DNA of 34,025 nucleotides from a virus: positions 1 through 34,025 of IMG/VR virus record IMGVR_UViG_3300034103_000777; one strand, written 5' to 3'. The notes below the pieces were generated by a model that worked only from the letters and a program-made list of their open reading frames with translations, had not been told where the DNA came from and did no database searches. Each line of letters starts with the position of its first letter. Position 1 is the stretch's first letter. Below, piece by piece: positions 1 to 34,025 of this stretch. The position numbers and the translations under genes are program-made.

Positions 1-1
1 A

Positions 2-85
2 TATGTTCATGCAGGTAAAACATATTACGTTCATTACTTTGGCAGTGAAACAGAAGTAGAAGAAGTATTACCAGATGATTTTTAA
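2..85 (+). CDS. C-terminal fragment of an unknown protein, truncated by the window edge
   Basis: An open frame runs from the window edge to a TAA at 83-85, giving about 27 residues that end EEVLPDDF. It overlaps the next gene's ATG at 75, which matches the tight overlaps seen throughout the window. There are too few residues to name a family. Confidence 0.6.
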   Translation, partial: YVHAGKTYYVHYFGSETEVEEVLPDDF

Positions 86-545
86 TAAAGTTAAAGAATT
101 AAAAGAGCAAGGTAAAAAAATTGGCATAACATTTAGTCAATTTGATATGCTACATGCAGGTCATATCGCTATGCTTGCAGAAGCAAAGAATCATTGTGAC
201 TATCTAATTGCAGGACTACAAACAAATGCGTCAATTGATCGCCCAGACACTAAAAACCCACCTATACAAAGTATTGTGGAACGACAGATACAACTTGCGG
301 CGTGTCGTTACGTTGACGAAGTGGTTGTGTATAGTACAGAGCAGGACCTCGTTGACCTCTTACTTATACTCCCTGTGGACGTTAGGATTCTTGGAGTCGA
401 ATATGCTGAGAAAGAGTTCACGGGTAAAAGTGAATGCGAACTCAGATCCATTGGCATTGTCTTTAACGGTAGAGATCACTCCTTTAGTTCCAGTAGCCTA
501 CGTAAGCGTGTCTATGATAGCGAAACCAAAAAGAGAGGCCAATGA
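75..545 (+). CDS. TagD-like cytidylyltransferase-family nucleotidyltransferase
   Basis: This 156-residue protein belongs to the HxGH nucleotidyltransferase superfamily (glycerol-3-phosphate cytidylyltransferase, RfaE C-domain type), which joins a nucleotide to a phosphorylated sugar, polyol or similar acceptor. The signature HAGH lies at residues 27-30, in the context FDMLHAGHIAML. A late SSSLRKR stretch takes the place of the ISSTxxR motif. The length is normal for a single-domain enzyme. It overlaps both neighbours and heads a run containing another nucleotidyltransferase, a glycosyltransferase and an epimerase. A role in activating a sugar or polyol for surface or DNA modification is inferred. 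The substrate cannot be read from the sequence. Confidence 0.8.
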   Translation: MIFNKVKELKEQGKKIGITFSQFDMLHAGHIAMLAEAKNHCDYLIAGLQTNASIDRPDTKNPPIQSIVERQIQLAACRYVDEVVVYSTEQDLVDLLLILPVDVRILGVEYAEKEFTGKSECELRSIGIVFNGRDHSFSSSSLRKRVYDSETKKRGQ

Positions 546-832
546 TGAATGATTTTATAAACAAGTATAGAATCAAGCATGTAAGAGTTGCTAAAGACTA
601 TCATACTATAGATTACGGATACACACTCGGTTCGACTATTAGTTACAGTGGTCGTGAAGATTTTATTGAAATGGAATTGCCTCGGAGTGCATTTGAAGAA
701 CTGGTTAATATTGATCATAAGATTCATAGTTGGGTACAAGAGGAGCGTGACGAAGAATATCTACGTAGAATGCACCCGGCACTTAGGGAAGCATATGATA
801 AATATAGGATGTTATTGGAGCTATACAGATGA
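542..832 (+). CDS. Hypothetical acidic protein
   Basis: This 96-residue protein is not recognised. It is charged and probably alpha-helical, with a C-terminal part rich in Glu, Arg and Tyr and no membrane segment or cysteine motif. The start at 542 overlaps the upstream stop (ATGA) and an alternative ATG follows at 545. It is sandwiched between two nucleotidyltransferase genes with overlaps at both ends, so it is probably co-translated with them. Confidence 0.65.
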   Translation: MMNDFINKYRIKHVRVAKDYHTIDYGYTLGSTISYSGREDFIEMELPRSAFEELVNIDHKIHSWVQEERDEEYLRRMHPALREAYDKYRMLLELYR

Positions 833-1623
833 CTAAACGAATTTTAGTAATGGGCTTGCCTGGTGCAGGTAAAACTTACCTAGCACAATATATATTAGAG
901 CACTTACAAAATGAAAAGAAACGTGTAAGTTGGCTAAATGCTGACGATGTTCGTAAGAAATATAACGATTGGGACTTTAGCACAGAAGGTCGCATTCGTC
1001 AAAGTCATCGTATGCGTGAACTAGCGGATAGTATGACCGAGTATGATTATGTAATCTGTGATTTTGTTGCACCATTAGTTGAAATGCGTAATAACTTTAA
1101 AGCAGATTGGACTATCTGGGTTGACACTATTGATAAAGGTCGATACGAAGATACCAATAAAGCCTTCATCCCACCCGAAGTTTATGATTTTAGAATTACA
1201 GAACAGCACGGTGAAAAGTGGGGCGAGTTTATTGCCGCACATATATTAGACAATAGACGCAGACCTGTATTTGATTGGCAAAAAGAAACTGTACAGATGC
1301 TAGGGCGCTGGCAACCATGGCATCAAGGTCATCGCAAACTATTTGAACGATCTATTGCCAAGACCGGTCAAGTTGTCATACAAATTCGTGATTGTCAAGG
1401 ATGGCAAGGAAGTAATCCTTTTGCAATTGACCAAGTAAAAAGTTTTATCAAACGTGACTTAGATATGTTGTATCAAGGTCAATATGAGATTCAAATCGTT
1501 CCAAACATTGTAAATATTACATATGGTCGTGATGTTGGGTATAAGATTGAACAAGAAACATTTGATGATGCTACCCATTCCATTAGTGCTACAAAGATCC
1601 GTAAGGAATTAGGTCTTGAGTGA
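829..1623 (+). CDS. Fused APS-kinase-like P-loop kinase and HxGH nucleotidyltransferase
   Basis: This 264-residue protein has two catalytic-looking halves. Residues 9-16 are a Walker A (GLPGAGKT). The next stretch, NADDVRKKYNDWDFS at 37-51 followed by a helix with GRIRQSHRMRE, follows the layout of CysC adenylylsulfate kinase. From about residue 155 a second domain starts with GRWQPWHQGH (HQGH at 165-168) and ends with ISATKIRKEL, matching the NadM/cytidylyltransferase HxGH and ISSTxxR motifs. The family suggests phosphorylation of a small substrate followed by nucleotidyl transfer. The true substrate is unknown and PAPS synthesis is not demonstrated. It is followed by a DUF2061 gene, a partner also seen beside cysC-type genes in bacteria. 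Confidence 0.8.
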   Translation: MTKRILVMGLPGAGKTYLAQYILEHLQNEKKRVSWLNADDVRKKYNDWDFSTEGRIRQSHRMRELADSMTEYDYVICDFVAPLVEMRNNFKADWTIWVDTIDKGRYEDTNKAFIPPEVYDFRITEQHGEKWGEFIAAHILDNRRRPVFDWQKETVQMLGRWQPWHQGHRKLFERSIAKTGQVVIQIRDCQGWQGSNPFAIDQVKSFIKRDLDMLYQGQYEIQIVPNIVNITYGRDVGYKIEQETFDDATHSISATKIRKELGLE

Positions 1624-1825
1624 TACTAATAAACGAAGTTTTGCTAAAACTGTCAGTTGGAGAATAACCGGTAGTTTTAGCACCTTTATGATATCATACT
1701 TGATTTCGGGCAATTTTGCCATTGCAGGTTCAATTGCGACAATTCAAATTATTGCCAATACCCTTTTATATTTTATACACGAACGAATTTGGAATAAAAT
1801 ATCATGGGGAATAAAAGGTAAATAA
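1616..1825 (+). CDS. DUF2061-family small membrane protein
   Basis: This 69-residue protein has the DUF2061 pattern: a basic N-terminus (KRSFAKTVSWR), two hydrophobic segments (about residues 18-33 and 36-53) and the closing IHERIWNKISWG. The start is a TTG at 1616. An in-frame TAG sits just upstream, the next ATG would remove half the domain, and an AAGGA lies at suitable spacing. It overlaps the kinase/nucleotidyltransferase by 8 bases. DUF2061 is often found next to sulfate-activation genes, which fits the CysC-like domain upstream. Its biochemical role is unknown. Confidence 0.8.
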   Translation: MSDTNKRSFAKTVSWRITGSFSTFMISYLISGNFAIAGSIATIQIIANTLLYFIHERIWNKISWGIKGK

Positions 1826-1851
1826 AGATAGCGGTCTCGGCGTCATCCCGC

Positions 1852-1880
1852 TTTACAAATTCTGCTGCCTATGCTATAAT
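1852..1880 (+). promoter_or_regulatory. Sigma70-like promoter before queD
   Basis: TTTACA (1852-1857) and TATAAT (1875-1880) are separated by 17 bp. The predicted start falls only about ten bases before the queD ATG, leaving a short leader that includes the AGGAGA ribosome site. A weak hairpin (AGCGG/CCGCT, 1830-1852) just upstream may end the preceding operon. Confidence 0.5.
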
Positions 1881-1898
1881 CTAACATAGGAGAAAAAC

Positions 1899-2381
1899 AT
1901 GGCAAACAAAAAATTCTTTTCAACAAAAACATACAGACAAATAGGTCCTGTTGCATATCGTCAATGGCGTGCAGATAGTCATTGCAACTTGATTCATGGT
2001 TATGCCATGAGTTTTCACTTTGAATTTGAAGCCGATACACTAGACGCACGTAATTGGGTAACAGACTTCGGTGGACTACGCCCACTTAAAGATAAACTAG
2101 AAGAATGGTTCGATCATACATTACTAGTCGCACAAGATGACCCGATGCGTAGTGAACTATTACGTTTGGGTGAATTGAAACTAGCAAAGATTACAGAAGT
2201 AGAACGCACAGGATGTGAAGGTATTGCTGACTTCTTATACGAATACATTAACACAATCTTTTTACCCAACTGTGGTAGTGAAGAAGCAAAGCGTGTGTGG
2301 TGCTGTAGAGTAGAGGTCCGTGAAACTGACAGTAATATGGCAGGTCGAGGTGGTCATCGTGAGGATAATGAGTTTAATTAA
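1899..2381 (+). CDS. queD: 6-carboxytetrahydropterin synthase-like protein (QueD, phage subtype)
   Basis: This 160-residue protein of the QueD/PTPS family would convert dihydroneopterin triphosphate to 6-carboxytetrahydropterin, the step before QueE in 7-deazaguanine synthesis. Visible motifs are SHCNLIHGY at 27-35 (catalytic Cys29, His33), WVTDFGGL at 53-60, FDHTLLV at 71-77 and the C-terminal glutamate context VEVRET. The usual HGH zinc motif is HGY here, and the usual upstream AAH is AYR, so zinc binding differs from E. coli QueD. His28 may compensate. The gene has a strong AGGAGA ribosome site. queE lies 1.1 kb downstream. Confidence 0.85.
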   Translation: MANKKFFSTKTYRQIGPVAYRQWRADSHCNLIHGYAMSFHFEFEADTLDARNWVTDFGGLRPLKDKLEEWFDHTLLVAQDDPMRSELLRLGELKLAKITEVERTGCEGIADFLYEYINTIFLPNCGSEEAKRVWCCRVEVRETDSNMAGRGGHREDNEFN

Positions 2382-3107
2382 ATGCCAATTAATATTAAAT
2401 CACCGATTGAGTATTTTCCTTTAAAAGTAGGCAATACTGAACTCCAGCAAGATAAAAATAATTTTAGCTTGTATGACGGAGTAGAAACTTGGATGGGATA
2501 TGATACTCAATCAAACTGGCAAGCATGTGAATTTTTTATTGAAGTAGAATTGGCTTATGGTAAATGTGTTACCACTGGCTTAGGATTAGGTATATTACAA
2601 ACTTTATTAGCATTAAAAGATAATGTCACTGAAGTAATTGTTTATGAGAGAAATCCAGACGTTATTGAAATATTCAAACTCTTAACTAAAAAATCAAATA
2701 TTGATATTTCTAAAATTACAATAATAAATGAGGATGCGAATAATATTAAAGATATCACCTGTGATTGTCTATTCTTAGATCATTTTGAAAATGAACCACT
2801 TACTCTAGTGTTAGAAACAGTTAAAAATATAGCTTCTCGCAATAAAGCTAATATTGTTTGGTTTTGGCCAGCTTATCATATTTTTGTAAGGCATTGTGCT
2901 AGTGTAGGGCAAGATATAAATATAATTTCTTTCTCTGATTGGGTAGCAACTACAAACATAAATAATTTTCCAAATCAAATCTCACCTCATTTAATAGACG
3001 AATTGATAGAATTTATTGATACTATATGGCCAGAACAAAAAAAATATAATATTGAGTTAATCAAAAAGAAAAATAAATTAATTAAAATGTTTAAAAGAAA
3101 AAAATAA
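2382..3107 (+). CDS. Rossmann-fold, methyltransferase/spermidine-synthase-like protein of unknown function
   Basis: This 241-residue protein has a central Rossmann core: VTTGLGLGILQTLLA (about 63-77) resembles a SAM-binding glycine loop. VIVYERNPDVIEIF resembles the acidic strand that binds the SAM ribose in methyltransferases and spermidine synthases. No NPPY or other DNA-methylase signature is present. The C-terminus is very Lys-rich. The gene is more AT-rich than its neighbours and sits directly between queD and queE with no gap after the queD stop. A link to deazaguanine synthesis is suggested only by position. Confidence 0.6.
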   Translation: MPINIKSPIEYFPLKVGNTELQQDKNNFSLYDGVETWMGYDTQSNWQACEFFIEVELAYGKCVTTGLGLGILQTLLALKDNVTEVIVYERNPDVIEIFKLLTKKSNIDISKITIINEDANNIKDITCDCLFLDHFENEPLTLVLETVKNIASRNKANIVWFWPAYHIFVRHCASVGQDINIISFSDWVATTNINNFPNQISPHLIDELIEFIDTIWPEQKKYNIELIKKKNKLIKMFKRKK

Positions 3108-3298
3108 TGAATTCATTTGAGAAAATTTGGGCTAGAGCAACCGGTCATCTAATGGGTAATACTGACGATGATCGTCCTGATGTACCCATTCTTACTCGTA
3201 AAGAAGCAAGAATTGCATTGTTCCTAAAAACTTTCTGGGTGGTCTTACATGTGATAACATGTTGTTTTATTATAGCAAACACAATACACAATTGGTGA
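3107..3298 (+). CDS. Small single-pass membrane protein
   Basis: This 63-residue protein is not recognised. It has a charged N-terminal half followed by one hydrophobic segment (about residues 41-60, LKTFWVVLHVITCCFIIANT). The start overlaps the upstream stop by one base (TAATG). It is likely part of the queD-queE transcription unit. Confidence 0.6.
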   Translation: MNSFEKIWARATGHLMGNTDDDRPDVPILTRKEARIALFLKTFWVVLHVITCCFIIANTIHNW

Positions 3299-3301
3299 TA
3301 T

Positions 3302-3508
3302 ATGAACAAAAAAATTGAAGAATTAGCAAAACAAGCTGGGTTAAAGTTGGAAGATTTACCTGATGAGGTGTTCATCCCGTTAGAAAAGTTTGCAGAGTTA
3401 TTGATTAGAGATAGTGCTAAACAAGTTAATCATTTGTTTAAACAAGGCGGTGGCACTTGGGGTGAAGTTATTATTAAACATTTTGACATTGAAGTATATA
3501 AAAAATGA
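3302..3508 (+). CDS. Hypothetical small protein
   Basis: This 68-residue soluble, probably helical protein has no recognised domain. Its stop overlaps the queE start by four bases (ATGA), so it should be translated together with queE. Confidence 0.6.
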   Translation: MNKKIEELAKQAGLKLEDLPDEVFIPLEKFAELLIRDSAKQVNHLFKQGGGTWGEVIIKHFDIEVYKK

Positions 3509-4353
3509 ATCATTTAAAAATATCAGAGTTATTTTATAGCATTCAAGGTGAGGGCAGATACATGGGCGTACCGTCTGTGTTCTTACGAACATATGGATGT
3601 AATTTTACATGTGGCGGTTTCGGCATGCCTAAGGGAGAAATGAGTAGTGAGAGAGATGTTATTGCGATTAAAGCAGAAGATTACACAGACTATAAATCCT
3701 TACCGCTTGTCAGCACGGGATGTGATAGTTACGCAAGTTGGGATCCTCGTTTTAAACATCTTAGTCCTGTTATCTCTACCGATTCTATTGCTGACAGCAT
3801 TTGTGATATACTTCCTCACAAGCGTTGGATGGATGAGCACCTTGTTATCACAGGTGGTGAACCTCTTCTTGGATGGCAAAGAGCGTATCCAGACTTACTT
3901 TCAAACGAGAAGATGAGACCGTTGAAAGAGATTACATTTGAAACTAACGGCACACAAGAATTAAGTCAGGAACTATCAACATATCTTCAACGATGGAAAA
4001 TCAATCGTGAAAAGAACGCACTAACATTTAGTGTCAGCCCTAAACTAAGTATCAGCGGTGAGAAGTGGAGTGAAGCAATCTGTCCACAAATCATTCGTCA
4101 ATATGAAAGTATCGGTTTTGTATATTTGAAGTTTGTTATTGCTACTAAAGAAGATGCCATTGAAGCAGATAAAGCAGTACAAGAATTCAGAACAGGTGGA
4201 TTCAGAGGTCCAGTATATTTTATGCCTTGCGGTGGTGTAGAAAGTATCTATAACTTGAATGCTAGAAATGTTGCTATTGAAGCAATGAATCGTGGTTATC
4301 GTTATAGTGATAGATTACAAGTGCCGTTGTTTAAAAATGAGTGGGGAACTTAA
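3505..4353 (+). CDS. queE: 7-carboxy-7-deazaguanine synthase, radical SAM (QueE), with inserted cluster loop
   Basis: This 282-residue radical SAM enzyme would turn 6-carboxytetrahydropterin into 7-carboxy-7-deazaguanine. Family marks are YSIQGEGRYMGVPSVFLRTYG at 11-31 and TGGEP at 116-120. The cluster cysteines are unusual. Cys32 and Cys36 form CX3C, but the third cysteine of the usual CX3CX2C is displaced to Cys73, in GCDSYASWD, which resembles the canonical CDTxYAW. About 34 residues are thus inserted between Cys2 and Cys3. With QueD upstream, two consecutive steps of the pathway are present. FolE, QueC or a DNA-inserting transglycosylase are not in this window. Confidence 0.88.
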   Translation: MNHLKISELFYSIQGEGRYMGVPSVFLRTYGCNFTCGGFGMPKGEMSSERDVIAIKAEDYTDYKSLPLVSTGCDSYASWDPRFKHLSPVISTDSIADSICDILPHKRWMDEHLVITGGEPLLGWQRAYPDLLSNEKMRPLKEITFETNGTQELSQELSTYLQRWKINREKNALTFSVSPKLSISGEKWSEAICPQIIRQYESIGFVYLKFVIATKEDAIEADKAVQEFRTGGFRGPVYFMPCGGVESIYNLNARNVAIEAMNRGYRYSDRLQVPLFKNEWGT

Positions 4354-4538
4354 TGACGCAAGTTATAATTACACGAACACAATTTGAAAGACTCAAAGAA
4401 GTATTTGACATGTACGACAGTGTAGATCGGATTGTATGGAAACAAGAATCACTCAGCGGCATTGGTCCCAATGTCACGATTGAGTTTGATCCTAAAGAAT
4501 CTGTCAAAATAGATATAACAGATGTGGAGAGTTGGTAA
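4353..4538 (+). CDS. Hypothetical small protein
   Basis: This protein of about 61 residues starts at the ATG that overlaps the queE stop (TAATG). An in-frame GTG four codons upstream is less likely. It contains an acidic beta-rich C-terminus (VTIEFDPKESVKIDITDVE). No family is recognised. Confidence 0.6.
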   Translation: MTQVIITRTQFERLKEVFDMYDSVDRIVWKQESLSGIGPNVTIEFDPKESVKIDITDVESW

Positions 4539-4774
4539 TGATGGACGGTTTTGTTTCTCAGCCTCGGCGAGAAGATGATTGGGCTCTTAACCGAATACAA
4601 GTTTGGCAATATGAATTATGCTGGAAACCTCGCACATGTTTTCTTACTGGAAAACAACTATGGGGCAAACGTGCTTATCACGGTACTAGAATTATTACTG
4701 GCCCCGGCGTTCCAATTCACGAAGACTACTGGATTGGCAAGAATGAATTCATGATTTGGAAATTAACAAAATGA
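4538..4774 (+). CDS. Hypothetical small Trp-rich protein
   Basis: This 78-residue protein starts at the ATG overlapping the previous stop. It is unusually rich in aromatic residues (six Trp), has two cysteines, and contains CFLTGKQLWGKRAYHG. No domain is recognised. Its stop overlaps the glycosyltransferase start (ATGA), suggesting coupled translation. Confidence 0.6.
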   Translation: MMDGFVSQPRREDDWALNRIQVWQYELCWKPRTCFLTGKQLWGKRAYHGTRIITGPGVPIHEDYWIGKNEFMIWKLTK

Positions 4775-6108
4775 GAACATATGATAAACGAATTGGCTTT
4801 CTGGTAAGTTCACAAACACTTATTCCACATGGTGGCATTGGTCAGTTTGCTAAAAGCTTTTGTGAGCTAATGGATGAGCATAGTATCAAAGTAGATATCA
4901 TCACAGATAAAGAACCTAAAGATAATGAGTTTGTCAAATCCTTGAAGGCAAATGTCATTGCTCCATTAGAGTCATTACGTTATACAGACCATAGCAATAT
5001 CTTTATGTATGGTGATACATTTTGTTATGAGCGTATGGCTAACTTCCGTAACGCTATTATTGAAGCACTAGAGCATAACCTATACGATGCATTTGTTTGT
5101 AATACATACGAGACAATTCAAGTTGCTAGTACAATGGGCTTAGAAGATGTAATTCAAGTTATTGGATACACTCACCTAGAGAGTCAAATTTTTAAAGACA
5201 CTAAGAATCCATTTTTGTCAAATACCAATGACATGATGCGAAAGCAACTTGAGTGTAATGGACTATGGCTCGGCACACAAAGCAAGTTTAATGAAACATC
5301 CATGGGATTTACTAACGTATGGCATCTTCCTATTCCTATTACTGAACGTGGACTACTAGAAGAATACCGCGGTACCCGCGAGGGTATACTGTTTGTCGGT
5401 CGTTGGGAAGAAGGTAAGAATCCTGAGTTGTTTATTGATTTAATTGAACAAACGGGTCTTCCTGCTAAAGTAATGACTAGTCCCAATGGTGTTAAGAAGT
5501 TTGAAGATAAACTATCCAAACTAGGTGTTAAGTATGAAGTTCGTGCTAGCATTATTGGACAAGAGAAAGTAGACTTTATTAAGTCGAGTCGTATTGCCTT
5601 CAACCCTAGTATAGTAGAAAGTTACGGCATGGCATTCTATGAACAGCACATTCAACTACCTACACTAGTATTAGAAAATCAACGATGGACTAAAAACTTT
5701 AATGAAGACTTCTTCTATACTTGCACCAAGAAAGACATGGCTAAACGAGCACAAGAATTGTATACTAGTTTTGAAAAAGCAGAGACTTGGTATAACTTAG
5801 GTTCATTAGAACATGCTAACTTTATGGAGAAGCGTGTGTTTGGTAAATGGAATGACTGCTTCCATGAGTTTAGCTCAAAGACTTCAAACAGTAACACCGC
5901 AAAGATTTGCAGCGAAACTACAGTGAAGCTACAAGATTACATCAAAGGACTGGATCGTAAGATTATATGCATTGACGATATTCGCAGTGTGTTAACAAAC
6001 AAACATAAATTTAGAGTAATATATACGGATGAAGATACCTATCTCACAAAAGACCCTAGTTTTGAACCAACAGAGGAGACAGGTAACAACCTGTTTGAAT
6101 GGCAATGA
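4771..6108 (+). CDS. GT-B fold glycosyltransferase (GT4-like)
   Basis: This 445-residue glycosyltransferase has an N-terminal Rossmann start (IGFLVSSQTLIPHGGIGQFA) with the glycine-rich acceptor-side loop. The second Rossmann domain begins LFVGRWEEGKNPELFIDLI, the typical entry of GT4 donor domains. The segment FNPSIVESYGMAFYEQ holds the E-x7-E-like donor-binding motif. It probably transfers a sugar from a nucleotide donor to DNA, a surface glycan or a protein, and the target is not readable. The chosen ATG overlaps the upstream stop by four bases. An epimerase gene overlaps its 3' end, so donor synthesis and transfer appear coupled. Confidence 0.8.
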   Translation: MRTYDKRIGFLVSSQTLIPHGGIGQFAKSFCELMDEHSIKVDIITDKEPKDNEFVKSLKANVIAPLESLRYTDHSNIFMYGDTFCYERMANFRNAIIEALEHNLYDAFVCNTYETIQVASTMGLEDVIQVIGYTHLESQIFKDTKNPFLSNTNDMMRKQLECNGLWLGTQSKFNETSMGFTNVWHLPIPITERGLLEEYRGTREGILFVGRWEEGKNPELFIDLIEQTGLPAKVMTSPNGVKKFEDKLSKLGVKYEVRASIIGQEKVDFIKSSRIAFNPSIVESYGMAFYEQHIQLPTLVLENQRWTKNFNEDFFYTCTKKDMAKRAQELYTSFEKAETWYNLGSLEHANFMEKRVFGKWNDCFHEFSSKTSNSNTAKICSETTVKLQDYIKGLDRKIICIDDIRSVLTNKHKFRVIYTDEDTYLTKDPSFEPTEETGNNLFEWQ

Positions 6109-6932
6109 AAAAAATATTAATTACAGGTAGCTCAGGCTACATTGGATCACATCTATGTGATATGTTATCAGGTGAATATGAAGTACATGGACTTGATATC
6201 AATGACCCACAAGTAGAGATTGACAAGTTTTATAAACTCGATATTAACAAACCATTCTCAATCGAGGGTGTAGAGTTTGATGCGGTTGTTCACTTGGCTG
6301 CATTAGTCAATGTAGGCGAAAGCCAAGAACGACCCATTAGTTACTACATCACTAACTTGAATGGCACTATGAATGTGTTGAACAAAGTAAAGACTAAAAA
6401 CTTTATCTTTGCTAGTACAGGTGCCGCACAAGATTGTCTAAGTGCGTACGGTGTGAGTAAACGTGCCGCAGAAGATGTTGTTCGTTCATACACAAAAATG
6501 GCAGAGTCAGACTATACAATTTTTAGATTCTACAATGTCATTGGTACTACAGTTGTCAAGCCAACTAATCCAGATGGACTGTTTTATAATCTAATCAAAG
6601 CAAAAGACAGTGGTGAGTTTACTATCTACGGCACTGACTATGAAAGAACCAGTGACGGCACTTGTGTACGTGACTATGTTCACGTTGAAGAAATATGTCA
6701 TGCTATTAAAATGGCAATTGAAAAGCCTGCTAATAACACTGAATGCTTGGGTCACGGTGTAGGATACAGTGTACGTGAGATGGCAACGATGTTTCAAAAA
6801 GTAAACGATTGTGATTTTGATATAATCAAAGGTCCACGTAGAGACGGGGACATTGAGGTATATGTACTAGAAGATGTAAGTCCATATATGAAGAACCTCT
6901 ACACTGTAGAGGATCTTTTGAGAATTGACTGA
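6105..6932 (+). CDS. NAD-dependent sugar-nucleotide epimerase/dehydratase (GalE-like, extended SDR)
   Basis: This protein of about 275 residues is in the extended short-chain dehydrogenase family. ILITGSSGYIGSHL is the GxxGxxG NAD-binding loop. FASTGAAQDCLSAYGVSKRAAED carries the catalytic Ser/Thr and the YxxxK (YGVSK). VRDYVHVEEICHAI matches the conserved RDY[IV]HVxD of GalE-type enzymes. It likely makes an activated sugar for the glycosyltransferase whose stop it overlaps (ATGA at 6105-6108). An in-frame ATG two codons earlier (6099) is an alternative start. The length is slightly short of GalE (about 330). Substrate specificity is unknown. Confidence 0.85.
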   Translation: MKKILITGSSGYIGSHLCDMLSGEYEVHGLDINDPQVEIDKFYKLDINKPFSIEGVEFDAVVHLAALVNVGESQERPISYYITNLNGTMNVLNKVKTKNFIFASTGAAQDCLSAYGVSKRAAEDVVRSYTKMAESDYTIFRFYNVIGTTVVKPTNPDGLFYNLIKAKDSGEFTIYGTDYERTSDGTCVRDYVHVEEICHAIKMAIEKPANNTECLGHGVGYSVREMATMFQKVNDCDFDIIKGPRRDGDIEVYVLEDVSPYMKNLYTVEDLLRID

Positions 6933-8465
6933 TTAGTGCTTCAACAGTAGGGTTGATATAATGTTAGGATCGTTAGCACTTATATCACCCTCTCCCGGAG
7001 CTACAATCACATTGTACTTCATCCCTGCAGGGATAGACTTACGCTTAGCCATGTATTCATTGTAATCTAAGATTGAGTTAGCACTCAACCCATATTCTTT
7101 AGCCAATCTTTGCTTTAGTTCAGGTAACTTGTCAGGTTGTACTTGCCACTGGCCTTGTTCCCCCTTAACCAAGTTCTTCTTTTCGTCCTTAACTAGCAAA
7201 TCTTGGAATATTTCGTCTGGTACAATACGACTGTTCTTAGTTGTATCTAAGTTGGCATCACTTGCTTTAACTTGTTTCTCTTGACTTGTGTGAGCACCCT
7301 CACTCCAGTTGATAATGAAGTTAGGTGGTTTCTGTGCAAGTGCTGCACCAGCCATCTTTGTGTAAGCATAGAACTTAACATCCGGATGCTTTGCAGCCAT
7401 CTTCAATGCCATGTCTAAGTATTCTGGACTAAAGAAGTCACCGGCGTCATGCCAACGAATCGTAGTTTCCCAACCATTAGGGAATTTCTTGTCGCCTTTT
7501 TTACCAGCAACTGATTCTTTTGTAATCTCAGCACTTAGTTGATTGAAGAAACCATCAGGATCATTCAATAGATATGTCAAGATGCGACCATCACTTTGCC
7601 ATGGACCTTGAAACTGAACTTTACCGCCCTTCATAGCGAAGCAATCAACTTTACATGAACCAGCACCAGGACATGTGTTTACGATGATTAGGTTGTTAGT
7701 TTGTTCGTCTAATGCGATACCAGTCAATGCGGCAAAACCAACGTTAAAGAACTGTTCAAACTCACCGTTTGAATGCTTCATCTTTTCGTTTTGCTTTAAT
7801 AAAGCTTTAGGACGAATTGCTAATGTTTTCTTAACTGCTTCTTCATCGTATGTCTTACCATCAGGACTCAAGTATGTGATAACACTTGAACGATGGATAT
7901 AGGGCATTTTGTATCTGTCACTCTTAGTTTTACCAGACACATACTTCTCATTACCTTTTTTATCAGTCTTGACATTACCTGCTTTGTCTACATCAGGAGT
8001 ACCGGCGATACGATTCATGTAGTCTTGAAACTCTTGTCCACCAAACTCACGACTTTGTGCTGGTAGTTTAGTTGCTTCACCCAAGCCAGATAGTTTACGA
8101 ATTCTATTCAAGTGGTCTTCACTTTCTGACACACCTGTTGGATCACCGCTGATTTCTTTTCGGCGACCCTTTGGATTCCAATTAACACCGAATGCTTTAT
8201 CTAGTCTACCTGTTACTGATTTATCTAGTCTATCAGGATCTTGTTGAAATTCTCTTCCCTGTGATCCAGGATAATCAGGATAGTCACTATCGCTAGCGTG
8301 CCTTAGTCCGGTTGATGTTCGTTCAACGGAACCTTCATCTACTTCTTCTTCACCGGGCATGTCACCAGCTTTAGCAACGAATTGTTGAGGTGTCATAATC
8401 TGTATACCCTCTGGTGCTCCGGGCAATTGTGGCTCTGTGCCTTCTAATAAATGTTGAATTCTCAT
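6933..8465 (-). CDS. GP88-like phage protein with a putative capsid-targeting leader
   Basis: This 510-residue protein starts at the ATG at 8463-8465. The open frame continues upstream only as antisense to uvsE. The C-terminal half resembles the mycobacteriophage Gene 88 family: NTCPGAGSCKVDCFAMKGG (Cys265, 271, 275) and IRWHDAGDFFSPEYL, then FYAYTK. The function of that family is unknown. The N-terminus MRIQHLLEG looks like a T4-type capsid-targeting sequence with a prohead-protease site (LLE/G at 6-9). A second site, LGE/A, is at 128-131, and the region between is polar and low in complexity. It is a lone minus-strand gene whose stop directly abuts the epimerase stop, and a late-type ATAAATA box lies about 50 bases upstream. 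Confidence 0.7.
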   Translation of the reverse strand: MRIQHLLEGTEPQLPGAPEGIQIMTPQQFVAKAGDMPGEEEVDEGSVERTSTGLRHASDSDYPDYPGSQGREFQQDPDRLDKSVTGRLDKAFGVNWNPKGRRKEISGDPTGVSESEDHLNRIRKLSGLGEATKLPAQSREFGGQEFQDYMNRIAGTPDVDKAGNVKTDKKGNEKYVSGKTKSDRYKMPYIHRSSVITYLSPDGKTYDEEAVKKTLAIRPKALLKQNEKMKHSNGEFEQFFNVGFAALTGIALDEQTNNLIIVNTCPGAGSCKVDCFAMKGGKVQFQGPWQSDGRILTYLLNDPDGFFNQLSAEITKESVAGKKGDKKFPNGWETTIRWHDAGDFFSPEYLDMALKMAAKHPDVKFYAYTKMAGAALAQKPPNFIINWSEGAHTSQEKQVKASDANLDTTKNSRIVPDEIFQDLLVKDEKKNLVKGEQGQWQVQPDKLPELKQRLAKEYGLSANSILDYNEYMAKRKSIPAGMKYNVIVAPGEGDISANDPNIISTLLLKH

Positions 8466-8482
8466 GTTTATTTCCGTAAAAT

Positions 8483-8511
8483 TTGACAATAAATACGATT
8501 TATTGTACACT
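8483..8511 (+). promoter_or_regulatory. Promoter of uvsE
   Basis: TTGACA (8483-8488), a 17-bp spacer and TACACT (8506-8511) form a sigma70-type promoter. It shares the TTGACAATAAAT start of the family promoters found elsewhere in the window. It lacks the TTTGGG spacer core. Confidence 0.65.
8486..8506. repeat. Perfect 9-bp inverted repeat inside the uvsE promoter
   Basis: ACAATAAAT and ATTTATTGT flank the three bases ACG, giving a perfect dyad that fills the space between the -35 and -10 boxes. It also lies in the region shared with the divergent GP88-like gene. An operator is possible. It cannot be separated from the promoter sequence itself by inspection. Confidence 0.5.
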
Positions 8512-8538
8512 ATGTAATATTTATCACTCTGGACTATT

Positions 8539-9564
8539 ATGCACTCTTTTGACATTACCACTAAACGTATCGGCTTTGCTTGCAAATGGGCTGAAATCAA
8601 CAAAAAAGGCGAGATTGCTAGCACCGAGGGTCTTAATACAGGTGGTACTACATTAGCATGGGCTAACAGAAACAAACGTTCACTAGTAGAAGAAAAAATC
8701 ATTGACGTTGCAAAAACCAATATTCTTAATACACATGCATTAGTTAAAAAGGTAGCTACTCTACCCGAACCACTACGTATGTTGCGTATCACTAGCGACA
8801 TGTTTAGCTTCTACACCCATGATGAATACAAAGACTTTTGGCATCAACCTGACATTCAATCTAGTCTTGAACGTTGGATGGCACCCATCGGCGAGACTGC
8901 ACGACAAAACAATGTTCGTTTGTCGTTTCACCCTGACCAATTCGTAGTTCTTGCGAGTGATCGTCCTGAGGTAGTAAATAAGAGTATTGAAGAATTCGAA
9001 TATCATGCTGACATGGCTAGATTTATGGGTTACGGTAAAACTTTTCAGGACATGAAAATCAACGTTCACATTAGTGGTCGTCAAGGTCCTGAAGGTATCC
9101 GCAAAGCATATCAACGTCTTAGCCCCGAAGCACGAAACACTATCACCATCGAGAACGAAGAAAATGCCTGGGGACTTGACGATTGCCTTACTCTATCTGA
9201 TCTGCTTCCAATTGTATTGGACATTCATCACCACTGGGTCAATTCAGGAGAATACATTTCTGTATCCGACGAGCGGGTTCAACGGGTTGTTGATTCTTGG
9301 CGCCATGTTCGCCCTACTCTACATTATAGTGTTTCACGTGAAGATATCCTTGTTGGTCATTGCCCTGATACTTTACCTTGCCGCGAGAGCCTGATTGCTA
9401 ATGGTAGCAACAAGCAAAAGCTCCGCGCACATTCTGACTACTACTGGAATCATGCAGTAAATAAGTGGGCTATGACTTTCAATGATAAATTCGATATGAT
9501 GTGCGAGTCAAAGGCTAAGAACTTGGCTAGCTTCAAACTATATGAGGAATATGTAAATGTTTGA
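8539..9564 (+). CDS. uvsE: UV damage endonuclease UvsE/UVDE
   Basis: This 341-residue TIM-barrel endonuclease nicks DNA 5' to UV photoproducts and abasic sites, starting an alternative excision repair. Family motifs with metal-binding residues are RITSDMFSFYTH, RLSFHPDQFVVLAS, INVHISGR, ITIENEEN, VLDIHHHW and a late AHSDY. The length is typical. It has its own promoter, diverges from the GP88-like gene, and overlaps the next gene by eight bases. Phages use it to repair their own sunlight-damaged DNA, which hints at an aquatic or surface habitat (inference). Confidence 0.92.
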   Translation: MHSFDITTKRIGFACKWAEINKKGEIASTEGLNTGGTTLAWANRNKRSLVEEKIIDVAKTNILNTHALVKKVATLPEPLRMLRITSDMFSFYTHDEYKDFWHQPDIQSSLERWMAPIGETARQNNVRLSFHPDQFVVLASDRPEVVNKSIEEFEYHADMARFMGYGKTFQDMKINVHISGRQGPEGIRKAYQRLSPEARNTITIENEENAWGLDDCLTLSDLLPIVLDIHHHWVNSGEYISVSDERVQRVVDSWRHVRPTLHYSVSREDILVGHCPDTLPCRESLIANGSNKQKLRAHSDYYWNHAVNKWAMTFNDKFDMMCESKAKNLASFKLYEEYVNV

Positions 9565-10006
9565 TAAATTAAGAAATATGTTTAAGAAAGAAGAGGTAAA
9601 ACCTCAACCTTCTAAGGAACCAGAAGCACCGAAGGTTAAGAAACCTCGCAAACCAAAAGAAAAGAAAGTTGTACCTGAACTTACTGCAAAAGAAAAGGCA
9701 ACAGCGGCAGGGGAACCCTATATTAACATTGTTAGGATGGTAGTAGATCCTAATGACATTAACAGTGGCTCAGTAGAACTTGACTTCAACGATAAGTTTG
9801 TTTTGAATCTGATTCGTGCAGGTTACAAAATGAAAGACACTGACACCGACAATGATATCGTAGATAGATATTGGGTTAGTCTGTGCAGATCAACTGTTTT
9901 GGAAACCTTTGAACAGGAAATCGCTGATCCCAATAAACGGACTCCCGGGGATATACGTAACGTAGTCAGTAAAGATTTGGGAAATGGACGTACTGAGGTA
10001 AGTTGA
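9557..10006 (+). CDS. Hypothetical protein with Lys/Pro-rich N-terminus
   Basis: This 149-residue protein is not recognised. Residues 8-45 are rich in Lys, Pro and Glu (KPRKPKEKK), probably a flexible basic tail. The rest forms a compact-looking acidic domain with DPNDINSGSVELDFNDKFVLNLIRAGYKM. The start overlaps the uvsE stop, so it is probably co-expressed. A nucleic-acid-associated role is possible from the basic tail only. Confidence 0.65.
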   Translation: MFDKLRNMFKKEEVKPQPSKEPEAPKVKKPRKPKEKKVVPELTAKEKATAAGEPYINIVRMVVDPNDINSGSVELDFNDKFVLNLIRAGYKMKDTDTDNDIVDRYWVSLCRSTVLETFEQEIADPNKRTPGDIRNVVSKDLGNGRTEVS

Positions 10007-10009
10007 AAA

Positions 10010-10031
10010 AGTGTTGTAAAAACACAACACT
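10010..10031. terminator. Hairpin between 9557-10006 and the next promoter
   Basis: AGTGTTGT and ACAACACT form an 8-bp stem around AAAAAC. On the plus strand it is followed by CTGAAATTT rather than a T-run. On the minus strand it is followed by TTTTTC. It may stop antisense transcription, or act as a weak terminator isolating the next promoter. Confidence 0.45.
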
Positions 10032-10038
10032 CTGAAAT

Positions 10039-10067
10039 TTGACAATAAACCACTTTGGGTGTATAAT
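10039..10067 (+). promoter_or_regulatory. Family promoter of the helicase/methyltransferase cassette
   Basis: TTGACA (10039-10044), 17 bp, TATAAT (10062-10067). The spacer carries ACTTTGGGT and the bases after TATAAT are ACATAGTATTGA, both shared with the other family promoters. Start-site to ATG distance is about 20 bases. Confidence 0.8.
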
Positions 10068-10095
10068 ACATAGTATTGAAACTAAAGGAATATCT

Positions 10096-12297
10096 ATGAA
10101 GTACTATACGGCTGTTTACATTTATACTACTAAATTAAATGAAAAAGTTTTTCGAGCAAAAGTAGGATCAGCTAGACGCAAGGCAAAGTCTGCGTTTGAT
10201 GCGGCCGAGGCTAGAATTAAAGAACAACTAACAGCGGCTAACAGTGCCGACACTTATCAAATTCTACATGTAGAAGATGTATCCGACATTTGTGAGACAG
10301 GTGAAAAACACCAAAGCTTGAGTAATCTAAGACAATTAGAACAAAACTTACTACACGCACGTATGAAAAGAATGGGTATGTGGGTACCCAGTGATAATAA
10401 TTCTAGTGAGTGGTTCTTTGACCCTACACAACAATCTGTTAATAATGTAACAGATGAAGTTAAAAGAATTATAAATGAGCGCCGATATGGTGTTTCGGCA
10501 TTGTGTTCATTCCCTGCATTTGATTATCAACAAAAAATTGTAGATTGGGCTGTAGACAGGCTTACATCAAAGAGTGACCTGTTGATTAATGCAATTATGC
10601 GAGCCGGCAAATGTTTTATTTCGTATGAAATCGCAAGGGCTACTAAAGCAAAATCAATATTGATTGTTACTGCTAAGGTTGGGGTGACTGATAGCTGGTC
10701 AGAACTTTTGCCCGGTGGAAAAAAAAGTCATATTAATTATGACAAGTGGGAATTTCATAATTATAAGAAAACAAAAAAACTGATTTACAATAATGCAGAA
10801 GTTAATGTCACTATTGTAAGTTTGCAATTTATCAATAAGCACTTTGACAAACCAAACGAACTGTTGAAGCAAATCTTTGCCCAATATTGGGATATTGTGT
10901 TCTTTGATGAACAGCATTATGCTACACTAACTGACAATACACAACGGTTGTGGAATACATTGAAGTTTGGTAAGAAAATTGAACTGAGTGGCACTCCATA
11001 TAAAACTGTACTCAGTGGTAGGTATGATAAGGATGACATTTACAACTTTGATTATGTTGAAGAACAAATGTTGCGTAAACAAGCTATCGGTGATGTAGCT
11101 GATGCATTTAAATATCGTGCTGATATTAATTATGCAATGATTAATGTTCCTGACAAAGTTAAATCATATCTCGGTGAAGATGGTTTTACATTTCCTAAAT
11201 TGTTTGCTACTGAAGGTGAAGAATTTAAGAACGTAATGGCTGTGAATGAGTTTCTCAACTTTGCGGTAACTACATACAAAAAACCACCACAACGATTTGC
11301 ACCATTTGCTGACAAAGTTTGCCGTCATACATTATGGGTATTGCCCAACGATGTTAGCGCAATTAATGCCTTAGCAAAAATGCTGGCAGAACACCCGTTC
11401 TTTAGCAAGCGAACAATTATCAATGCTAGTGGTTTAGGAGTGAAAAATATTCAGGATGTAACGGATCAGATTCAACGTAGTGATATTGAACACGGTGCCG
11501 GTACAATTACAATTACATGCGGACGTTTCTTAGAGGGTACTAGTGTACCTGAATGGTGGAGTATTCACCAAATGAATAATGACAAGAGTGCGGCTGATTA
11601 CTTTCAAGGAAGTTTCCGTTGCAAAACTCCATGGTCAGATGGTAAAAAAGAAAGTGTTATTGTTTTTGATTATGCACCTGAACGTCTAGTAAATGTAATG
11701 TATCAACATTGCGAACAACAAAGTATTGCTGAAAATCGCCCAGTAGATAAAATTCTAGCTGAATGGTTAGCGGTCAGTGAAGTATATGATTACGTAGGTA
11801 ATGTTTGGAATATAATTGACGGTGGAACCATTTCTACACGTTTCTTATCTGATATTAATAATTATATGGATCGTGTAGGTAATGCTGTAGATATTGCCGG
11901 TATTACTGATGACATTATTCTATTACTTGCTAATAAAAAAGCTGATCCAAAAAATAAAAATGCAAATAGTCAACTCAACACTAATGATATTCTGACTGGT
12001 TCAAATAAAAAACGTTTAGGCAAAAAAACTTCTAATGCAACAACTAAGGAAGTGTCAGAAGATGAGGAGACTGTACTACGCATTAAATATGCATTACGTC
12101 AAATTTTCAAATTAATTGATGTATCTTGGGCCGATAACTTGACAATAAGTTCATTAGATGATATAATCAACTATAAAGACATTACAGTAGTAGAGGATAT
12201 TACTGGACTTGTTCCAAAAGAGTGGAACAAGATTAAACCAGCAATAAACATCATTTCAATTAACAGGGCAATTGGTCAATATAATGATTTTCAATAA
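10096..12297 (+). CDS. SF2 helicase with GIY-YIG (T5orf172-like) N-terminal domain
   Basis: This 733-residue protein starts at ATG 10096, after AAAGGAA; the open frame before it is only the promoter. Residues 1-110 resemble a T5orf172/GIY-YIG nuclease: YTAVYIYTT, then KVG in place of YIG, an AAEARI helix and SSEWFF with a candidate catalytic Glu105. From about 140 the SF2 helicase motifs follow: motif I MRAGKC (168-173, as in type III restriction enzymes), DEQH (271-274), SGTP (298-301) and a motif VI-like YFQGSFR. The C-terminal 150 residues are Lys/Asn-rich and unassigned. Its stop overlaps a methyltransferase gene. A restriction-like DNA translocase/nuclease is the leading idea. A recombination or replication helicase is the alternative. 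Confidence 0.75.
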   Translation: MKYYTAVYIYTTKLNEKVFRAKVGSARRKAKSAFDAAEARIKEQLTAANSADTYQILHVEDVSDICETGEKHQSLSNLRQLEQNLLHARMKRMGMWVPSDNNSSEWFFDPTQQSVNNVTDEVKRIINERRYGVSALCSFPAFDYQQKIVDWAVDRLTSKSDLLINAIMRAGKCFISYEIARATKAKSILIVTAKVGVTDSWSELLPGGKKSHINYDKWEFHNYKKTKKLIYNNAEVNVTIVSLQFINKHFDKPNELLKQIFAQYWDIVFFDEQHYATLTDNTQRLWNTLKFGKKIELSGTPYKTVLSGRYDKDDIYNFDYVEEQMLRKQAIGDVADAFKYRADINYAMINVPDKVKSYLGEDGFTFPKLFATEGEEFKNVMAVNEFLNFAVTTYKKPPQRFAPFADKVCRHTLWVLPNDVSAINALAKMLAEHPFFSKRTIINASGLGVKNIQDVTDQIQRSDIEHGAGTITITCGRFLEGTSVPEWWSIHQMNNDKSAADYFQGSFRCKTPWSDGKKESVIVFDYAPERLVNVMYQHCEQQSIAENRPVDKILAEWLAVSEVYDYVGNVWNIIDGGTISTRFLSDINNYMDRVGNAVDIAGITDDIILLLANKKADPKNKNANSQLNTNDILTGSNKKRLGKKTSNATTKEVSEDEETVLRIKYALRQIFKLIDVSWADNLTISSLDDIINYKDITVVEDITGLVPKEWNKIKPAINIISINRAIGQYNDFQ

Positions 12298-13462
12298 CAT
12301 TAAAAAACGTATCAATCAGATTAAACTGTATGATGCTAATAGCAACCAGACAATGTTGCCTGAGGATCAGATTCGTATTCTGATTAATCAAATCCCTAAG
12401 AAGGACCTTACTAATCCCAATACTACATATTGTGATCCACAATGTGGTACAGGATCTATACTTTTGGTTCTTGCTGATGTATTAATGAACTCTCTTGCAA
12501 AAGTAATACCCGATGAAACACAACGCCTAATACATATCTTCAGTAATCAATTATTTGGTTCCGACATTGATAATACTCAAGTAAAAGTAGCGCATTCAAA
12601 TTTGAAACGTGCTATAAACGATAACACCTTCAATATTAATATTGACCAGCACGATTGCATGGAATTACGTACTAAGTTTGATTATGTATTAAGCAACTTG
12701 GATTATTCTACTATCAATCGATTTGTACCATTATGGAGGAAACAATGTAAATTGATGATTGTGACCGGTCGTGCTAATAAAAACTCTTATACAGAAAATA
12801 AGATACATGAATTAACATCATATAGGTATCTAGCATTGACCGGATCATTTACACCACAGTGCATGATGGTATTTGAACCTGTTAAAAATAATAAACTAGT
12901 CACTATTTCAAATGACGAGATTAGCTTAACTGTCGATAATCCACCGTTTTTACCAAACAATGATTTGATTCAATATCAATATGCACTCGAAGTGTTGAGT
13001 CAAAAATTTAAAGGGTATGATGCTAAATATGGATCATATTATATAAACAATAAAGCGGTCATTAACAATCCGGGTAAAGTTCCCTTAATCTTTCAAGTTG
13101 GTAGAGAAGGTGATGATTATCGGAAAGTTGTGTACGTGAGTAAAAGTATCATTACTCCTTCTGAAGGGGTAGGAGAACATAAAATTGTTATTAGTAAAAA
13201 CGGCGGCCGCAATCACCAGAGCCCAGTAAAATATGCTAGCCCAAAATTTGGTACAGGACACAATTCGTTATGGATTAAAATGGAAGACCCAAATGAAGCT
13301 GAACGTTTTATTAAGTATTGGAATACTGAACCAATTGTAATGTTGAGTAGGGCATTGAGTGCAACATCACCTGCTAATGGAGTTGCTTTTTGGAAACGTA
13401 TTCCTTCAATAAATAATTATAAGAAAGTTAAAGAAATTTATGACAAATATTACAAATCCTAA
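12284..13462 (+). CDS. Class I DNA methyltransferase-like protein with altered NPPY motif
   Basis: This 392-residue protein starts at ATG 12284, inside the helicase 3' end (14-base overlap). Residues 50-61 (CDPQCGTGSILL) are the SAM loop of gamma-type N6-adenine methyltransferases, and FGSDIDNTQVKVA (91-103) is the next strand. Where NPPY is expected, FDYVLSNLDYST gives NLDY (138-141). Both prolines are lost, so activity is uncertain. The C-terminal third (KIVISKNGGRN..., ending SRALSATSPANGVAFWKRIPSI) looks like a target-recognition domain of Eco57I-type enzymes. It may specify the sequence for the helicase, methylate poorly, or act as a reader. Confidence 0.7.
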   Translation: MIFNNIKKRINQIKLYDANSNQTMLPEDQIRILINQIPKKDLTNPNTTYCDPQCGTGSILLVLADVLMNSLAKVIPDETQRLIHIFSNQLFGSDIDNTQVKVAHSNLKRAINDNTFNINIDQHDCMELRTKFDYVLSNLDYSTINRFVPLWRKQCKLMIVTGRANKNSYTENKIHELTSYRYLALTGSFTPQCMMVFEPVKNNKLVTISNDEISLTVDNPPFLPNNDLIQYQYALEVLSQKFKGYDAKYGSYYINNKAVINNPGKVPLIFQVGREGDDYRKVVYVSKSIITPSEGVGEHKIVISKNGGRNHQSPVKYASPKFGTGHNSLWIKMEDPNEAERFIKYWNTEPIVMLSRALSATSPANGVAFWKRIPSINNYKKVKEIYDKYYKS

Positions 13463-14600
13463 GGTACTAAAGTATTATAGTGATATATGCAAGGAATGGA
13501 ATTTTACTCCCACACAAAAAATTTCAACTGGTTATGAAAGTGTTGAAAAAGATTTAAAAAACCTATCTAAAGAAAAGTGGGAAAAAGCTGATGATGTTGG
13601 GAAGGCCTTAATACAACAGGAAGTATTTGATATATATCGCACTAAAAATGTGTTGCCCATCACTTACTACTCATTAGAAGGATGTGTGGAAGAATTACAA
13701 AATCTAACTAATAAAACAGTATCATTTGAAAATAAACAAATATCAACAGGAATGACAACGGGACAAAGTTTTAGTCGTTTTTGGTTTCCCAATATGCAAG
13801 ATGCAAAAACTTTTAATTATTCTGAAGTTAGTTTGCGACACAGATTTAACAATGACAAAAAATTAAAGGCAGCTATTCAAATTTGCTACAAAAACAGAGA
13901 TGAAGGTGATAAAGCCGTACTGCCACAAAGTATACGCCGGGCACTAGACCTCACCGGTGGTGGAACCATTCAAAATTTTAAACCATTAAATGCACGTGCT
14001 ATCTATGAATATATTTGTCCTAATATGTTCGGTAATGTATTAGATTTCTCTAGTGGATATGGTGGTAGAATGTTGGGATCTATGACTAGTATGATGAGAT
14101 ACAATTATACAGGTATAGACCCTAATACTAGTACATATATTGGATTAGATGCATTGGGTAGTATGCTTAATGATTTGTCAATTGGTAACGGATATCAAAT
14201 GAATCATTGCTGTAGTGAAAATTTTGATGCTCCCAAAAAATCATTTGACGCGGCTTTTAGTAGCCCACCTTACTTCAATTTAGAAATTTATAGTGATGAG
14301 GAAACTCAATGTATGAATCGGTATAACAATTTGGATGCCTGGTTTGACTTCTATGTTGAACCCACACTAACCATGTTACATAAGGTACTTGTAGACGATG
14401 CTATCTATGCTGTAAATATTGCTGATTATGATAAGGGTAAGACTAAAGTAGTTGATAGATGGATTGAGCTATCAAAGAAATTAAATTTTGAACATGTTGA
14501 TACCCTAAAAATGATGCTAAATGTGCGCCCCGGAAAGGGCAACAATAAACTACAAAATGGATTCAAGTACGAAGGTGTATATTTGTTTCGGAAAAAATAA
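13440..14600 (+). CDS. DNA methyltransferase-like protein with SPPY motif
   Basis: This 386-residue protein starts at ATG 13440, overlapping the previous gene by 23 bases. The C-terminal half has a SAM-binding loop LDFSSGYGGR (201-210), a ribose strand YTGIDPNT (223-230) and the catalytic AFSSPPYFNLEIY (272-284). The SPPY tetrapeptide is typical of N4-cytosine and some N6-adenine enzymes. The N-terminal 190 residues are unassigned and may recognise DNA or a partner. It is the third gene of the overlapping cassette and the next family promoter begins three bases after its stop. It is the most likely active modification enzyme of the set. Confidence 0.75.
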   Translation: MTNITNPKVLKYYSDICKEWNFTPTQKISTGYESVEKDLKNLSKEKWEKADDVGKALIQQEVFDIYRTKNVLPITYYSLEGCVEELQNLTNKTVSFENKQISTGMTTGQSFSRFWFPNMQDAKTFNYSEVSLRHRFNNDKKLKAAIQICYKNRDEGDKAVLPQSIRRALDLTGGGTIQNFKPLNARAIYEYICPNMFGNVLDFSSGYGGRMLGSMTSMMRYNYTGIDPNTSTYIGLDALGSMLNDLSIGNGYQMNHCCSENFDAPKKSFDAAFSSPPYFNLEIYSDEETQCMNRYNNLDAWFDFYVEPTLTMLHKVLVDDAIYAVNIADYDKGKTKVVDRWIELSKKLNFEHVDTLKMMLNVRPGKGNNKLQNGFKYEGVYLFRKK

Positions 14601-14602
14601 AA

Positions 14603-14631
14603 TTGACATTTATTAAATAGTAGTCTATAAT
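14603..14631 (+). promoter_or_regulatory. Promoter of the exonuclease gene
   Basis: TTGACA (14603-14608), 17 bp, TATAAT (14626-14631). It lacks the TTTGGG spacer core of most of the family. Confidence 0.75.
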
Positions 14632-14663
14632 AGACACATATCAACACATACCTATTTTCAAAA

Positions 14664-15671
14664 ATGAACTACGCACTAATTGATAATGCCAACACTTTCT
14701 TTCGTGCTCGTCACGTTGCATCACGCAATAGTGATCCGGAAGAAAAAGCGGCTTTCGCACTTCATCTTACACTTTCGTCAATTAATCAGGCCGTGCGCCT
14801 TTATAACATCGATCACGTAGTAGTCTGTTTAGAAGGCAGGTCGTTTAGAAAAGCGATGTACGCACCTTATAAAAAGAATCGTATAGTAGATGAAAAATCT
14901 CAGACTGAGGCTGAGATTGAAGAAAACAGGATGTTTTGGCAAACGTATGAATCTCTAACGGATTATTTTAAGGACCGTACCAACATAACTGTACTACGAC
15001 ATGAGGAAGCTGAGGCGGATGACATGATTGCCCGCTTCATCGCACTGCACCCATCTGACAACCACTGGATAATTTCAACGGATCAGGATTACATCCAATG
15101 CCTAAATGAGCGAGTGCATATTTTTAATGGCGTAGAAGGTCATAGAATTTCGTTAGATGGATATTGGAAAGAAAACGGCAAGCCTGTTATCGATAAGAAA
15201 ACTAAAGTACAAAAAGTACTTGAAGGTACTCCCGAGTATTTGCTCTGGCGGAAAATTTGCAGGGGAGATTCCTCAGATAATATTTTCCCAGCATACCCAG
15301 GTGTGCGTGAAAAGGGTACAAAGAACAAAATTGGTATCAAGGAAGCATTTGAGGACCGTGATAAAATGGGCTTCGCCTATAACAATTTTATGTTGCAGAA
15401 ATTTGTTGACCATGAGGGTCTCGAACACAGGGTTCGTGAAGATTTTCAACGCAATCGTGCCCTTATCGATCTTACTGCCCAACCCGAGGACATGAAGCAA
15501 AAGTTCGATCAGCGTATTCGAGAATCTGTCAGAGTAACTACTACTCCGCAAGTGGGAGTACATTTCCTGCGCTTTTGTGGGAAGTACAAACTTGAAAAAT
15601 TATCTCAAAATGCCGAGACTTTCAGCAAGTGGCTTAACGCACCATATACAGGACAACTTAATGAACACTAA
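14664..15671 (+). CDS. 5'-3' exonuclease / flap endonuclease (T4 RNase H-like)
   Basis: This 335-residue protein is in the PIN/FEN superfamily, which removes RNA primers and flaps during lagging-strand synthesis. Metal-binding acidic clusters are Asp7 (LIDNANTFFRA), EAEADD at 115-120, STDQDY at 138-143 and GDSSDNI at 201-207, the last entering a helix-hairpin-helix-like AYPGVREKGTK. FRKAMYAPYKKNR is the usual basic segment. Length and order match T4 RNase H (gene rnh, about 305 residues). It has its own promoter and overlaps a small downstream gene. It would work with the ligase at 22312 in Okazaki fragment maturation. Confidence 0.87.
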   Translation: MNYALIDNANTFFRARHVASRNSDPEEKAAFALHLTLSSINQAVRLYNIDHVVVCLEGRSFRKAMYAPYKKNRIVDEKSQTEAEIEENRMFWQTYESLTDYFKDRTNITVLRHEEAEADDMIARFIALHPSDNHWIISTDQDYIQCLNERVHIFNGVEGHRISLDGYWKENGKPVIDKKTKVQKVLEGTPEYLLWRKICRGDSSDNIFPAYPGVREKGTKNKIGIKEAFEDRDKMGFAYNNFMLQKFVDHEGLEHRVREDFQRNRALIDLTAQPEDMKQKFDQRIRESVRVTTTPQVGVHFLRFCGKYKLEKLSQNAETFSKWLNAPYTGQLNEH

Positions 15672-15894
15672 TTTCACTGCAATGGAAAATCGTTTCAAAG
15701 AAATTCAACGGGACGATGAACACTTTTACATGACCGATGGTATCAAAATAGTACCACGTGCAGGTTTAGAAATTTCAAACCAATGTCCATATGAGTACAA
15801 GTTGATTTTAGCCGATTGTATTGACAGGGGCTGGGTAAAGCCAGTAGCATATATTAAGACCAAAGAATTAATTTGGGAAGTATTAGAGCAATGA
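15661..15894 (+). CDS. Hypothetical small protein
   Basis: This 77-residue protein starts at ATG 15661, which overlaps the exonuclease stop; an internal ATG at 15682 is an alternative. No domain is recognised. It has two cysteines and a mixed alpha/beta look. Its stop overlaps the next start (ATGA). Confidence 0.6.
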   Translation: MNTNFTAMENRFKEIQRDDEHFYMTDGIKIVPRAGLEISNQCPYEYKLILADCIDRGWVKPVAYIKTKELIWEVLEQ

Positions 15895-16349
15895 AAAAGA
15901 TTTATTACATTAAAGAAGGACGCAAATATGTTCCAGTTGCAGAATATGATAACGAACTTTTGGACTCTTTTCCAAAGGGCACTCATTTGGTTATGGTTTA
16001 TCCCGGCGGAACTAGTCGCAGGTTCGGTATTGATCCTAACTATGCGGCTATGATTGCCGCCGGCAGAGTAGCAGAGGATGCCATCTGTCGTGCTATCAGC
16101 AAAGCCAGTGAGCTACGCCCAAAGAGTACACCTATTACAGAAGCACAACAAAAAGCATGGAAAAAGTTAGCCAAAGAAATGGGTGATGAACTAGGTACCT
16201 TATATGGGCTTAGTGTACGTGATTGTGCAGAGGCAGGTGTTAAGGCTATGATGGAAGAGGCCCAACAATTAATGACGAACCCATCTGTAAAGAAAGCATA
16301 CGAGCATTTCTTGTTGATGTGTGAGTTGACTAAAGATGAACATATTTGA
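15891..16349 (+). CDS. Hypothetical alpha-helical protein
   Basis: This 152-residue protein starts at ATG 15891, overlapping the preceding stop. It has an N-terminal beta segment (MKKIYYIKEGRKYVPVAEYD), the phrase LVMVYPGGTSRRFGIDP, then long helices rich in Ala, Lys and Glu. Several cysteines are scattered without a CxxC motif. It resembles conserved phage proteins of unknown role. No function is assigned. Confidence 0.65.
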   Translation: MKKIYYIKEGRKYVPVAEYDNELLDSFPKGTHLVMVYPGGTSRRFGIDPNYAAMIAAGRVAEDAICRAISKASELRPKSTPITEAQQKAWKKLAKEMGDELGTLYGLSVRDCAEAGVKAMMEEAQQLMTNPSVKKAYEHFLLMCELTKDEHI

Positions 16350-16548
16350 AATGAAGACGAGGGAAGAGATTATAACATCGATGTGTTATACATACCGACA
16401 TGATTACGGACTAAATAAAGATCCCAGTGATCCACCTTGGATAGCAGGGATGACTGAATCTGAACGAACAGGATTATGGCGTACAATGTCTCAAATTTTT
16501 GATAACGATATCATACCTTTTATGAAGATTAGGGAAGATAATGATTGA
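16336..16548 (+). CDS. Hypothetical small protein
   Basis: This 70-residue soluble protein has no recognised domain. It overlaps the upstream gene by 14 bases and the downstream gene by 8, fitting a translationally coupled run of small genes. Confidence 0.6.
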   Translation: MNIFEMKTREEIITSMCYTYRHDYGLNKDPSDPPWIAGMTESERTGLWRTMSQIFDNDIIPFMKIREDND

Positions 16549-16846
16549 TTTAAGCTTTAGCGTGAGAAACCCCTTTCACAACGAAAAGAAGAATCCATGG
16601 CGAGATTTGTATCAAGGTGAATGGTTGATAGGAAAGCACACATCATTGGAGATTGGATTTTTCAAGTATAACTACACACTGTTCAGTTTCGGATTGTCTA
16701 CTAATTTTATTGGTAGTGACCATGCTGGCCCCAGCTTTGAAATCAGTCTATTCGGATGGGAATTTAGAATCTCAATGCCTGATACAAGACATTGGAATTA
16801 CGATGAAAATCGATGGTACACTTACAAAGACGGAGAAAAAGAATGA
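16541..16846 (+). CDS. Hypothetical aromatic-rich beta protein
   Basis: This 101-residue protein is rich in Phe, Trp and Tyr, with alternating hydrophobic strands (TLFSFGLSTNFIGSD, FEISLFGWEFRIS). A small beta-sandwich fold is suggested. No family, signal or membrane segment is recognised. Confidence 0.6.
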   Translation: MIDLSFSVRNPFHNEKKNPWRDLYQGEWLIGKHTSLEIGFFKYNYTLFSFGLSTNFIGSDHAGPSFEISLFGWEFRISMPDTRHWNYDENRWYTYKDGEKE

Positions 16847-17301
16847 ATGCACTAGTTGCTAAACCGATCATCAAAGATCAATATTGGGTAGTCACTGACG
16901 GAGAACAAAAAGTAGGTAATGTTATTGCTGAAGGTTCTGGATTCGAAGTTAAAATAAACGGCGTAAGTCGTAGATTTGAAAACACCAGTGAACTAAAACA
17001 AAAGACTAGAATTCAATTTCAAACACTAAAAACTGATAGAAGTACAGCAAAGCTACCATTTGCAAATTACCCTACTAGTGGAAAAGTCTATAACTCTATG
17101 TTAGACATTAAGCGTAGATTGCATTTATATACAAAGACGGTTAAGAGCAAATGCTACTATGCGGCAGGCTGGTTTGCTATTAATCAGAACGGTAATTTTG
17201 AAACAATACTGTGTCCGAAGTATATATTTGTGCAACGATACCCTTATCACGGTCCTTTTAAAACTGAGGCCGAAGCGGAAAGCATGATAAATAATCTATG
17301 A
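16843..17301 (+). CDS. Hypothetical conserved-looking phage protein
   Basis: This 152-residue protein starts at ATG 16843, overlapping the previous stop by four bases; the open frame extends further upstream without a better start. It shows short beta strands (YWVVTDGEQKVGNVIAEG), then basic and aromatic stretches. The end GPFKTEAEAESMINN resembles the repeat-type tail common in small phage proteins. No function is assigned. Confidence 0.6.
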   Translation: MNALVAKPIIKDQYWVVTDGEQKVGNVIAEGSGFEVKINGVSRRFENTSELKQKTRIQFQTLKTDRSTAKLPFANYPTSGKVYNSMLDIKRRLHLYTKTVKSKCYYAAGWFAINQNGNFETILCPKYIFVQRYPYHGPFKTEAEAESMINNL

Positions 17302-17501
17302 TACACATCAAAAGGTTTATCGATAGGGTTTCTATGATAGAGAGTAAACAGGGCAGAGACTTTGTTATGCCGATTATTGAGGCGCGAGGCCTACGGGATG
17401 AATTAGCTAAGTTGTTAGCAGACCAGTATAAGAATCTTAGCGAAAAGAAACCTGATGAAGAACCTGTAATCAAAGTAGAAATCAAAGGCGGAAGTTTTTA
17501 A
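17298..17501 (+). CDS. Hypothetical small protein
   Basis: This 67-residue helical protein begins MIHIKRFIDR and has a charged middle. It overlaps the preceding stop (ATGA) and the following start. It is not recognised. Confidence 0.6.
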   Translation: MIHIKRFIDRVSMIESKQGRDFVMPIIEARGLRDELAKLLADQYKNLSEKKPDEEPVIKVEIKGGSF

Positions 17502-17806
17502 TGAGCAGATCACAACCCAAAGTCTTACTAGAATTAGTGGACAAGAAGACATACAAATGCGACCAAGTCGTTGAGGCCTCTGGCATTTGGGCTGTGTTTT
17601 ATGATGGACAACCTATCAATTTAAAGTCACAGCATTATCTAGATAACGCAACAACACCTAAGTATAAAAAGACAAGTTTCAGTAACCCCGGACATGCACG
17701 AAATTTATGCCGCAAATTAAACAATCAATTTAAGACGGATAAATTTACCGTTGTATTCATGAACTCGGGTAGTGTGGTATATCCAGATGACCAACAAGTC
17801 GATTAA
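17501..17806 (+). CDS. Hypothetical small protein
   Basis: This 101-residue protein begins with a strand-rich region (KVLLELVDKKTYKCDQVV, then GIWAVFYDGQPINLKSQ). Its second half is basic and contains FSNPGHARNLCRKLNNQFKT. No recognised domain. It overlaps both neighbours. Confidence 0.6.
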   Translation: MSRSQPKVLLELVDKKTYKCDQVVEASGIWAVFYDGQPINLKSQHYLDNATTPKYKKTSFSNPGHARNLCRKLNNQFKTDKFTVVFMNSGSVVYPDDQQVD

Positions 17807-18188
17807 ACAGCAAATAACTGAGGCTGTATTAGCAGAGATTCCAAAATCACATAGGATATACCACGAGCTACCAATTGAAGATGTAGTATTCAAATGGTGG
17901 CAAACTGGCAGACAAGAGGGATTGCGCTTGACTGAGATAGGACTCACTGCTTTTCAATTAGCAGAAATAGAATTCTATGATTATGAGTTTAAACAAGATG
18001 GACAAAGTTATCACAACTTTGTAATGGAATTAAACAAGAAAATAAAATGCCCATACTACATAGGGGTTAGTCAGAAAGAAAAGACCAAATCATTCTATAT
18101 AAGAATTTTTGACAGTAAAATAGCAATGATGCTAGGTCTATATGGGAACTTACAAGATTATCTAGCGTCAGTAAAAGTAAGAAGATAA
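17787..18188 (+). CDS. Hypothetical conserved-looking phage protein
   Basis: This 133-residue protein starts at ATG 17787; an in-frame GTG at 17772 is an alternative. Distinct segments are HELPIEDVVFKWWQTGRQEGLRL at about 25-47 and CPYYIGVSQKEKTKSFYIRIF, followed by MLGLYGNLQDYL. The alternation of helix and strand looks like a compact alpha/beta domain. No function is known to me. It ends the small-gene run and its stop lies one base from the stop of a convergent minus-strand gene. Confidence 0.65.
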   Translation: MTNKSIKQQITEAVLAEIPKSHRIYHELPIEDVVFKWWQTGRQEGLRLTEIGLTAFQLAEIEFYDYEFKQDGQSYHNFVMELNKKIKCPYYIGVSQKEKTKSFYIRIFDSKIAMMLGLYGNLQDYLASVKVRR

Positions 18189-18189
18189 A

Positions 18190-18681
18190 TTAATACCAAT
18201 GACCTTCGTTACGCATTCGTTTTATGAAGGTTAAATAAGTGCTACATACACCATAACATCTTAAGTTTACTGTACTCAGCATTCCCCTATCTTGAATCTC
18301 GGGTAAAAATATCACACTGTTATTATTAATAGGAACAGTCCCTGGAGTGATTAGTTTACCGTTGCTTGCAGTAGCATACGGTGGAGGTGGAGTAGATGCC
18401 TCAAAGATAAAATAGTTAGGATACAGATTAATTGACTGTGTTGTAAACCAGTCATATGTAGCTTGATCCTGACAACTAATCCAAAATCTATTACCTTGTA
18501 AATAAGCATCACTGACTTCAATAAGATCATTTGCAGTTCCTACATGAAGTTTGTTGTTGACTCTCCAAACATCTACCATACAAGAAAAACCATTGTTAAA
18601 CGCTGTTCCAATTTGATTGGGGGTGTTGGCTTTTTCGTAGTTTTGCCCGTCGTAAATTCCTTGATAAGATATGTATAACAT
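18190..18681 (-). CDS. Degenerate PLC-like/glycerophosphodiesterase-fold protein
   Basis: This 163-residue protein resembles the first part of the glycerophosphodiester phosphodiesterase barrel. GQNYEKANTPNQIGTAFNNG at 12-31 and MVDVWRVNNKLHVG at 35-48 mirror the family's ENT...A...G and E-x-D...HD blocks. The catalytic His of HRG is replaced by SYQG, E-x-D by MVD, and HD by GT, so no phosphodiesterase activity is expected. A Pro run (PPPP) sits near residue 97. The gene is alone on the minus strand, abuts the preceding plus gene's stop, and an ATAAATACT box ends two bases before its ATG without a ribosome site. A virion or adsorption role is a guess. Confidence 0.55.
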   Translation of the reverse strand: MLYISYQGIYDGQNYEKANTPNQIGTAFNNGFSCMVDVWRVNNKLHVGTANDLIEVSDAYLQGNRFWISCQDQATYDWFTTQSINLYPNYFIFEASTPPPPYATASNGKLITPGTVPINNNSVIFLPEIQDRGMLSTVNLRCYGVCSTYLTFIKRMRNEGHWY

Positions 18682-18683
18682 GT

Positions 18684-18692
18684 AGTATTTAT
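18684..18692 (-). promoter_or_regulatory. ATAAATACT late-type box
   Basis: On the minus strand, ATAAATACT resembles the T4 late promoter TATAAATA. It ends only two bases before the ATG of the gene at 18190-18681 and there is no Shine-Dalgarno sequence. The spacing is too short for a normal leader. Confidence 0.35.
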
Positions 18693-18791
18693 TAAAATGG
18701 GCAAGAACTTGTCAACGAAACAACAGGCTACCGCGTTATATATATGTAGACACAAAAATCTACGATTTCATAAACTTAAAGGAAACTTAAC

Positions 18792-19097
18792 ATGAAAAAT
18801 ATCGCAATCGCTCTTATCGCCTCTTTTGGTATCGCTACTGCCTTCGCTCAAGCTGCCAAGCAACCAGAAAATATTGGTAAAACAGCACCGGTCGTGGCCC
18901 CTGCTCCGGCAGCTCCAGCTGCGGCTCCGGCAGCTCCTGCAAAAGCTGAAGCACCAAAGACTGAAATGAAGTTGGCTAAGAAGAAGGAGGATGCTAAGGC
19001 TGCTCCCAAAGCAGATGCCACTAAAAGCCCTGTCCAGGACAAAAAGGCTGCAACAGCACCTGCTCCAAAAGCAGACGCAAAGCCAGCCGCTAAGTGA
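18792..19097 (+). CDS. Exported Ala/Pro/Lys-rich protein
   Basis: This 101-residue protein begins with a Sec signal peptide (MKNIAIALIASFGIATAFA, cleavage likely after AFA). The mature part is low in complexity: Ala/Pro repeats, then Lys/Ala blocks, with no cysteine. It should be periplasmic or outer-envelope associated in a Gram-negative host. The composition is markedly more GC-rich and repetitive than in neighbouring genes, and it resembles bacterial envelope proteins, suggesting acquisition from a host (inference). A ribosome site AAAGGAAA precedes the ATG. Its 3' part overlaps a second open frame. Confidence 0.65.
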   Translation: MKNIAIALIASFGIATAFAQAAKQPENIGKTAPVVAPAPAAPAAAPAAPAKAEAPKTEMKLAKKKEDAKAAPKADATKSPVQDKKAATAPAPKADAKPAAK

Positions 19098-19290
19098 AGT
19101 AGACTATAACGATGATGACTACGGTGAGGAGTTTGATCTTCATCGTAGTTATGGTAGACCTAAACTAATTAAAGCAAAGAATCTTTGGGATAATGATACA
19201 GAATTACCCGATCATATCACTAAACGACTGGCTGAGATTAGAGAGCAAGCTCTACAAAAATATCGTGAGACATGCTATAATAAGGCATAA
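18991..19290 (+). CDS. Acidic hypothetical protein in an overlapping +1 frame
   Basis: Up to 99 residues in the +1 frame relative to the exported protein, overlapping it by 107 bases. The part beyond the overlap (EVDYNDDDYGEEFDLHRS...) has normal protein composition, while the overlapped N-terminus is a frame-shifted reading of the Ala/Lys repeats. Start candidates are ATG 18991, with AAGGAGG placed directly against it, and ATG 19015; neither is convincing. It may instead be translated by frameshifting at the AAG TGA end of the upstream gene, or be the remnant of a gene whose start was displaced. Confidence 0.45.
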   Translation: MLRLLPKQMPLKALSRTKRLQQHLLQKQTQSQPLSEVDYNDDDYGEEFDLHRSYGRPKLIKAKNLWDNDTELPDHITKRLAEIREQALQKYRETCYNKA

Positions 19291-19351
19291 ATAAAGTAGT
19301 TAGAGTTCTACTTAAAAACTCAACACTTAAACACACACATAGGAGATAAAC

Positions 19352-19621
19352 ATGTTTAACACAGCAACTTACGCCTTTATTGACGGCGTTTCAGACTTCA
19401 AAAAGAAATTCGTAGAACAAACAGTTCAACACGAAGGCATCAAAAATGCAATGAATTCATTCGTTGATGCACAAGCAAAATATACTAAATCAGCCGCAGA
19501 TGCAGGAATGCAATCAGCTATGGCTTTGGGTATGATTTTCACAAGCAAAGATTTCTATACACAATTAGCTGACCAGTACAAAGCAATGGTTCCAGCTTTC
19601 AATCAAAAGAAGGCTAAGTAA
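19352..19621 (+). CDS. Hypothetical alpha-helical protein (phasin-like composition)
   Basis: This 89-residue, nearly all-helical protein is rich in Ala, Gln, Lys and Met, with aromatic residues spaced along the helices. The composition recalls phasin-type amphipathic proteins, but no motif proves this. It has a good AGGAGA ribosome site. It begins a tight run of five small genes ending at a terminator. Confidence 0.6.
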   Translation: MFNTATYAFIDGVSDFKKKFVEQTVQHEGIKNAMNSFVDAQAKYTKSAADAGMQSAMALGMIFTSKDFYTQLADQYKAMVPAFNQKKAK

Positions 19622-19623
19622 TC

Positions 19624-19788
19624 ATGAAACTTTTAGGAATGCTAATAGCGTTCCTAGGTTTCTCTACAGACACCTACGGAACAGCACTAGAAAAATACAT
19701 AGTAGGCAGAAACCCACAAGATGTGGGCGACATAGATCGTTTGACATACGAATTTCATCGCAAACAATCAGATTGGAGATTTCTATGA
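19624..19788 (+). CDS. Small protein with hydrophobic N-terminus
   Basis: A 54-residue frame beginning MKLLGMLIAFLGF and ending HRKQSDWRFL. It follows the previous stop after two bases and overlaps the next ATG by four bases. The first 14 residues could anchor it in the membrane or act as a short signal. Not recognised. Confidence 0.55.
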   Translation: MKLLGMLIAFLGFSTDTYGTALEKYIVGRNPQDVGDIDRLTYEFHRKQSDWRFL

Positions 19789-19859
19789 AAGAATTTTTTC
19801 GTAGTATACTTGAAGCCATTCAATCTTTTAAAGAATACAAAGCGAGTAAACTAAAATGA
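19785..19859 (+). CDS. 24-residue micropeptide
   Basis: A short frame (MKEFFRSILEAIQSFKEYKA...) forms a single amphipathic helix. It is linked by ATGA overlaps at both ends to its neighbours, which is the main support for translation. Function unknown. Confidence 0.4.
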   Translation: MKEFFRSILEAIQSFKEYKASKLK

Positions 19860-19975
19860 ACCAATGGCAACCGATGACCGACGAAGATTGGGAATGGGTT
19901 AATCATGGCACATTACCAAAACCCGTTGACATTCCAGTCAACACAAAATACAATAAACACACATACACTTTTTAA
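19856..19975 (+). CDS. 39-residue acidic/Trp-rich peptide
   Basis: A short frame starting MNQWQPMTDEDWEWVNHG, joined to the previous frame by an ATGA overlap. It is followed after ten bases by the next ATG, with AAGGAAAA as ribosome site. Not recognised. Confidence 0.45.
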   Translation: MNQWQPMTDEDWEWVNHGTLPKPVDIPVNTKYNKHTYTF

Positions 19976-19985
19976 GGAAAATAAA

Positions 19986-20258
19986 ATGACAGACTTTACA
20001 CCAAAAATGCCAGAAGTTAAATTTAACAAAAATGGTTATGAACTCAGAACAGATATCTTAGCTATGGCTAAAGACATGGTTCAATCAGAATATTCTATGA
20101 AATTTCATGGTTGGGAAATGAGTGCCAAGCGTGATGAAAAAACAGGTCAACTTGTATCTACAGTTGAAATGCCACAGTTCCCAGGTCTAGACAAGATCCT
20201 AGAGACTGCTGAAAAGATGTACGGATTTGTTAATCAAAGTACACAGTCTAAAAAGTAA
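19986..20258 (+). CDS. Hypothetical small protein
   Basis: This 90-residue protein starts at ATG 19986 after AAGGAAA; the longer open frame from 19905 runs through another gene. It is mostly helical and soluble (DILAMAKDMVQSEYSMKFHGWEMSAK). It is the last gene before an intrinsic terminator. It may form a pair with the 19352 gene, which has similar size and composition (inference). Confidence 0.6.
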   Translation: MTDFTPKMPEVKFNKNGYELRTDILAMAKDMVQSEYSMKFHGWEMSAKRDEKTGQLVSTVEMPQFPGLDKILETAEKMYGFVNQSTQSKK

Positions 20259-20278
20259 TACTGTTGTATTCAAACAAC

Positions 20279-20302
20279 AGCCCTGCTAGTCGGGGCTTTT
20301 TT
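20279..20302 (+). terminator. Intrinsic terminator
   Basis: AGCCC and GGGCT-type arms around TGCTAGTCG are followed by six T. A second hairpin (CTGTTGT/ACAACAG, 20261-20280) lies directly before it. It closes the 19352-20258 run and insulates the promoter at 20314. Confidence 0.8.
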
Positions 20303-20313
20303 GCATCCAAAAT

Positions 20314-20342
20314 TTGACAATAATTGGATTTGGGCTTATAAT
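20314..20342 (+). promoter_or_regulatory. Family promoter
   Basis: TTGACA (20314-20319), 17 bp containing GGATTTGGG, TATAAT (20337-20342), then ACATGTATTGA. It drives the 79-residue gene at 20373. Confidence 0.82.
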
Positions 20343-20372
20343 ACATGTATTGAATCGATAAAAGGAACTGAA

Positions 20373-20612
20373 ATGACTGAATTTGAATCTAAGTGCTACG
20401 GTATGTCTGAGTCTGATATCCGTACACAGTACATGGAAAGCATCACTGCTAAGTTTTCTGGTCTGGAAATGGTTGTGATGGGCATCATGAGTGACTGCCA
20501 AGAAATGATGGCAATGGGCACTGGCCCCCGCTCGGTTGAACACGTTCGTAAGCAAATGAACGTTGCTAAGTTCATCCTGTCTGAAATGATGGAAGCAAAG
20601 CAAGCGGCTTGA
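20373..20612 (+). CDS. Hypothetical Met-rich small protein
   Basis: This 79-residue helical protein starts at ATG 20373 after AAAGGAA; anything upstream is promoter. It is unusually Met-rich (14 Met) with a central MVVMGIMSDCQEMMAMG stretch. Having its own strong promoter and terminator suggests high early expression and perhaps a host-takeover role, but no function is recognised. Confidence 0.65.
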   Translation: MTEFESKCYGMSESDIRTQYMESITAKFSGLEMVVMGIMSDCQEMMAMGTGPRSVEHVRKQMNVAKFILSEMMEAKQAA

Positions 20613-20637
20613 CAATAAATCGGTTTGGGTCTATAAT
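20609..20637 (+). promoter_or_regulatory. Family promoter overlapping the upstream stop codon
   Basis: TTGACA (20609-20614) contains the TGA stop of the preceding gene. It is followed by 17 bp with CGGTTTGGG and TATAAT (20632-20637). It drives the gene at 20670. Confidence 0.82.
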
Positions 20638-20669
20638 ACATACATTCACTCGAAACAAAGGACAAACAA

Positions 20670-21314
20670 ATGGCTCGCTATCAACGCCCTGTTTTTAAGT
20701 TCAACGCCGACGATGTTTGGGCGGCAGCTTGTGCGGCCCAACGCATCAATGGTTCGTATGTCAAAATGGTGCCCGCCGATCAGAAGGGTGACACCAATCG
20801 TCAAATCGTTGACATGTTCCTGGGTCAGTCTGATCTGATTCAACAAGATGACCGTGACCTCGCTGAGAAGGTTCGCACGTACTACAAAGGCTTTACCTTT
20901 AAGATCCTGAAAGGTATCAAGCTAAGTGATTTTGACAACACCGCAATGGTTATCGCTAACCGTGATGTTATTGAGTCCAACTATGACCTCGCTGTCATTT
21001 GTTCTCTCCCTAGTTGCTATGAACGCGGTTTCAAGCGTGACCAACTGAACCAACGACTTGAGTTTGCTAATGGCGGCACCGTCGGTGTACCCGGCAATAA
21101 AATTCGCATTGAAGGTGCTGAGGTTATCAAGTGCAATTTTTCTCAACAATATAACACTCACTTTGTGTCCTGTATCACAAAGGAAGATCAAGTGGTGTTT
21201 TTTGCACTGCGCAAAGATGTACCGGTCGGTCAAGTTATCAACATCGAAGGTACTGTCAAGGTACATCGTGACCGTAACACTACTCAACTCAACCGTGCAA
21301 AGGTATATTTCTAA
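20670..21314 (+). CDS. Hypothetical protein, OB-fold-like C-terminus
   Basis: This 214-residue protein has no named family I can support. The N-terminal half is helical (VWAAACAAQRINGSYVKM...). The C-terminal half is strand-rich, ending GQVINIEGTVKVHRDRNTTQL, a pattern seen at the end of OB-type nucleic-acid-binding domains. Its own strong family promoter and its position near replication genes favour an early role. DNA or RNA binding is inferred, not shown. Confidence 0.6.
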   Translation: MARYQRPVFKFNADDVWAAACAAQRINGSYVKMVPADQKGDTNRQIVDMFLGQSDLIQQDDRDLAEKVRTYYKGFTFKILKGIKLSDFDNTAMVIANRDVIESNYDLAVICSLPSCYERGFKRDQLNQRLEFANGGTVGVPGNKIRIEGAEVIKCNFSQQYNTHFVSCITKEDQVVFFALRKDVPVGQVINIEGTVKVHRDRNTTQLNRAKVYF

Positions 21315-21520
21315 TGGAATTGCAACTTAAAACCGAGCGTCAACATAAAATTGCTGACTTTCTTTGGCAGGCACAGGATCAAGAAATGGTGAACTTGATT
21401 CTTAAAACATTTGGACATGATGCACACATCGTATACAATATGATGGTTGCATCTATACTAGATGATGATGAATCCACTGATGTAGCCGAACAGGTGTTGG
21501 ACAAGATTTTTAAGGAGTAA
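21314..21520 (+). CDS. Hypothetical small acidic protein
   Basis: This 68-residue helical protein has an acidic C-terminus (DDDESTDVAEQVLDKIFKE). Its start overlaps the upstream stop by one base (TAATG). Not recognised. Confidence 0.6.
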   Translation: MELQLKTERQHKIADFLWQAQDQEMVNLILKTFGHDAHIVYNMMVASILDDDESTDVAEQVLDKIFKE

Positions 21521-21522
21521 AT

Positions 21523-21930
21523 ATGGGACTCGATATGTATGCATACGCTGGTCGTTCCGGTCAACGTGATGAATTTTATGAGAAGGCTGTATGGAACGAA
21601 AATACCAAAGAGTTTGATAGTCCGGTTTCCAAACCCGTTGAACTTGCGTACTGGCGCAAACACCCTTCATTACATGGTTGGATGGAACAACTTGCGGAAC
21701 GAAAAAACCTAGAGTACAGTAGTTTCAACGGTGTTGAACTTGAACTAACTTGGGAAGACATTGACGGACTTGAACAAGCGATTCGTCATGGTCAGCTTCC
21801 ATTCACTGAGGGGTTCTTCTTTGGCGAGCCGGCTGATAATGTTTACTACGAAGAAGACCTCAAGTTTTGTGTTAATGCTAAGGCAGAATTGTTTTTGGGC
21901 CTCAAAGTATTTTACAATTCAAGTTGGTGA
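21523..21930 (+). CDS. Conserved 'MGLDMY' family protein of unknown function
   Basis: This 135-residue protein begins MGLDMYAYAG, the hallmark start of a family scattered through phages and bacteria whose function is not established. The middle contains YWRKHPSLHGWMEQLAE and the end a FFFGEPADNVYYEEDL segment followed by two predicted strands. It has an AAGGAG ribosome site and lies 2 bases after the previous stop. Confidence 0.65.
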   Translation: MGLDMYAYAGRSGQRDEFYEKAVWNENTKEFDSPVSKPVELAYWRKHPSLHGWMEQLAERKNLEYSSFNGVELELTWEDIDGLEQAIRHGQLPFTEGFFFGEPADNVYYEEDLKFCVNAKAELFLGLKVFYNSSW

Positions 21931-21933
21931 TAT

Positions 21934-22251
21934 ATGAGATTGATGTTAGGCACCAAAGACAATCCGAGTCTGCTAGTTGAACTTGAGCAAGAGCATTCAC
22001 CTATACATTTTGAATTTTATGTAGTCAACGGTGCTTGGGCAGGCACATTCTATAATGGATATGTAACTATCTGGCACCCAGATCGTCCTTGGACTAATCT
22101 AGATATGACTAACATTCTATCAGACAATCAAGATAGGTTACGAGGTGACTACCAAGAGGTGTTTGATAACTTCCACAACCCTGACTATGTTGCACCCAAG
22201 CCTAAAAAAGTAGTACTTCCTTCGGATTGGGACGATGATATTCCCTTTTAA
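21934..22251 (+). CDS. Hypothetical protein
   Basis: This 105-residue protein has beta-strand-rich segments (HFEFYVVNGAWAGTFYNGYV) and an acidic end (LPSDWDDDIPF), a tail type seen on phage replication accessory proteins. No domain is recognised. It is the last gene before the ligase promoter. Confidence 0.6.
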   Translation: MRLMLGTKDNPSLLVELEQEHSPIHFEFYVVNGAWAGTFYNGYVTIWHPDRPWTNLDMTNILSDNQDRLRGDYQEVFDNFHNPDYVAPKPKKVVLPSDWDDDIPF

Positions 22252-22254
22252 AGG

Positions 22255-22283
22255 TTGACAATAAATCGAACCGGTGCTATAAT
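22255..22283 (+). promoter_or_regulatory. Family promoter of the DNA ligase
   Basis: TTGACA (22255-22260), ATAAAT and an 11-bp remainder of the 17-bp spacer, TATAAT (22278-22283), then ACTTGTATAG. The TTTGGG core is replaced by AACCGG. Confidence 0.8.
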
Positions 22284-22311
22284 ACTTGTATAGATTGATT
22301 AAAGGATACAC

Positions 22312-23658
22312 ATGTCAGCTAGTTGGATTAACAAACTGAACGAATCAGATAGCCGTCTTCACAAAGAGGACGTTCTCAAGCAGGCTCTTGAGGCTGCTAC
22401 CCTTGGTAGTACCAATGCACAAGTATTTTTAGGCTTGCTTAAAGCTTGTTACAATCCCTATGTGACATTTGGTGTCAAGCAAATTCCCGACACTGTAGGT
22501 ATAGTTGGCGCTGAGAACCCTTGGCAGGCATTTAATGAACTATTACTTCAATTATCTCAGCGCCAACTGACTGGTCATGCCGCACGTGATGCCATTCTAG
22601 AAATTGCAGAACGGTTTAACAGTGATGAATGGAATACATTCTGTGCCCCTGTACTGCGCCGCGACATGCGGGCAGGTATCTCGTCAACTACTATCAATAA
22701 AATCTGTAAAAAGACAGACTACGAAATTCCCTTGTTCGGTTGCCAACTAGCAACTAACAGCGAAGGTCGCCCTGAAATGAAGGGCATGAAACGACTTGAG
22801 CCTAAGCTTGATGGCGTTCGTGTATTGATGACTGTCATCCCTAGCGACTTTGGTGTCACTGTGGTTAGCTACAGCCGCAACGGCAAAGTCTTTGAGAACT
22901 TTACACACATCGAAGAACAAATTTCATTGAACTGGACAACGATGGTACGTGCATGTGCAGGTGTCGATCAAGGTCGTAGCCTCATTGATGGTTTTGTTCT
23001 CGACGGTGAAGTGATTGGTAACACATTCCAAGAACTCATGCGACAAGCACGCCGTAAAACTGACGTTCAAGCGGATGACAGCGTTTTCAACATCTTTGAT
23101 ATTGTACCATTGAATGAATTCCGTGAAGGACATTGGAATGCTCAACTGAAAAAGCGTATTGCTTTGCTTGACAATATGCGTCCTGTCGTTGACACAATGG
23201 CTAATGTTGAACTGTTGCCTCACATCATGGTTGATCTTGATACTGCCGCAGGCAAAGACCAACTTGAACGCTATGCCAAAGACAACGTGAACGCAGGCTT
23301 TGAGGGTATTATGATTAAGAACATGGATGCACCTTATCTGTGCAAGCGTAGCACTGATTGGATGAAGTGGAAGCCAACTATCACTGTAGACTTAGAGGTT
23401 GTGGGTGTTGAAGAAGGCACTGGTCGTAATGTCGGGCGTTTGGGAGCACTTGTTTGTGCAGGTGTAGATGACGGAAAAGAAATCTCAGTCAACGTTGGTA
23501 GTGGTTTTAGTGATGGTGATCGGGATGACTATTGGACTAACCGCAATATGGTTATTGGTCGAACTGCTGAGGTCTTGTGTGATGTGATTACGCAAAATCA
23601 AGATGGTACTTACAGTTTGCGTTTCCCTCGCTTTGTTCGTTTTAGGGATGACAAGTGA
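22312..23658 (+). CDS. ATP-dependent DNA ligase (T4 gp30-like)
   Basis: This 448-residue ligase seals nicks during replication and repair. The nucleotidylation motif is EPKLDGVRV with lysine 165. Further motifs are SYSRNGKVFENF (III-like region), LDGEVIG, GFEGIMIKN (IV) and WMKWKPTI (V). The C-terminal OB domain follows (GRNVGRLGALVCAG). Length matches T4 gp30 (487) with a slightly shorter N-terminal helical domain. It has its own family promoter and a normal ATG. It should cooperate with the RNase H-like exonuclease at 14664 on Okazaki fragments and after UvsE incision. Confidence 0.92.
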   Translation: MSASWINKLNESDSRLHKEDVLKQALEAATLGSTNAQVFLGLLKACYNPYVTFGVKQIPDTVGIVGAENPWQAFNELLLQLSQRQLTGHAARDAILEIAERFNSDEWNTFCAPVLRRDMRAGISSTTINKICKKTDYEIPLFGCQLATNSEGRPEMKGMKRLEPKLDGVRVLMTVIPSDFGVTVVSYSRNGKVFENFTHIEEQISLNWTTMVRACAGVDQGRSLIDGFVLDGEVIGNTFQELMRQARRKTDVQADDSVFNIFDIVPLNEFREGHWNAQLKKRIALLDNMRPVVDTMANVELLPHIMVDLDTAAGKDQLERYAKDNVNAGFEGIMIKNMDAPYLCKRSTDWMKWKPTITVDLEVVGVEEGTGRNVGRLGALVCAGVDDGKEISVNVGSGFSDGDRDDYWTNRNMVIGRTAEVLCDVITQNQDGTYSLRFPRFVRFRDDK

Positions 23659-23822
23659 TTCCGCATACTGTATATGAAAGATCGATTCTTTTGGAAGAAA
23701 TCGAGCGCGGTGAAAAGGTTGTCATTCCTAGTAGTTTGGAACATGCTGAATTTATGATTAAGGTGGCGCAGGATTATATTGCGAATCACAAACGGCAAAT
23801 GATAGAGGTACTTAAACGATGA
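23655..23822 (+). CDS. Small hypothetical protein, GTG start
   Basis: A 55-residue frame starting at a GTG within the ligase stop (GTGA) and ending with an ATGA overlap into the next gene. It is helical and charged (ERSILLEEIERGEKVVIPSS). The coupled overlaps at both ends are the main support. Confidence 0.5.
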   Translation: MIPHTVYERSILLEEIERGEKVVIPSSLEHAEFMIKVAQDYIANHKRQMIEVLKR

Positions 23823-23974
23823 ATGACAAAGACTTTTTCACCCAATACACTGTCAGTTGGAAACAAGAATATCTAGAATGGTATAATTTTGTTGACACAA
23901 TATCTGAGGTTATGATAGAATCTAGTGACATGAAAGAAGCAAATGAACTTATCGAAAGGATTAAAAAGTTATGA
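23819..23974 (+). CDS. Small hypothetical protein
   Basis: A 51-residue acidic helical frame (MNDKDFFTQYTVSWKQEYLE...) overlapping the previous and next genes by four bases each. Not recognised. Confidence 0.5.
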   Translation: MNDKDFFTQYTVSWKQEYLEWYNFVDTISEVMIESSDMKEANELIERIKKL

Positions 23975-24147
23975 TTAAGATGCTATTGATTTTTGGATTG
24001 TTATTCGCAGGGTTCTATATGGGCATTCAAGCAGTAAGAACATTGAACGGAAAGGAAGCCTGGGTATTGACAAAAACAGTAGGCTATAGTATACTGTGTT
24101 CACTGTTGACGATTGTAGTGTTGGCTTCAATCGTTGTCGTTTTTTAA
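23971..24147 (+). CDS. Small two-pass membrane protein
   Basis: A 58-residue protein with two hydrophobic helices (about 3-20 and 38-58) separated by a short polar loop (RTLNGKEAW). The layout would fit a holin-like or other inner-membrane protein, but small two-helix phage proteins are too varied to assign lysis. It starts by ATGA overlap. Confidence 0.55.
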   Translation: MIKMLLIFGLLFAGFYMGIQAVRTLNGKEAWVLTKTVGYSILCSLLTIVVLASIVVVF

Positions 24148-24155
24148 GGAATCAT

Positions 24156-24242
24156 ATGATCAATGATCGTTGGCTTAGGCCCTTGTATTTTGCATTGGGT
24201 TTTGTTTTTTGTTTTTATCTTTTTTCTACTGGAGTTATTTAA
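24156..24242 (+). CDS. 28-residue single-pass membrane peptide
   Basis: A short frame (MINDRWLRPLYFALGFVFCF...) with a single Phe-rich hydrophobic helix. AAGGA lies upstream and its stop overlaps the first base of the next gene's ATG. Position next to other envelope proteins suggests a membrane role. Confidence 0.45.
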   Translation: MINDRWLRPLYFALGFVFCFYLFSTGVI

Positions 24243-25052
24243 ATGAATCGTTTTATTAAAGTTGGTTTTGTTCTCGCCGCAGTTGCTTTGACCTCTGCTT
24301 GTACTCGTATCGAGACTGGTGAAGTTGGTGTGCGAGTTGGTTTTGATAAACAGGTACAGCCCGGCGAACTTATGCCCGGCACTGGCTTTTTCGGTCTACA
24401 TCAAGTCATGATTGGTGATGTGCTAACATTCCCGATCAAGGATGTTAATGTGGTCTTGGAGAATATGACTCCAGTGGCCAAAGACAACTCAACCATGAAA
24501 GATTTGGATGCTGTGGTTGTTTATAACATCAATCCACAGAATGTTGCCGAACTGTATTCTACTAAGAACAAGAGCTTTCACGCTGACTTCAAAGGCGACA
24601 CTTATGTAATGTACAACTACATTGTTCAGAATGCTCGTAACGCTATCTACAAGGCGGCACGAAAGTACGAAGCACTGGACATGGCAGACAATCGCACTGA
24701 AATGGAAAACTTTATCAAAGAAGAAATCGTTCGTAACCTTGCTGAAGAAAAGTTGGACGGTTCAATTATGATCAGTCAGGTTATGATTCGTAACGTCTTG
24801 CCCAGCGACACAGTGGTCGAGTCAGCTAACGCATTGGTTCGTAGTAAGAACGAATTGAAGCAGAAGGAAGTCGAAGTTAAGACTGCTGAAGCTGAAAGCC
24901 GTCGTATGGCAGCACTGGCTAATAACTCTGGAGCAAGTATTCAGTTTATGCAGGCACAGGCCATGTTGAATATCTCCGAAGGTATCAAGAATGGACAAGT
25001 ACAGACCATTGTTGTTCCAAGTAACTTCAATGCGCTAATGATGCCTAAATAA
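24243..25052 (+). CDS. SPFH/prohibitin-like lipoprotein
   Basis: This 269-residue protein of the SPFH (band 7/prohibitin) family has an N-terminal lipoprotein signal with the lipobox LTSAC (Cys20). The band-7 domain follows: TRIETGEVGVRVGFDKQV, PVAKDNSTMKDLDAVVVYNI, and the helix ESANALVRSKNELKQKEVEV. The C-terminal coiled coil carries the ISEGIKNGQVQTIVVPS ending typical of the family. Such proteins build ring- or cage-like membrane assemblies. A phage copy anchored by lipid could remodel the host envelope or modulate membrane proteases such as FtsH, the partner of bacterial HflKC (inference). Confidence 0.8.
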   Translation: MNRFIKVGFVLAAVALTSACTRIETGEVGVRVGFDKQVQPGELMPGTGFFGLHQVMIGDVLTFPIKDVNVVLENMTPVAKDNSTMKDLDAVVVYNINPQNVAELYSTKNKSFHADFKGDTYVMYNYIVQNARNAIYKAARKYEALDMADNRTEMENFIKEEIVRNLAEEKLDGSIMISQVMIRNVLPSDTVVESANALVRSKNELKQKEVEVKTAEAESRRMAALANNSGASIQFMQAQAMLNISEGIKNGQVQTIVVPSNFNALMMPK

Positions 25053-25057
25053 ACACA

Positions 25058-25330
25058 ATGAATCTTGCTGACTATTTTGCACTAAACAGATATCACGGCA
25101 AGTATCAAATAGGAGACCGTATCATTGGAAAATGGCACGGTATCCCATTTGTGGGAACAGTATACAACGATAGCGTAGTCTCTGAAATTGAGGGGCCGAA
25201 GCTATCAGTGCATTCTGATTTGCCTATCAAGTATAAAGATAAGTACTATAACATTATCAACCCCAAGCACAAAGATATACGCAAACTTAAGGAAATAGGA
25301 GAAAAAGATGGTAACAATCGTAAAGCATGA
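25058..25330 (+). CDS. Hypothetical protein
   Basis: This 90-residue, basic, strand-rich protein (YQIGDRIIGKWHGIPFVGTVYND) has an SH3-like alternation but no firm family. It follows the SPFH gene after five bases and overlaps the next gene by 23 bases. Confidence 0.6.
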   Translation: MNLADYFALNRYHGKYQIGDRIIGKWHGIPFVGTVYNDSVVSEIEGPKLSVHSDLPIKYKDKYYNIINPKHKDIRKLKEIGEKDGNNRKA

Positions 25331-25967
25331 ATGGCATCAACACGATAGACAATATGCGATTGAACTGGATGAAGCACTATTAAGTGAAATATATCCTGAC
25401 TTGGATGAGGAAGAGATTGCACAGAAACTCGCAGACATTGAATCAGGTGAAGTTGATTACGAAGAAGTTATCAATGATGCCTACGAAAATGATGTAGAGA
25501 TTGAATGGGACTTTCAATACGATGACTGCTGGACTGACCGAAAAGGTGGTTATGATGTTACCTACGAACTAGGTGATGAAGATAGTTGGCATCACGAACC
25601 CGAACCTGACCCACCAACACACAAGTGTACTAACTGCAAGTGGGAAGGCAGTGAATACGAAGCTGATTGGCAATGGCAAGACAAAGATGGCAATGACTTA
25701 GATGAACCTAAAAAGGTTTGTAAGTATTGCGAAAGCGATATTGCACTGACTGAGTTTGGCGTACAGAAGAAGAAAGAATCTGATGAACGTACTGCACGAT
25801 GGCTTAAAGAAGCGGCAGAGGATGAAAAAGCTGTTCCTTGTTTCAGTTGCGGTATGATGCACAAAGAAAGTGAACTGCCTGAAGTCAAAGAAACTGGTTA
25901 CTACTGTCCTGATTGTAATGAAGATTGGGTTATGATGGATAGCCGGGAAGAATCTAACGATGATTGA
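25308..25967 (+). CDS. Acidic protein with two zinc-ribbon-like CxxC pairs
   Basis: This 219-residue protein has a very acidic N-terminal half. The C-terminal half carries four CxxC knuckles: CTNC, CKYC, CFSC and CPDC, forming two likely zinc ribbons (first pair with second, third with fourth). No catalytic motif is seen. Zinc ribbons of this sort mediate nucleic-acid or protein contacts, including transcription. The precise role is unknown. AGGAGA ribosome site. Confidence 0.65.
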   Translation: MVTIVKHEWHQHDRQYAIELDEALLSEIYPDLDEEEIAQKLADIESGEVDYEEVINDAYENDVEIEWDFQYDDCWTDRKGGYDVTYELGDEDSWHHEPEPDPPTHKCTNCKWEGSEYEADWQWQDKDGNDLDEPKKVCKYCESDIALTEFGVQKKKESDERTARWLKEAAEDEKAVPCFSCGMMHKESELPEVKETGYYCPDCNEDWVMMDSREESNDD

Positions 25968-26184
25968 CGATATTGTAGGAAAAAGCCACACATTTGAAGA
26001 TGGCGATAGCATAACTATCACGCAAATAAAGATACGTGATGGCGGTATACCATGGGTAACATACCAAATTCAACAAGGCCCGGGCATACCTAGACGATTA
26101 GTTATGTCATTGATTGAATTTACAAACACATACGGGCATTTATTCGGGATAAGTGAAGACAATTTGCCTGACTTTCCTGACTAA
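25960..26184 (+). CDS. Hypothetical small protein
   Basis: This 74-residue protein overlaps the upstream stop by eight bases. It is beta-rich at the start (SITITQIKIRDGGIPWVTYQI). Its stop codon lies inside the CTAAATACT box that precedes the next gene. Not recognised. Confidence 0.55.
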   Translation: MIDDIVGKSHTFEDGDSITITQIKIRDGGIPWVTYQIQQGPGIPRRLVMSLIEFTNTYGHLFGISEDNLPDFPD

Positions 26185-26189
26185 ATACT
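26181..26189 (+). promoter_or_regulatory. CTAAATACT late-type box
   Basis: CTAAATACT lies five bases before the ATG of 26195 and overlaps the upstream stop. It resembles the T4 late promoter core. No Shine-Dalgarno sequence is present between it and the ATG. Confidence 0.35.
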
Positions 26190-26194
26190 AGCTT

Positions 26195-27736
26195 ATGAAA
26201 AAACTTTTAAGCCTTTCCAATATAACATTGTTGGTTGCACTGGCATTGAGTACAGTTGCAGCCTACTATAGTATTATAGGTTTAACTGCTATCTTTGCTG
26301 GAGCAGTTATTCCTATTATTATAATGGGTTCTATTCTAGAAGTAGGAAAGATCACTACTACTGTTTGGCTACGTAAGTACTGGCATCGTGCTAGTCTTTC
26401 TATTAAAATGTACTTGGTGCCGGCTGTAATATTACTTGCCTTTTTAACCAGTATGGGCATCTTTGGCTTTTTAAGTAAAGCACACAGCGACAATAACTTA
26501 GTATCAGGGGATGTGCAAGCCAAGATTGCAGTCTACGATGAAAAGATTAAAACAGCAAGGGAAAATATAGATGCAAATCGCAAAGCACTCAAGCAAATGG
26601 ATGAGGCTGTGGACCAAGTTATGGGTCGAAGTCAAGATGAAAAAGGTGCGGACAAAGCGGTTTCGCTACGTAGAGGGCAGGCCAAAGAACGCACTAGATT
26701 ACTTTCTGAGATTACAGCCGAACAGAAAGTTATTGCCCAACTTAGTGAAGAACGGGCACCCATTGCCGCTGAAGTACGTAAGGTCGAGGCGGAAGTAGGC
26801 CCAATAAAGTATATTGCCGCGTTTATTTACGGCGATAACCCTGATACAAATTTATTAGAAGCCGCTGTTCGTTGGGTCATTATTCTTATTGTTATTGTTT
26901 TTGATCCATTAGCTATTGCACTTGTATTGGCTGCTAACTCAAGTAGAAAATGGGATGAAGAGGAAGAAATTATTCCCTTACCTGTAGTAGAAGTTAGTGA
27001 TAAGCCGGTGCCAGAAGAAATAACTCCTGAATCTGAACCGGTTGTTGAAACACCAAAACCTGAACCAATACAATTTGTTGATCCGGGTGAGCACCCAAAA
27101 GATTTTGATGACAAGATTACAGAAGAAGTGATAACTGAATCACCATTGCCGGAACCAGATCCTGTTGTAAAATCTGAACCAGAGAAGTCTTTACTAGAAC
27201 AGCATCCGTACTTGACAGCAGGATTCCCGCATTTTAAAGATTTAACTCCACTGGTTCATAAGCCCGAAGTAAAAGAAGAACCAATAGTCGTGATAACAGA
27301 AGATGAAATGGCAGCAACTGCATCATCTGATGTAAGAATATCATCTGAGCCGGCATTTAAAGAAGTAGACGGCGGGTATGTTATCTATGACGGCAAGATG
27401 ATAGCAAAAGATGCATTGAAAGAAATGAAACCTCAACTCTTTAAGTTGACTGCTGATTCAGGTGTACCGGTGTCTACTAGCTTCGGCACACAATTCCCTA
27501 GGACAGCACATAAAGGTGATACATTCATTCGTGTCGATACACTTCCTAATCGTGTATTCAAGTTTGATGGCAAGCGTTGGTTTGAAATTAACAAAGACAC
27601 TGTTGATGCGTACTTGTATGATGAAAACTATATCAAGTACCTGATTGTAAAGATTGATAACGGTGAGTATGATTTAGATTTGTTGTCAGATAAAGAAAAA
27701 GAACAAATCGAATATTACCTTAACTCTAGTAAGTAA
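26195..27736 (+). CDS. Large membrane protein with coiled coil and acidic Pro-rich linker
   Basis: This 513-residue protein has three hydrophobic segments near the N-terminus (about 8-28, 30-50, 73-95), a charged coiled-coil region (about 105-205) and a fourth membrane helix (about 226-247). A long Pro/Glu/Val-rich linker (about 255-350) and a compact C-terminal domain (VFKFDGKRWFEINKDTV...) follow. No enzyme motif is visible. The topology would span the inner membrane with a soluble tail. Such proteins occur in large phages of uncertain role. The late-type box upstream suggests late expression. A membrane-organising or virion-associated role is inferred. Confidence 0.65.
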   Translation: MKKLLSLSNITLLVALALSTVAAYYSIIGLTAIFAGAVIPIIIMGSILEVGKITTTVWLRKYWHRASLSIKMYLVPAVILLAFLTSMGIFGFLSKAHSDNNLVSGDVQAKIAVYDEKIKTARENIDANRKALKQMDEAVDQVMGRSQDEKGADKAVSLRRGQAKERTRLLSEITAEQKVIAQLSEERAPIAAEVRKVEAEVGPIKYIAAFIYGDNPDTNLLEAAVRWVIILIVIVFDPLAIALVLAANSSRKWDEEEEIIPLPVVEVSDKPVPEEITPESEPVVETPKPEPIQFVDPGEHPKDFDDKITEEVITESPLPEPDPVVKSEPEKSLLEQHPYLTAGFPHFKDLTPLVHKPEVKEEPIVVITEDEMAATASSDVRISSEPAFKEVDGGYVIYDGKMIAKDALKEMKPQLFKLTADSGVPVSTSFGTQFPRTAHKGDTFIRVDTLPNRVFKFDGKRWFEINKDTVDAYLYDENYIKYLIVKIDNGEYDLDLLSDKEKEQIEYYLNSSK

Positions 27737-27738
27737 TC

Positions 27739-27773
27739 AAGATTAGCAGTATAATTTATACTTCTAATCTTTT
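27739..27773. terminator. AT-rich hairpin terminator before clpX
   Basis: AAGATTAG/CTAATCTT arms, then after one mismatch AGTATA/TATACT, enclose a three-base loop, followed by a short T-run. It is nearly symmetric and so might act in both directions. It separates the membrane-protein gene from clpX. Confidence 0.6.
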
Positions 27774-27788
27774 CATGATATATAAAGA

Positions 27789-28994
27789 ATGACCCAAGAA
27801 AACAACAAACTAGACCATTGTTCCTTTTGCGGCAATCACAAAGATGTAGTCAAAAAGCTAATCGTAAGTGAGTCCGTAGCAATTTGCAGTGATTGCATAG
27901 ACCTTTGCACACAACTTATAAAAGACGATGTAACTATTGATATAGACAAAGACACTCCGCCTAACTTAGATCCAGTAGAAATCAAAGCATACTTAGACAA
28001 GTATGTGATTGGCCAAAGTTCTGCTAAAATGGTATTAAGCGTTGCTATCGCTAACCACTATAAACGAATTGAAAATCCACCTAAAGACTTAGAAATTTCA
28101 AAAGGTAACATCTTACTAGTTGGACCGACTGGTTCAGGAAAAACCTTACTAGCGAAGACTGTGGCAAAGTTTCTAAATGTTCCGTTGATCGTTGCTGACG
28201 CTACAAGCTTGACCGAAGCAGGCTATGTAGGTGATGATGTTGAATCAATGATTAGTATGCTTGTTAATGCAGCCGGTGGTGATGTTAAATTAGCTGAAAG
28301 GGGTATTGTATTTGTTGATGAAATTGACAAAATTGCCCGTAAGTCTGAAGGTACTAGTATCACAAGAGATGTGAGTGGTGAAGGTGTTCAGCAAGCGTTG
28401 CTTAAACTAGTCGAAGGTACTACATGTCGCATTCCAGCTAGTGGTGGTCGTAAGCACCCAGGCGGCGATATGCTTGAAGTTAACACAAAGAACATATTAT
28501 TCATTGCAGGTGGTGCATTTGTTGGACTGAAAGATATTATAAAGTCACGCAAGAAGGGTACTACAATTGGATTCGGCGCTTCAATCAAATCTAGTGATGA
28601 ACAAATAAGCCTTGAACATGTTACACCGGACGATCTAACACGATTTGGTATGATTCCTGAGTTCATTGGACGTTTCACTACTACAGTAGCATTGGAAGAT
28701 TTGAATAAAGAACAGTTGCTACAAGTATTAACTGAAATCAAAAACAACTATATCAATCAGTATCAATACTTGTTTGAGATTGACAAAGTTAAGTTAACAT
28801 TTGAACCTGAGTCACTGGATCAGATTGCAGAAAATTGCTTAAAACTAAAGACAGGTGCACGTGGGCTACACACTGAAATTGAAAAGGTGTTGATGCCTCA
28901 CATGTATAATCTTAGGAATTACAGTAAGAACAATATCACTGAGATAAACATATCACGTGCTATGGTGCTAGAACCTAAATCACTGTTGACCTAA
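27789..28994 (+). CDS. clpX: ClpX-like AAA+ unfoldase
   Basis: This 401-residue protein is a complete ClpX homologue (E. coli 424). The N-terminal zinc domain has Cys11/14 and Cys33/36. AAA+ motifs are Walker A GPTGSGKT (112-119), pore loop GYVG (145-148), Walker B VDEID (176-180), RKH loop (221-223), arginine-finger IGRF (293-296) and sensor 2 GARGL (356-360). The IGF loop that docks on ClpP is kept (TIGFGAS, 259-265). It would unfold substrates and feed them to ClpP, either the phage ClpP at 32686 or the host's. A weak ribosome site (ATAAAG) precedes the ATG. Phage-borne ClpX is unusual. Confidence 0.93.
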   Translation: MTQENNKLDHCSFCGNHKDVVKKLIVSESVAICSDCIDLCTQLIKDDVTIDIDKDTPPNLDPVEIKAYLDKYVIGQSSAKMVLSVAIANHYKRIENPPKDLEISKGNILLVGPTGSGKTLLAKTVAKFLNVPLIVADATSLTEAGYVGDDVESMISMLVNAAGGDVKLAERGIVFVDEIDKIARKSEGTSITRDVSGEGVQQALLKLVEGTTCRIPASGGRKHPGGDMLEVNTKNILFIAGGAFVGLKDIIKSRKKGTTIGFGASIKSSDEQISLEHVTPDDLTRFGMIPEFIGRFTTTVALEDLNKEQLLQVLTEIKNNYINQYQYLFEIDKVKLTFEPESLDQIAENCLKLKTGARGLHTEIEKVLMPHMYNLRNYSKNNITEINISRAMVLEPKSLLT

Positions 28995-29021
28995 ATAGTA
29001 GATTTTTTTGCGTATTTTTAT

Positions 29022-29033
29022 TATAATAAATAC
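29022..29033 (+). promoter_or_regulatory. TATAAT/ATAAATAC box before the hsp20 gene
   Basis: TATAATAAATAC combines a -10-like TATAAT with the late-type ATAAATAC. No TTGACA is seen at 17 bp. A start near 29034-29040 would give a leader of about 60 bases holding two hairpins. Confidence 0.4.
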
Positions 29034-29038
29034 GAGTT

Positions 29039-29090
29039 CAGATGCCGATGGTCGGGTCTGAAATCAAACGTCATACTTGCTTAATAGGAG
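29039..29090 (+). promoter_or_regulatory. Candidate ROSE-like RNA thermometer in the hsp20 leader
   Basis: Two elements lie in the leader. Hairpin 1 (29039-29060) pairs CAGAT and CCGA with TCGG and GTCTG around a TGG loop. Hairpin 2 pairs TTGCT (29077-29081) with the Shine-Dalgarno AGGAG (29086-29090) over a TAAT loop, including a G-G mismatch. UYGCU pairing with the ribosome site through a G-G pair is the hallmark of ROSE elements, which control small heat-shock genes. Heat melting would free the site. This is a structural reading by eye without energy calculation. Confidence 0.5.
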
Positions 29091-29096
29091 AAAAAC

Positions 29097-29540
29097 ATGA
29101 CAAAAACTTTATCCCTTCGTTCCCTCGACATTCCGTCAATCACTAAATTTGGTATCGGTTTCGATAACATGTTTGATGAATTGATGCGAATCAATAGTCA
29201 ACAATCCCTAAACTATCCCCCATACAATATCGTAAAACAGACAGAAGATACCTTCTATATTGAAGTTGCTACTGCTGGTTTCCGTGAAGGAGAAATTGAA
29301 ATCAATTTAGACAACCGTCTATTGACTATTAAGGGACGAAATGTACGTGATGAAAATGCATCGCATGAATACTTACATCGTGGAATTAGCAGCCGAGACT
29401 TTGAACGTGAGTTTACACTTGCTGAACATGTCGAAGTTGTCAATGCTAGTCAACAAGATGGCATTCTAACCATCTATTTGGAACGCAGAGTTCCAGAAGA
29501 AAAGAAGCCAAAAGCTATTGTAATTAATTACACTAAATAA
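29097..29540 (+). CDS. Hsp20/alpha-crystallin small heat-shock protein (IbpA-like)
   Basis: This 147-residue protein has the alpha-crystallin domain at about 40-135: PPYNIVKQTEDTFYIEVATAGF, then LTIKGR, and the closing DGILTIYLERRVPEEKKPK followed by AIVI, an I/V-x-I/V tail used for oligomer contact. It resembles bacterial IbpA. It binds unfolding proteins and hands them to other chaperones. The gene lies between clpX and clpS, has a thermometer-like leader and is closed by a strong terminator. It may hold phage or host proteins soluble during infection (inference). Confidence 0.92.
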   Translation: MTKTLSLRSLDIPSITKFGIGFDNMFDELMRINSQQSLNYPPYNIVKQTEDTFYIEVATAGFREGEIEINLDNRLLTIKGRNVRDENASHEYLHRGISSRDFEREFTLAEHVEVVNASQQDGILTIYLERRVPEEKKPKAIVINYTK

Positions 29541-29553
29541 TATAATGTAATAT

Positions 29554-29582
29554 GTGTGCGGTCACCCGATCGCACACTTTTT
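29554..29582 (+). terminator. Intrinsic terminator after hsp20
   Basis: GTGTGCGGTC and GATCGCACAC form a ten-pair stem (one G-T) with loop ACCC, followed by five T. It is a strong terminator that separates hsp20 from clpS, whose ATG is only 12 bases downstream. Confidence 0.88.
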
Positions 29583-29593
29583 GAAAGAAAAAA

Positions 29594-29899
29594 ATGTCTA
29601 AAACAGATACTAAAGTAAAGATCAAACCTAACATCGCTCTACAAGAGCCTCCTCTATTCAGAATCATCTACATCAATGATGATGTGACTTCTATGGAGTT
29701 TGTTGTAGGGTCATTAATTGATTACTTCAATTACACTTCTGACTCAGCCGTGAATATCACACAAAATATTCATGAAGAAGGAAGTGCAATAGTAGCAATT
29801 CTTCCTTATGAGATTGCAGAACAAAAAGGCATTGAAGTTACTCTAGATGCTAGAGCACAAGGGTATCCGTTACAAGTTAAGGTAGAAGCAGAAGTTTAA
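29594..29899 (+). CDS. clpS: ClpS-like N-degron adaptor
   Basis: This 101-residue protein is the ClpS fold with a disordered N-terminal tail. FRIIYINDDVTSMEFVV carries the N-degron pocket residues Asn28-Asp29-Asp30, Thr32 and Met34; His60 (NIHEEG) matches the pocket histidine. ClpS normally delivers proteins with bulky N-terminal residues to ClpA, not ClpX. No ClpA is in the window, so it likely uses host ClpA or redirects it, unless phage ClpX has evolved to accept it. The weak ribosome site is in AAAGAAAAAA directly after the hsp20 terminator. Its stop overlaps that of the convergent minus-strand gene. Confidence 0.9.
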   Translation: MSKTDTKVKIKPNIALQEPPLFRIIYINDDVTSMEFVVGSLIDYFNYTSDSAVNITQNIHEEGSAIVAILPYEIAEQKGIEVTLDARAQGYPLQVKVEAEV

Positions 29900-29905
29900 A
29901 CTTCT
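29890..29905. repeat. 16-bp palindrome at overlapping convergent stops
   Basis: AGAAGTTT and AAACTTCT form a perfect palindrome that contains both the clpS stop and the stop of the minus-strand gene. With no GC core or loop it is a poor terminator. It is probably a by-product of the convergent overlap. Confidence 0.4.
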
Positions 29906-30588
29906 ATGTCTATTCTCTTAGCCCAATAAGGATTTTTCTTATTATAAGGGTTACACAAATAGTTGATGTTATCTATGGTAGCATCAACTATTTTTCCATA
30001 TGAGCCGTAAGCCCAGTGTGAAACTTTTGCTTCTAAGTCAGAAAGCAATGTCATTGTTAGTTCCGGCAAGACTGTAGCATCAGCTGGAACTTCGCCGAAA
30101 TACATCTTTTCATTAGGCACACCGTTAGTCAACATCAATATCTTTTTTACATCCAGATGTTTCTGTAGTTTATCTATTGAACTCTTTAAGTATATTAGAT
30201 CCTCGAATCTTCCTATACCATGCTTTTCTTCAAAGTCAGATTCAACCTCACCACCGTACCAGCCCGGACAACCTAATATGGCCACACCATCGATGATAAC
30301 AACATGATGGTGCAACAATGCTACATTTCTAATTTTTTTACAAACACGAGAGATTTCTTTAATACGATTATCATAGTCTTCTATACCTTCGAATTCTAAT
30401 GAACCCGGGGTATAGAAAACTCCTTGATAAAACTTAGTCAAGTGACTTAGTGTTAGAGCAATAGTCCGTATGTCATTGCTTATGTTACCGGCAATCACAC
30501 AATACAAGCTTGTTGCTTTGTTCTCCCAATTGAAACTATCGTTGGGAGATAGATTCAAGTCACTTATTAAGTCAAACCCAATTTTCAT
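29896..30588 (-). CDS. Metallophosphoesterase-fold protein lacking all catalytic motifs
   Basis: This 230-residue protein keeps the calcineurin-like phosphoesterase layout but with every metal ligand motif changed. SDLN (9-12) stands where SDLH is expected, GN (34-35) for GD, GSLE (62-65) for GNHE, TN (154-155) for TH, and GSYG (195-198) for GHTH. The surrounding strands (VAILGCPGWYGG, KILMLTNGVP) match the family. Hydrolysis is not expected, so it may bind a ligand or partner, or inhibit active homologues. It is in the same minus-strand pair as the membrane protein upstream and converges on clpS. Confidence 0.65.
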   Translation of the reverse strand: MKIGFDLISDLNLSPNDSFNWENKATSLYCVIAGNISNDIRTIALTLSHLTKFYQGVFYTPGSLEFEGIEDYDNRIKEISRVCKKIRNVALLHHHVVIIDGVAILGCPGWYGGEVESDFEEKHGIGRFEDLIYLKSSIDKLQKHLDVKKILMLTNGVPNEKMYFGEVPADATVLPELTMTLLSDLEAKVSHWAYGSYGKIVDATIDNINYLCNPYNKKNPYWAKRIDIEV

Positions 30589-30591
30589 CTA

Positions 30592-30936
30592 TTATTTAGC
30601 AACAGTCATTTTGGGTGCTTTAGCACGAGGTTTAGCGGGTGCTTTAGCCGGAGCCTTAGCAGGTGCTGCCGGCCCCTTCACTGCCCTGGGCTTTGCTTGA
30701 CGTTTCGCTTTGACTGGTTCTGCTAATGGAGTAGTAGCCTCAACTCGGTCATCGGCTGACTTGCCGACTTCGGCGGGAGCTTCTACTACTGGTTCAACCT
30801 TTGCAGGTTCTACTACAGGTGGCACATCTACCTTGTAAGGTGCCTCACTTGTTGCTTCTTTGATAAGTTCTTTGTCTCTAAAAAAGAAGTACCAAACTCC
30901 TACTGCAACTACAGCTAATATAATAACTAATTCCAT
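30592..30936 (-). CDS. Membrane-anchored protein with Ala/Pro/Lys-rich tail
   Basis: This 114-residue protein has an N-terminal helix MELVIILAVVAVGVWYFFF, then an acidic Pro/Val region, then a basic repeat tail (APAKAPAKPRAKAPK) like histone H1 or TolA linkers. The tail faces the cytoplasm or periplasm depending on topology; an N-out arrangement with a positive cytoplasmic tail is likely. A basic tail next to the membrane could hold DNA or a polyanion. Ribosome site AGGAGA. It is followed, four bases on, by the metallophosphoesterase-like gene. Confidence 0.65.
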   Translation of the reverse strand: MELVIILAVVAVGVWYFFFRDKELIKEATSEAPYKVDVPPVVEPAKVEPVVEAPAEVGKSADDRVEATTPLAEPVKAKRQAKPRAVKGPAAPAKAPAKAPAKPRAKAPKMTVAK

Positions 30937-31002
30937 TGTATTCTCCTAAAAAAAAGTTAACATACTATTTAACGATAGCACACTTAATACTAAATTTTTG
31001 TA

Positions 31003-31010
31003 CTAAATAC
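31003..31010 (+). promoter_or_regulatory. CTAAATAC late-type box before sprT-like gene
   Basis: CTAAATAC lies four bases before the ATG at 31015, without a Shine-Dalgarno sequence. An alternative in-frame ATG pair exists at 31042 and 31045. Confidence 0.35.
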
Positions 31011-31014
31011 ATGT

Positions 31015-31512
31015 ATGCCTAAGTCCAGTCTACTGTTAAGTATGATGTCCGAGGATTTGCCCAATAGAACTTTCCAAAAAAGATTGCGCTATAGGACAAG
31101 TCAGAAAGAGGTATTGGCTTTGTTTAAGGTCATAAACAAAGAGATATTCAACAACAAGTTACCAGTTCCTAGAATTGAAGTGATGCCAAATTGTAGAACT
31201 TATTGGGGATTGTGTCAAGCAAACGCATTAGTACTGCATTCTAATAAGTCTATATCTAATTGTACGATACGACTAATGGACAAATGGTTCTGTAAGCAAT
31301 GGCTCATCACAACATTAGCACATGAAATGTGCCATCAGTATCAATGGGATGTAATAGGGTATCAGCGTTTAAAAGAAGGCCGTGATCCTCTTATGAGTCA
31401 CGGCCCTACTTTTTTCATATTCCGAGATAAACTAGCTAAACACGGAATATCATTGAAAAGATCACATGGGATGAGAAGATGGTTCAGGCATCAGAACCTC
31501 TTCAAGTGTTGA
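31015..31512 (+). CDS. SprT-like zinc metalloprotease
   Basis: This 165-residue protein has the SprT/Spartan core: LAHEMCHQYQWD holds the HExxH zinc motif with catalytic Glu, and MSHGPTFFIF supplies the third ligand and the HG-x-x-F pattern. The preceding IRLMDKWFCKQWLITTL is the usual lead-in. Family members digest proteins crosslinked to DNA or serve unknown phage roles. A domain similar in length to bacterial SprT is seen, without the Spartan DNA-binding tail. The stop abuts the stop of the minus-strand gene at 31513. Confidence 0.87.
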   Translation: MPKSSLLLSMMSEDLPNRTFQKRLRYRTSQKEVLALFKVINKEIFNNKLPVPRIEVMPNCRTYWGLCQANALVLHSNKSISNCTIRLMDKWFCKQWLITTLAHEMCHQYQWDVIGYQRLKEGRDPLMSHGPTFFIFRDKLAKHGISLKRSHGMRRWFRHQNLFKC

Positions 31513-32601
31513 TTATTTTCTTAGATTTGGATTTTCCACTACATTACCGAACTGGTCTACAAGAATAACATCTTTCGTGCCCTTTTTACCTATAGCACGG
31601 TTTAATACAGATGCCATTGGTCTGATGCCACGAATGCCTAAAGCTGAACTCATGCGTCCTGCATTATTACGAAGCAACCAAACCATCATGTGACTTGTAG
31701 GAATATCTTCTTTTCGTGTAATAACAGCATGGCATTCAATACTGATGTTGTTTTCTACTTGAGTGTAGTGTTTAGGTTCAAAGTCTTGAATAACAATGCC
31801 ACCGTGCGGATTAATGTCACTACCAAAGATAGCATTCATTGCTTCTTCTTCTGTAGGTTCTACTACAATTTCTTTGCTTAGTGAAACACTTTTTCCATCT
31901 GGGTGTGGGATAAGTTCAACTACTTTTTCTTTAACTAATTTGTCAATAATCTCTCTTGCTTTAGCACCAAACAATGTGTCAGCCGATTCCCAAGTTTCAG
32001 CACTTAGTTCTTTAATAGATACCGGAACTCTGCTTTTCTTGCTAGTCAATACAATATCAGCTTTTTTACGATCGGCTACATCAGCACCGCTAGAGATAAT
32101 ATTATCAACATTTCTAATTGTTAACTTCTTACCGCGTGGGTCAACGAATGTAACATTGATAATACCATACTTGTCAACCATACTTTGCAAGAATGACGCA
32201 ATCTCTGCTTCATTGCCAACACCAGCACTCTTATTGCCTTGTACACCGGCATCCTTAACAATAACTTGAACCGGGCTGCCATCACCGAATATTATACCGC
32301 CGATACTACTTTTTGCCGCTCTAGAGAATTCTGGTCTAGCGTCGGGTAAGTATTTTTGTAATATCTCCAATACATTTTTTATCAAAGATATACGGAACTC
32401 ATTTTTCTTTGCACCGTCTGGGATTTGAGTGATTACTCCAATTACATTTCCGTTTGGCTTTAAATCCTCATACCCATGTTGTCGTAATACTTGTTCAACC
32501 TGTGCTTTAGTAACAGGCAACGACTCAGGAGCATCTACTACCTTCGGTGGCTTTGGGACGGCTTGTTCAGCCAATATTGTTGCAAATTCGTAGTATCTCA
32601 T
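31513..32601 (-). CDS. Putative capsid-targeted protein with PD-(D/E)xK-like motif
   Basis: This 362-residue protein begins MRYYEFATILAEQ, close to the T4 internal-protein leader (cut at LAE/Q, residues 10-13). The middle suggests a restriction-fold nuclease: GNEAEIASFLQ (Glu131/133) as the first helix, then KADIVL (Asp182), and SIK (195-197) about 12 residues later. Asp and Ser-x-Lys are a variant of D...(E/Q)xK. The C-terminal part has strands and the segment PTSHMMVWLLRNNAGRMSSALGIRGIR. If packaged and active it could be injected with phage DNA. The gene is alone on the minus strand, convergent with the protease, with a -10/late box upstream. Confidence 0.6.
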   Translation of the reverse strand: MRYYEFATILAEQAVPKPPKVVDAPESLPVTKAQVEQVLRQHGYEDLKPNGNVIGVITQIPDGAKKNEFRISLIKNVLEILQKYLPDARPEFSRAAKSSIGGIIFGDGSPVQVIVKDAGVQGNKSAGVGNEAEIASFLQSMVDKYGIINVTFVDPRGKKLTIRNVDNIISSGADVADRKKADIVLTSKKSRVPVSIKELSAETWESADTLFGAKAREIIDKLVKEKVVELIPHPDGKSVSLSKEIVVEPTEEEAMNAIFGSDINPHGGIVIQDFEPKHYTQVENNISIECHAVITRKEDIPTSHMMVWLLRNNAGRMSSALGIRGIRPMASVLNRAIGKKGTKDVILVDQFGNVVENPNLRK

Positions 32602-32633
32602 GTATAATATCTCAAAGAGTTGATGAAGTGCTT

Positions 32634-32663
32634 ATTATAGCACCGATTTAGTATTTATCACAA
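32634..32663 (-). promoter_or_regulatory. Minus-strand promoter with late-type box
   Basis: On the minus strand TTGTGA (32663-32658), 18 bp and TATAAT (32639-32634) precede the gene at 31513-32601. The late-type ATAAATACT sits inside the spacer at 32658-32650. Either could be used. Confidence 0.4.
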
Positions 32664-32685
32664 ATTATTTTTATAAAGGAAACTT

Positions 32686-33276
32686 ATGAGTTTAGTCCCT
32701 ATCGTATTAGAACAAACAGCCCGCGGTGAGCGCAGCTACGACATTTACAGTCGTTTACTGCGTGACCGTGTCATCTTGCTTGAGGGTGAGGTTCATGACC
32801 AAATGGCAAACTTGATTGTTGCCCAATTGCTATTCCTAGAGAGTGAAGATAGCGGTAAAGATATTAGCATGTACATCAACAGTCCTGGTGGTAGCGTTAC
32901 CGCTGGTATGGCAATCTATGACACTATGCAATTCATCAAGCCTGATATTCAAACTATTGTTATGGGACAAGCATGTAGTATGGGTAGCCTGTTAGCACAA
33001 GCAGGCTCTAAGGGTAAACGAATGATGTTGCCAAACGCACGACACATGATTCACCAGCCAAGCGGGGGCGCTCGTGGTATGCAAAGTGATATCGAAATCA
33101 GTTACAAAGAAATCACATATCTTAAAAAGCGTTTGACCGAAATCTATGTCAAGCATAACAGTGCTGGAAAGACATATGAAGAATTTGAACGGGACATGGA
33201 CCGTGACAAATTTATGAGTGCTGAGGAAGCACTTGAATACGGCTTGATCGACAAAATCATAGAACATCGCGGTTGA
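32686..33276 (+). CDS. clpP: ClpP serine protease
   Basis: This 196-residue protein is a full ClpP homologue. The catalytic triad is Ser98 (GQACSMGS), His123 (MIHQPSGG) and Asp174 (RDKF); relative to E. coli there is a two-residue insertion before the Asp. The N-terminal axial-loop region [10 protein letters not shown] and [17 protein letters not shown] are typical. It forms the tetradecameric chamber that degrades substrates unfolded by ClpX or ClpA. A partner ClpX with an IGF loop lies at 27789. AAAGGAAA ribosome site. A phage family promoter overlaps its stop. Confidence 0.95.
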
Positions 33277-33301
33277 CAATAAATGGGTTTGGGAGTACAA
33301 T
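33273..33301 (+). promoter_or_regulatory. Family promoter overlapping the clpP stop
   Basis: TTGACA (33273-33278) contains the clpP TGA. It is followed by a 17-bp spacer with GGGTTTGGG and TACAAT (33296-33301), then ACTTGTATTGA. It drives the gene at 33336. Confidence 0.8.
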
Positions 33302-33335
33302 ACTTGTATTGACACTGAAATACAGGAGATTGTAA

Positions 33336-33623
33336 ATGGCTACTATTCAAGAAATCAATGCTACCATCATCGGTGGCGCTTTTACAAATGACCAACTGGA
33401 TAGCATTCAAATGGCTATCAAGTTTGCTAAATCCCAACTCGCTACTAAAGCCAAGTTCACTCTGGTCAAAGGTTCGCAAGTTAAGTTCACTTCCAGCAAA
33501 TCCGGTCAGACTGTGCTTGGTACAGTTGAAAAAGTAAATCGTAAGTATATAATCGTCCGTGAAAGCGGAAAAGCATTCGGTGGTTCCTGGAGAGTCCCCG
33601 CTAACATGTTGGAGGCTGTATGA
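33336..33623 (+). CDS. Hypothetical SH3/KOW-like small protein
   Basis: This 95-residue protein has a helical start (IQEINATIIGGAFTNDQL) and a C-terminal beta-barrel-like half. GSQVKFTSSKSGQTVLGTVEKVN followed by KYIIVRESG and WRVPANML resembles KOW/SH3-type nucleic-acid-binding modules. It has its own family promoter and an AGGAGA ribosome site. Small abundant early nucleic-acid binding is an inference. Confidence 0.6.
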   Translation: MATIQEINATIIGGAFTNDQLDSIQMAIKFAKSQLATKAKFTLVKGSQVKFTSSKSGQTVLGTVEKVNRKYIIVRESGKAFGGSWRVPANMLEAV

Positions 33624-33799
33624 AATATTTTCTAATTGTTTTGTTGGTAGTTGCTCTCCTAATTTTAGGTCCTTTACTGACAATTTGGTCACTGAATACA
33701 TTATTCCCGGCATTGGCTATTCCATATAGTTTGGAAACTTGGGCGGCAGTAATCATTCTTGGTGGCGTTTTTAAAAGTAATGTGAGTAATACAAAATGA
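33620..33799 (+). CDS. Small two-helix membrane protein
   Basis: A 59-residue frame with a first helix MKYFLIVLLVVALLILGPLL and a second around WAAVIILGGVFK. The start overlaps the upstream stop, with GGAGG just before it. It ends with an ATGA overlap. A membrane role, not further resolved. Confidence 0.55.
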   Translation: MKYFLIVLLVVALLILGPLLTIWSLNTLFPALAIPYSLETWAAVIILGGVFKSNVSNTK

Positions 33800-33969
33800 G
33801 TAAAGTAAACGAATTGTACATGGATATCGAATTGATGTTGGAGCAGGGTACCCACCCCTCAACAATCTCCGCGGTGCTTGATGTGCCGGTTTCTTGGGTT
33901 TATGAGGTGTTGGAAGATGCCGAAAAATCCGATGAAGATTTTAGCCCCTTTAAAACAGTTAATAGTTAA
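33796..33969 (+). CDS. Small HTH-like protein
   Basis: A 57-residue protein whose middle (GTHPSTISAVLDVPVSWVYEVLE) has helix-turn-helix spacing, as in small phage DNA-binding proteins. No family is named. Overlaps the previous gene by four bases. Confidence 0.5.
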   Translation: MSKVNELYMDIELMLEQGTHPSTISAVLDVPVSWVYEVLEDAEKSDEDFSPFKTVNS

Positions 33970-34012
33970 TACTGTAGTACTACTTTTTGGCGAACTAAAG
34001 TACTCATTTTCA

Positions 34013-34025
34013 CCCCACAGGGGCT
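34013..34025 (+). terminator. Likely terminator cut by the window edge
   Basis: CCCC-ACA-GGGG begins a hairpin directly after a TTTT tract, at the very end of the window. The expected T-run would lie beyond it. Confidence 0.3.

Follow-up and report, generated by a model that had tools for sequence, protein, structure and literature searches.

A candidate split restriction-modification cassette in large T4-like phages

Restriction-modification (R-M) is usually regarded as a bacterial weapon against phages, and the question arises of what an R-M-like set of three overlapping genes may do in a virus. These genes, named here hel, mt1 and mt2, were found in a 34 kb virus record that is not classed as complete, and this whole stretch of 34,025 nucleotides is called the window. 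The carriers of the cassette are large T4-like viruses of freshwater bacteria. An earlier, sequence-only reading had described an R-M-like layout without a matching named type. This description is supported: the folds are those of the parts of Type ISP, Type I and Type IIG enzymes, and no named type combines such a gene split with an apparently dead recognition methyltransferase (MTase) and a separate SPPY MTase. The reading overlooked the degenerate motif IV of the middle protein, the internal promoter, the related cellular operon and the module exchange beside mt2. In our opinion, which is held with modest confidence, the trio is an R-M cassette of virulent T4-like phages that depends on ATP and resembles Type ISP and Type I systems, with the enzyme split between genes; the three proteins may form one enzyme or complex. 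No description of the trio or of the cellular operon considered below was found in the open-access literature.

Layout of the cassette and domains of its proteins

The gene overlaps claimed earlier proved to be exact by the open reading frame coordinates on the + strand (14 bases for hel and mt1, 23 bases for mt1 and mt2), and the claimed motifs MRAGKC, DEQH, SGTP and SPPY are all present (Table 1). Neither hel nor mt2 has a specific name in Pfam, PHROGs or NCBIfam, and sequence searches of the cassette proteins against solved structures gave nothing useful.

Table 1. Features of the cassette and their positions in the window
Feature	Position	Strand	Description or basis
Promoter ahead of hel	10039..10067	+	perfect sigma-70 promoter TTGACA-N17-TATAAT; consensus match
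hel	10096..12297	+	733 aa: nuclease, SF2 ATPase and helical C-terminal part (domains as predicted)
hel, T5orf172/GIY-YIG-like nuclease domain (putative), aa 1-131	10096..10488	+	profiles of relatives, predicted fold, invariant residues
hel, SF2 helicase-like ATPase, aa 137-585	10504..11850	+	MRAGK, DEQH, SGTP; PF04851, structural match
hel, helical C-terminal region, aa 586-733	11851..12294	+	predicted structure
Internal promoter within hel, before mt1-mt2	12139..12167	+	perfect sigma-70 promoter; consensus match
mt1 (start ATG)	12284..13462	+	392 aa: gamma-class MTase fold and target-recognition domain (TRD), catalytic motif IV lost
mt1 motif I, DPQCGTG (SAM-binding)	12434..12454	+	conserved; alignment
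mt1 motif IV position	12692..12706	+	SNLDY instead of NPPY; alignment, 10 lineages
mt1, C-terminal target-recognition-like domain	12953..13459	+	colinear with M.TaqI
mt2	13440..14600	+	386 aa: SPPY DNA methyltransferase, active-looking
mt2 motif I, LDFSSGYGG	14040..14066	+	alignment
mt2 motif IV, SPPY	14262..14273	+	invariant in 12 aligned relatives

The ATPase part of hel was recognized by Pfam as ResIII (PF04851, 5.1e-8). In a fold search, it matched the ATPase of LlaBIII with a VIA Z of 17.0 over 383 residues; many SF2/SNF2 chains were tied with it at VIA Z 16-17.6, so the fold class is clear and the nearest relative is not. Helicases filled this search, which says nothing on the nuclease domain. 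T5orf172 (PF10544) gave no Pfam score in the window's own hel; it was found at 6.2e-4 in one phage relative and above the Pfam cut-off in several cellular ones (best 2.3e-9), and the N-terminal profiles of phage and cellular proteins correspond to each other across most of the domain (98.4%, 7e-15). A beta-beta-alpha-beta-alpha order was predicted for this N-terminus with a pLDDT of about 90, and the residues Y8, R40 and E105 are invariant among 40 aligned relatives, with K22-x-G24 aligned by eye. Thus, the features of a GIY-YIG (T5orf172) nuclease, namely Y, K-x-G, R and E on a beta-beta-alpha-beta fold, were all found in the predicted domain. The sequence-only reading had joined a T5orf172-like nuclease to an SF2 helicase and had named an N-terminus without a nuclease-like fold as an argument against itself; relatives, profile comparison and predicted fold bear the assignment out, since the domain is homologous to T5orf172 and the predicted fold fits. 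The putative GIY-YIG call for the window protein comes from relatives and the predicted fold, not from its own Pfam score, which weighs against the R-M reading. The C-terminal helical part, in which aa 616-652 have a pLDDT under 50, may sit where Type ISP enzymes have their coupler (PMC4872093).

The second protein, mt1, was claimed to be of the N6-adenine type with a recognition-like C-terminus. The fold part of this claim stands. Pfam gave N6_Mtase (2.2e-6) and UPF0020 (8.6e-7), and an AlphaFold model built from 13 phage sequences (pLDDT 90.6) matched M.TaqI over both the MTase domain and TRD (Z 20.8, rmsd 3.3, 308 residues). The MTase-TRD part of LlaBIII matched at Z 17.0, and CamA, MmeI and BrxX also matched. 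The catalytic part of the claim has to be corrected. Motif I is retained as D-x-Q-C-G-x-G, and the motif IV position in the 10 aligned lineages is occupied by SNLDY, SSVDF, SNVDF, SSIDF, GSIDF, SAIDF or SGVQF, never by [NDS]PP[YFW]. An amino-MTase without such a motif IV should not methylate, while binding of SAM and DNA may remain. Hence, by its alignment and model, mt1 seems to be an MTase fold without chemistry that has kept DNA recognition. Two ways of restoring a catalytic motif were rejected. A second NPPF (aa about 219-223) comes after the Rossmann fold in the predicted structure and is not conserved (SPAR, NPTY, KPTF and others), and circular permutation disagrees with the M.TaqI match, which runs through both domains in order.

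The motif IV of mt2 is intact, as was claimed for the SPPY enzyme, and the SPPY is invariant among the 12 aligned relatives; in the alignment, SSPPYFNLE and LDFSSG are essentially invariant. This protein belongs to a separate MTase family, the relatives of which are encoded in 438 stretches of viral contigs. A PHROG DNA-methyltransferase family was matched (3.8e-5) and no Pfam family was. Judging from these motifs, mt2 is an active-looking DNA methyltransferase.

Perfect TTGACA-N17-TATAAT sites occur six times in the window against 0.04 expected, all on the + strand (starts at 10039, 12139, 14603, 20314, 20609 and 22255), and five of the six share TTGACAATAA, a pattern that suggests a phage promoter family. 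The sequence-only reading placed the cassette under one family promoter. The promoter before hel is indeed beyond chance, and it has 10-12 of 12 consensus matches in nine of 13 lineages, but a single promoter is probably wrong, as a perfect copy lies inside hel about 116 bases upstream of mt1; another (14603) comes just after mt2. An internal site with 10-12 of 12 matches was found in eight of the 13 lineages. At 11 of 12 or better, it precedes mt1 in five of them (window, L003, L005, L168 and L221) and mt2, not mt1, in L023; the chance of such a site is about 1% or less each. The sites of the window, L003 and L005 share descent, and those of L168 and L221, at another position, may also do so; with L023, these are about three independent cases.

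Linkage of the genes and exchange of modules beside mt2

The three genes stay together in phages. All 22 viral contigs selected by hel alone and all 21 phage-type contigs selected by mt1 alone hold hel, mt1 and mt2 in this order, both counts being inflated by near-identical contigs that represent about 12 distinct lineages. The conserved co-occurrence in other phages, proposed earlier as a check, is thus found in 22 of 22 hel-selected contigs, and homologues acting as unlinked replication genes, the result said to speak against the proposal, did not appear in this set. The other 14 mt1 matches carry cellular-type genes, and 13 of them have a hel match within the stretch examined.

An alternative that we consider rather unlikely is that the cassette has two functions, mt2 being the phages' own anti-restriction MTase and hel-mt1 a nuclease complete in itself that takes no account of the mark of mt2; for instance, hel-mt1 could sense host modification in a Type IV-like manner, or its sites could be avoided by the phage. 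The divergence of hel correlates with that of mt1 (r 0.81) better than with that of mt2 (only 0.43), so that hel and mt1 co-diverge more with each other than with mt2. The co-divergence of hel and mt1 speaks for the R-M reading; the divergence of mt2 is largely independent of hel, which counts for two functions and weighs against the R-M reading. Large phages often carry orphan MTases (PMC7824862), another point for this alternative. Against it, hel and phage-type mt1 were never met without mt2 (22/22 and 21/21), mt1 and mt2 overlap and have a common internal promoter, and domain and fold searches recognized no modification-reading domain in hel or mt1.

The distribution of mt2 is wider. Among 48 distinct mt2 lineages, defined at 92% identity, hel-mt1 stands beside mt2 in 10; by another count, mt2 occurs without hel in 37 of 47 lineages. 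A DGQH protein (c2) is found in about 18 lineages, mostly accompanied by an HNH, c4 or GIY-like gene. The partners in single lineages are a PHROG-supported HNH, a Dam with a probable REase, and a 1155-aa helicase-MTase fusion with a small subunit. Both the absence of hel-mt1 from most lineages and the lack of an evident nuclease partner in about a quarter of them speak for two functions and weigh against the R-M reading. Database support as nuclease or MTase exists only for c22, c26, the L025 HNH and Dam, whereas c4, c71, c144, c76 and the L059 REase were called by eye; profile comparison did not confirm free-standing c71 and c144 as GIY-YIG proteins. In six lineages, the interval from mt2 to one and the same set of anchor genes is filled by different modules, i.e., the genomic address is the same. 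The hel, mt1, c4 and HNH clusters fall within three genes of mt2 in 83-100% of cases versus 25% for all genes; this ranking was made on loci selected through mt2, and two clusters without an assigned function come out equally high. The trio requires seven changes on the mt2 tree, at least five of which are forced; a single origin in one clade was rejected (p-AU 1e-138, on a tree with two long branches). The idea that mt2 exists solely as an obligatory component of hel-mt1 was also discarded, mt2 having its own wide distribution.

Cluster c2 (L054:6086-7276 and about 19 relatives) has a WDGQHT-like motif, DGQHR/ParB-like by eye, and repeatedly adjoins mt2 together with a small nuclease-like gene; the two are possibly another phage R-M-like module. 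In L172:428-7170, both kinds of module stand in series (c2, HNH, c4, hel, mt1, mt2), and the phage contig stretch L050:3942-9158 places three genes side by side, for the 1155-aa fusion of a helicase with an Eco57I-like MTase, for a "small" subunit and for mt2, so that cellular and phage layouts are mixed.

Exchange is also likely at a finer scale. The DNA of the hel N-terminal domain is 53-65% identical between the window and L005 versus 71-97% for the remaining cassette, so the nuclease domain was probably exchanged between close relatives. The cassette proteins of the window are 91-93% identical to those of L006 and L003/L004, with hel at only 83% in L006 because of the exchanged domain; the flanking orthologues in the same comparisons are mostly 47-78% identical, and two short genes 89-95%. 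As for the neighbourhood of the cassette in the window, a 5'-3' exonuclease gene adjoins it, and a homologue in the record of L035 (G013, 83451-84449) has one in-frame TGA, which may be a frameshift, an error or recoding. A Gp88-like open reading frame (6933-8801, - strand) overlaps the UvdE gene (8539-9564, + strand) by 263 bases on the opposite strand, and the real start of this frame probably lies deeper within it.

It is conceivable, and we advance it only tentatively, that mt2 is kept as a fixed immunity gene beside which nuclease modules are exchanged, and that an MTase fold was turned into a pure recognition subunit. The exchanged modules would be hel with the pseudo-MTase, the DGQH protein with HNH or GIY-YIG, Dam with REase, and the helicase-MTase fusion. 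If so, one modification would license a changing set of weapons in virulent T4-like phages.

T4-type Gp23 was found in five larger contigs (133-354 kb), three with the trio and two with mt2 and other modules; the three are the largest cassette contigs (207-345 kb). No tyrosine integrase was found in the 14 contigs searched, which are fragments. By their gene content, the carriers look virulent. This fits another, improbable alternative, according to which an R-M-like enzyme acts mainly against the host chromosome for nucleotide scavenging as in chloroviruses. There is viral precedent: giant viruses and chloroviruses carry an REase and an MTase of their own, which have been suggested to keep out rivals or to attack the DNA of the host, with recycling of host DNA and nucleotide scavenging in chloroviruses and exclusion of rivals in marseilleviruses (PMC7253447). 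However, the related R-M of marseilleviruses left host DNA undegraded (PMC7253447), and module exchange beside mt2 fits phage-phage competition at least as well.

Relatives in bacteria and plasmids

At least 533 hel relatives were found among candidate genome stretches from many phyla and plasmids, and the best 80 were examined. In bacteria, plasmids and prophages, the related operon consists of a small pseudo-MTase, an Eco57I-type MTase and a GIY-YIG helicase, annotated as "GIY-YIG nuclease family protein"; some copies lie near Abi, TIR or McrBC-like genes. Its hel is homologous to that of phages (22-28% identity, same T5orf172 and SF2 domains), and so is the MTase to mt1 (HMM 1e-8 to 9e-19 for most lineages; the most diverged gave 4e-6). 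The order is small-MTase-hel in most sufficiently long loci among these best 80, versus hel-mt1-mt2 in phages. In Lactobacillales, hel and MTase are fused, and the fused form is matched by PADLOC PDLC03626 (REase_MTase_IIG). No PADLOC or NCBIfam family was found to cover the whole three-gene operon (L065-L073, L074-L153, e.g., L110:352-5057), which is widespread, R-M-like and apparently unnamed.

The subunits differ in their motifs. Of 79 cellular large MTases, 78 carry NPPY or NPPF, which none of the 10 phage mt1 lineages has; motif I of these 79 is mostly DPxxK[ST]G, i.e., with Lys. The small subunit has EPxxGxG in 67 of 71 cases and NPPY in none of the 71. The cellular pair therefore appears to divide SAM-binding and catalytic motifs between two MTase subunits. 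Phage mt1 would have the pattern opposite to that of the cellular large subunit, with mt2 bringing its own catalytic domain. The cellular operon lacks mt2; in turn, no HMM match to the cellular small subunit was found in the window or trio contigs, where mt2 is the third gene.

These relatives bear on a third alternative, that hel is a replication or recombination helicase-nuclease, processing forks or Holliday junctions, with accessory methyltransferases. A role in the recombination of phages has been suggested for T5orf172 proteins (PMC7824862), and the adjoining exonuclease is in keeping with this. Nevertheless, the operon of the cellular relatives, with its Eco57I MTases, is R-M-like. The module has a patchy distribution and is swapped next to mt2, and hel is always tied to a TRD-bearing protein. 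We regard this alternative as very improbable.

Proposed action and comparison with known systems

In the R-M reading, hel would be the restriction and translocation subunit with a GIY-YIG nuclease and an SF2 motor, mt1 a catalytically dead gamma-class MTase giving sequence recognition through its TRD, and mt2 the catalytic methyltransferase marking the phage's own DNA. The mt1-mt2 pair could be made from the internal promoter without the nuclease; in Type I systems, hsdM-hsdS is expressed apart from hsdR. Where DNA lacks the mark, whether it belongs to a second phage in the same cell, to a plasmid or to the host chromosome, mt1 would bind it and hel would translocate and cut it. Methylation of the mt1 site by mt2, protection by mt2 against hel-mt1, DNA cleavage and the target DNA are all putative steps. 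The cassette may be one of several interchangeable cutting modules, possibly directed against rival or host DNA. With modular R-M in virulent-looking lineages, its nuclease modules being exchanged beside one conserved methyltransferase, direct tests of phage-phage exclusion or of host-DNA attack by phage R-M would become possible. Besides, mt1 offers a pseudo-methyltransferase that would serve recognition only, and the cassette points to a bacterial operon in more than 500 genome stretches with SAM-binding and catalytic motifs seemingly divided between two MTase subunits.

The Type ISP enzymes LlaGI and LlaBIII (PMC4872093) are arranged like the cassette, from nuclease through SF2 ATPase and gamma-MTase to TRD, but as a single polypeptide instead of three open reading frames; the succession of SF2 ATPase, gamma-MTase and TRD is found in the cassette on two chains. 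Their nuclease is Mrr, whereas that of hel is T5orf172/GIY-YIG-like, and their TRD-bearing MTase is active with NPPY, whereas all 10 mt1 lineages have a SNLDY/SSIDF-type sequence and the SPPY MTase is separate. Type I systems resemble the cassette in having restriction, recognition and methylation on separate proteins, with separate promoters for nuclease and modification. Their HsdS carries two TRDs; no such gene was found between hel and mt2, and one TRD-like domain is in mt1. Recognition in the cassette would, in contrast, come from the MTase-TRD protein, and its nuclease is GIY-YIG-like. PacII, a non-canonical Type I system of M1M2S composition, has two methylating M subunits (PMC9613975), as opposed to the one apparently dead MTase of the cassette. 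Type IIG/IIL enzymes combine nuclease, MTase and TRD in one chain, unlike the cassette, and PDLC03626 covers only the helicase part of hel. With BREX and MADS, mt1 shares partial domain matches to mad2/PglX models; hel and mt2 gave none, and a full PglX or MAD2 with partner genes was not found. The R-M systems of giant viruses and chloroviruses are likewise virus-borne sets of REase and MTase, but they are simple pairs in eukaryotic viruses, whereas the cassette belongs to bacteriophages, looks ATP-dependent and has its nuclease module exchanged.
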